37,935 bases of DNA from a virus: positions 1-37,935 of the IMG/VR virus record IMGVR_UViG_3300005538_000217. One strand, given 5' to 3'. Positions 1-37,935 of the stretch are shown piece after piece (the stretch's first letter is position 1; every line of letters starts with the position of its first letter). The translations under genes were made by a program, and so were the position numbers. The notes beneath the pieces are model-generated. The model did not search any database. It saw nothing but the letters and a program-made list of their open reading frames with translations, and was not told the origin of the DNA.

Positions 1-276
1 ATGAAAGAAGTCATCAACGCCCAACGGGCCGGCATCCTGGAGATCGAGAAAAACGTATTGGCGCTAAGATCCAATATCGTCATTGCTGACCTCACCACCC
101 GTCCAGACGTCCCGGGGGACGCTCCGCCGGCCGATCGAATCGAGATGGTGGCCAACGTCGTGCTGGCCTATCGCCACCTGGAAGACGCCCGCATGCGGTT
201 GGGCAAGGTCATCCAGGCGTATGATGGTGGCATATCGGTCTACGACAAGCCCGCCCCGGCGCCCTCACCTCCATGA
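1..276 (+). CDS. Small helical protein, possible Acb2/Tad1-type cyclic-nucleotide sponge
   Basis: A 91-residue protein that starts at the first base of the window, so the true start could lie upstream. It has an N-terminal helix (residues 1-30) and a C-terminal helix (about 48-80) carrying ArgHisLeuGluAspAlaArgMetArgLeuGlyLys, then a Pro-rich tail. The size, the two-helix hairpin and the LxxLEEA-like pattern resemble the phage Acb2/Tad1 hairpin family. Those proteins bind cyclic oligonucleotide signals and block CBASS or Thoeris defence. The match is by eye and from memory, so the function is inferred. Its stop overlaps the KTSC gene start by 4 nt (ATGA), which indicates a plus-strand operon. 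The alternative is an unrelated small phage protein. Confidence 0.6.
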   Translation: MKEVINAQRAGILEIEKNVLALRSNIVIADLTTRPDVPGDAPPADRIEMVANVVLAYRHLEDARMRLGKVIQAYDGGISVYDKPAPAPSPP

Positions 277-482
277 CCCGCGAGGACGTAAAATCCTCCA
301 ACCTCAAATCGGTTGGCTACGACAAAGAGAAAAAGGTTCTCGAGGTCGAGTTCCATTCCGGCGCCGTGCATCAATACTCGGGCGTGCCGGCCAACCTGCA
401 TCAGCGAATGATGAAAGCCAGCAGCATCGGTGGCTTCTTCCATACGCACATCCGAAATTTCTTCGATTCGAAGCCTGTGTGA
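273..482 (+). CDS. KTSC domain protein
   Basis: A 69-residue single-domain protein. Nearly the whole length matches the KTSC domain (named after the C-terminal domain of some lysyl-tRNA synthetases). Visible signatures are ValLysSerSerAsnLeu near residue 6, GlyTyrAsp near 15, LeuGluValGluPheHisSerGly near 23-30, TyrSerGlyValPro near 35-39, and an Ala-Ser...Gly-Phe-Phe...Ile-Arg end. Small KTSC proteins are common in phages, and their molecular role is not established. The start is fixed by a 4-nt ATGA overlap with the upstream gene. Confidence 0.92.
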   Translation: MTREDVKSSNLKSVGYDKEKKVLEVEFHSGAVHQYSGVPANLHQRMMKASSIGGFFHTHIRNFFDSKPV

Positions 483-868
483 AAGCCAACGGCCAGGTCC
501 GGTGGATCACCATTGGCACTGTTTCACAGCGTTACATTTTCGACCGGGGCCGCGGCGGCAAAGGACTGGAAATAGATTGGCGCGGCCGTTGCGATTGGTG
601 CCAGCCCTTCAGTTTTTTCCGCTGGGACGATCTGTTTTGGGCCGTGCGCCGACGGCTGGAACTCGCCGGGCTGGGAATGGTGGCCATCGCCTCGTCCACC
701 AAACGCGATTGCGGCCAGGTTATTCTGCTGGCGCTGGTGTGCCGGCATCCGGTTGCGAAACAGCGTTGGAAGCGCGGACCATCTTCCCGAAATTTTCGCG
801 CCGCGTCTGCCGTGTTTGAAGAGCCGCTTGATATTGCTGCTGCTCCGCCGGAGACAGCGACTGCTTGA
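479..868 (+). CDS. Hypothetical protein, convergent with the giant virion gene
   Basis: A possible third gene of the left plus-strand operon, 129 residues with a GTG start that overlaps the KTSC stop by 4 nt (GTGA). The first 80 codons are GC-rich at the third position and encode a Trp/Cys-containing protein (Asp-Trp-Cys-Gln near residue 45, Phe-Phe-Arg-Trp-Asp-Asp near 52). The last 50 codons run antisense into the 3' end of the large minus-strand gene that stops at 720, so that tail is unusual. No family is recognised. Support is the overlap and codon use only. Confidence 0.42.
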   Translation: MKANGQVRWITIGTVSQRYIFDRGRGGKGLEIDWRGRCDWCQPFSFFRWDDLFWAVRRRLELAGLGMVAIASSTKRDCGQVILLALVCRHPVAKQRWKRGPSSRNFRAASAVFEEPLDIAAAPPETATA

Positions 869-3800
869 ACTGCAGCTCGCGCGCCGCGTTGCCGGTGAAC
901 GGCCGGTCCGCAAAGTGCCGCAAAAATCCCTCGTCCGTGTGCCCTTCGGCCCGGAGTGCGTTGTACTCTTTGCGCGCGCCGGCCACGTCGCCGGCATCGA
1001 GCAGATCATCCAGTTTGCGGTACTGCCCTTCCACGCGTGCCTCAGCGTCTCGGGCCTTCTGGTAGGATTGACCCGCGGGTCCGGAGTTGCGGTTGAACTT
1101 TGCCGCCGCGTCGTATAGCTGCGTCTCGGCCGAATATTTGCGGCTGCCAATTCCCGCCAGCGCCTGCGCGGCCTGTGAAACTTTTGTTTGCTCTCGCGCC
1201 GGCGCGCCCGGCGCAAACCCCTCAGCGCCCATCGGCAACAGCCATGATCCAAAATCTTTGGCCATAATTTCAGCCGCGCGCACGGCCCGGTTGTCGGTCT
1301 CGATCGGAACGCTTAGTCTCGATCCGGTCCGCCAGTCCCGTTGCACCAGTGCGTCGATCGCCATTTTTGGATACGGCCCCACACGCCCGGCCGCAAAGTC
1401 CACCGGGTCCTGAATCAAGTGCCCGTAATCACTCACCAGGAAACGCGCGCTGTAAGCCCGGTCGCCCAACACGACCTTGTCCCACAACCGAGGGTCCCAC
1501 ATTGGGTCGTGGTCCTTGCGAAAGATGGCATTGATCACCCGTGCACCCGTATAGACCAGCGCGGCCTGCGCCAGGATAAAATATCGCTGCTCCGCGTTGT
1601 AAGGTTTCAAGGCCTGCCCGAGCACCTTTAATCGCGACACCAGGAAATCCGGAGCCGTAAACAGCAGCCGGTTCACATCCATCAACGTTTTATTCCGCCC
1701 CAGCGCCGTCCACGCGAGTTTGTTTTGCTGTGCGCCAAAGGCTGCATTGGCCTGCTGCGCCGTCTGCTCATATACCTGCTCCTGCGAAATTTTGCCGCTG
1801 GCGATATCTCCGGCGTAACGCTCCAGGTTGGCGTGCAAAAACACTTTGGCGGTCTTCGCCTTCAGTGCTGGCATGTAGCTCTTGAAAAGAAAATCGCTCA
1901 ACCTGGTCATGACGTCGCCCAGCCCCGGCACCTTCGACCACAGGCCTCCGTGGCCCGCGAGTCCTTCCTCAAAGAGTTCCCGGCTGCCATCGAATCCGAG
2001 ATTCGTTCCGGCTCGCATCAGCCGCGCCAGTTCAGGATCTCGAGCGGGATCTAATTCAACTCCGCGCGTCGACGGCGAGAGTAATGCCAGACGTTCTCTT
2101 GACGGCAGCCCGGCAAAAGCGTGAAACATGGAGTGCTCGGCCAGAGTGGCCATGTGAAACGTTGCGCTGGCAAATTTCGATCCCTTCAAAAACACCGTGC
2201 TGTTCAATAGCGCATTGGTCACCTTGGCAAAATCACCTAGCGGACCGTCCGGATCACGCAGGATGGATTTGCCCAATTCGTTTTTCAAAAAGCTATAGTG
2301 GTCTGGGTGCACAAGGAAATCCCCGTTCACCAGGATCGGGTTTCCCTCCTCGCTCATGCCCGCAAATTTCCAGCCGCGCAATGCCCAATGGTCGATCGTG
2401 CGATATGGACGCCCGTCCGCCGTCAGCGCGTCTTTGGGTCTCCAGTTCGAATCCACGAAATAAGTCCGCTGTCCCACGTCGCGCGGCTCGATGCGCGCGC
2501 CGCCCGAGATCTGCACAATCGGCTTGCCGTCGGCCGCCTTGGCGTCCTTTAAATTTTTGATCACGCCGCGGTCCGCCAGGGCGTCGTGAAATTCCGCGTT
2601 GTAATGTCCGACCAGGTCGCCCACGTCGAGCGACACCGGGCTGCCGCCGGCCATAATGCCATCGAAATAACTCGGCACCGTCCGTTGCAGTGCGAAAAAT
2701 GGATCCCGCGGGTCAAGCTTCGCGCCAGGGTTGCGTGGTGTCTGTGGACGCTTCCATTGTGGATCTTCAGGATCAAACTCCCCTTCGTATTTCGGCTTCA
2801 CTTTCCACAACTGCGGCAGTCCGTATTCGGCCCGACCACGGTCGATCAGCCCCAGGCCTTGTCCGTCGGAAAGTTTTTGTTCGAAATCCAATTGCACGCG
2901 CCGCGCCAGCACTTTTTCTTTTTCAGTCAACCGCAGTGCGGTTTCCCAAATTTGCCGGTACCGCTCGGGCACCATGTCAGCCTGGCTGCGCAGCAACTGT
3001 TCGTCCCCGTGGGCGTCCAACCAGGCGCCGATCGCTTCACGCCGCATGCGTTGCGGCACCGCGTCGCGAATTTCCTGCACCCATTTGTGGGTCTCGAGCC
3101 CCGTCCACTGTTTTTCAAAAAACCAGTCCTTCATGAGTGAACGAAAATTGTCGTCCACCGGTGGCGATTTATATTGTGCCTTGAACGCCTCCCAGCCGGC
3201 GCGCAGTCGACCCCACGCATTGGCCAACTTATCCTTGCCGCGGTTGTAATCGTCGGCCAGCCGTTTAAACAGGTTAAGCCGGTCCTTGATCGGCACGCCT
3301 GGTGAATCCGCGCCATTAGCTTTTAACCAGGAAGTTAAATCGTCGAGCGTCCGGCCGCCCGGCAGCTCCTTCATCTGGCTTTTGAGGATTTCGCCCTTGG
3401 CCACCATTTCATCGTAGACCCGTTTTTTCAGGTCCTCCGGGATGCGTGGCAGTTCGCTGTCCATGATGGACTGCAGTTCGTCCACCAACTGGCGCGCGTG
3501 CAAGCCGTTCCCGGCCTGGTTGGCAATCTGCAAATCGTTCGTCAGCTTTTCCATCCGGCTGAAGACGTCGCGCACATAATCCGGATTCGTCACGCGCTCG
3601 CGCTCGAGGCCACGCGCCTCTTTCACCAGGCGATAGCGTTCGCTCCGCAGTTCCGGGGGCAATTTGTTACCCGGCCGTTTCTGTGTGGCGTTGATTTCGT
3701 CCAGCCGTTTGCCGATCGCTTCGCGCCGGGCTTCGATCTCGCTCAATGGCGTCTGGCCCTCTCCAGAGTGCATCGCTTTCAACAAAGTCACGTGCGCCTC

Positions 3801-6080
3801 GTCCGCGTCGAATCCCGGCAAATTCTGCTTCCTTAAAAACTCAACGCCTTCCTGGACCGCGGCCGCCAGGCGCCTGCCGCCCGCGTACGCCGCGCGCACA
3901 ACCTTCAGTGCCGAGTGGATCAATGTCTGTGTGGCCCACTTCGGAAACGCCATCCCGACTTCGCCCTCGCGCAACGGTTTTAGCGGATCTGTTTTCTCGA
4001 TCGCGTTGTTCAGCCAGTCCATCACCGGATCTTTCGTCCGCGGCGTTCCACTTTCCCCTTCCTGCGCCACCCGGTTTTTGAAAGTTCCTTTGGCGGTTGG
4101 CTGGGTGACGACGTCCTCTTTGCCGCGCTTGAATGTGCGGTTGTCGTACATGATTTCGGTGCCGCCCTCGACGCGCTGCGTGCCGTACTTGGCGCCGTCG
4201 TCCATGGTCACGCTCACAACATTCCCATCTTGATCAAATTCAAACTCGCGCACTTTGAACGGTGCGCCGCGGATCCTCAGCGTGTCGCCCGGTTGCAGAT
4301 CGTCGGCCACGATCGTGCGCTGGTTCACGCCCGGCCGGGAAACGTCACGCGCAAAAGCTGCGTCCCGTGTGGTTTGTTTTTTCTCGAGAGATTGTTGGGC
4401 TCGAAAACCCTTGCGCGCATTTGCGGCATCGTTGATGGCGTCCCCGAGTTGGTCGACCTGGCCCGGGTCGCCCTTGAATATTCCAGATTGGAATAATGCA
4501 TCGGCCGCCGTATCGGCTGGCTGGCCTCCGGTTTTGAAAATCTTGCGCGCCGCGCCGATCGGTTTCCAGTCGGGATTGGCTTCCTTGATCAGGGTCGGGT
4601 CGATGTGCCCGATGGTGCCCTCAACTTCGTCGATAATGTCGTGAGGGCGATAGTTCGTGTATGTCCCCGTACGCGAACCAGCCGCGCTGCGAGATGGAAT
4701 CTCACCACCTTCCACCGGGATTGTCTCGCTGACCTGTGTGGTCGCAAGAGGAGCGGCTTTTTCCGCTGGGGTGGATGTTGTCGGCGTTACCGACTCACCA
4801 GTGCCCCCGGTTTCAGTTTCGGGCGCGGCCGGGACTGTTTTCTCACCTTCAGCCGGCTCTGTCAATGTTGGTCCGAGCACCCGCTGTTTCAGGTCGAAAG
4901 CTTGCCGTTGGGTCAGATCCGGAAACGCCTGCACGATATCCAGGCTGCCGGCGTCCGGGTTCAGACGGATCCAGGATTCGGGGTCCAATGGGGGCGCCTC
5001 TTCCGGCATACTGTCTTTTTGAGCAGTACCTGCATCGTTTTGCTTCAAATTGGCTTCGGCCGGAGCAATTGTTCCGCTCTGCCCCTCTTCTGCCGCAGGC
5101 GCTTGCGCCTGTTTCCGTCTGAATTCGGCCAACATGTCCCGCCCAGGCATTCGCATCTGGTTGCCCTGTAACGCCGCCTGCAGGTCGGCCAAGGCACCTG
5201 GTGACGTGTCCGCCGCTGGCGCCTCATTGGCCGGTGCCGCTGGCACTGCGGCAGGTGCAGCACGGACTTCCGGGGTTTGTTCACTTGAGGGTCCCATTTC
5301 CCCAGGAGCGAGCGCGTGGGATGCTGAAAGCGTTCCGAAGCCCAGGTTCGCGATCCCCGCCGTGATCAGCCGTCCGATCTTTCCTTCATCGCGTTGTGCC
5401 GCCGGCTTGCTCAATTCGTCATGCAGCTGCTGGGCCTGCTCCGGCAGCTGGCTGAACATCTGTCCTGCAAACGTCGCCGAGACCGCCCTTTGTGCCGTTT
5501 CTGAAAGCGCCCCGGTGCCCAGTGTGGCGATGCCTAAAGGCGAAGTCAGCCCGCGCGCCAGGTCCCCGATTTCGTCGAGCGCTCCCGCGGCAGCCGTCTC
5601 GTGAAATTTCGGCGGCTGGAAATCCTGCTGGTCTTCCGTGTCAGGCGCCACCGTCATCGGCACGCCGCCGACCATCTCGACCGGGTGTGCCGTTTCCCGA
5701 TTGATCTCAGCCTGCGCTTCCTCAGGCGTGCGCTTCGGCGCTTCCGGCCAAAGGCCGCGATTCACAAAATCCCAGGCTGCACCCGCTTTGTCGGCCACTG
5801 CACTCATCTCGTCCGGATGAGTGAGCTGCTCAGACAGGTGTTGCTTGTCTTCCGGACTGACCTGCGCAAATCGGCTCTGCCATTGTGCAGTGGGAGATCC
5901 CGGAATGGGCTTTAGAAAATCAAGGTCGCTGCCCCCCACTCCAAACTCGTCATCGCTTAGCACTCTGGATTGTGCGGGAGCGGAGACGCCAAACTCCTCA
6001 TCGCTTAAAAGTTTCGGCGTCGGCGTATTGGTCTGTGGCGCTGCCACAACACCAAAATCGTCATCTGACAAAAGTGGCAT
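720..6080 (-). CDS. Giant virion or ejection protein (large polyvalent-protein type)
   Basis: A 1786-residue protein, the largest gene of the window and the last of the leftward structural module. The N-terminus carries three copies of a Leu-Ser-Asp-x-x-Phe-Gly-Val motif at residues 4-11, 25-32 and 41-48. Next come an Ala/Pro/Glu-rich disordered stretch (about 240-460), a charged helical middle (about 700-1050) and a C-terminal segment (about 1400-1700) with hydrophobic helices, including Thr-Ala-Pro-Asp-Phe-Leu-Val-Ser-Arg. That C-terminal segment resembles the ends of phage 'large polyvalent proteins' and internal ejection proteins of podoviruses. I infer a role in delivery into or through the host envelope; no catalytic motif is clear. 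It stops 2 bp after an Ala-Glu end, converging with a plus-strand ORF. Confidence 0.85.
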   Translation of the reverse strand: MPLLSDDDFGVVAAPQTNTPTPKLLSDEEFGVSAPAQSRVLSDDEFGVGGSDLDFLKPIPGSPTAQWQSRFAQVSPEDKQHLSEQLTHPDEMSAVADKAGAAWDFVNRGLWPEAPKRTPEEAQAEINRETAHPVEMVGGVPMTVAPDTEDQQDFQPPKFHETAAAGALDEIGDLARGLTSPLGIATLGTGALSETAQRAVSATFAGQMFSQLPEQAQQLHDELSKPAAQRDEGKIGRLITAGIANLGFGTLSASHALAPGEMGPSSEQTPEVRAAPAAVPAAPANEAPAADTSPGALADLQAALQGNQMRMPGRDMLAEFRRKQAQAPAAEEGQSGTIAPAEANLKQNDAGTAQKDSMPEEAPPLDPESWIRLNPDAGSLDIVQAFPDLTQRQAFDLKQRVLGPTLTEPAEGEKTVPAAPETETGGTGESVTPTTSTPAEKAAPLATTQVSETIPVEGGEIPSRSAAGSRTGTYTNYRPHDIIDEVEGTIGHIDPTLIKEANPDWKPIGAARKIFKTGGQPADTAADALFQSGIFKGDPGQVDQLGDAINDAANARKGFRAQQSLEKKQTTRDAAFARDVSRPGVNQRTIVADDLQPGDTLRIRGAPFKVREFEFDQDGNVVSVTMDDGAKYGTQRVEGGTEIMYDNRTFKRGKEDVVTQPTAKGTFKNRVAQEGESGTPRTKDPVMDWLNNAIEKTDPLKPLREGEVGMAFPKWATQTLIHSALKVVRAAYAGGRRLAAAVQEGVEFLRKQNLPGFDADEAHVTLLKAMHSGEGQTPLSEIEARREAIGKRLDEINATQKRPGNKLPPELRSERYRLVKEARGLERERVTNPDYVRDVFSRMEKLTNDLQIANQAGNGLHARQLVDELQSIMDSELPRIPEDLKKRVYDEMVAKGEILKSQMKELPGGRTLDDLTSWLKANGADSPGVPIKDRLNLFKRLADDYNRGKDKLANAWGRLRAGWEAFKAQYKSPPVDDNFRSLMKDWFFEKQWTGLETHKWVQEIRDAVPQRMRREAIGAWLDAHGDEQLLRSQADMVPERYRQIWETALRLTEKEKVLARRVQLDFEQKLSDGQGLGLIDRGRAEYGLPQLWKVKPKYEGEFDPEDPQWKRPQTPRNPGAKLDPRDPFFALQRTVPSYFDGIMAGGSPVSLDVGDLVGHYNAEFHDALADRGVIKNLKDAKAADGKPIVQISGGARIEPRDVGQRTYFVDSNWRPKDALTADGRPYRTIDHWALRGWKFAGMSEEGNPILVNGDFLVHPDHYSFLKNELGKSILRDPDGPLGDFAKVTNALLNSTVFLKGSKFASATFHMATLAEHSMFHAFAGLPSRERLALLSPSTRGVELDPARDPELARLMRAGTNLGFDGSRELFEEGLAGHGGLWSKVPGLGDVMTRLSDFLFKSYMPALKAKTAKVFLHANLERYAGDIASGKISQEQVYEQTAQQANAAFGAQQNKLAWTALGRNKTLMDVNRLLFTAPDFLVSRLKVLGQALKPYNAEQRYFILAQAALVYTGARVINAIFRKDHDPMWDPRLWDKVVLGDRAYSARFLVSDYGHLIQDPVDFAAGRVGPYPKMAIDALVQRDWRTGSRLSVPIETDNRAVRAAEIMAKDFGSWLLPMGAEGFAPGAPAREQTKVSQAAQALAGIGSRKYSAETQLYDAAAKFNRNSGPAGQSYQKARDAEARVEGQYRKLDDLLDAGDVAGARKEYNALRAEGHTDEGFLRHFADRPFTGNAARELQFKQSLSPAEQQQYQAALQTRQTRRENFGKMVRASNAVSQPDAGTPAPAE

Positions 6081-6089
6081 TGAAAGCCG

Positions 6090-6251
6090 CTATCCCTTCA
6101 CTCGTTTCAACCTAGGGTTGCGCTTCTTCGCCGCGGGCGACGCATTGCGTGCCGCGCTGGCGAGGATCGCCCGGGCACGGTCGATCGGCATGTGTTTCTT
6201 CGCGCTCATGTGCTGGGCGATGTGCTCGAGTCCTGGATGTTGTTCGCTCAT
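6090..6251 (-). CDS. Small basic protein of unknown function
   Basis: A 53-residue ORF in the gap between the giant gene and the next structural gene. It starts MetSerGluGlnHisProGlyLeuGlu, is rich in Ala, Arg and Lys, and ends in a very basic tail (LysLysArgAsnProArgLeuLysArg). It ends 9 bp before the start of the giant gene and begins 21 bp after the upstream stop, which fits the tight packing here. No family is recognised. The basic tail could bind nucleic acid, but that is a guess. Confidence 0.6.
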   Translation of the reverse strand: MSEQHPGLEHIAQHMSAKKHMPIDRARAILASAARNASPAAKKRNPRLKRVKG

Positions 6252-6272
6252 AAATTTGGCAAAAGAATGGCA

Positions 6273-7253
6273 TTAGTATCCGAGCTTTGGCGGCTGCGCC
6301 GCGCCCAAGCCCTGTACGGCTTGCGTCGGCGGAGCATTTGTTCCGGTATCGAAGCCTTGGCCGGTCCAAGTCCCAACCAGGTTTGTGTTTGTCGCGCTGC
6401 GATATTTTGCACCCACCACGCGCTGGCCCGGGTCGGGCGGCGCAATAGGAATCTGCGGAGCCTGCACGCCGGAAGCAGCGCCACTTGATGCGTCTGGCCA
6501 CGAATAAGTCGTATTTACGGTGTTGGTTGTGGGTGGTCCACCGAGCGGGTTCGGCTTAACGGTAATTTGCCTTTTGTCGGGAGGAAGTGTCTCGCCGGAA
6601 CGCTTCTTGAGGAGGTCGCCAAGCTGTTGCGCATGCGCCTGCAGTTCTGCTTTTTTATTCGGGTCATTCTCAGCATCGGCTGCTGCCTGAGCCGCATCAG
6701 CCGAGTCAGCCAAGTGCTCATCTGCTCCCGTCACGCTTTTATTCTTTGACTGCGCCGCCATCTGGTTCGCGATCGTAGCCCAGTCCATTTTGCCGTCGTA
6801 CAGTGCACGGAAATCCGGCTGCTGCAGCATCTGCTCGTAAAGCTGGGGGTTGCTCGACATTCCCTTGTCTACTGAATCACGAACATATTGGTTGGCGTCC
6901 TGGGGGCTCATCTTTCCAGCTACCACTTGTTGGGCGAGCGAGCCCATGGAATCGCGCCACGACGCATGGCCATTAGCCAGGTCCTGCGCCGCCTGCTGGA
7001 CCCCGTAACGCTTTTCCAAAATATCGTTTTTATCAGCCTCCGATTTTTGCAGGATGTCGTTCCTCCGGTCCTGCTCGGCAGCCCGGTCCTCCTGGCCCTG
7101 CTCCATGTTCGCGAAGTGTTGCATCTGCGCATTGCGGAACGACAGGTCCGCGTCGGCGCGTTTGTTTTCCACCTGCAATTGCCGGTTGCGCAAAAAACTG
7201 TTCCCCAGTTCGTCCAACTGGTTGTCGAGAAGTGCTACGTCTGCTCTGTTCAT
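6273..7253 (-). CDS. Gln/Asp-rich helical structural protein
   Basis: A 326-residue protein beginning MetAsnArgAlaAspValAlaLeuLeu. The first 150 residues are a strongly charged helical, coiled-coil-like region rich in Gln, Asn, Asp and Arg. The C-terminal 110 residues are Pro/Gly/Thr-rich and look extended, ending in ProProLysLeuGlyTyr. The start at 7253 is chosen because it lies 5 bp past the stop of the upstream gene; an extension to 7337 would overlap it. It sits between the Gln-rich paralogue pair and the giant virion protein, so an internal virion or tail-associated role is likely. No family is recognised. Confidence 0.75.
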   Translation of the reverse strand: MNRADVALLDNQLDELGNSFLRNRQLQVENKRADADLSFRNAQMQHFANMEQGQEDRAAEQDRRNDILQKSEADKNDILEKRYGVQQAAQDLANGHASWRDSMGSLAQQVVAGKMSPQDANQYVRDSVDKGMSSNPQLYEQMLQQPDFRALYDGKMDWATIANQMAAQSKNKSVTGADEHLADSADAAQAAADAENDPNKKAELQAHAQQLGDLLKKRSGETLPPDKRQITVKPNPLGGPPTTNTVNTTYSWPDASSGAASGVQAPQIPIAPPDPGQRVVGAKYRSATNTNLVGTWTGQGFDTGTNAPPTQAVQGLGAAQPPKLGY

Positions 7254-7258
7254 AAAAT

Positions 7259-8431
7259 TTATGGGGCGCCCGGCCGGTAACCGAGGTTGGCCGCCGCGTT
7301 GCCGCCGGCGAGTAGAGTTGAAAGCCCTGCCATCCACGGATTGACCTGGTTTTCGGCGCTTTGCATTTGGGTCTGCCAGCTTTGGAGCGCTGCGCTCTGG
7401 GCGCCGTTGCCGGTATTGGGCAGCTGGCTCAATTGTTGTCCCTGGTAGAACGGCGTCGCGCCGCCCTGTGCTCCGGACAGGCTGGAAAATTCGCTCTCGG
7501 GCGTTTGCCCGGTGACCAGCGAACTGAGGTTGCCGATGTTCTGTTGCTCGCGGCGGAACTCGATATCCTGCGGGGTCATGCCGCCCTCGAGCTCGCTCAT
7601 GCCGGCGCCCAGTTCCTGCAAAGTATTCTGTTGTCCGGCAAAGCCGGTCGTGAGTGGCTGCGCGAAGTTCGGCGTATTCTGGCCCGTGCCGGTGCCTCCG
7701 CGGGCGGAGCTCGCGGCCGTGCCGCCCTGCATGAGCATGTTTTGCATTTCCGGCGTGAGCGTGCCGGAGTTGGCTGCCTGCAATTCCTGTTCGACCTGGT
7801 TGTTGAGGGTCTGCGCCACTGGCTCGTTGAGTGGCTGGCTGATCTGCTGTTGGACGAGTTGGTTTTCCAGCTGCCGGGCCTGCACGCCCTGTGGGTTGGC
7901 TTGTTGTTCCTCCTGGAGCGACTGCTGGATGAACTGCGGGTCGTATTTCTGTTGCAGCGCCAGTTTCACCTGCGCCATGGCGTTGGCGAGTTGTCCCTGC
8001 ACGTCGGCCGTGCCGTAACCGGAAAAGTTAAATGTCTGCGGCCCGGCTGGCACCCTCACGTTTTGGCTCTTCAGTTTGGGTTGGCCCAGGCTGGCGTATT
8101 TTCCGCCGGGCTGCCAATCGGACGGGTTATAGGCCACCCACTGCCCTTGCCCCTGCACAGCCTTGCCGAACCCGTTCGTGGTCGTCGCGCCTGGCACATA
8201 AGCCATTTGCTGCGTGGTGAAATGCTTGGGCATATTCACTGTCACGCTTCTGCCCTGCTGGGCGGCCGCCTCCAGCTGGTCCTGGATGGGCAACAACTCC
8301 GCTTCGACGTTGGAAAGCTGTGCGCTCGCCGCGCCTAAATTCGGCTGCGAAGGCGTCAAGGCGCCACTCATGGAAAGCCCTGTGGTCGTCGCCGTCAGCG
8401 CGAGGCCGATCGCTGGAATTATGTAGGGCAT
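7259..8431 (-). CDS. Gln-rich virion-associated protein, paralogue A
   Basis: A 390-residue protein with a hydrophobic N-terminus (residues 1-25, MetProTyrIleIleProAlaIleGly) and a long Gln/Asn/Gly-rich body. Its C-terminal half shares clear blocks with the gene at 8979-10055: ProGluXGluPheSerSerLeuSerGlyAlaGlnGlyGlyAla, then Gln-x-x-Asn-Pro-Trp-x-Ala-Gly-Leu-Ser-Thr-Leu, then Leu-Gly-Tyr. The start overlaps the sulfotransferase-like gene by 13 bp, which supports coupling. Position and composition suggest an internal or tail protein. The short hydrophobic start could be a membrane segment. No named family. Confidence 0.8.
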   Translation of the reverse strand: MPYIIPAIGLALTATTTGLSMSGALTPSQPNLGAASAQLSNVEAELLPIQDQLEAAAQQGRSVTVNMPKHFTTQQMAYVPGATTTNGFGKAVQGQGQWVAYNPSDWQPGGKYASLGQPKLKSQNVRVPAGPQTFNFSGYGTADVQGQLANAMAQVKLALQQKYDPQFIQQSLQEEQQANPQGVQARQLENQLVQQQISQPLNEPVAQTLNNQVEQELQAANSGTLTPEMQNMLMQGGTAASSARGGTGTGQNTPNFAQPLTTGFAGQQNTLQELGAGMSELEGGMTPQDIEFRREQQNIGNLSSLVTGQTPESEFSSLSGAQGGATPFYQGQQLSQLPNTGNGAQSAALQSWQTQMQSAENQVNPWMAGLSTLLAGGNAAANLGYRPGAP

Positions 8432-8982
8432 AACTTTATTTTTTCCGGCCGCACATTCGTTTCCAGTTCCTGCAGCAGCTCGCACCGCAGTGCGTCCCAG
8501 GGATTGCCGGGCGTGAGAAACCGCCACGCTTCCTCCAACACAAGTTTGGAATCCAGGTCGTCAAAGTCGCATTCGATGAACGTACCGGCTTTCAGTCCGC
8601 TCCTCAGGTCCTCGAGCTTTTGCGCGGCGATATCGAAAATGTGTTTCAGTTCGGCCGGCTCGAAGGAAATGCCGGCATAGGGGCGCTCGCGAAAATATTT
8701 TTCATAAGACTCGCGCGCGTGTGCCAGGTCACGCCGCACAATCAGCCAGCGCGCCTCCGGCAGCAGTTGTTGAAGTTCCTTACCGAACAATAACAGGCCG
8801 CTGTCCGCGTCGCCGGCGTAGTCGCAGGACGCGCGTCGCAACTCCTCGATCACACCGTGCGCGTTGGGTCCGCGTTTGCTGGCGTCGTGCCAGCAGAAGC
8901 TTTTGCCGCAGGTAAAAAAGTTCGCCAGCCACGCGGTCCGGCTGCGTGGCAATCCGGTGATGAAAAAGTGGTTTCGCTTCAT
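8419..8982 (-). CDS. Sulfotransferase-like P-loop protein
   Basis: A 187-residue protein starting with a short beta strand and then GlyLeuProArgSerArgThrAlaTrpLeu (residues 10-19). That is the 5'-phosphosulfate-binding loop pattern of sulfotransferase-fold enzymes. A later LeuIleValArgArgAspLeuAlaHisAlaArgGluSer stretch (about 80-92) matches the typical 3'-phosphate-binding region. These enzymes move sulfate from PAPS to an acceptor. The acceptor here is unknown; a sugar or surface polymer would be plausible. The gene sits between two paralogous virion genes, with a 4-nt overlap upstream. It is shorter than cellular sulfotransferases (usually 250-300 residues). Confidence 0.75.
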   Translation of the reverse strand: MKRNHFFITGLPRSRTAWLANFFTCGKSFCWHDASKRGPNAHGVIEELRRASCDYAGDADSGLLLFGKELQQLLPEARWLIVRRDLAHARESYEKYFRERPYAGISFEPAELKHIFDIAAQKLEDLRSGLKAGTFIECDFDDLDSKLVLEEAWRFLTPGNPWDALRCELLQELETNVRPEKIKLCPT

Positions 8983-10055
8983 GGCATTTGTGAAAGCCCC
9001 GACGTCCCCTCGAGCCCCAGACCTGACGGGAATAAAGAAGCTAACTCGCCAGAAGATTCGGAGGGTCCGCCAAGGTCGGTCGTTCCCAGGGCCAGCGAGC
9101 CACCCACATTCGGAGTCCCTGTATAGGTCGTGGTTGGCGAGCTAAACGGTGAGTATCCCAACCCCGCGAACAGATTGCTGCTTGCCCCCAGTGTCGACAG
9201 TCCGGCGGTCCATGGATTGATCTGGCTTTGCGCCCAGTTCACTTGTCCGCTGTAAAGCTGGTTGGCGTTTAAAATTCCCTGGAGCGCCGATTCCGTGTTG
9301 ATGCCGGCCTGGTTGCTGTAGCCTCCGGTGTTGAAAGGTGCGGCGCCGCCCTGCGCTCCGGACAGGCTGGAAAATTCCGCTTCCGGCGTCTGGTTGTTTT
9401 GGAATGCGCCCAGGTTGCCCAACGCCTGTTGGATCTGCCGGTACTGAATGTCTTCAGGCGATATTCCAGCCGATTCATACTGGTTGGCGATGCTCTGGAC
9501 CTGTTGCTGTTGCTGTTGCCCGGCTTGTTCCACCGCGTCGGCTTCCTGTGTTGCGGCCGCGTTGCCCAAAGTGATTCCGTTGGCCGCTTGTTGTCCGCGC
9601 ACGCCTTGCTGCACCTGCTCGAGCTCGCCGCCGGGCCCGGTCGTCAGCTGCCCGGCCTGTGACAGTTGGTTGTTCACCAGCGTCTGCAGGTCCTGCGACA
9701 TTTGCCCGTTGGGTGGCGCCTGCTGGGCCTCCTGTTGGATCTGGTCAAAAAGCTGTTGGCGCGCGGCGTAACCCACCGGATCGCTCTGCTGCAGGTCCTG
9801 CAGAGACTGCTGGACATATTGCGGCCCGAAATTTTGTTGAATGCCCAGGAGCGTTTGCGCCATCTCGTTGGACATCACGCTGGCGTTTTGGGCCGCGCCC
9901 AACCCGCTGAAATCGTAATTCTGCCCGTTGACCGTTGCGCTGCCGCCCAGTTGAGACAGGGCGTTGATCACGTCCTGAAACGGGAAGTTTTCGATGTTCT
10001 GCGTCGCGCCCTGGATGGCCGCAGTGTTGGGATTAGGTACTGACGGGCTGCTCAT
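8979..10055 (-). CDS. Gln-rich virion-associated protein, paralogue B
   Basis: A 358-residue protein. The central part is very Gln-rich, with a run of Gln near residues 185-192, and reads as helical. It shares several motifs with the gene at 7259-8431: a GlnSerLeuGln block, GluPheSerSerLeuSerGlyAlaGlnGlyGlyAlaXProPhe, and AsnProTrpThrAlaGlyLeuSerThrLeu. The two are diverged duplicates. The ATG at 10055 is preferred; a TTG at 10070 is also possible. The upstream gene overlaps by 23 bp. Function is unknown, with a virion role inferred from its neighbours. Confidence 0.8.
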   Translation of the reverse strand: MSSPSVPNPNTAAIQGATQNIENFPFQDVINALSQLGGSATVNGQNYDFSGLGAAQNASVMSNEMAQTLLGIQQNFGPQYVQQSLQDLQQSDPVGYAARQQLFDQIQQEAQQAPPNGQMSQDLQTLVNNQLSQAGQLTTGPGGELEQVQQGVRGQQAANGITLGNAAATQEADAVEQAGQQQQQQVQSIANQYESAGISPEDIQYRQIQQALGNLGAFQNNQTPEAEFSSLSGAQGGAAPFNTGGYSNQAGINTESALQGILNANQLYSGQVNWAQSQINPWTAGLSTLGASSNLFAGLGYSPFSSPTTTYTGTPNVGGSLALGTTDLGGPSESSGELASLFPSGLGLEGTSGLSQMP

Positions 10056-10524
10056 GGAAAAGACGCGCAACCGTCGCGTGGCTCAACTCCGTGAGCCGGC
10101 AGCGCCGGTGTGTAAACAATCTGCGCATCTTCCAGTCAGGCCATCTTGCCGATGCTGCTTGCAATAGCCTGTCCCTCGTTTCTCGGGCGTCCCGCCCGTG
10201 AGCATCGATGATCACATCCGCAATCATCAAGGCGTCTCCGCCGGCACCAATGCCGGCACGCCAGTTAAAATGAAAATCTCCGCTCTGCTCGCGCCGCAAA
10301 ATCTCACTCGCAAAATCCGGCCAGGCGATGAACACGCCATCGATCTCCCCGTCCACGTCGCGCGTCCAAAGCAGCTGGCCGCTGAACCAGTGAAACGCCA
10401 GGTATTTGAAAAGCTTCTCTCCGGACCAGTTCCGGAAAAGGTGCCCGCCGTGGAGCAAACAAAACACCGCAAGCTGGCGAACTTTATTCGCTTCGGCTTT
10501 GGCATCGATGTAGGCGAGGTTCAT
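10033..10524 (-). CDS. Hypothetical protein in tail module
   Basis: A 163-residue protein, mixed alpha/beta, with aromatic blocks: LysTyrLeuAlaPheHisTrpPheSerGlyGlnLeuLeuTrpThrArg (about 40-55) followed by GlyValPheIleAlaTrpProAspPhe. The strand-loop-strand layout slightly recalls small acyltransferase-like proteins coded beside phage tail genes, but no catalytic motif can be fixed. The C-terminus is basic. It lies 19 bp after the tail gene at 10544 and overlaps the next gene by 23 bp, so it is translated with the tail genes. Confidence 0.72.
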   Translation of the reverse strand: MNLAYIDAKAEANKVRQLAVFCLLHGGHLFRNWSGEKLFKYLAFHWFSGQLLWTRDVDGEIDGVFIAWPDFASEILRREQSGDFHFNWRAGIGAGGDALMIADVIIDAHGRDARETRDRLLQAASARWPDWKMRRLFTHRRCRLTELSHATVARLFHEQPVST

Positions 10525-10543
10525 AGGCAGGTCGCGCTGCGAC

Positions 10544-12163
10544 TCATTTGCGTTTCAGCGGCCGCACGCGCGCGCCGGCCGTTAAATTCCTCAACTCCCA
10601 CCATCCACTGTCGCTTTGGATCTGGAGGTAAAGTTCGTTGAAGCTCGGCAGGCCGCGCAATGAAAACGGCAGCAGCGCCGGCTTCTGGCTCTGGAGCAAA
10701 AAGGGCAGCGTTCCCTGTCCGAGGATATCGCCGGTCGGCTGGATCGCCTGGCTGAAGCTGTTCAACTCCGCGTCGTCCCCGATTGCCGTGAAAATCAGGT
10801 TAGCGTTCCCCATGTTAAACCGCATCTTTGCGTTGTAGGCGGATTTTGGTGATTCCAAATCGCCGAAGGTGAAAGACCGCGTGGCGTAGACCGTCTGGTA
10901 GGGCGCGCCGTTGTCTTCATAGGTGGCGTCGGCCGTCGGGTCGTTCAGTTCCTTCCAGAAGTTCACCAAACCGGCGTTGTCGCCAAAATTCAACTGCTGG
11001 ATTCCGTTGAAACGTGAGATCTCCCAGCATAACGGCGTCCAGTTCATCCAATAGCCGGACCAGCAGCCCAGGCGCCCGTTCCAAACCAGCACCGCATTGT
11101 TGTAAGTGACGTTGCCGAGCGGCACGGCAAAAAAAGCGAACTCCTTGAACTTGGCCGCCACGATTCCACTCATGGCGTTTACGTTGATCTGGTCAATGAT
11201 CGGCTGAATGGGGACCGAGATCGGCGCGGCCAGTTGAAATTGCGTGGAGCCGGTCACCAGCGTGCCGTTGTTCGACGCCGCAATCATGCGCTGCACACTG
11301 CGGATCCCGTCCTGGCTGAAGAAAAGCAAATCGTTGCCGTAACGGCACCAGGCGTATTTGCCGACACACCCCAGTCCGTCGGCCAGAATGTCGGAGGCCT
11401 GGCTCGCGCTCCAATTAGCCGGCTCTTGTGTGGGATCGGTGTAAGTGAGCCAAACGCTGTTCTGTTTCAGCACCACGAGCATGAACTGCGGCATGTCGGC
11501 CATGCCCACAATCGGGTCACCCTGGCCGCCGCCCACGCGAAAACTGCGCGTGTTGTTGTTCCAATCGCCGTTGCCGAAGGAAAGCAGGTTGGAAACATAA
11601 ATCGTGTCGTTGTTCTGGCCCTGGCCGCTGGCAAACATGCGCGAGGTATGCCAGCACAGTATGGTCACACCAACCGGCGGGCTGTTCGGTCCGTTGCCGA
11701 GGTCGGTAAAATTGGCTCCGTCGTAACTCTGCAGGTTCCCCACCCCATCGCTCAGCAGCACTTTGTCCACACCCTGCGCCATGGCCACTGCCACGTTCGG
11801 GTTGTTGGGCGACCAGCCGTTGTTCTGGTTCCAATTGATGCCGTTCCAGGTGAAAAAATGGCCGCCACTCACTGCCAGCAGTTGCGAGGTCGCCGGCGTG
11901 CTGAAAAACCGCAGGCCTCGGATCGGCTGTCCGGGATTCACCAGCGGCGCGCCACCCAACGGGTCAGCGCCCGGCCGGGTGCGGGCCTTCAACTTATCGC
12001 GGATGATAATATTGATGAGGCTCTGCCCCTGGTTTTGTGCCAGGTCAATCGGATCGTCAAACGCGTCCACGCCACCCGCGAAATTGCGCATGGTCTCGAA
12101 CGCCAGCGGCAAATCTTTGCCGCTATACGCGATAGCTAACGGTGTATTGGCGACGGAGGGCAT
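10544..12163 (-). CDS. Tail tube, nozzle or stabilisation-type protein
   Basis: A 539-residue protein, almost all beta. Repeated strand units such as GlyGlyHisPhePheThrTrpAsnGly, LeuGlnSerTyrAspGlyAlaAsnPhe and AlaValLeuValTrpAsnGlyArgLeu suggest a beta-propeller-like fold. Tail nozzle or stabilisation proteins of podoviruses (T7 gp12, P22 gp10) have similar size and position. The assignment is by architecture and context, not by a matched motif. The start is chosen at 12163, where ATG overlaps the upstream stop by one base (TGATG). Confidence 0.75.
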   Translation of the reverse strand: MPSVANTPLAIAYSGKDLPLAFETMRNFAGGVDAFDDPIDLAQNQGQSLINIIIRDKLKARTRPGADPLGGAPLVNPGQPIRGLRFFSTPATSQLLAVSGGHFFTWNGINWNQNNGWSPNNPNVAVAMAQGVDKVLLSDGVGNLQSYDGANFTDLGNGPNSPPVGVTILCWHTSRMFASGQGQNNDTIYVSNLLSFGNGDWNNNTRSFRVGGGQGDPIVGMADMPQFMLVVLKQNSVWLTYTDPTQEPANWSASQASDILADGLGCVGKYAWCRYGNDLLFFSQDGIRSVQRMIAASNNGTLVTGSTQFQLAAPISVPIQPIIDQINVNAMSGIVAAKFKEFAFFAVPLGNVTYNNAVLVWNGRLGCWSGYWMNWTPLCWEISRFNGIQQLNFGDNAGLVNFWKELNDPTADATYEDNGAPYQTVYATRSFTFGDLESPKSAYNAKMRFNMGNANLIFTAIGDDAELNSFSQAIQPTGDILGQGTLPFLLQSQKPALLPFSLRGLPSFNELYLQIQSDSGWWELRNLTAGARVRPLKRK

Positions 12164-13401
12164 CAGAAGTAAGGGCGAATGTAGGGGCCAAGCCCCCATT
12201 CCGGTCCGTAACCCTGGTCAGGGATGATCCTGGTGTTGGTTGCCTCCTGCACGGCTTCTTCGTCTTTGAGCGTTTGCAGCAGGGCCGCCGCCTCCTGCAA
12301 TGTGTCGTTGGCGGCTGCGTTCTCTCCGCCGCGCCGCAGCAGGTCCGCGCGAGCAAAGGCGATCAGTGCGTTCTCCGAATTGCGCACCGTCGGCTCCTGT
12401 TCTGGAAAATCGAAGCCCTGATATTTCAACTTGCCTAAGACGCGCAGCGTGGTGGCAACACTTGGGATCCCGAACAGTCGCAAGCGCACGTAGCTTGGGC
12501 TCTTGGTGGCCGCGGCCGCCAGCTGTGGCAGGTTGGGCTGAAAATTTGCGTTCGGAAAAATCACCGAGTTGTTAAACGCGAGCACCAGAATCGGCGCGTT
12601 CGTCGCTCCCTTGTAAGCGGCAAGGACCTCGATGGTTGTGTCAGTCGGGTAAACCACGGTCGGGGCCGGAGCCGCTCCGTTGACGGCCGTCCAGGCGTTC
12701 GTTCCCACCGCCGTCTGGTAAAGAATATTGGATTGGGTCGCGTCCGCGTAAATCTTCAGTCCGGTCCCGTCGCTGGTGATAATCCGGTTATTCGCGTTCA
12801 CCCAGGCCCCTAAGCCTTCTTCGATACCGTTGGGGCTGTAGGTATAGACTCCGTTGCTGTTCGCGTCGCCGGCGTTGCTCACCACAAACTGCGGCGCGGC
12901 CTGGCTCTGGATGTTATCCGTATTCGCGAGATTTAAATCGTCAGTGGTACGGACATTGTTCTCTTTCCAAACGACTCGCAGGGCAACCTCGTTATCACCA
13001 AAAGCCCGTTGTGCCTGAAACTGCAGGCCCACCAATCCCCGGAAGACAAACCACAACGCCGGCAAAACGCTGAACTCAAAGGGCGTGCCGATTTCCTGGA
13101 ACTTATCCAGGTCGTAACGCAGGTAGAGTTCGAGGTTGTTCACGCGCACAGCGTTTTCAGTTGTGCGCGCGGCTATGACCCGTCCGAATTCCTCCGGCAA
13201 CAACACCATGCCTTCCGCGTTGTCCGGATTGTTCGCCGGGTCGATCGGGATCTGCGCCATGACCAGCGAATCGCGCCAGAGCGCTGAATCGTAAATGAGC
13301 CGGTCGCGTGCCTGCACAAACTCCTGGCACGCGCTCACATCGTCCGGATCGAGATATCCGGTGCTCGTGCAGATGTAGTTGACGATGTCGTCCCTGTTCA
13401 T
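12163..13401 (-). CDS. Tail adaptor or connector-like structural protein
   Basis: A 412-residue protein. The N-terminus is helical and acidic (MetAsnArgAspAspIleValAsnTyr, then AspProAspAspValSerAlaCysGln), as in many head-tail adaptor proteins. A long beta-rich insert (about 150-260) follows, and the C-terminal helical part ends in ProTyrIleArgProTyrPhe. It is directly before the beta-propeller-like tail gene, so a paired tail-tube role is likely. The start is fixed by a 4-nt ATGA overlap. Exact family not recognised. Confidence 0.75.
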   Translation of the reverse strand: MNRDDIVNYICTSTGYLDPDDVSACQEFVQARDRLIYDSALWRDSLVMAQIPIDPANNPDNAEGMVLLPEEFGRVIAARTTENAVRVNNLELYLRYDLDKFQEIGTPFEFSVLPALWFVFRGLVGLQFQAQRAFGDNEVALRVVWKENNVRTTDDLNLANTDNIQSQAAPQFVVSNAGDANSNGVYTYSPNGIEEGLGAWVNANNRIITSDGTGLKIYADATQSNILYQTAVGTNAWTAVNGAAPAPTVVYPTDTTIEVLAAYKGATNAPILVLAFNNSVIFPNANFQPNLPQLAAAATKSPSYVRLRLFGIPSVATTLRVLGKLKYQGFDFPEQEPTVRNSENALIAFARADLLRRGGENAAANDTLQEAAALLQTLKDEEAVQEATNTRIIPDQGYGPEWGLGPYIRPYF

Positions 13402-14558
13402 GGCCCAATTGGGAAATAGGTCACATAGACCCGCACGTTGAAGTTGGTGAGGTTCACAAACTGACTGCCCGTGACGGGGCCGCCTGCCCTTGGCCAGATA
13501 GCTATTGTTCCGCTCGAATCATTATTGCCGCTCACCCAGACATTGCTCGCACTCGCACCCCAGGTGAGATAAGGCTCGGTCTGCTGGTGATTGTTGACGC
13601 GCGTGGCGTCAATTTCGTCCCCGACCAGGTGCCCAGTGATGGCCGTCACGGAACTATTGGTCACCACCAATGTCACGTGCACCATTGGGGTCGACGGATA
13701 GGTGATATTTGTGTTTAACAAATAATTGGTCGCAGTCGGCAGGTTCGTGAAAACAATCGTGCGAGGCCCGATGTCCTGGATTGGCACGCTGGCAAGAAAG
13801 GGATTTGTGCCGCTGCTATCCCAGAGGTTTGTCCCTGTGCTCCAGACCAGCACGCGGTCGTTGTTCGTAGGTGTCGCCAACGCCGGCGGATTGGTGAACA
13901 GCTGCCCAATTTTGATTTGCCCGGTGCCGTAGTTCGTTCCGTCCGGCGACGTGGACAGAAAAAGCTCGTCGTTATTCGTCGGCACAGTCCGCACCGGGAG
14001 GTTGGTAAAAGGCGTCGTGTACGGGAAAATGAGAAACAGGTTGGATATCGCGGTGGTAGCGTTTGTGCCATTGACGTTGATTTGAAAAGTGCCGCCCAGG
14101 TTCAGGTTGCTGGCAAAGACCGTCGGCAGGGAGGCGATTTGGTTGCTCCACAGGTTCACCAGTTGGATCTTCACCAGCTGCTGCCCGGTCGAATCGTAGC
14201 CCAGTATGTAATCGTTGGTGAGCGGCTGCCCCTTCTCGAGTTGCGTGGTGATAATGGTCGTGTTGCCGTACAACAGTGTCTGCCCTGAAATTTTATAGAG
14301 CGCGTTGGCCGCGGCGTTGAAGAGGATAAAATCGTCCGCCGGCGACAACGTGGTGTCGTTCGGTTTGTCGGTGATGAAGCCGCCTTGTATCTGCGCCTGG
14401 CTGACCAATTGCTCGAGCTCGGCCGCCGTCAACCGTTGGCCGTCGGAAAATGTAATGCCTGGTGAAATATCCTGGCCGTGGCACAAGAGCGTGGTGAGTA
14501 ACGCCAGTAACAACAGCAGCCAGATGACCGGGCTGCGCTCAAATTGGTAACGGTTCAT
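13398..14558 (-). CDS. Asn/Thr-rich fibre-like protein with N-terminal signal or membrane segment
   Basis: A 386-residue protein. Residues 12-28 form a strong hydrophobic segment (IleTrpLeuLeuLeuLeuLeuAlaLeuLeuThrThrLeuLeuCys), followed by a HisGlyGlnAsp site that looks like a signal peptide end. The rest is beta-rich, full of Asn and Thr, with repeated ThrAsnAsnAspXXXLeu units (about 195-250) like phage fibre shafts. A Sec signal is unusual for a tail fibre, so it may instead be a secreted or surface protein. The start is set by a 4-nt ATGA overlap with the upstream gene. Confidence 0.75.
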   Translation of the reverse strand: MNRYQFERSPVIWLLLLLALLTTLLCHGQDISPGITFSDGQRLTAAELEQLVSQAQIQGGFITDKPNDTTLSPADDFILFNAAANALYKISGQTLLYGNTTIITTQLEKGQPLTNDYILGYDSTGQQLVKIQLVNLWSNQIASLPTVFASNLNLGGTFQINVNGTNATTAISNLFLIFPYTTPFTNLPVRTVPTNNDELFLSTSPDGTNYGTGQIKIGQLFTNPPALATPTNNDRVLVWSTGTNLWDSSGTNPFLASVPIQDIGPRTIVFTNLPTATNYLLNTNITYPSTPMVHVTLVVTNSSVTAITGHLVGDEIDATRVNNHQQTEPYLTWGASASNVWVSGNNDSSGTIAIWPRAGGPVTGSQFVNLTNFNVRVYVTYFPIGP

Positions 14559-14758
14559 AGCTTTTGTTTGAAGTCCCACGCCTGTTTGATCTTTTTCGCG
14601 GTGAACCCGCTTTGCCGCTCGATCTCGGCCGACGGCAGCGTTTGTTCCAACTGTCGGAAGGCGCGCGGGACCGCCACCTCGGCCGACTGCGGGTCTTTCG
14701 CTCCCGAGCGAAACCCCGGCGCGCGGCCGCTCTTCAAAATATCGGAAATGCCATTCAT
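14555..14758 (-). CDS. Small basic protein, unknown
   Basis: A 67-residue protein starting MetAsnGlyIleSerAspIleLeuLys. The second half is helical and charged (PheArgGlnLeuGluGlnThrLeuProSerAlaGluIleGluArg). The ATG at 14758 overlaps the upstream stop by one base (TGATG), and its own stop overlaps the next start by 4 nt. That pins the short form over the longer in-frame ORF to 14872. No family recognised. Confidence 0.65.
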   Translation of the reverse strand: MNGISDILKSGRAPGFRSGAKDPQSAEVAVPRAFRQLEQTLPSAEIERQSGFTAKKIKQAWDFKQKL

Positions 14759-14952
14759 CACTCGCGCTCGTAGGCCAGTTCGCGTTTCGTTTCCTGGTGG
14801 CGCCCGTTCAGCGCTGCGGCGATGCGTTGCGCTGCGCCCAGCACCATGCCGCGGCACATCAGCTGCAGGCATCCATTGACGCGCGCTGCGAGGCCGTATT
14901 TCTCCGTCTCGCTAACGAAAACGATTTCCCAATGCTCCTCGTGAATATTCAT
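14758..14952 (-). CDS. Small hypothetical protein
   Basis: A 64-residue protein: an N-terminal beta-like part (HisTrpGluIleValPheValSerGlu), a short Cys-containing middle (GlyCysLeuGlnLeuMetCys), and a charged helix ending ArgGluLeuAlaTyrGluArgGlu. It lies 4 bp after the gene at 14957 and is coupled to the next gene. No family recognised. Confidence 0.65.
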   Translation of the reverse strand: MNIHEEHWEIVFVSETEKYGLAARVNGCLQLMCRGMVLGAAQRIAAALNGRHQETKRELAYERE

Positions 14953-14956
14953 AGTT

Positions 14957-15142
14957 TTATTTTCCGGTCGCGACCACTCTCCGCATGCAGCCGACCAGCA
15001 ACTCGAAATCGGCCGCTGAAATCACCACGTTCCGGCGCCGGCTCTTGTCAGTGTAATAATAGGCGCCGGTCCGGATCCGATTGAGCCTGGCTGGAGTGAC
15101 CTCACTCGCCGGAGGCGTTCCGGGATCGCGCTCCGACTTCAC
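14957..15142 (-). CDS. Small basic hypothetical protein
   Basis: A 61-residue protein with a GTG start overlapping the upstream stop by 4 nt (GTGA). Its centre has TyrTyrTyrThrAspLysSerArgArgArg and its end is helical with one Cys. No membrane segment and no recognised family. It belongs to the cluster of very small genes between the holin-like genes and the tail fibre-like gene. Confidence 0.6.
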   Translation of the reverse strand: MKSERDPGTPPASEVTPARLNRIRTGAYYYTDKSRRRNVVISAADFELLVGCMRRVVATGK

Positions 15143-15369
15143 GCCTGCGCCAGCGCCAGCAGCTGCACTGCCTTCGGGTCATCCAATGGAATGCCCGCGG
15201 CCGCGAGTTGCGCCTTCATGCGGTCCTGTCCGGATCGCTGTGCCAGGCTCCGCAGTTGGTCGAAGTCGGCTTGCGTCGGTGGCGTGCCGCTTGTCCACTT
15301 CTGGAAAAGGGATTCCGCCAGCGGCAGCCCGTACTGGGCAATGATGGGAATAAGAATGGTCCAGTTCAT
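15139..15369 (-). CDS. Small hypothetical protein with hydrophobic N-terminus
   Basis: A 76-residue protein. Residues 3-21 are hydrophobic (TrpThrIleLeuIleProIleIleAlaGlnTyrGly), then comes a helical segment ThrGlnAlaAspPheAspGlnLeuArgSerLeuAlaGln. This layout is often seen next to phage holins. It is the gene directly after the holin/lipoprotein gene, with a 2-bp gap. Function unknown; a lysis-accessory role is a guess from position. Confidence 0.65.
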   Translation of the reverse strand: MNWTILIPIIAQYGLPLAESLFQKWTSGTPPTQADFDQLRSLAQRSGQDRMKAQLAAAGIPLDDPKAVQLLALAQA

Positions 15370-15371
15370 AT

Positions 15372-15701
15372 TTATCGGTTTGTCTCGATCGTGTTGATCA
15401 GGTTCACCAGGTCCTGCGCTTCAACTGTCAGCGCCGGCGGCGCCACTGCGTTCGTGTTGTATTGCACTCCATCGAGCGCAAGCATCAGCGCCGCCTGAAA
15501 ATCGTTGTAGGCCTTCGTGACGGTCGGCACGCCGTTCGTCGGAAGATTCCCCTGGATCACCAGTGTGTCATAACCGTCGACGGCAGCCGTCGCAGACTGT
15601 TCGAGGGTGGACAATGTGTTCGCCGCCAGGGTTTGCTGATTCGTGGTGCAGGCAGTCGCCAGGGCGGACAACAGCACGCACACAATCAACAGCTTCAGCA
15701 T
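15372..15701 (-). CDS. Nested lipoprotein-like product (internal start at Met66)
   Basis: An in-frame internal ATG at 15701 is preceded by GGGAG with an 8-nt spacer, a good Shine-Dalgarno site. The product would be 109 residues: MetLeuLysLeuLeuIleValCys, a hydrophobic core, then LeuAlaThrAlaCys, which looks like a lipoprotein signal with Cys18 as the lipidated residue. The position -3 residue is Ala rather than Leu, so the lipobox is weak. The mature part is Thr/Ala-rich and helical. This would fit an outer-membrane spanin subunit or other lysis lipoprotein, but no partner is identified. Confidence 0.5.
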   Translation of the reverse strand: MLKLLIVCVLLSALATACTTNQQTLAANTLSTLEQSATAAVDGYDTLVIQGNLPTNGVPTVTKAYNDFQAALMLALDGVQYNTNAVAPPALTVEAQDLVNLINTIETNR

Positions 15702-15896
15702 TGATGACACTCCCACGCTTGGCGCCGCGGACGGCGTCGCATGCCATTTGTGGGAGAGATACCAGGTAACAGCCGCAACGACTGCGCCCCCGATCGCCTC
15801 CCACACGGAACTGTCACCAATGCCCTTGGCCGCAAGCGCGCCGCCACCGACTTTGAAAAGCGTTTGAATGAGATTTAGAATTTGGTCTTGGTTCAT
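15372..15896 (-). CDS. Holin-like membrane protein fused to a lipoprotein-like C-terminal part
   Basis: A 174-residue protein. The N-terminal part (1-50) has LeuAlaAlaLysGlyIleGlyAsp, then a membrane segment ValTrpGluAlaIleGlyGlyAlaValValAlaAlaValThrTrp and HisLys, a pattern I associate with Pam3-gp28-type phage holins. After a short Pro/Ser linker a second hydrophobic segment begins at Met66 and ends in AlaThrAlaCys at residue 83, a lipobox-like site. The rest is a soluble helical part. It may be a true fusion or two overlapping products: a good ribosome site precedes Met66 (see the nested entry). A lysis role is inferred from the holin-like start and from small membrane neighbours. Confidence 0.75.
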   Translation of the reverse strand: MNQDQILNLIQTLFKVGGGALAAKGIGDSSVWEAIGGAVVAAVTWYLSHKWHATPSAAPSVGVSSMLKLLIVCVLLSALATACTTNQQTLAANTLSTLEQSATAAVDGYDTLVIQGNLPTNGVPTVTKAYNDFQAALMLALDGVQYNTNAVAPPALTVEAQDLVNLINTIETNR

Positions 15897-15900
15897 AGTT

Positions 15901-16068
15901 TTAGTCTTCTTCCTTGGGCAGCCGCTTTTTTAGCGCGCGCCGCCACACGTAGATTGCTGAGCCGATCAGGATCAACACCCGCAGGCCATGTTCGATGGCG
16001 GTGAAACTCACCGCCGCGCCTAGCACAGCTGTCCCCAACACGGCGATATGTTCATGCATCGGCTTCAT
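15901..16068 (-). CDS. Small membrane protein, possible holin or antiholin
   Basis: A 55-residue protein: MetLysProMetHisGluHisIle, two close hydrophobic segments (about 8-22 and 28-41) and a strongly basic tail (TrpArgArgAlaLeuLysLysArg). Size, membrane segments and charged tail fit class II holins. The ATG at 16068 is chosen by the 4-nt ATGA overlap with the spike-like gene. It is followed 4 bp on by the holin/lipoprotein gene, so a lysis cassette is plausible. Confidence 0.7.
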   Translation of the reverse strand: MKPMHEHIAVLGTAVLGAAVSFTAIEHGLRVLILIGSAIYVWRRALKKRLPKEED

Positions 16069-17672
16069 TTCACGTAGCCGGTCGCCGTCCCAAAATTCGC
16101 GTGCGAGCCGTTGCCGGAGGTGCTGGACTGAAATTGGATAAAATCGCCGGGACCGAGATCGCATTGCCAGGTTTGTCCGCCGCCGTTGGTCGTCACGCCC
16201 AGGCTATAAACGAAAGGACTGTCCGAATACGCCAGGCCTCCGTTCGTATTCACGTTGAAGGCGCAGGTTGCAAAATTGGATCCTGTACCGCTGCTCGCTC
16301 CGGCAGAAAATGCTATTGGACAACGTAAGGTTATCTTCCCCGCGGTGATGTTTGTGAAGGAGGTAGCAGCCGCCGGCGTGAAATTCGTAAAATAGACCAG
16401 TTGCGCCGTGTTCGTCGGAATCGCGGCCAGGTAAGTGGTCAGGTTGGGAATGGTCTCAGTTCCCTTCCAAACGCCATCCAGCAGCACGTTGGTGCTGATA
16501 CCGTAACTATTCAGGCAGACGATCCGGTTGCTGAAGCCGGTGAACAAGGTCTTGCTTGGGTTCCAGATGTCGGTTGGGTCGACGTAGACCGTCACATTGG
16601 TCACCGTGCGGAACGCGATGTCGTACGGAGTAACTCCATTGGTGGCGCTGGTCGTGATTGTAGTCGCATGCAGGTATATCTGGTTGCCGGATTGCGGAGT
16701 GCCCGCAACGGATGACCCCAGGGATATGCCGTCGCAAACGACCGGACTCGCGCCATTGGTGAGCGTGAATGCCACTGCATTGATCCTGCTGTCGTTGATC
16801 CGGAAAATACTGTTGCTTCCCGAAGTGACGGCAAAACCTCGGATCGTGACTCCGCCGCTGACTGTGTCGATCGAATTGGTGGTGGCCACCGCGTCGAACC
16901 AAACGTTCTGGAAGGTGAGGTCCACCTGCGCGTTGAACGTGCCGGCGGAATTGTCGTTCAGGTTAAACGAGTCAAACCCGCTGTGCAGACCTAGGTTCAC
17001 AAAGTCATTGGTCATGAGTTTGACCGTCGACATGAAAATGCAGTCGATGCCTCCGCCCGGTCCGTTGGCGTAGAAGTCCATATCGTGGACCCAGCATTTG
17101 CCAGGCACGGCCAGGTTGTTCGGGCCCGGACTGATGTATAGCCCGTTCGAACAGGAAAAATTCCCCATCTCCTGCAAGCCTCCACGCAGCAAAAACGGTA
17201 TATCGTGGAAGCCCGTAGTGTTGGTGTCGGCCGAGTCAAAAAACCAGGTCACCCCGCGACCCGCGCCCAACAAGGAAAAGCTGACCGTGGAGCTCACGAG
17301 ATTTTGGTTCAACAAGTCATAAACTCCGGCCGACGCGTAGATAACCGGGCTACGCCCGGTCTGCAAAATGGCATACTGCACGGCATTGCTGACCGCGGCC
17401 TCGTTTGCGATCGGTGAACCCGGGTTTGAACTCTGGAAGGTCACATTGCTTGACCCGAGCCAAACCGAGGCCGTGACCATATTGGTCGGCGCTTCCAAGG
17501 TCTGGCCCCAACTCGTCCCGTTATTCGTCGCAATGGCGTTCGAATTGACGTTGAAAATGTTGGTGCCTCCTCCGCCACCGCCCGGGCTGGTGGTGATCGT
17601 CGCCCGCAGTGGTGAAATCGAGAACACCGCCGCGAGCAACGCCAGTAGGATGAATGGTGCGCGACTCTTCAC
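16065..17672 (-). CDS. Beta-helix spike-like protein with signal peptide
   Basis: A 535-residue protein with a GTG start that overlaps the upstream stop by 4 nt. Residues 1-24 look like a Sec signal peptide (PhePheIle-type core, AlaLeuLeuAlaAlaValPheSer, then Leu-Arg-Ala-Thr), and a Gly-rich linker follows. From about residue 90 there is the pectate-lyase-3-like start: AsnGluAlaAlaValSerAsnAlaValGlnTyrAla, TyrAlaSerAlaGlyValTyrAsp, LeuLeuGlyAlaGlyArgGlyValThrTrp. The rest is repetitive beta, with many Asn/Thr. Such folds form phage tail spikes and depolymerases. A signal peptide is unexpected for a spike, so it might be secreted instead. Confidence 0.78.
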   Translation of the reverse strand: MKSRAPFILLALLAAVFSISPLRATITTSPGGGGGGTNIFNVNSNAIATNNGTSWGQTLEAPTNMVTASVWLGSSNVTFQSSNPGSPIANEAAVSNAVQYAILQTGRSPVIYASAGVYDLLNQNLVSSTVSFSLLGAGRGVTWFFDSADTNTTGFHDIPFLLRGGLQEMGNFSCSNGLYISPGPNNLAVPGKCWVHDMDFYANGPGGGIDCIFMSTVKLMTNDFVNLGLHSGFDSFNLNDNSAGTFNAQVDLTFQNVWFDAVATTNSIDTVSGGVTIRGFAVTSGSNSIFRINDSRINAVAFTLTNGASPVVCDGISLGSSVAGTPQSGNQIYLHATTITTSATNGVTPYDIAFRTVTNVTVYVDPTDIWNPSKTLFTGFSNRIVCLNSYGISTNVLLDGVWKGTETIPNLTTYLAAIPTNTAQLVYFTNFTPAAATSFTNITAGKITLRCPIAFSAGASSGTGSNFATCAFNVNTNGGLAYSDSPFVYSLGVTTNGGGQTWQCDLGPGDFIQFQSSTSGNGSHANFGTATGYVK

Positions 17673-18013
17673 CCTAAAATTGTGGCCGCGATCGCGCAGT
17701 CGGCCGCTCCGATGGTTTTAGTGTCCGGCGTGCTCGAGTTGCACACCGTCAACGCGTCCAGGTCGATCCCGTTCACGCCTAAATCGATATTCGTGATGCT
17801 TTTCCCACCCACGGGGATCGCCGGCAATTTTGGTATCGATCCGTCCGCCGGCAGCGCGTTGGTCTCGTGCACCTGTATGAATTGCTGCGCGGCGTTGTTG
17901 TTATAGACAAGCAACGAAAGCAGCTTGCAGCCTTTGGTGCTCAACACGCGGCTGGCGACCAGAGAGCCGCCGCCGGCGTTGGGAACTGTTTGGGTCGGGA
18001 CGCGCTGGCTCAA
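17669..18013 (-). CDS. Hypothetical beta-rich structural protein
   Basis: A 114-residue protein with a TTG start overlapping the upstream stop by 4 nt (TTGA). It reads as a small beta-sandwich: LeuLeuSerLeuLeuValTyrAsnAsnAsn, PheIleGlnValHisGluThr, ValGlyGlyLysSerIleThrAsnIleAsp. Such small proteins in phage head-tail regions are often decoration or adaptor proteins; this is inference from place and fold. It has three Cys residues. Confidence 0.68.
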   Translation of the reverse strand: MSQRVPTQTVPNAGGGSLVASRVLSTKGCKLLSLLVYNNNAAQQFIQVHETNALPADGSIPKLPAIPVGGKSITNIDLGVNGIDLDALTVCNSSTPDTKTIGAADCAIAATILG

Positions 18014-18435
18014 GACATGCCTCCCATCTGCCCGGCCATATCGCCGAGCTGCTCGCGTTCGTCCTGGTCAGCCTGGTCCTGGTCGCCAGGCGCACCCGAA
18101 TCGTCGGGGGAAGGCTCCACAGGCTGCCCGTTGATTGTCTCGCGTTTCACGTACGCTTCCTCCCCGTCCACTCGGGTGACTGTTCCCTCAACGGTATAAG
18201 TCACGCGGTCGCCCACCTGCGGCGGTGCCATCTGGTCCCCGTTATCCGGGTCCGGCATCGCGAGCGCAGAAAGCGAAACGCAATCCTCGTTTCCGCCGTC
18301 GGATTGGTCCTGCGGTTCCTGTGCGTCGTTGCCGTCAGAGCTGTCCGGCGTGCCGGCGCCGGCGTCAGAACCGGCGCCCCCTTTCGGCACGCCAATGGCC
18401 ACCATGAGGCCGCCTGGTTTACCTGGTGTCTTCAT
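18010..18435 (-). CDS. Acidic low-complexity hypothetical protein
   Basis: A 141-residue protein starting MetLysThrProGlyLysProGly. Residues 20-60 and 110-141 are very rich in Asp, Gly, Gln and Pro and look disordered. Between them is a small beta part (GlyAspArgValThrTyrThrValGluGlyThrValThrArgVal, about 78-92) like a barrel or SH3-like strand pair. The start at 18435 lies 2 bp after the stop of the gene at 18438, so the longer in-frame extension is rejected. Function unknown; possibly a capsid-associated protein. Confidence 0.68.
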   Translation of the reverse strand: MKTPGKPGGLMVAIGVPKGGAGSDAGAGTPDSSDGNDAQEPQDQSDGGNEDCVSLSALAMPDPDNGDQMAPPQVGDRVTYTVEGTVTRVDGEEAYVKRETINGQPVEPSPDDSGAPGDQDQADQDEREQLGDMAGQMGGMS

Positions 18436-18437
18436 GG

Positions 18438-19055
18438 CTATTGGTAGGCCCCGGCCACGCAGTTCAGTCCGACCTTGGCAGTACCGGTTACCGTGATGAG
18501 CAACGGCGTTTTGTACTGCCCTGCGTAGAGGAATTCCCCGGATTGGGTAATTGTCAGGTTTGTGCCCACGGCGCTGATGGATCCGGTCGCCCCAGCCACC
18601 CAAATTTGATCTCCGGTGGCGCACTGCGAAAGCGGTGCGTTCCCAAGCGTCAGTTGGTTCGTGTTGGCCACCGTTTGCAGCGGCAGACATTCGTAGGTGT
18701 CCGTGGCAATGTGTTTAATCACCACCACCTGCCCGGCCGAGTAGTTATTGGTGGAAACGACTATCAAGTTCGTTGTCCCCGAGTTCGTCGGGTTGACGAT
18801 CGATGTCATGTTGGTCAGCGAATAGAACTGCAGCACGCCCGTGTCGCTGGTCACATTGGCGTAGCGCAGGATCGGCGTGGAGTTGCTCAGCGTGTAATTG
18901 CCGGCCACGTAGAAGCTGTTCGTATTTCCCTGGTTCTTGCCGACTCCGGCAAAAAAGTTGTAACCGTTGGGATTTTCCAGCGTGCTCGCGCCGGCCGGGA
19001 GCACCATCGCCACAGCGAGGGCGGCTCCCAGTAAAATGGTTTTGATCGTGTTCAT
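18438..19055 (-). CDS. Secreted or head-associated protein with signal peptide
   Basis: A 205-residue protein just downstream of the major capsid gene. Residues 1-24 form a clear Sec-type signal (LysThr basic start, LeuLeuGlyAlaAlaLeuAlaValAlaMetValLeu core, Ala-Gly-Ala end). The mature part is beta-rich with many Asn, Thr and Ser, including GlyValGlyLysAsnGlnGlyAsnThrAsnSerPheTyrVal. The position fits a head decoration or fibre protein, but an exported protein would not meet the capsid in the cytoplasm. Family not recognised. Confidence 0.78.
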   Translation of the reverse strand: MNTIKTILLGAALAVAMVLPAGASTLENPNGYNFFAGVGKNQGNTNSFYVAGNYTLSNSTPILRYANVTSDTGVLQFYSLTNMTSIVNPTNSGTTNLIVVSTNNYSAGQVVVIKHIATDTYECLPLQTVANTNQLTLGNAPLSQCATGDQIWVAGATGSISAVGTNLTITQSGEFLYAGQYKTPLLITVTGTAKVGLNCVAGAYQ

Positions 19056-19092
19056 GAGTTTTAAAATTTGTTGGTTTTTGTTTGAGTGGGCT

Positions 19093-19118
19093 GCCCGGCG
19101 TGCATCCAGCCGCCGGGC
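19093..19118 (-). other. Hairpin between capsid gene and next gene
   Basis: A perfect 8-bp inverted repeat (GCCCGGCG and CGCCGGGC) with a 10-nt loop, in the 87-bp gap after the capsid stop. No U-run follows on the minus strand, so it is not a standard intrinsic terminator. It may stabilise or process the capsid mRNA 3' end, letting capsid outnumber its downstream neighbours. Confidence 0.5.
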
Positions 19119-19142
19119 TCGCCCGTTCCTCAGGACCTCACG

Positions 19143-20237
19143 TCATGAGAAAGTTGCCTTGCACCGCAGCTGCACAAGGTGCGGCACGTCGTTTTCGTTG
19201 GTTAAGAGCAGGCCGGCCTGGTAGAAGGCCTTCCAGCCAAGCGTTACCACCTGGTTGAGCGGGTCGGCTTTGTCCGGCTGGCTCAGCACGATCATGCTGG
19301 GCTGCCGGGGATCGCTGCCGGCCGTGTTGCTGCTGAGCTTCGGCACGCCAAAGGCGCCTTCGCCCAGATAAAGCACCGAGAAAATGGCGCCTGTCGAATC
19401 GTAGGTGCCGTAGGTGTTCTTTTCGGTGAACGGATTGTTCTGCTCCACGAAGATGCCTCCATCGAGCTCGAACTCCGCCCAATTCCACAAATCGCGTTGT
19501 TTGATCGCGTCGAACACCGCGGCCGAGATCCAGGTGCCATCCTGGCGCATGTCGAACAACACCTGCGGCGGTACCACCACCGGGTATTTGCCGTTGACCA
19601 TCGGCACGTAATTGACGCGCAACTGCGTCATGCAGCCCAGGTGCACCGCACGGGTGATCTTGCCTTGCGCCATCGTGTTGCCGGCCAAGGTTGCCCAATC
19701 GTTGGCGCTCACTCCGGTGTTCACCACGCCCGCAAAACGCTCAAACGACGTGTTGCTGCCGTACATCGTGGTTTGCCCGACGGGGATCGGGTTGGCCGTG
19801 CCGTCGGCATCGGCCGTGCCGGCCTGCGAACAAATCGCGTGCGAACAGACCGCGTCGAAGTCCAGGGCCGCGTCTGCGCCCATGGTCTTGGTGTAGACAT
19901 CGAGTGTGTCGAGCAAGTCGATCGCGCGGACGATGTCGGAGATTTTTGCCAGCGCACCGCGTTGCTGCAGCTGGATGTCCACGAAGCCGATGGCCACCTC
20001 GGTGAGGTTGGCCGGCGCCGCGCCTTCGGCCAGGGCGACCACGCTCGTCCGGCTCGCTTTGCGCGGACGGAAGAAGCGGATGGTGTTGGCCGCGGAGTTG
20101 GCGGGCAGTTCCTTGGCTACGCCGTAGCTGCCCAGTTTCAGGTTGAATTGCAGCGCTTTTAAAAGCTGCCGCGAAAAGTATTTTTGTAACCGATTGGCGA
20201 AATCCGCCGGATTCGTCGTTGAGATTGCTGCGCCCAT
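19143..20237 (-). CDS. Major capsid protein, N4-gp56-like family
   Basis: A 364-residue protein. Features typical of N4-gp56-type capsid proteins are ThrIleArgPhePheArgProArgLysAla near residue 50, AlaLeuAlaGluGlyAlaAlaPro near 68-75, and GlnGlnArgGlyAlaLeuAlaLysIleSerAsp near 90-101. HK97-like mixed alpha/beta folding follows. It sits after scaffold and portal in the normal order, which supports the call. There is no obvious prohead protease gene. Starts at ATG 20237, 26 bp after the scaffold stop. Confidence 0.92.
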   Translation of the reverse strand: MGAAISTTNPADFANRLQKYFSRQLLKALQFNLKLGSYGVAKELPANSAANTIRFFRPRKASRTSVVALAEGAAPANLTEVAIGFVDIQLQQRGALAKISDIVRAIDLLDTLDVYTKTMGADAALDFDAVCSHAICSQAGTADADGTANPIPVGQTTMYGSNTSFERFAGVVNTGVSANDWATLAGNTMAQGKITRAVHLGCMTQLRVNYVPMVNGKYPVVVPPQVLFDMRQDGTWISAAVFDAIKQRDLWNWAEFELDGGIFVEQNNPFTEKNTYGTYDSTGAIFSVLYLGEGAFGVPKLSSNTAGSDPRQPSMIVLSQPDKADPLNQVVTLGWKAFYQAGLLLTNENDVPHLVQLRCKATFS

Positions 20238-20263
20238 GTGTACACGGGCAAAGGTTTAACCGG

Positions 20264-21391
20264 TCAACGAATGGTCCCCACCTGCTCCGCCATTTGGCCA
20301 AGCTCGGCGCGTTCTTCCGCGTCGGTCCTGGCCTGGTCTCCGGCCGCCGGCCTTTGGGCCGCGCCTTCGCCTCCGGGAGCTGTGAGGGCTTCGTATTCCT
20401 TCACCTTTGCCTTCAGTTCTCCCAGTTCCTTCTCCATCGCCGGCACACGAGCGGCCGCAGTCTGCGCCGCCTCCAGTTTCGTCACGTAATAGATAATCTG
20501 AGGATGGCTCGCCAATACCCGGTCAGTGTTCCAAAGCTCATTCAAGCTTTTGGCCACGCGCGTTTGCAACTCGCTCCCCTTCTTCGCCAGGTCGGGGAAC
20601 TCGGCCGCCGCCTTGGTGGTCCATTCCTTGCGCTGCGTCTCGAGTTGCTGATCCCGTTGCGCCTGGGTAGGCGGCGGATTTTTCCGCAGCTCACCCGCGT
20701 GCGCTTTCAGGTCCTCGGCGTTGCCTTCCTCCTGGTACGCCTTTTTGCGGATACCCTTGGCTTCCTCCTGCGCCTTGGCGGCTTCAGTGTATTTGCCGTC
20801 GTCCTCAAGCTTTTTGGCCCGGGCCTCGATTCCGTCGGCCTGCTGGTGCAACGATTGCGCCCGCTGCAGTTTCAATTGCGCTGCGCGTTCGAAGTCCTCC
20901 GGCTTGTGTTGCGGCTGTTGCGCCCGTTCGGCCTGGTCCTTGAATTGCGCCTCGCGTTGCTGCAACTGCTGTTCGCGTTGCGTCAGCTGTTGCTCGCGCG
21001 TGTCCAGGTCACCTTTGCGCTTATTGACGTTGTCCCAGGTCCGCTCCAGCCGTTCCTGGCTTTTGGTATAGTTGCTCTTGGCGTCCGTTTTGCCGGCCTC
21101 CGGTTTGGCTGCCGGCGTATTATCTTTCGTGTCGCTATTGGGGGCAGATTTGCCATCCGCCGCCGCTGGTGTGTCGGTAGAAGATTTCGCTGGGGTCTGA
21201 GCCTCCTGCTTGCCTGGTGCAGCCGCCGGATCCGCTGCCGCGGGTTTGCCCGCGTCCGGCTTTGCCTGGTCAGTCGGCACCGCACCCGCTCCGCTCGCTT
21301 TTTGGGCCGTCAGCTCTGCTGACTCCAAAGCGGCGAGACGTGCATCGGCGTCCGCCAAACCGGACATATTCTCGTCAAGCGCTACGCTCAT
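20264..21391 (-). CDS. Scaffold-like capsid assembly protein
   Basis: A 375-residue protein with a low-complexity Ala/Pro/Lys/Asp N-terminal third, then a long coiled coil (about 105-230) with ThrArgGluGlnGlnLeuThrGlnArgGluGlnGln repeats, and a helical C-terminus with many Glu and Ala. Composition and place (between portal and capsid) match head scaffolds, which guide capsid assembly and leave. No catalytic domain is seen. The start at 21391 follows the upstream stop by 26 bp. Confidence 0.82.
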   Translation of the reverse strand: MSVALDENMSGLADADARLAALESAELTAQKASGAGAVPTDQAKPDAGKPAAADPAAAPGKQEAQTPAKSSTDTPAAADGKSAPNSDTKDNTPAAKPEAGKTDAKSNYTKSQERLERTWDNVNKRKGDLDTREQQLTQREQQLQQREAQFKDQAERAQQPQHKPEDFERAAQLKLQRAQSLHQQADGIEARAKKLEDDGKYTEAAKAQEEAKGIRKKAYQEEGNAEDLKAHAGELRKNPPPTQAQRDQQLETQRKEWTTKAAAEFPDLAKKGSELQTRVAKSLNELWNTDRVLASHPQIIYYVTKLEAAQTAAARVPAMEKELGELKAKVKEYEALTAPGGEGAAQRPAAGDQARTDAEERAELGQMAEQVGTIR

Positions 21392-21417
21392 GTTGCTTCA
21401 TTCCCGCTCGCGCGGGA

Positions 21418-21888
21418 TCAGGACGAAAACCGTTCGACCAACGCCGCTTCGTCCACGTCCTCGGGTTGATCGGATTGTGTGACCTGCTCGCCGGTCACCC
21501 GCGAAAGTTTTAAAAACCACTGGAGGGCCTCGTTCCAGCCGTGCCCAATGCCCGCGCTATGGGCCGAGTGCATCGCATCAGCACAGCCGGCCACGCAAAC
21601 GTTTCCGGCCACCACTTCAAAACGTTGCCGCAACGCCTGCCCGGCTGGTGTTTTGAGAAAAGCATCGAGCGCCAGCGCGTCGTCCGGAGTCCAATCCGGC
21701 GCGCGGTCAAATCGCGGTCCGGTCTCCTCGTTGAAATATTTCAGCACCACTTCAGCGTGCTGCTTTTTCAGCCGCTCGTAGTCGGCCTCACGCGTGTCCA
21801 GTTCGCCCTGCAGATCGGCGAGGTCCTGCTTCGCCCAGTACAAGCAGGCGGCGAACACGACGCAGAGAGCTAATAAGATCAAATTCAC
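21418..21888 (-). CDS. Membrane-anchored coiled-coil protein
   Basis: A 156-residue protein with a GTG start overlapping the upstream stop by 4 nt. Residues 2-19 are a membrane segment (LeuIleLeuLeuAlaLeuCysValValPheAlaAla), then a coiled coil (about 20-50), then a helical soluble part with a CysValAlaGlyCys pair near residue 97. It lies inside the head module between portal-linked genes and scaffold. Function unknown. Confidence 0.68.
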   Translation of the reverse strand: MNLILLALCVVFAACLYWAKQDLADLQGELDTREADYERLKKQHAEVVLKYFNEETGPRFDRAPDWTPDDALALDAFLKTPAGQALRQRFEVVAGNVCVAGCADAMHSAHSAGIGHGWNEALQWFLKLSRVTGEQVTQSDQPEDVDEAALVERFSS

Positions 21889-22262
21889 TTGGCTTTGGGG
21901 GTTGGCGTCTTGGGCTTCATGGCGGCAGTAGCTTGCACGCCCGCATCTTTGGTCCCTTTTGCCACCGGTGTCGCCGTCGAACCCGGTTGCTGTCGGGACA
22001 GATTGCGCTGCGCGCCGCCTTTGTTTACCGGTTTAGTCGGCGAAACCGGCGCCCTGGCTCCCTTGGTGACATGCTGCGGCAACTCCCCCTGCTTTGGATC
22101 CCATTCCAAAGGAAACGTATAGGGCGTCGTGTAATCGTCATTTTCCCAGTGGACGATCACGTTCTCGCCGTCGAACAAAATGCCGTTCACAAAACTGCGC
22201 TCCGGCAGCTGGTCGAGCACGGCCTTAAGATCGACGGGGATGGTTGTTTGGAATTTGCTCAT
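21885..22262 (-). CDS. Hypothetical protein with basic Pro/Lys tail
   Basis: A 125-residue protein. Residues 1-60 form a small folded part (GlyIleLeuPheAspGlyGluAsnValIleValHisTrpGluAsn), and the rest is a basic disordered tail with Lys, Pro, Thr and Ala. ATG at 22262 has GGCGGT 4 nt upstream and overlaps the previous gene by 38 bp. Family not recognised; the tail suggests nucleic acid or capsid-interior binding, as inference. Confidence 0.65.
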   Translation of the reverse strand: MSKFQTTIPVDLKAVLDQLPERSFVNGILFDGENVIVHWENDDYTTPYTFPLEWDPKQGELPQHVTKGARAPVSPTKPVNKGGAQRNLSRQQPGSTATPVAKGTKDAGVQATAAMKPKTPTPKAK

Positions 22263-22479
22263 AATTACCGCCAGTGGCACTGCCACTAATGAATTTGATT
22301 TTGTCCACGCGCACTGTCTGCACGGCCACCCAAACCTTGCGCGGGTTCACAATCAGCGGGCTTTCGGACCACTGCTGGACCAGCACGCAGGCGCTCGGGT
22401 CTGAGATCGGCGCGAACATCTTCACTTCTCCCTCCGGGTGAAACCCGGCCGGTGGCGCAATGTGAACCTCGACTTTCAT
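22225..22479 (-). CDS. Small hypothetical protein after portal
   Basis: An 84-residue protein, beta-rich (ValGluValHisIleAla, CysValLeuValGlnGlnTrp, LysValTrpValAlaValGlnThrValArg). The ATG overlaps the portal stop by 4 nt (ATGA). It overlaps the next gene by 38 bp in a different frame, more than its neighbours. No family recognised. Confidence 0.68.
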   Translation of the reverse strand: MKVEVHIAPPAGFHPEGEVKMFAPISDPSACVLVQQWSESPLIVNPRKVWVAVQTVRVDKIKFISGSATGGNYEQIPNNHPRRS

Positions 22480-24383
22480 AAGCTGGGATTAAACGGTTGC
22501 CCGGTCGGCGCGCCCGGCGTCCCTTGTGGTGGAGCATTCTGTATGGAGTTCGTATTCCCTGGCGCGGGCGCGCCGGCCGTGCGTGGCGTTTGTTCGAGCG
22601 CCTTGATCTTCAATAAAATCTGTTTGGCCACCTGCGGCTGTTGCTGTTTGAGATATTGGAAGTGCATCATCAGATGCTGGAAGACCCGTTGCTTGGCCAC
22701 GGGATCCATTGGCGAACCGGTCATGCCCTGTTTTGCCAGCCAACCCACGTCCACCATGATCCGGCTCACGTGATCTTCGCCGGGCAACACCGCGGCCGGG
22801 AAACCCTGCTCCAGGATCACGATCTCCATCGCTTCATCTTCCGATTCACTCGCCGCTTTGAGGTTGGATGGAATGAAGGCCTTTTGCGCAAACTGCGCGT
22901 CGTCGGCAGCCATCACATCGCGCTTCAACTTGTCCTGGTCGCAATTGGGATCGCCCTTCCACAGCTGCAGCCGGGCCACGGACTTCTGAAACCTGGCCAT
23001 GCGGTTCCAACCGTCCGGAGATCCGTCCGGAGCGATCAAATATTTGTCGTGCAAGGCTTCCGCCGGCAGCACGCCCAGTTTGCCCGCGGCGTAATACGCA
23101 AAATCCCGGTCACGATACTGGCAGATTAATCCCCAGGCGTGCTTATAGAGCCGTCCCAGGTCTTCCCGGAAGAAGTTGCCATTGTCGTTCGTCCCGGCCT
23201 GTTGCAAGGCGCTGATGCGTTGGTTTTCTGTCGCGGTCCGCGGCTTGGTGCCCTGCTGTTGTTGCGCGGAATTGGTGATGCCGAAGTCCGGTGATTGCGA
23301 CTGCTCCTCGCCGATCGAGCGCGCGAACATCAATTCCTGGTCGAACGAAAACGGGAGCGGACTCATCTGCACGGCCTTGATATTCCGCGGTATAAACTCG
23401 CCCGGCTGCCAGCGGATATTCGCCGTGTTGCCGATCTCGCCCTCGGCCGTGAACACCGGCCGGTTGCCAAAAGTCATGGCGTCGGCTTTCTCGTTCCACA
23501 ACTTCGTCAGGTACTGCTCCACCGGCGCGAGCAGTTCGCCCAGGCCGCGCGGTGCGTACCACCCTTCGTCCTTCACCTCCATGGCAAAAGAGAAGAAAGG
23601 CAGGCTCACCTTGCCGTCCACTTTGTACGGTACCCCAAAGGGTTGGCGGACCTCCACGTCGGGGTTGTACGGACAATAGGTGTTCACCGTCCAACCGCCC
23701 ATGGTTTTGGTGTAATGCTCCCACAGCAGTATGGCGTTGGGGTTGCGGTTGTGCGTGATGCCTTCGCGAATGCGTTTGTCCTGCAGGAGCGTCGAATAAT
23801 TCTCGAAGTTGACGGAGCCCACAATCCGGCGCAGCGCCGCCTGGTCCTGGTTATATCGCCGGTTCCGCTTGTATTGTGGCACCGTCATCTGCCGGCAGTG
23901 AACAAAGCCGTCCGCGTCGTCAAAATCAATGGCGGAATCCGGCATGATGATGAACAGCGGGTCGACTGCTTCGAACACCAGCTGGTAGCCGTTGAAAGGG
24001 TCGACGGTGCATTTGATCACGCCGCGGCCGCGCAGCAGCATGTGGTCGACGCCCACGCGCAGTTTGCGCAAAAACTTCGTGCGATGCGTCAGGTAAAAAT
24101 CAAAATAATCGGCTGCGCAATCGGTCAGCGTCGCAAGCTGGTCCTGCATCGAGATAAATTGAACCAACCGGTCCCCGCTCTGCACCTGGCCCATCCAGAA
24201 CGGCTTCAGCCTCCGGATCGCCATGTCAATCTCCGGGTAATGCATGTCCGCCGCGGTGGGAAACGGCTTCTGCCGGCGCCGCAACCCGTCATGGCGCATT
24301 TGGTAAAAGAGCCGCTGTTTATTTTCCCACACCAGCCGCGACAGCAGCATGTTGTGAGCGTTGCTGAAAAGTGAGGCGCTCAA
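22476..24383 (-). CDS. Portal protein
   Basis: A 635-residue protein with a TTG start overlapping the upstream stop by 4 nt. It has the length and domain pattern of podovirus-type portals: a helical N-terminus with PheTrpMetGlyGlnValGlnSerGlyAsp near residue 62, an alpha/beta middle with AspHisMetLeuLeuArgGlyArgGlyValIleLys near 112, and a helical C-terminus ending in a Pro/Gln-rich tail. It lies between terminase and scaffold genes, which is the normal place. The portal forms the dodecameric DNA gate at one capsid vertex. Confidence 0.82.
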   Translation of the reverse strand: MSASLFSNAHNMLLSRLVWENKQRLFYQMRHDGLRRRQKPFPTAADMHYPEIDMAIRRLKPFWMGQVQSGDRLVQFISMQDQLATLTDCAADYFDFYLTHRTKFLRKLRVGVDHMLLRGRGVIKCTVDPFNGYQLVFEAVDPLFIIMPDSAIDFDDADGFVHCRQMTVPQYKRNRRYNQDQAALRRIVGSVNFENYSTLLQDKRIREGITHNRNPNAILLWEHYTKTMGGWTVNTYCPYNPDVEVRQPFGVPYKVDGKVSLPFFSFAMEVKDEGWYAPRGLGELLAPVEQYLTKLWNEKADAMTFGNRPVFTAEGEIGNTANIRWQPGEFIPRNIKAVQMSPLPFSFDQELMFARSIGEEQSQSPDFGITNSAQQQQGTKPRTATENQRISALQQAGTNDNGNFFREDLGRLYKHAWGLICQYRDRDFAYYAAGKLGVLPAEALHDKYLIAPDGSPDGWNRMARFQKSVARLQLWKGDPNCDQDKLKRDVMAADDAQFAQKAFIPSNLKAASESEDEAMEIVILEQGFPAAVLPGEDHVSRIMVDVGWLAKQGMTGSPMDPVAKQRVFQHLMMHFQYLKQQQPQVAKQILLKIKALEQTPRTAGAPAPGNTNSIQNAPPQGTPGAPTGQPFNPSL

Positions 24384-24640
24384 AGCTTTTCCTTTCGATA
24401 CCAGCCGGCGCGCGCCATCGTCGCCTCGTCGACCAGCTCCAGTTGAGCGTCCCGGGGTAAAACCATGATTGGGATTGCTGGAAGTTTTTTGCCTTCCGGC
24501 AGCGGAATGTTTCGCGCCGATTGAGAAAAGCGGTGGGCCGCGGCCGGGTTATCGGACCGCAGCACAATCAAACAGGCCTTCTCCAGGTCCTCAAAAGTGA
24601 CAAACCGCGCCTCGGCTTGAATTGGGATGGCGTCTGTCAC
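24380..24640 (-). CDS. Small hypothetical protein between terminase and portal
   Basis: An 86-residue protein. A GTG at 24640 overlaps the terminase stop by 4 nt and fixes the start; the longer in-frame ORF would overlap terminase coding. It has a ThrPheGluAspLeuGluLysAlaCysLeuIleValLeuArg helix-strand part and ends GlyTrpTyrArgLysGluLysLeu. No family recognised. Confidence 0.68.
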   Translation of the reverse strand: MTDAIPIQAEARFVTFEDLEKACLIVLRSDNPAAAHRFSQSARNIPLPEGKKLPAIPIMVLPRDAQLELVDEATMARAGWYRKEKL

Positions 24641-26124
24641 GGGCAAAACCCCCCCGGAATTTCTCCCGCGTCCTGTCCCTGGTTGTAGTCCTCGAGCTGC
24701 TGGACCCAGTCCCGTTCCGACCGCGCGCTGAAACTCTGGAGCATCATCGGCGGCATGCAGGCGCAACAAAGCGCGTCGGCTTCATCGGGCGACGGCAGTC
24801 CCCGCCGGCGCATGTCTTCCTTGGTCTCCAGTTTCATGCGCCCGTTGCTGATGGGCTTTATCTTCCGGCCTAAAATCTGGCTCTGAAATTCACCGTCGCG
24901 CGGGAGAATGATTTCACTGCCCTTGATCTTTCCGGCCGTCTCGCCCCAGGCCTCGCTCCACGCGTCGGCATAAGTGTCTATGAAGCGCGGCGCCGCGCCT
25001 CCGTGAAAATCGTTGATGTTAACCCCAAGCTCCTGAATGCGACGCACCATCGGGCCGCCGAGCCCGTCGCCGTCGCCGTCGACCTCTTCCGGCCGCAAGC
25101 CGATCTCTCGCTGCAGCTTCTTAAACAGCCGGATGAACTCGCCCACGGCCGCCATTTCGTTGGGTTCAATCCATTTGTGCTCGATCCAAACCTTGTTGCC
25201 GTTGCGCACGGCCAGCACGTTCTTAGCCCGGCCGCCGGCAAAGTCACAAAACGCATGCCGGCTACCAGATTGCACCGGCGGCGGATTGTCCGCGCACTTC
25301 TGGTACTCGCTCAAAGTCAGCAGCGCATATTCAACAAAGGTCGAGAACTCGCCGAACACACTCGAAAGCGTGAGTGGGTCTTTTACCAGACCGTTGTGCT
25401 TTCCTGACCGAACAATCTGGAGCGAGCTTTCTAAATCCAACCCGTTGTTCTTCGCGATCGTGCGAGCGATGTCTTCGGCGTCGTGCCAGCCACCTTTCTG
25501 TTTTGTGCACTCCAGCTTGTTCAACCGGTGGCACGAATAAAACCCGCTGCGCTCCCGGCTCATCTGGTAAAACAGGCCCGAGGGATCCAACGGTGAACCC
25601 ATGAACAACAGCCAGGTCGGGTTGCAGCGGTCCTCAGCTGCACCCAGGATGTCGTCGCGGACCGCCGCACTTTCGTCAACGATGATCAACTGCGGCTTGC
25701 TCTGGCCGTCTTCCGTCTCTTCGTGAAACCCCTGAAATGTCCCCTGGTCGCGGCCCGTGTAAAACAGCGCATCGTTGATACCGTCGATTTTGATCGAACG
25801 GTCGAGGAACTCCCACCGGGGAAAGAGATGCTCCTGCCGCTTCAGGTTCGGCACGAGTTGCTCTTTCAGTTGTCGGTCGCTGGCACTTGTCACCTGCACG
25901 CGCGCCCGTTTGATTTCGAGCGCAAACAGAACGGCCGCGGTGGCCACGCGCGAGGTCTTGCCCACTTCGTTGGAACAGAAAAATGCCAGCCGGCTCTTCG
26001 CCTTGTGAAAAAGATCATCCAACACGGCCGCCTGTTTGGGGTGCAAGGCCATGCCCAGCCTGACCCGCGCATAAGAGCTGGGTTTAGCCAGGGCCCGCGC
26101 CACCAGTTCGGCATCAGTGGCCAT
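24637..26124 (-). CDS. terL: Terminase large subunit
   Basis: A 495-residue DNA-packaging motor. Walker A-like SerAsnGluValGlyLysThrSer at residues 51-58, Walker B LeuIleIleValAspGluSer at about 146-152, and coupling motif MetGlySerProLeu later. The RNase-H-like nuclease half shows AlaPheCysAspPheAlaGlyGly, ValAspGlyAspGlyAspGlyLeuGly and ProAspGluAlaAspAla, giving acidic catalytic residues. ATP hydrolysis drives DNA into the prohead through the portal, and the nuclease cuts the concatemer. The start at 26124 overlaps the small-terminase-like gene by 11 bp; the longer ORF to 26529 is a shadow of that gene. Confidence 0.93.
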   Translation of the reverse strand: MATDAELVARALAKPSSYARVRLGMALHPKQAAVLDDLFHKAKSRLAFFCSNEVGKTSRVATAAVLFALEIKRARVQVTSASDRQLKEQLVPNLKRQEHLFPRWEFLDRSIKIDGINDALFYTGRDQGTFQGFHEETEDGQSKPQLIIVDESAAVRDDILGAAEDRCNPTWLLFMGSPLDPSGLFYQMSRERSGFYSCHRLNKLECTKQKGGWHDAEDIARTIAKNNGLDLESSLQIVRSGKHNGLVKDPLTLSSVFGEFSTFVEYALLTLSEYQKCADNPPPVQSGSRHAFCDFAGGRAKNVLAVRNGNKVWIEHKWIEPNEMAAVGEFIRLFKKLQREIGLRPEEVDGDGDGLGGPMVRRIQELGVNINDFHGGAAPRFIDTYADAWSEAWGETAGKIKGSEIILPRDGEFQSQILGRKIKPISNGRMKLETKEDMRRRGLPSPDEADALCCACMPPMMLQSFSARSERDWVQQLEDYNQGQDAGEIPGGFCP

Positions 26125-26521
26125 GTTTTGAAAGTTCGCGGGCCCGCTCGACCACGTCGGCCGGCAGCTCGAACACGTTTGTATTATTGACCTGCACCGG
26201 GGCGGGATCGGGCTTGGCAAACAAATCAGGAAAGCGACGCTCCAGCAGCCACTTGAGATTGCCCAATTCCTTGGAGGCAGCCAGCCGCTGAGTCGCCCGG
26301 TCCAGGAACTTTCCCTTGCCGGCCTCATAATGGGGGGAAAATTCGGGGTGCGCTTGGAGTGCCTTCTTCCACGTCTCCTCGTTGATGGTGGCCTTGTTTT
26401 CGGCCGCCAAAGCCAGTTTGAGAGTGAGTCCCCGCCCCACGCGCACAGCCACACGCTTAACCACCGCCAGAGTAATCGAGGGTTTCGGACCGGGAGTCTT
26501 TCGCGTTCGCTTGCGTCGCAC
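26114..26521 (-). CDS. Terminase small subunit-like protein
   Basis: A 135-residue protein with a GTG start. The basic N-terminus (MetArgArgLysArgThrArgLys) is followed by helices with an HTH-like layout (LeuAlaValValLysArg...GlyLeuThrLeuLysLeuAlaLeu, about 18-42) and TrpLysLysAlaLeuGlnAlaHisProGluPhe, then LeuLysTrpLeuLeuGluArgArgPhePro. This is the size and pattern of small terminases, which recognise the packaging site. The position directly before the large subunit supports it. An in-frame TGA five codons upstream limits the start to GTG. Confidence 0.75.
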   Translation of the reverse strand: MRRKRTRKTPGPKPSITLAVVKRVAVRVGRGLTLKLALAAENKATINEETWKKALQAHPEFSPHYEAGKGKFLDRATQRLAASKELGNLKWLLERRFPDLFAKPDPAPVQVNNTNVFELPADVVERARELSKHGH

Positions 26522-26540
26522 GTGTGCAATGGTTCAACGC

Positions 26541-26894
26541 CTATCCCTTTTTGCCCTTGTTAGTCCACGGGCCAGGTGGTTGCTGTCGGGACAGGATGCG
26601 CTCCACCGTGCGGTCCGCGCAGCTCAACGCGCGTGCAATTCTTGTGTTGTTCCATCCCTCCGCATGCAGGCGGCGCACGATCTCCGAACGCTTGCGCGCA
26701 TAGACTCCCTTCCTCGGGCGAGCCGAAGCCGGCAAATAAATCACCTCGAGTTCGAAACCCAGCGTCTCCGCCAGGGCCTCCGCCTGGCGCGCGTCGTCAC
26801 TCAGCACTCCACGGGATTGAAAAATGATCTCCAGCCGCGCAATACGTTTGCTCATCGCCACAATTTCTCCCTGCAGCCGCTCGATCTCATTCAC
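26541..26894 (-). CDS. Coiled-coil HTH DNA-binding protein
   Basis: A 117-residue protein with a GTG start overlapping the upstream stop by 4 nt. Residues 1-30 are a coiled coil (GluIleGluArgLeuGlnGlyGluIle). The C-terminal part has a resolvase/Trp-repressor-like HTH: ValArgArgLeuHisAlaGluGlyTrpAsnAsnThrArgIleAlaArgAlaLeu, then AspArgThrValGluArgIleLeu. A basic tail follows. It lies just before the packaging genes, so late-gene control or packaging-site binding are both possible. Confidence 0.75.
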   Translation of the reverse strand: MNEIERLQGEIVAMSKRIARLEIIFQSRGVLSDDARQAEALAETLGFELEVIYLPASARPRKGVYARKRSEIVRRLHAEGWNNTRIARALSCADRTVERILSRQQPPGPWTNKGKKG

Positions 26895-27370
26895 GGCCGT
26901 TCCACTAAAGCGCGCCGGCACATCGGGCATTTGTCCGCCACGGCAAACTTTTTCTGGAAGGCCTCCGCGGGCGCATATTGTTCGTCGACCGCGATCCCGT
27001 TGCTCTGCGGCAAAAACCCTCCGATCGGCCGCTCGTTGGCCAGCACGATCACCCGCGAACCAGTCATCCGCAGCGGCAGCTTCGTTTTTAAAAACGGGTA
27101 GACCGTCTTGATCGCTATCTCGTGAGTCTGTAACTGGACCGGAAACCGCCGCGTCAGCCAGTGTGGAAAAAATCGCTGTTTGAAATGGTCCCACCAGGTC
27201 GCCGGCGTCGCGATGGTAAACGGCTTCTGCTGTTCGCAGGCGACGAAGGTGCGAAACTCAGAGAACATCTCCTGCAGCCCCTTATTGCCGGCGCGCAGGC
27301 CGTAGCAAAAACTCGAGTTTGTCACGGTCAACCCGAACTGCTGCAGATCAAGCTCGACGCGTTCAATCAT
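26891..27370 (-). CDS. Hypothetical protein with C-terminal Cys-x2-Cys
   Basis: A 159-residue mixed alpha/beta protein starting MetIleGluArgValGluLeuAsp. Visible parts are ThrPheValAlaCysGluGlnGln, TrpTrpAspHisPheLysGlnArgPhePhePro and a C-terminal LysCysProMetCysArgArg knuckle. One Cys pair alone is half of a zinc site. The start is set by the 4-nt ATGA overlap. No family recognised. Confidence 0.7.
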   Translation of the reverse strand: MIERVELDLQQFGLTVTNSSFCYGLRAGNKGLQEMFSEFRTFVACEQQKPFTIATPATWWDHFKQRFFPHWLTRRFPVQLQTHEIAIKTVYPFLKTKLPLRMTGSRVIVLANERPIGGFLPQSNGIAVDEQYAPAEAFQKKFAVADKCPMCRRALVERP

Positions 27371-27909
27371 GGCTGCACCCAGGGACAAACAAAATTGATC
27401 GTCAGCGGATTGCCCAGGGAATCTGTGGCGCGGAAGAAACAGCTGCGCCGCGGGTCAATCGATAAAACAATGTTCGACCCGGTGACGTTCGTCGCGAACG
27501 GCCAGTTCACCAGGTCGGGCGAGGCCTGCACAACCACGTTGGCCAGGTTGGCTCCCCACGAAATCAAAATGTTGGTCCGCGGCACGCCCGGCGTGATCAG
27601 GGGAATGATGTTGGAGGGATCACTCACACTCCCAGCGCGGTCAAACGCCACCACCGCCACATACAGCGGCTCCATATTCGTCGTGAACAAAATTCCGTTT
27701 GTCCCGTTGCCCAACGATTGTGACCTGGTGAAGTTGTTCGAGGCCGTCCCGTAAAGTGCAACATATCCGGTTACATTCGTGTCCGGCGACGGAGTCCAGG
27801 TGAGTTCAAAGAAGTTCGTGTCCGGGCAGTTCGTCGAGTAATCCGCCGGATTCAACGAAGCGGCAGCGGCCGCCAACGGCAGTATGAGAAATAAAAGAAT
27901 CCGTTTCAC
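27367..27909 (-). CDS. Secreted fibronectin-III-like protein
   Basis: A 180-residue protein with a GTG start overlapping the Gam-like stop by 4 nt. Residues 1-18 are a signal peptide (LysArgIleLeuLeuPheLeuIleLeuProLeuAlaAlaAlaAlaAla). An Fn3-like domain follows (PheGluLeuThrTrpThrProSerProAspThrAsnValThrGlyTyr, TyrValAlaValValAlaPheAspArgAlaGly). The end carries SerProAspLeuValAsnTrp...PhePheArgAla, a module I associate with secreted proteins of Verrucomicrobiota. The partner is unknown; adhesion or surface masking is a guess. Its place among early genes is odd for a virion protein. Confidence 0.8.
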   Translation of the reverse strand: MKRILLFLILPLAAAAASLNPADYSTNCPDTNFFELTWTPSPDTNVTGYVALYGTASNNFTRSQSLGNGTNGILFTTNMEPLYVAVVAFDRAGSVSDPSNIIPLITPGVPRTNILISWGANLANVVVQASPDLVNWPFATNVTGSNIVLSIDPRRSCFFRATDSLGNPLTINFVCPWVQP

Positions 27910-28535
27910 GGTATCAGGTCGCAATCCCTGGCCACGGCTTCCGGCTTGGTCTCGATATCAAACCCCTCTTCACGCACGATCTTGACCCCTATCTCGCTCA
28001 GCCGGGCGACCGGGAGTTTGCCGCCATCCTTGGTTTGCTTCAGCAGTTCCTGGCGATCGATCTCGAACTTCGTTCGCAGGTACTCGCGCCATTGGCTGGT
28101 CACGGCAAAGGACCGCAATTTTTTGAGCACCTTCTCTTCGTTCCAACGCGCCAGAAAACCAATCTTCCGGCTGCCCTGGCGGAACTGCAAAACCCCGTGG
28201 CTGAACTCCAGCGACTGCTGCTCGCCAAACTCTCCGCGGTTCCCGCGCGCCCACTCCTCCAGCTGCACTTTCAGCCGGCTCACCTTGGCGGAAACGGCCG
28301 TGATGCCCTCCAACCCGTTCAATCCGTTGTCGTGTTTGGTCTCCAGTTCGGTGATGGCCTTCTGCCGGGCCGCCGTCAGCAGCACCAGCGAAGCCAGCGC
28401 GTGGGCGTAATCCCTCACGGCCGCGGCGGCCTCTTCTTTGGATTGCAGGGACGGCAAAGCCGGAGCTTGATTGGGCTCCGGCAGGTTGCCGGATTGTTTC
28501 TTCGCCTCCATTGGCGCCGTGCATCCTACCGTCAA
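27906..28535 (-). CDS. Gam-like host-nuclease inhibitor
   Basis: A 209-residue protein. After a short N-terminal tail it has two long helices (about 30-95), then PheSerHisGlyValLeuGlnPheArgGlnGlySerArgLysIleGlyPhe and a helical C-terminus, which is the Mu Gam (PF07352-type) pattern. Gam proteins bind duplex ends and shield phage DNA from RecBCD-type nucleases. TTG at 28535 is chosen because AGGA lies 6-7 nt upstream; ATG at 28511 is the alternative. It is the first minus gene after the intergenic island with the plus-strand HTH gene. Confidence 0.85.
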   Translation of the reverse strand: MTVGCTAPMEAKKQSGNLPEPNQAPALPSLQSKEEAAAAVRDYAHALASLVLLTAARQKAITELETKHDNGLNGLEGITAVSAKVSRLKVQLEEWARGNRGEFGEQQSLEFSHGVLQFRQGSRKIGFLARWNEEKVLKKLRSFAVTSQWREYLRTKFEIDRQELLKQTKDGGKLPVARLSEIGVKIVREEGFDIETKPEAVARDCDLIP

Positions 28536-28550
28536 TGCGGATCCTGCCCA

Positions 28551-28567
28551 GTCACCCTTTTGGTGAC
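28551..28567. promoter_or_regulatory. Inverted repeat between divergent genes
   Basis: GTCACC and GGTGAC arms with a 5-nt CTTTT centre, in the 100-bp gap between the Gam-like gene and the divergent plus-strand HTH gene. Its place suits an operator for that HTH protein, but no near-consensus promoter is clear around it. Confidence 0.45.
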
Positions 28568-28635
28568 ATGGCTTTAGCCTCGACCCGCGCTCATCCTCCC
28601 TATACCTTTTCCCTGGGCCGGCCTGAGAGAAGCGT

Positions 28636-28890
28636 ATGTTGCCACTCAGTCCTACGGAACGCCTGGTCCTCGAACTCTACGACCGCGGGGAACAATGGAA
28701 GGGAATCGCCTCCCGCCTGAAGATCTCCATCAACACCGCCAAAACCCACGGCCACCGCATCATCGTCAAATACATGGCCGTCAACCTGCGCCAGGCGGCC
28801 CACCTCCGCCGGACTACAACTTATCGATCGCCGTTACCGCCTGCTCAATATGGTGGTCGATCATTGAAACGGTCAAAACCTCGGCGTTGA
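28636..28890 (+). CDS. LuxR/GerE-type HTH regulator
   Basis: An 84-residue protein, the only plus-strand gene inside the leftward block. Residues 4-57 match a GerE helix-turn-helix: LeuSerProThrGluArgLeuValLeuGluLeuTyrAsp, then TrpLysGlyIleAlaSerArgLeuLysIleSerIleAsnThrAlaLysThrHis. The rest is a basic tail that overlaps the 3' end of the convergent minus gene by 77 bp; the HTH part itself ends before that overlap. GAGAG lies 6 nt before the ATG. A stand-alone HTH without a receiver domain suggests a simple DNA-binding regulator. Confidence 0.82.
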   Translation: MLPLSPTERLVLELYDRGEQWKGIASRLKISINTAKTHGHRIIVKYMAVNLRQAAHLRRTTTYRSPLPPAQYGGRSLKRSKPRR

Positions 28891-29185
28891 CCAGTTTGGA
28901 GAAATTTCGGTGCGCCGTCCGCATCAGGTTGTAAGTCCGGCGCTGTCTTCTCAGAACCAGGCAGTTCAAGATCAAACAGAAGCAATCGACCCCGGCGTCC
29001 ACCGCGTCCACCCACCGGACCGGCCGCTGAAAATCACCCCACCAGCTGAGGCAATTTTCAACCATCAACACCCCCATACAGAGCACTGCCAGCTGCGATA
29101 TAAAACACGCTCGGCGCGCCGGTTTTAAATTTGTCTCCAACACCGAAACCATGACGCGGGTGCGATTGATCAGATGATCGATCAT
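28814..29185 (-). CDS. Small membrane protein
   Basis: A 123-residue protein. Two hydrophobic segments (about 25-45 CysPheIleSerGlnLeuAlaValLeuCysMetGlyValLeu and about 65-78 CysPheCysLeuIleLeuAsnCysLeuValLeu) flank a Trp-rich loop. Basic helices follow. Start at 29185 by the 4-nt ATGA overlap. Its end converges with the plus-strand HTH gene. Function unknown. Confidence 0.7.
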   Translation of the reverse strand: MIDHLINRTRVMVSVLETNLKPARRACFISQLAVLCMGVLMVENCLSWWGDFQRPVRWVDAVDAGVDCFCLILNCLVLRRQRRTYNLMRTAHRNFSKLVNAEVLTVSMIDHHIEQAVTAIDKL

Positions 29186-29589
29186 CCCGGCCCCCGAAAA
29201 ATTCGTTTCATTTTCACAAACAACGCCATCCCGTCGAACTTGTTCGCCAGCATGGCCAAAGCCGCTTCGTGCCCCGGATGCGTGTTGGCACTCTCCGCCA
29301 GCGCCATCATGAGGATTTCCTTTTCGCTTTCGTCGATCTCCGCCTGCGTCGTCAGCAACCGCTGCAGCTCGTGCTGGCCAAAATGTTCGGCCGATTTCTG
29401 GACGAACTCCAGCATCGCCCTGCAAATGTCCTCGCGCTTCGCATTGCTCGCGTACTCCAGCGCCCCGCGCGGGCCTTCACCTGGCCGGTCGCTGTCGAAG
29501 CACAACACGGCAAAGCCGGTCCCCGGCGGAATAATCGCCTCGATCGCCCGCGCGAGCTCCTGCATCCGGTCTCGTGTGTCGTTGCTCAT
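29182..29589 (-). CDS. Conserved phage protein of unknown function
   Basis: A 135-residue protein. Residues 18-60 (IleProProGlyThrGlyPheAlaValLeuCysPheAsp, then GluTyrAlaSerAsnAlaLysArgGluAspIleCysArgAlaMetLeuGluPhe) resemble a small domain I recall from many phage genomes, of unknown role. The C-terminal half is helical and acidic. It is coupled on both sides by 4-nt overlaps. Confidence 0.75.
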   Translation of the reverse strand: MSNDTRDRMQELARAIEAIIPPGTGFAVLCFDSDRPGEGPRGALEYASNAKREDICRAMLEFVQKSAEHFGQHELQRLLTTQAEIDESEKEILMMALAESANTHPGHEAALAMLANKFDGMALFVKMKRIFRGPG

Positions 29590-29936
29590 AACTGCCTCGC
29601 CATCGCCTTTGAACTTTGAACACTGGGGCCCGCGTTTGTTTGCACCTGCACCGCTGCGTTCGTAATGCCGAATGCATTGGTGATCGTCGCAAAAAACTGG
29701 TCCATCGGCATCCCGTTCCGGGCCGCCGCGTAACCGCCCACGCCGCAGGTCAACGCAGTCATCTGCACGTCATGCTCCGCTTCCGACACCTGGTGGATGA
29801 GCCGGGCAATCTGGTCCTTCTGCTGTTTCTCCAGCGCCAGCAAATCCCTGTTCTCATTCAAAAGGCGCAGGCAGTTCAAACTAAGCAGCAGCGCGCCAAG
29901 AGCCATTAAGAACAACCTTAACGCGTCCTGTCTCAT
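29586..29936 (-). CDS. Membrane-anchored coiled-coil protein
   Basis: A 116-residue protein. Residues 8-23 form a membrane segment (LeuPheLeuMetAlaLeuGlyAlaLeuLeuLeuSer), then a coiled coil (about 25-55) with LeuLeuAlaLeuGluLysGlnGlnLysAspGln, then a Gly/Asn/Thr-rich tail. ATG 29936 overlaps the upstream stop by 4 nt. Function unknown. Confidence 0.7.
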   Translation of the reverse strand: MRQDALRLFLMALGALLLSLNCLRLLNENRDLLALEKQQKDQIARLIHQVSEAEHDVQMTALTCGVGGYAAARNGMPMDQFFATITNAFGITNAAVQVQTNAGPSVQSSKAMARQL

Positions 29937-30280
29937 CGCCACCTCCTGCGCGTTTCGCGCATGATTTTGTCCAGGTCAAACGATCCGGCGCCTGCCGCCG
30001 TTTGCCCCAGGCTGTCCAGCAAACGCCGGCTGTCGATGCAGCGCTGTTCGTTGGCCATCAGGTGCGGCAACGCCTCCGCCATCGTCTGATAGCTTGTCGT
30101 GCCCTCCTCAAACCGAAGATCCCGCGAACCGCAAATCGCGCACCAGCGGTTCATGCCGGCATCGCGAATGATCCCCTCCAGCTGCTCGCAGGCCTCGAGA
30201 AAGTTGCCGGCGCCTTCGGCGTAAGCGCTGGCCAGGAGGCAGTGCCGCTGTGGGCACAACATTTGCACGAGCTTAACCAC
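29933..30280 (-). CDS. Small zinc-ribbon-like protein
   Basis: A 115-residue protein with a GTG start at 30280. CysProGlnArgHis near residue 9 and CysAlaIleCysGly near 47 could form a zinc site. The rest is helical (AlaGluGlyAlaGlyAsnPheLeuGluAlaCysGluGlnLeu). It overlaps the replication-initiator-like gene by 8 bp. No named family. Confidence 0.7.
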   Translation of the reverse strand: MVKLVQMLCPQRHCLLASAYAEGAGNFLEACEQLEGIIRDAGMNRWCAICGSRDLRFEEGTTSYQTMAEALPHLMANEQRCIDSRRLLDSLGQTAAGAGSFDLDKIMRETRRRWR

Positions 30281-31331
30281 GCGCTTCCTCCCTCTCAAAT
30301 TTCCAGCGCTTCAGGCCCGTTTCCTTTTCGGTCTGTTTGCCGTAGTAGTACCACAAGCAGGCCCCGGGCGTTTTCTCCACCTTGATGCTTTTATCCTGGA
30401 GCCCAGCCAGCACATAGTTCAATACGCGCTCGACGCGATCAATGGCTTCGCCACTGTTCCAAACGTAGTAGGCGCTGCCCCACGACCCTTTCCTGGCCCA
30501 GTCCTCCAGTCCTACAAACGAGCGAACCCTTTCCTGCACCCGGTGCCGCCTGCGCGGGTCCGGTTCGTCGGATTTTTCCGACGAAGCGCTACGTTTAAAC
30601 GTTTTTTGTACCTCTTCTAAACGTGTACACGTTAAACGTTCGCGCGCGCGCGTACCGCCACTGTCGTCGGATTTTTCCGACGACGCAGTTTTCGCCGCAA
30701 AATCAGGGCTTTGCTGTGTCGTCGGATTTATCCGACGAAGTTCGGACGGGCTGCCCTGTGTTTCGTCGGATTTATCCGACGAAACCGCCGGCGTCGCGCC
30801 GGTTGAGGTTTGACCCGTCGCCGCCTCCCTGCTTAATTCGGAGAGGGCCTCGGAGAGCGGCCGCTCGGCTCGCAGTTGCAGCTCCGGCGCGTGGGATGAA
30901 ACCGCGCCGGTAAATTCGCGGGCCCGCATCGCGCGGGCCCGGAGCCACACCTGGGGGTGCGGCCTTGGTTCAAAGGTGCCCTGGCCCGGGTTGATGTCCA
31001 CGATACCAAGGTCCTTCAAAGTGTTCAGTATACTCGCCACCTTGTCCCCACGAAAGCCCTTCGAATCTTTTAAATTCAACAGTCTCGCCCAGCGGTCCAG
31101 GTCTTCGTCCGTGCAGCGCCCACTCTCCAGTCCCGCATCAAACGTCTCCAGGCAGATCTGGTAACCAAGCCGCAGTTCGTTGGGCCGCAATTTAATTCCC
31201 TCCCGTCCCGAGGCGAGCTCGCCCAGCCCGGTGCGAAAGGAGCAGGACATGGCGGCGCATTTTAAATCCTGCATTTTAGGGCCCCCCGGTCGACCGGCGC
31301 TATTGCCTTGATAACATGAGTGTTCAGTCAT
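30273..31331 (-). CDS. Replication-initiator-like protein (lambda O-type layout)
   Basis: Up to 352 residues. A winged-helix-like N-terminal domain lies at about 50-122 (LeuAspArgTrpAlaArgLeuLeu, ValAlaSerIleLeuAsnThrLeuLysAspLeuGlyIleValAsp, then a Gly-rich wing). A disordered Ser/Thr/Arg linker at about 145-260 holds four repeat-encoded segments. The C-terminal domain has SerAlaTyrTyrValTrpAsnSerGly and LeuTrpTyrTyrTyrGlyLys. N-terminal wHTH, long linker and C-terminal domain match initiators such as lambda O, whose linker DNA is the origin. ATG 31331 lacks a good ribosome site; ATG 31274 (MetGlnAspLeuLys) may be the true start. Helicase loading is inferred. Confidence 0.75.
   Translation of the reverse strand: MTEHSCYQGNSAGRPGGPKMQDLKCAAMSCSFRTGLGELASGREGIKLRPNELRLGYQICLETFDAGLESGRCTDEDLDRWARLLNLKDSKGFRGDKVASILNTLKDLGIVDINPGQGTFEPRPHPQVWLRARAMRAREFTGAVSSHAPELQLRAERPLSEALSELSREAATGQTSTGATPAVSSDKSDETQGSPSELRRINPTTQQSPDFAAKTASSEKSDDSGGTRARERLTCTRLEEVQKTFKRSASSEKSDEPDPRRRHRVQERVRSFVGLEDWARKGSWGSAYYVWNSGEAIDRVERVLNYVLAGLQDKSIKVEKTPGACLWYYYGKQTEKETGLKRWKFEREEARG
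30564..30585. repeat. Palindromic repeat 1
   Basis: Arms TTCGTCGGA and TCCGACGAA, centre TTTT. On the minus strand it encodes SerSerGluLysSerAspGlu. Confidence 0.85.
30591..30633. repeat. Two perfect palindromes between repeats 1 and 2
   Basis: ACGTTTAAACGT (30591-30602) and AACGTGTACACGTT (30620-30633) are both perfect palindromes. TAAACGT occurs at 30596, 30618 and 30633. A (CG)6 run follows at 30641-30652. This is the most AT-rich part of the block apart from the repeat centres and could be a melting or binding element. Confidence 0.7.
30663..30684. repeat. Palindromic repeat 2
   Basis: Arms GTCGTCGGA and TCCGACGAC, centre TTTT. It lies 99 bp after repeat 1 in the same codon frame (SerSerGluLysSerAspAsp). 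Confidence 0.85.
30719..30738. repeat. Palindromic repeat 3, shifted codon frame
   Basis: Arms TCGTCGGAT and ATCCGACGA, centre TT. It is 55 bp after repeat 2, so it is read in another frame as ArgArgIleAsnProThr. Confidence 0.85.
30761..30784. repeat. Palindromic repeat 4
   Basis: The longest copy: 11-bp arms TTTCGTCGGAT and ATCCGACGAAA with a TT centre. It starts 44 bp after repeat 3 and 99 bp after repeat 2. Confidence 0.85.
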
Positions 31332-31363
31332 ATTTTATTGGCCAATATCATCAGGGTCCGGCT

Positions 31364-31666
31364 TCATGCCCGGGGCGCCGATCGGCGCCCTGGGGCTTTT
31401 TTTTGGCTGCCTTCCATTCGGCAAGGCAGCCGCACTAACACCCGCTTCTCCACCAGCCGCTTGAGCGCTTCGTGCGCGTGCGAGGTCGTCTCTGTCGCCG
31501 CGCCCAGTTCGCGGAACACGCGGAAATAAGCCGCCGTGCGCCCCTTGCGGAAAGACCGCTCGACGAAATAATCCAGGATGCGCATTTCCTCCGGGTCAAA
31601 GCACGTCGCCACTCTCCGGCGCACGTTCAACTCGATCTGTTCAAATTGCGCCTGGCTCAAGTTCAA
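31364..31666 (-). CDS. Winged-helix-like DNA-binding protein
   Basis: A 100-residue protein. No ATG fits; a TTG at 31666 has AGGA 6 nt upstream and gives a compact start (AsnLeuSerGlnAlaGlnPheGlu). The core ArgIleLeuAspTyrPheValGluArgSerPheArgLysGlyArgThrAlaAlaTyrPhe, then HisAlaHisGluAlaLeuLysArgLeuValGluLysArgValLeuVal, resembles the winged helix of phage RepO-type proteins. It is just upstream of the initiator-like gene, so a replication or control role fits. Its last codons contain a plus-direction terminator-like hairpin. Confidence 0.7.
   Translation of the reverse strand: MNLSQAQFEQIELNVRRRVATCFDPEEMRILDYFVERSFRKGRTAAYFRVFRELGAATETTSHAHEALKRLVEKRVLVRLPCRMEGSQKKAPGRRSAPRA
31369..31404 (+). 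terminator. Intrinsic terminator-like hairpin, plus polarity
   Basis: An 11-bp GC-rich stem (one G-T pair) with a GATC loop is followed by GC and eight T residues on the plus strand. That is strong for a rho-independent terminator. All nearby genes run on the minus strand, so it would stop antisense transcripts, for example one begun at the plus-strand HTH gene at 28636. It lies within the last codons of the minus gene that ends at 31364. Confidence 0.6.
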
Positions 31667-31698
31667 AGCTCGTCCTTTCTCGCATAACGCGCCTGCTT

Positions 31699-31992
31699 TT
31701 ATTCCTGGTCGAACACCCATTTGACCAGCTTGCCGTTTTCCAGAAGGAACCAATCGCCGCGCTCTTTGATGCCCTTGGCTGCGTATTCGAAAACCCTCCA
31801 GTGATAGCAGCAATAGCAGTAGCCAATGTCCGCTCTGCCATTTTTGTTTAGGTGGGCAAACCAGATTGGGTTACCGCACATTACACTCCAGCACTTCCCT
31901 TTTTTCCACGACGTAACAGAGCCCGCGGCCGGAAAAATCGCGACACTCTTACCCTGAACTGCTCGAACGAAAATGGGCTTGCCGGGAATCAC
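31699..31992 (-). CDS. Hypothetical Cys/Trp-rich protein
   Basis: A 97-residue protein with a GTG start overlapping the J-domain gene stop by 4 nt. Beta-rich, with CysTrpSerValMetCysGlyAsn, then TyrCysTyrCysCysTyrHisTrpArgVal. The Cys/His cluster could bind zinc. It ends LeuValLysTrpValPheAspGlnGlu. No family recognised. Confidence 0.65.
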   Translation of the reverse strand: MIPGKPIFVRAVQGKSVAIFPAAGSVTSWKKGKCWSVMCGNPIWFAHLNKNGRADIGYCYCCYHWRVFEYAAKGIKERGDWFLLENGKLVKWVFDQE

Positions 31993-32615
31993 GCCACGGC
32001 CTCCCCGCTACATTCCAGTTGAAACACCCTCCAAGCTTCTTGCACGCGATGAAACATCTCCACGTCGCCGCCCTTGTCGGGATGATGTTTGGCAACCAGC
32101 ACTCGATGCGCTTCCTTCACCTGGCTGGCGCTCGCATTGATCGGCACCCCCAAAACCTTCCACCATTGCAGCGCGCTGCTTTGACCCGGTGCCGGCAACG
32201 CCATGTAACCTCGAAACGCCTGTTCCACGGAACCCACACCCCAGCGTTCCTGGCCGCGGATGGATTCAACGTGTTTGACGATCGCCCAAATGTTGTCCTC
32301 CACGCGATCCCATTTGTCGCACGCGAGCGAAACCGGTTTGCCCTTCAACTCAAAATAAACCGCCGCACCCGGATCGGCCGGCTGGGCCTGTCCGCTGTAT
32401 GGCATCCCATCGATGCGCAACCCGACGTTGGTTGAAAGCACTTCCTTGCGCGCGCCCAGGCGCGAAAGTTCGGTCGCTAATCCACGGCGCGCCTCATCCA
32501 TCGAACGTTTGCGCGCCCCGTAAGAGATCGAACGCGTAAACGGGCTGCTCTTGCGGAACTTCGTCCGCGGCCAGCCTTCCGGCCAGGAAAGTGGAAAAGC
32601 GGTCTGTTCGCTCAT
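31989..32615 (-). CDS. J-domain (DnaJ-like) phage protein
   Basis: A 208-residue protein. The N-terminus has LeuSerTrpProGluGlyTrpProArgThr, which I recall from many phage and prophage J-proteins. The C-terminus (about 150-200) is a J domain with TrpTrpLysValLeuGlyVal and the HisProAsp catalytic triplet at 178-180. J domains stimulate DnaK/Hsp70 ATPase. In a phage replication region this may recruit host DnaK for complex remodelling, as in lambda replication; that is inference. Start by 4-nt overlap. Confidence 0.85.
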   Translation of the reverse strand: MSEQTAFPLSWPEGWPRTKFRKSSPFTRSISYGARKRSMDEARRGLATELSRLGARKEVLSTNVGLRIDGMPYSGQAQPADPGAAVYFELKGKPVSLACDKWDRVEDNIWAIVKHVESIRGQERWGVGSVEQAFRGYMALPAPGQSSALQWWKVLGVPINASASQVKEAHRVLVAKHHPDKGGDVEMFHRVQEAWRVFQLECSGEAVA

Positions 32616-32863
32616 TCGGGTAATGGTGTGCCGATCTGCGTCAAAGCCTCCACCAATCGCACTGCCTCAAAACGCCTGCGCCCGTTGGGCAGCTTGCGCA
32701 AGGCTCCCGTCACCAGCACCAGCGCAAACAACTCCACGTCCTTGAGCGAGGCCTCAAGGAGCTCAGCCTCGAATTCGTCGCTGGCCGTGATGATCACCTG
32801 CGCTCCCTTGCGCTCGATGCTCACGCCTGACGCCATCAATTTTTTTGGTGCGCTTTTGTTCAT
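32612..32863 (-). CDS. Small hypothetical protein
   Basis: An 83-residue protein with a beta-alpha layout: GlyAlaGlnValIleIleThrAlaSerAspGluPheGluAlaGluLeuLeu, then LeuPheAlaLeuValLeuValThrGlyAla. The start overlaps the upstream stop by 4 nt (ATGA). No family recognised. Confidence 0.65.
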   Translation of the reverse strand: MNKSAPKKLMASGVSIERKGAQVIITASDEFEAELLEASLKDVELFALVLVTGALRKLPNGRRRFEAVRLVEALTQIGTPLPE

Positions 32864-33162
32864 CGAATCATCCAGGCATCGGCTTGCGCCATTGACATGA
32901 TTTCGATTGGCTCAAAATCCAGATCGCAAGCGCGGAATGTTGCTACCAGTTCCGCTGCGGTTAATCTTCCAGCCTTGAACAAAGCAGGTGCGATTCTAAA
33001 CGGTATTGGCTCTGTTCCATCATTCCACTCACCAAGTGGGGAAAGACGGTCCAATTTTACGCGCCCCGACAAGATCTCTTGAAAGAACAGCTTGATGGCC
33101 GCTTGCCCGTTTTCGGCTTCATAATCCGCACCAAAATCTCCAGCGGTAATTTTTATTTTCAT
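32860..33162 (-). CDS. Small hypothetical protein
   Basis: A 100-residue protein: MetLysIleLysIleThrAlaGlyAspPhe strand, then AlaAlaIleLysLeuPhePheGlnGluIleLeuSer helix and an acidic C-terminal half. It ends AspAlaTrpMetIleArg. Its codon use is slightly more AT-rich than its neighbours. No family recognised. Confidence 0.65.
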   Translation of the reverse strand: MKIKITAGDFGADYEAENGQAAIKLFFQEILSGRVKLDRLSPLGEWNDGTEPIPFRIAPALFKAGRLTAAELVATFRACDLDFEPIEIMSMAQADAWMIR

Positions 33163-33186
33163 AAATTTTAAAAGCTGCCCACTGCC

Positions 33187-33402
33187 TCATGCTCGTATCT
33201 CGCTCACCAGCCGCTCAAACTCCTCGAGCGTCCCTTCTTTTGGTTGCGTCTCGTTCACCGTCGCCACCAGCCACGCCGCCAGGTTCAACGCCTGGCCGCG
33301 CGAAATCATCTCACCCGGCTCCGGAGCGAGCATGATCCGCAGCGACCCGTTCCCTGCCGGTACCACCGAAAAATGATTGGCCGAATCCATGCGCGCGCTC
33401 AT
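33187..33402 (-). CDS. Small hypothetical protein
   Basis: A 71-residue protein with a beta N-terminus (AsnHisPheSerValValProAlaGlyAsnGlySerLeuArgIle) and a helix AlaLeuAsnLeuAlaAlaTrpLeuValAla, ending in a second helix. ATG overlaps the upstream stop by 4 nt. Similar short phage proteins exist, with unknown function. Confidence 0.65.
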   Translation of the reverse strand: MSARMDSANHFSVVPAGNGSLRIMLAPEPGEMISRGQALNLAAWLVATVNETQPKEGTLEEFERLVSEIRA

Positions 33403-34259
33403 GCCTCCTCCGGCTCCTTTGCCTGCGCCCTGGCTTCCAGCACCCGCGGCAAGTGTTCACGCAACCCTTCCTCAGCCCTGGCCTCGGCCGCCCTGGCCTT
33501 TTCAGCCTTGGCTTTTTCCAGCTCATCGGCGTGCTTCACCAGTTTCTCCAGAAACTTGATCGAGACCACCACCCCTGTCTGCGCCGACGCATCAAACTCT
33601 CCGATCACAGCCGCCAGCTTGCGCATTTCTGCCAGCGCCGGCGCCGCCTGCTCCCGGATCCGCTTCTCCCGCGTGGATAAATCCGGCAGGTCGATGGCCA
33701 CCGGCTCAGGGGCCTGCGGCGCGGCCGCTTCGCCGTTCAAGTTTGCCGGAGCTTTGGCTGCTTCCGCGGTGCTGGACTTTGGACTGGTCTTGGCCACCCG
33801 CCGTTTCACCACTTCGCGCACATGCGCCGCCGTGATCCTGCCCTCCGGCGCCGTCCCCACCACTTCCTCCCAGGCATCGCGCCATTCCGCCTCGGGCAAC
33901 TCCGCCAGCGGCCGGGCCTGGCTCTCCGTTGCCGGCAACGCCGCAAAATCATGGTCGATCAAAAAACTCACCACCTCGGCCGCCGCCCGAAGGTGCCGGG
34001 CGTAACGGTCCGTGATGTCCCATTCGCGCCGGCAATACTCCGCGAAGGTCAGGTACTTCTCCCGGTAAAGCTCCTGTCGGAAAATCCGCCGCAAGGCGTT
34101 CCCCACCGCAAAAAACCCATTGATGTTTTCGCGAATCAACGACTCGCACTCCAACAGCGTCGCCCGTTCGGAGACAGTTAAAATCGTTGGCGGGGCCACG
34201 GTGTGTGAATCCGCACCGGAAGGTGCCGCGTGTCTGGCAAGAAACATAGTTGTGCTCAT
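33399..34259 (-). CDS. Helical DNA-binding-like protein with coiled-coil tail
   Basis: A 286-residue protein. Residues 32-100 form an HTH-like helical region with ThrPheAlaGluTyrCysArgArgGluTrpAspIleThrAspArgTyrAlaArgHisLeu, like ParB/RepB-type or plasmid replication-linked domains. A Pro/Ala linker follows, then a long Lys/Ala/Glu coiled coil (about 195-286). A DNA-organising or partition-like role is possible but not shown. ATG 34259. Confidence 0.7.
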   Translation of the reverse strand: MSTTMFLARHAAPSGADSHTVAPPTILTVSERATLLECESLIRENINGFFAVGNALRRIFRQELYREKYLTFAEYCRREWDITDRYARHLRAAAEVVSFLIDHDFAALPATESQARPLAELPEAEWRDAWEEVVGTAPEGRITAAHVREVVKRRVAKTSPKSSTAEAAKAPANLNGEAAAPQAPEPVAIDLPDLSTREKRIREQAAPALAEMRKLAAVIGEFDASAQTGVVVSIKFLEKLVKHADELEKAKAEKARAAEARAEEGLREHLPRVLEARAQAKEPEEA

Positions 34260-34271
34260 AAACTTAATCCG

Positions 34272-34601
34272 TCATGCCGAGAACCCTCTTGCTTGCGCTG
34301 TGGCCAGCAGTCGGCGGGAAGCCTCTTGAAAACTCTTGTCGTCACCCTCCGTGTAAAACTCTATGGCCGAAGCGATTTTTTTCACATGTTCCGGAATTGT
34401 CACGTTGTCAGGAGCGAGCAGGTAGAGCGGCTTATCCATCATCGAAGCCACTGCAAACTGCAGCAGCGAATCAATCGCGCGCTTGTAATCCTTCGTAAAA
34501 ATGGAAAGGCAAATGACGCTGTCTCCCATTTTCTGCGCCGTGTCCTCAATCCATTTTTCCAATTCCGGACGGATTGGATCCAATTCGCTCAATCGATTCA
34601 T
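34272..34601 (-). CDS. Hypothetical protein
   Basis: A 109-residue protein starting MetAsnArgLeuSerGluLeuAspPro. Alpha/beta with AspSerValIleCysLeuSerIlePheThrLysAspTyrLys and LysProLeuTyrLeuLeuAlaProAspAsnVal. That strand-helix-strand layout is loosely reminiscent of small TIR or nucleotide-sensing folds, but nothing specific is seen. The start is fixed by ATGA overlap. Confidence 0.68.
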   Translation of the reverse strand: MNRLSELDPIRPELEKWIEDTAQKMGDSVICLSIFTKDYKRAIDSLLQFAVASMMDKPLYLLAPDNVTIPEHVKKIASAIEFYTEGDDKSFQEASRRLLATAQARGFSA

Positions 34602-34906
34602 GCCGCTTTCCTTTCGCCGATCACAGCCAGTCGCCTCTCCAGTATCCGGCCGGCAATTTCCTCTAGCCGCTTCTCGAACTCCGTTTGCACCGCCGCCGTC
34701 ATCCACTCCGGCCGGCGCGGGTTCAAAGTGTTCAGGATCACAAATCGCGTCAGGTTCTCCAGGGACACGCGCCGGATTGATCCCTTGCGGAAACTCGCCA
34801 GGCACTCCTCCTGGTAGACCCACTCGCCGACGGTCGATTTCGCCACATGCACCTCGCCGGCCACTTCGGCCAGCGTCAGCAATTTTGTTGTGGGCGAAAA
34901 AATCAT
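34598..34906 (-). CDS. Excisionase/MerR-like HTH protein
   Basis: A 102-residue protein. Residues 9-55 match a small winged HTH as in excisionases: LeuThrLeuAlaGluValAlaGlyGluValHisValAlaLysSerThrValGlyGluTrp, then a Ser-Phe-Arg-Lys-Gly-Ser-Ile-Arg-Arg wing. The remainder is helical. No integrase is seen nearby, so the role is more likely gene control than excision. ATG by 4-nt overlap. Confidence 0.78.
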   Translation of the reverse strand: MIFSPTTKLLTLAEVAGEVHVAKSTVGEWVYQEECLASFRKGSIRRVSLENLTRFVILNTLNPRRPEWMTAAVQTEFEKRLEEIAGRILERRLAVIGERKAA

Positions 34907-35298
34907 TTCTTTGGAGCGGCCGCCTGTGCGGCCCGGTCCCGGTGAAACACGTGGCAATTCCCGCAATACTCGTTGCGCACGTCCTCCGGGTGATAGCTCG
35001 TCCGGCCGCAGACATGGCACGTGATCGATTTGCGGTCCGGGGAAATAGAAAAAAACTTTCTGCTGGGCGCCGAGTCCGGTTCGCGCGTCAGATCTCCGTG
35101 CGCCGGCAGGTGCTTCACCAAATCGTACTTGAGCACCAGCACCTGCGCCGGCAGCAGCAACAGCTCCACATTTTCGGGATCAGCGTTAATGAAGGCCCGC
35201 GCGAAGTGCTTTAAAAAAGACCCGTGAACATCGTGGGAGATGACCTCCTTAAAAATATATTCCAGCTGCGCGCGGATCATGTTTTCAGGAGAGCCCAT
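34903..35298 (-). CDS. Zinc-ribbon phage protein
   Basis: A 131-residue protein starting MetGlySerProGluAsnMetIle. The end is a clear zinc ribbon: CysHisValCysGlyArgThrSerTyrHisProGluAsp, then TyrCysGlyAsnCysHisValPheHis, giving two Cys-x2-Cys pairs. This C-terminal motif is frequent in phage proteins of unknown role. ATG overlaps the upstream stop by one base (TGATG). Confidence 0.82.
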   Translation of the reverse strand: MGSPENMIRAQLEYIFKEVISHDVHGSFLKHFARAFINADPENVELLLLPAQVLVLKYDLVKHLPAHGDLTREPDSAPSRKFFSISPDRKSITCHVCGRTSYHPEDVRNEYCGNCHVFHRDRAAQAAAPKK

Positions 35299-35690
35299 CA
35301 AATGCCTTTCCAGAAAAACATCTCTACGGCCTTGCAACCCGCCACGCGAATTTCAGCACGGGCCGACTCCTCGTCCATGAAATGCCACGCGCGCTGCGCG
35401 TTATTCGTCCATCCATAGCGGCGCGTTGCCCATGTCTTGCGTCCGCGAAAGTTGCGCTCAATCAGCCAGCGACCGACAAATCCCGGCACTTCCTCCTTTG
35501 GCTTCCTGGAAGAGCGCGAGCGGCCCTGCGACGGACCGCCCGCGCCCTGGGAGGCGCCGGCATGATGAGATCCCGCAGCCGGCGAAGTGTTGGCGCCCTT
35601 GGCCTGGCCGTGCGAAATAATTTCGTCCACCGCGGCCTGCGCCCGCAGTCCCCGAGAAGCAAATCGATCAATGGCGTTGTGATGGTTCAT
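35298..35690 (-). CDS. Hypothetical basic protein
   Basis: A 130-residue protein starting MetAsnHisHisAsnAlaIleAspArg. A Gly/Ser/Ala-rich basic linker (about 45-70) separates two helical or beta parts. The second holds TrpLeuIleGluArgAsnPheArgGlyArgLysThrTrp and TyrGlyTrpThrAsnAsn. ATG by 4-nt overlap. No family recognised. Confidence 0.65.
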   Translation of the reverse strand: MNHHNAIDRFASRGLRAQAAVDEIISHGQAKGANTSPAAGSHHAGASQGAGGPSQGRSRSSRKPKEEVPGFVGRWLIERNFRGRKTWATRRYGWTNNAQRAWHFMDEESARAEIRVAGCKAVEMFFWKGI

Positions 35691-36175
35691 GCATTCCTCC
35701 GGCGGTGTTGATCCACCAACTTCAACTCTTCCGCAGTCATCTGGCGCACAAAAGAGCCACGCGCCTTGACGTGGTCCTGCACTGCGGCCTTCTCGGACAG
35801 AAAGAGCTTCGCTTGCACAATGTTGGGCGTCCAAAATTGATTGAAGTTTAGAAACCGGCATCCTTTTCTTCCCATTTTCACGATCACCCAGGGCTTCCAA
35901 GCAAGCTGCTCCAGGGTTGCGATTGCGGGCAGCCCTCCCCAACAAGCCGAGCAAACACCCGTCGGCGTCGAAGGATGCCTCTCCATCCAGGAGCAGGTGC
36001 CGGTGGGGCTCCCCTCTTGAGGACAACCCATCGAGTCCGAACACCCGCAATACACACAGACCCGCTCACAAGCCGCCACCACCGAAATAAACGCCAGCAA
36101 ATCAAATTCCGGCGCCGGAAAAATCTGTGCCGTCCTGCGCGCCGCCTCCTTGCACTTTGCGCGGGGTGCTCTCAT
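35687..36175 (-). CDS. Cys-rich zinc-binding-like protein
   Basis: A 162-residue protein starting MetArgAlaProArgAlaLysCys. A Cys-rich middle (CysValTyrCysGlyCysSerAspSerMetGlyCys, CysSerTrp, CysSerAlaCysTrpGly, about 40-80) probably binds zinc. The C-terminal part is helical. ATG by 4-nt overlap. Family not identified. Confidence 0.7.
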   Translation of the reverse strand: MRAPRAKCKEAARRTAQIFPAPEFDLLAFISVVAACERVCVYCGCSDSMGCPQEGSPTGTCSWMERHPSTPTGVCSACWGGLPAIATLEQLAWKPWVIVKMGRKGCRFLNFNQFWTPNIVQAKLFLSEKAAVQDHVKARGSFVRQMTAEELKLVDQHRRRNA

Positions 36176-36366
36176 ACGATGATCACTCCCTTGCGCCACT
36201 GGTCGAGCTGCTCAATCGCTCCAGCCAGCGAATCGCACCGCGCTGAATATTTCAGCACCGTCTGGTTCGGTTCGTCGCCGTGGCCCACGATGATCAACTT
36301 CCACGCATGGCCCCGGCGCTTGAGCGTGATCTTCACCACACCCTCGTCGTTGGGGAAAACATTCAC
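36172..36366 (-). CDS. Small hypothetical protein
   Basis: A 64-residue protein with a GTG start overlapping the upstream stop by 4 nt. Beta N-terminus (GlyValValLysIleThrLeuLysArgArgGlyHisAlaTrpLysLeuIleIleVal), then a short helix. The longer in-frame ORF to 36522 is rejected as a shadow of the upstream gene. Confidence 0.62.
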   Translation of the reverse strand: MNVFPNDEGVVKITLKRRGHAWKLIIVGHGDEPNQTVLKYSARCDSLAGAIEQLDQWRKGVIIV

Positions 36367-37097
36367 GCCGCCACCTCCTCCGCCAGCTCGCGTTGCCTGG
36401 CCAAAAACTTCAGGCGATATTCTTCCGCTTCCGGCTTGGGCAGCATCGATCCCGCCGGGTGATACCGCGTAGCGAACGTCTGGATGACTTTCCAATCCGC
36501 CTTCGCGTTTGCACGACGGCACAGCTGCAAAACTTCGATTTCCCGCTCTTCCGCGTAATTATGGTTGGCACCCCACTCCCAGCCAAAACTCGTGTTCTCT
36601 TCATCACGAATCTTTGTGATCTCCAAGCTCGCCAACCGCATGTCCTCCCCGTGCTCGGAGTTTATCCGGTCCGCGCCCGGCAAAAATGAAAGGCAGGACT
36701 TCGGCATCCAAGGGCGACCCGTCGTCGCGTCCAGCCACACGGCGCCGCGTTTCTCGCCTCCGGGAAATCGATACACCAGCCGCACATCGTGCGCGGTGAT
36801 CTTGCTCCCCGTTTCGAGCACCTGTTCACGGAAGAAGACAAACGCACAGCGCGCCTCAAAATCCCAGGGCGATGAACCGGTCCACAGACAACGCAAACTT
36901 CCCGAAAGCCTGGGATCATCCAACCATTCCAGGTCGTCCATCACCTCGTAGTGCGCCTGGAACTCCTCGAGCTTCGGGTTGATCGCCCGCGCGATGCGCA
37001 ACATCTGCGAGGGTAAAAAAGTCTCAATCTTGCAAGCCACCTCACGAATCAGGTCGTAGCCCTGGCGCGCTTTGGTCCGTCGTTTTGCAGTTTCCAT
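36363..37097 (-). CDS. Hypothetical protein, first gene of the long leftward operon
   Basis: A 244-residue protein starting MetGluThrAlaLysArgArgThrLys, with AAAGGA 9-10 nt upstream of the ATG. Helical N-terminus, then an alpha/beta middle (TrpAspPheGluAlaArgCysAlaPheValPhePheArgGlu) and a basic helical end. No catalytic motif is clear. It follows the RHH gene after a 144-bp gap with two inverted repeats. Confidence 0.7.
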   Translation of the reverse strand: METAKRRTKARQGYDLIREVACKIETFLPSQMLRIARAINPKLEEFQAHYEVMDDLEWLDDPRLSGSLRCLWTGSSPWDFEARCAFVFFREQVLETGSKITAHDVRLVYRFPGGEKRGAVWLDATTGRPWMPKSCLSFLPGADRINSEHGEDMRLASLEITKIRDEENTSFGWEWGANHNYAEEREIEVLQLCRRANAKADWKVIQTFATRYHPAGSMLPKPEAEEYRLKFLARQRELAEEVAA

Positions 37098-37117
37098 ATC
37101 AGGGGTCCTTTCATTTG

Positions 37118-37159
37118 CGGCCGCGCCCGAGACTCTGACACAAGTTACAGGCGCGGCCG
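37118..37159 (-). other. Inverted repeat before the early operon
   Basis: A 10-bp perfect stem (CGGCCGCGCC and GGCGCGGCCG) around a 22-nt loop, 21 bp before the first long gene of the leftward block. There is no U-run. It could be an attenuator, RNA-protein site or operator. No clear promoter is seen in this gap, so the early operon may be read from the RHH promoter. Confidence 0.5.
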
Positions 37160-37194
37160 GGTTCACCTTCAGGCCAGGGCGGTTTACGGAACGA

Positions 37195-37217
37195 GCGGCG
37201 CACCAATAACGCGCCGC
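37195..37217 (-). other. Second inverted repeat in the same gap
   Basis: Seven-bp arms GCGGCGC and GCGCCGC with a 9-nt loop, 25 bp after the RHH stop. No T-run, so it is not a standard terminator. Confidence 0.42.
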
Positions 37218-37241
37218 CCACCTCCCGGGCCCGAAAATCGT

Positions 37242-37436
37242 TCAGGCGGCTTCCTTCACCGCCGCACCCAGGCGCTTCTTAAGAACCGGCAAACCCGTGC
37301 GGGCAGCCATGCGAAGCACGTCCACCCAATCAAGTCCGCTCTGGTCAGCAATAGTCTGCAGGTCCTTTTCAATCTGGCTGGGAAAACGAACCTGGCGCGG
37401 TTTGCCCAATGGCTCTTTCGACGTTTTTGACTTCAT
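37242..37436 (-). CDS. Ribbon-helix-helix regulator, leftward
   Basis: A 64-residue protein. ArgGlnValArgPheProSerGlnIle is the ribbon strand, followed by two helices (IleGluLysAspLeuGlnThrIleAla, then TrpValAspValLeuArgMetAlaAla). This is the Arc/CopG-type fold that binds operators as dimers. It is homologous in layout to the divergent plus-strand gene (ProArgGlnIleArgLeuAspPro), which suggests a duplicated pair controlling the shared region. The promoter just upstream predicts an almost leaderless mRNA. Confidence 0.82.
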   Translation of the reverse strand: MKSKTSKEPLGKPRQVRFPSQIEKDLQTIADQSGLDWVDVLRMAARTGLPVLKKRLGAAVKEAA

Positions 37437-37443
37437 ACGTCGC

Positions 37444-37463
37444 TAATTGTAGTTAATTGTAGT
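37444..37463. promoter_or_regulatory. Tandem 10-bp direct repeat, likely RHH operator
   Basis: Two perfect adjacent copies of TAATTGTAGT. They overlap the -10 box and part of the spacer of the leftward promoter. RHH repressors bind short repeated sites at about one helical turn, so this is a natural operator for either RHH protein. Confidence 0.65.
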
Positions 37464-37473
37464 CGTCTGTCAA
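37446..37473 (-). promoter_or_regulatory. Leftward sigma70-type promoter
   Basis: TTGACA (37473-37468) and TACAAT (37451-37446) with a 16-bp spacer on the minus strand. Transcription would start about 3-4 bases before the ATG at 37436, so little or no leader and no Shine-Dalgarno site is present. Confidence 0.68.
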
Positions 37474-37488
37474 TATTTATTTTGACAG
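37467..37488. repeat. Inverted repeat holding both -35 boxes
   Basis: CTGTCAA and TTGACAG arms with an 8-bp AT-only centre. Each arm is the -35 element of one of the two divergent promoters. Confidence 0.65.
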
Positions 37489-37510
37489 CGCATTTCTGTG
37501 CGTGTGTAAT
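37482..37510 (+). promoter_or_regulatory. Rightward sigma70-type promoter
   Basis: TTGACA (37482-37487), a 17-bp spacer and TGTAAT (37505-37510). The ATG of the RHH gene is at 37518, 7 bp after the -10, so the transcript probably begins at or next to the start codon. Confidence 0.72.
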
Positions 37511-37517
37511 TGGGCCG

Positions 37518-37802
37518 ATGAAAAAACCACCTCGCCAGATTCGGCTAGATCCGGACATTCTTGAGGAGGTTCAGAAAATATCGGAAGTCACAAATCTCCC
37601 GCAGGTGGAAGTGATCCGGCAAATGGTGGCTGCCGGCGTCCGGGTGATCAAGCAGAACGGCTACAAGATTACATTACCACTCCGCCTCGAACTTGCGAAA
37701 GACGTCGAACTAAAAACAGAGCCACCCTCTCGCCATCCCACGAGAGTTTCCGGGGAAAGCCCACCGTCCCAATTCAACGAACCGAAAAAGAAAACCGGAT
37801 AA
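37518..37802 (+). CDS. Ribbon-helix-helix regulator, rightward
   Basis: A 94-residue protein. ArgGlnIleArgLeuAspPro is the ribbon strand, followed by IleLeuGluGluValGlnLysIleSer and ValGluValIleArgGlnMetValAla helices. The C-terminal 30 residues are a basic, Pro/Ser-rich tail not present in the leftward partner. ATG 37518 is preferred over a TTG at 37482 because that lies in the -35 box. It is likely the first gene of a rightward operon. Confidence 0.82.
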   Translation: MKKPPRQIRLDPDILEEVQKISEVTNLPQVEVIRQMVAAGVRVIKQNGYKITLPLRLELAKDVELKTEPPSRHPTRVSGESPPSQFNEPKKKTG

Positions 37803-37830
37803 TCAACCTTCGAGATTACCTGCCAGAGAG

Positions 37831-37935
37831 ATGAATGCCCCCGCGAAAATAATACTGCTCGTTGGCCTTCTCGCCATCAGCATGGCGTGCGCGTTCCCGC
37901 CCTGGATCCTGACAGCCGATGCTGAGGGCGACGGG
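37831..37935 (+). CDS. Small membrane or exported protein, truncated by the window end
   Basis: The first 35 residues only: MetAsnAlaProAlaLysIleIleLeuLeuValGlyLeuLeuAlaIleSerMetAlaCysAla, then PheProProTrpIleLeu. A hydrophobic N-terminal segment followed by a Phe-Pro-Pro-Trp motif is seen in many small phage membrane proteins. The stop is not in the window. The frame would read on into the ORF at position 1 if the ends were joined. Confidence 0.6.
   Translation, partial: MNAPAKIILLVGLLAISMACAFPPWILTADAEGDG

Follow-up and report, generated by a model that had tools for sequence, protein, structure and literature searches.

A divergent RHH gene pair and a 10-bp-phased tandem repeat in a probable Verrucomicrobiota prophage: a candidate immunity-type switch with a layout that recurs across the phylum

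The Cro/CI switch of phage lambda consists of divergent repressor- and anti-repressor-like genes heading the lytic operon, with operators over the promoter and a third gene between the promoters. Its proteins are of the HTH type and use paired 17-bp palindromic operators, and cI is leaderless when transcribed from PRM. The immI region of phage P22 (record X01916) has two divergent RHH genes, mnt and arc, whose overlapping promoters lie in a common short intergenic region with an RHH operator between -10 and -35 of the ant-side promoter, and whose products share 48% identity over 40 aa. SD sites are annotated for both genes, the distance from -10 to start is 27 and 39 nt, and the cassette, which controls ant, lies in a moron of the late operon (PMC2629481). 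CopA(SO), an RHH protein of prophage CP4So, binds two 7-bp sites that are 3 bp apart (GTANTAC-N3-GTANTAC), i.e., with a 10-bp period (PMC8706911), and sits in a toxin-antitoxin operon with a ParE toxin. For Verrucomicrobiota prophages, we found no RHH lysogeny switch in the open-access literature.

The locus described here lies at the right end of a 37,935-bp stretch of DNA (the window), which is the minus strand of contig C117:2-37936 in a 3.1-Mb draft genome. Two small genes, one for a protein of 64 aa (RHH-L; 37242..37436, minus strand) and one for a protein of 94 aa (RHH-R; 37518..37802, plus strand), point away from each other, and 81 bp separate the leftward ATG at 37436 from the rightward ATG at 37518; the region that the first-pass annotation marked, 37434-37520, runs from ATG to ATG. 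As in P22 immI, a phage carries two divergent paralogous RHH genes with both promoters in the intergenic region, so a divergent switch made of two RHH genes is not new in kind. However, the promoters here stand back to back with adjacent -35 boxes instead of overlapping each other, the genes are SD-less and predicted to be nearly leaderless, and the main phage operon begins with RHH-L. No ant-like antirepressor was found 3′ of RHH-L, where the next gene has no family match. No BLASTP alignment was obtained in the pairs tested, RHH-R against Mnt and RHH-L against Arc. By sequence, the putative switch falls outside the Mnt/Arc family, and we liken it to a P22-immI or Cro/CI-type switch by analogy. 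It shares with lambda the divergent layout at the head of an operon and the placement of operator-like sites over a promoter, but has RHH in place of HTH proteins, 10-bp direct repeats in place of palindromes, and no third gene between the promoters. With CopA(SO), it shares a prophage RHH protein and the 10-bp period, whereas neither a toxin nor a single-operon layout was seen here.

The window is probably a prophage carried by an uncultured bacterium of the Verrucomicrobiota, because genes beyond its left end look host-like by eye and phage genes lie inside it. These include a major head protein gene (phrog_1357 match, 6e-18) and further phage-like leftward genes for an amidase or head closure protein, a holin, and Mu-Gam-like, terminase-like, and DnaJ-like proteins, and RHH-L is the first gene of this long leftward run. 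The gene after it (36363..37097, minus strand) encodes about 244 aa and received no functional assignment, with no match in Pfam, PHROGs, NCBIfam, or PADLOC. The contig ends 1 bp past the window, and its last complete gene, RHH-R, is followed by the start of a truncated gene that, by sequence reading, encodes a hydrophobic N-terminus (37831..37935, plus strand). Because the contig stops directly after RHH-R, neither an integrase nor the remainder of the immunity module is in view, and no integrase was identified among the genes of the window. A circular contig was considered and rejected, as terminal overlap was absent. The terminase-like protein has relatives at 62 to 64% identity in two viral contigs (L038 and L039), which showed no obvious RHH module in the stretches read and no match when searched with the protein encoded at 33399-34259 of the window. 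Two other phage proteins of the window may be mentioned: one of 1786 aa (720-6080, minus strand) without a Pfam or PHROG match other than a weak match to head closure, and a DnaJ-domain protein (31989-32615, minus strand) with relatives in Synechococcus, Erythrobacter, Caulobacter, Gordonia, and Microbacterium phages.

A consensus scan of the intergenic region agreed with the initial description of two near-consensus promoters standing back to back. The leftward promoter (minus strand) has TTGACA at 37468..37473 and, across a 16-bp spacer, TACAAT at 37446..37451, 9 nt from the ATG. The rightward promoter (plus strand) has TTGACA at 37482..37487 and, after a 17-bp spacer, TGTAAT at 37505..37510, 7 nt from the ATG. 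On both strands of the 37,935 bp, these were the only two with at least 11 of 12 consensus matches, and the score of either was reached in none of 200 dinucleotide shuffles; a stricter scan listed only the leftward one in the region, the rightward -10 having G instead of A at position 2. With the +1 set 7 nt beyond the end of the -10, the predicted leaders are about 3 nt (left) and about 1 nt (right), in line with the earlier proposal that the start sites fall at or near both ATGs, which thus holds as a prediction from the -10 distances. An in-frame TAG just 5′ of the leftward ATG makes ATG 37436 the earliest possible start of RHH-L.

The perfect 10-bp tandem that had been noticed on the leftward -10 was also found as described. 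The two copies of TAATTGTAGT, at 37444-37453 and 37454-37463, are exact with a period of 10 (shuffle p<1/300), and together (37444..37463, plus strand) they lie on the leftward -10 and spacer as a candidate RHH operator. Six direct repeats with at least 10 matches at periods of 6 to 15 occur in the whole window, and the TAATTGTAGT tandem alone has period 10. A TGTCA inside the leftward -35 (37468..37472, plus strand) keeps the exact 10-bp phase of the TGTAG copies at 37448-37452 and 37458-37462, which is suggestive of a possible third, weaker half-site. On the other hand, the inverted repeat thought to be shared by the two promoters stood only in part: CTGTCAA-8-TTGACAG is present (37467..37488), with its arms 8 bp apart, but 6 of the 7 arm bases belong to the -35 boxes, and such a repeat is expected from two back-to-back -35s (shuffle p=0.07). 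We therefore rejected it as an independent operator, treating it as a by-product of the promoter arrangement. TGTCA/TGACA was likewise dropped as a shared operator half-site, since the same letters make up the -35 box, and a test of repeat period was used instead.

That the two genes form a compact divergent pair of RHH paralogs, as first proposed, agrees with the protein comparisons, in which RHH-L and RHH-R were 33% identical over 42 aa (E=2e-7) and RHH-R matched Pfam RHH_1 exactly at the cutoff (E=4.5e-4, 20.5 bits). Pfam, AF2, and the relatives of RHH-R delineate an RHH domain followed by a tail with the motif NG..(I/L).LPL. The AF2 monomer model of RHH-R, built from 16 aligned sequences, has both RHH helices (residues 12-25 and 29-46) at a pLDDT of 94 to 97 in the core, with a disordered tail and the strand left unassigned, and its Foldseek neighbors included Arc, CopA(SO) (6iya and 7etr), NikR, and CopG, all with weak E-values. 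RHH-R is thus modeled with the RHH (MetJ/Arc/CopG) fold. RHH-L had no match above threshold in Pfam, PHROG, NCBIfam, or PADLOC; its single-sequence AF2 model has helices at 20-33 and 37-47 with moderate confidence (mean pLDDT of 72.6), and CopG was the top match, a weak one, in the fold search. From its open reading frame, its paralogy to RHH-R, and this lower-confidence model, it is an apparent RHH protein. A PDB sequence search gave no matches. At the nucleotide level, the two genes have a 15-nt stretch in common (87%) in inverted orientation. RHH-L is also related to an RHH antitoxin-like family, and by sequence its own family appears to overlap with antitoxins. The closest RHH-L relative in the order-level genomes (L010:1046-1656, genome G085) is encoded 5′ of a PemK/MazF-like toxin gene (Pfam E=6e-9).

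The arrangement is not unique to the window and recurs across the phylum. RHH-R relatives were present in 13 of 320 genomes of the order by a profile search and, by two profiles, in 9 and 16 of 388 genomes of the phylum. Neither viral contigs nor phage records gave a match in scans with RHH-R or RHH-L as single proteins or with profile A8; the sequences of alignment A2 had diverged too far to be used in pattern scans. All 19 loci compared have a small partner gene head to head with the RHH-R relative. The partner is an apparent RHH protein in 12 of them (the window, L023, L029, L030, L032, L033, L035, L036, L062, L063, L064, and L069), assigned by Pfam for L032, by Pfam below the cutoff for L036, and by sequence pattern for the others. 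It is HTH-like in the remaining 7 (L006, L007, L008, L020, L025, L027, and L028), an assignment made by Pfam HTH_17 near the cutoff for L020 and by similarity or without Pfam support for the others. Further divergent RHH-like genes at L061 and L155 lie outside this count. Phage genes neighboring several of the RHH-R relatives include an integrase at L007 (phrog_1, 1.3e-17), a DnaB-like helicase (1.2e-14), seen at L148 and L015, and a packaging ATPase (1.2e-23), seen at L148, L147, and L143. The module is not phage-specific, however, because the relatives at L032 and L033 adjoin a response-regulator-like gene in chromosomal surroundings with no phage gene seen. As an observation apart, RHH-R modules at L143, L145, L147, and L148 (genomes G089, G118, G021, and G128) stand at the head of elements that carry replication genes, a packaging ATPase (phrog_2666), or both, with no tail genes recognized nearby, and these elements are perhaps tailless dsDNA prophages of Verrucomicrobiota.

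The intergenic regions of these loci share a repeat spacing rather than a repeat sequence, the spacing being constant across loci and the sequence varying by locus. We took, for every period between 6 and 18, the best direct match of 10 nt in each of the 19 divergent regions and summed these values by period; the period-10 sum was 141 compared with 105.2±4.6 in shuffles (z=7.9), with the other periods from 7 to 18 below z=1.5 and period 6 at z=2.3. The excess was retained when the window was left out (131 versus 99.1, 0/400 shuffles) and when one locus per group was taken, also without the window (85 versus 66.9, 0/400 shuffles); three-copy arrays were enriched (z=8.2) at period 10 only. The signal was present both in the 7 loci with HTH-like partners, where RHH-R is the sole RHH protein (51 versus 36.9, 0/1000 shuffles), and in the 11 other RHH-RHH loci (80 versus 62.3, 0/1000 shuffles), which also gave z=2.7 at period 13. 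Three of the RHH-RHH loci (L063, L064, and L069) have a palindrome over the partner's -10 instead of clear 10-bp direct repeats. The controls for these values were shuffles and one host genome, whose 194 intergenic regions showed no period-10 excess, and the intergenic limits rest on guessed start codons. The host intergenic regions (G000 contigs L040-L055 and L102-L141) had a feature of their own, an excess of heptamer-type direct repeats at periods of 7 bp (z=9.2), 8 bp, and 14 bp.

The proposed operator role of the tandem is strengthened by this recurrence of the period-10 signal across related loci. Since the signal persists where RHH-R is the only RHH protein, the simplest reading of the sequences is that RHH-R would be the binder and the tandem in the window its operator. 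It is unlikely that RHH-L, and not RHH-R, binds the tandem and autorepresses the leftward operon in an antitoxin- or Arc-like style while RHH-R acts elsewhere: the 10-bp repeats are just as strong at loci with a non-RHH partner, and no recognizable toxin follows RHH-L, the 244-aa gene being without a match. Such autorepression would nevertheless fit the position of the tandem on RHH-L's own -10, the palindromes that overlap the -10 of the partner at several RHH-RHH loci, and the kinship of RHH-L with an antitoxin-like RHH family, one member of which precedes the PemK/MazF-like toxin gene at L010; the paralogy of RHH-L and RHH-R is also compatible with RHH-L binding the same tandem.

The P22 precedent raises another alternative, an accessory moron cassette that controls an antirepressor or superinfection factor, as mnt/arc controls ant (PMC2629481), and not the primary lysis-lysogeny switch. 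The other regulators of the prophage may indeed lie past the contig end, but RHH-L heads a long leftward run of phage genes, and in relatives the module heads replication/packaging genes or adjoins an integrase, which makes the accessory role improbable. That the locus is instead a type II toxin-antitoxin system or a CopG regulator of the plasmid type is very improbable, despite the RHH folds being typical of antitoxins and the sub-threshold matches (PrgO in NCBIfam for RHH-R and RelB-like in some relatives), as no toxin adjoins either gene, PADLOC and NCBIfam were negative at their cut-offs, and the locus has a phage context.

With moderate confidence, we thus favor the reading that the window holds a phage immunity-type switch in which RHH-R, on the tandem, shuts the leftward lytic promoter. 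RHH-R, the constant component of the family, would most likely be the immunity-type repressor. Its dimers would line up along a single face of the DNA on the 10-bp-phased TAATTGTAGT tandem, over the leftward -10 and spacer, and block the leftward promoter and with it the transcription of RHH-L and the phage operon. In turn RHH-L, as the first product of that operon, would most likely be a Cro- or Arc-like antagonist or autoregulator acting on the same region. Mutual interference may be added to this control, because the -35 boxes are 8 bp apart and polymerase at one promoter should exclude polymerase at the other. Both mRNAs would begin at the ATG or within about 3 nt of it, using the leaderless route common in the host. 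The combination of a constant RHH-R with an exchangeable partner suggests a repressor core whose antagonist is replaceable. More tentatively, these modules may represent an apparently undescribed, phylum-wide class of switch, defined by a tail-bearing RHH protein (NG..LPL), an exchangeable RHH or HTH-like partner, 10-bp-phased and locus-specific operators, and leaderless promoters, which tailed and apparently tailless prophages alike would use for immunity, with domesticated copies beside chromosomal response regulators. The locus may offer a concrete model for lysogeny control without a CI-type HTH repressor in phages of a mostly uncultured phylum, and the signature of an RHH protein with an LPL tail, a divergent small partner, and 10-bp repeats may help to find immunity modules where Verrucomicrobiota prophages are poorly annotated.

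Nearly leaderless genes are no special trait of the switch, since the SD-poor host has the same signature. In a survey of 660 kb of the host genome (G000 contigs L040-L055 and L102-L141), TANNNT occurred exactly 6 nt before the ATG in 25 of 492 genes, compared with 4.0 expected per position (p=1.6e-12). A second, lower peak stood 9 nt before the ATG (12 genes, p=9e-4), and SD cores preceded 14% of ATG genes compared with 8% in a control window. Consistent with this, some Verrucomicrobia are among the SD-scarce organisms in a published survey (PMC10783764). Because the host is SD-poor and has this TANNNT peak 6 nt before the ATG, near-leaderless genes are ordinary in the host lineage. Partner-side promoters with the -10 at 6 to 11 nt from the ATG were also found in the relatives L008, L032, L033, L063, and L064. 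At L030 (about position 1839, genome G390), the partner RHH gene apparently has ATA, right after the -10, where its L032 homolog has ATG, and it appears from the sequence to have a lost or unusual start codon.
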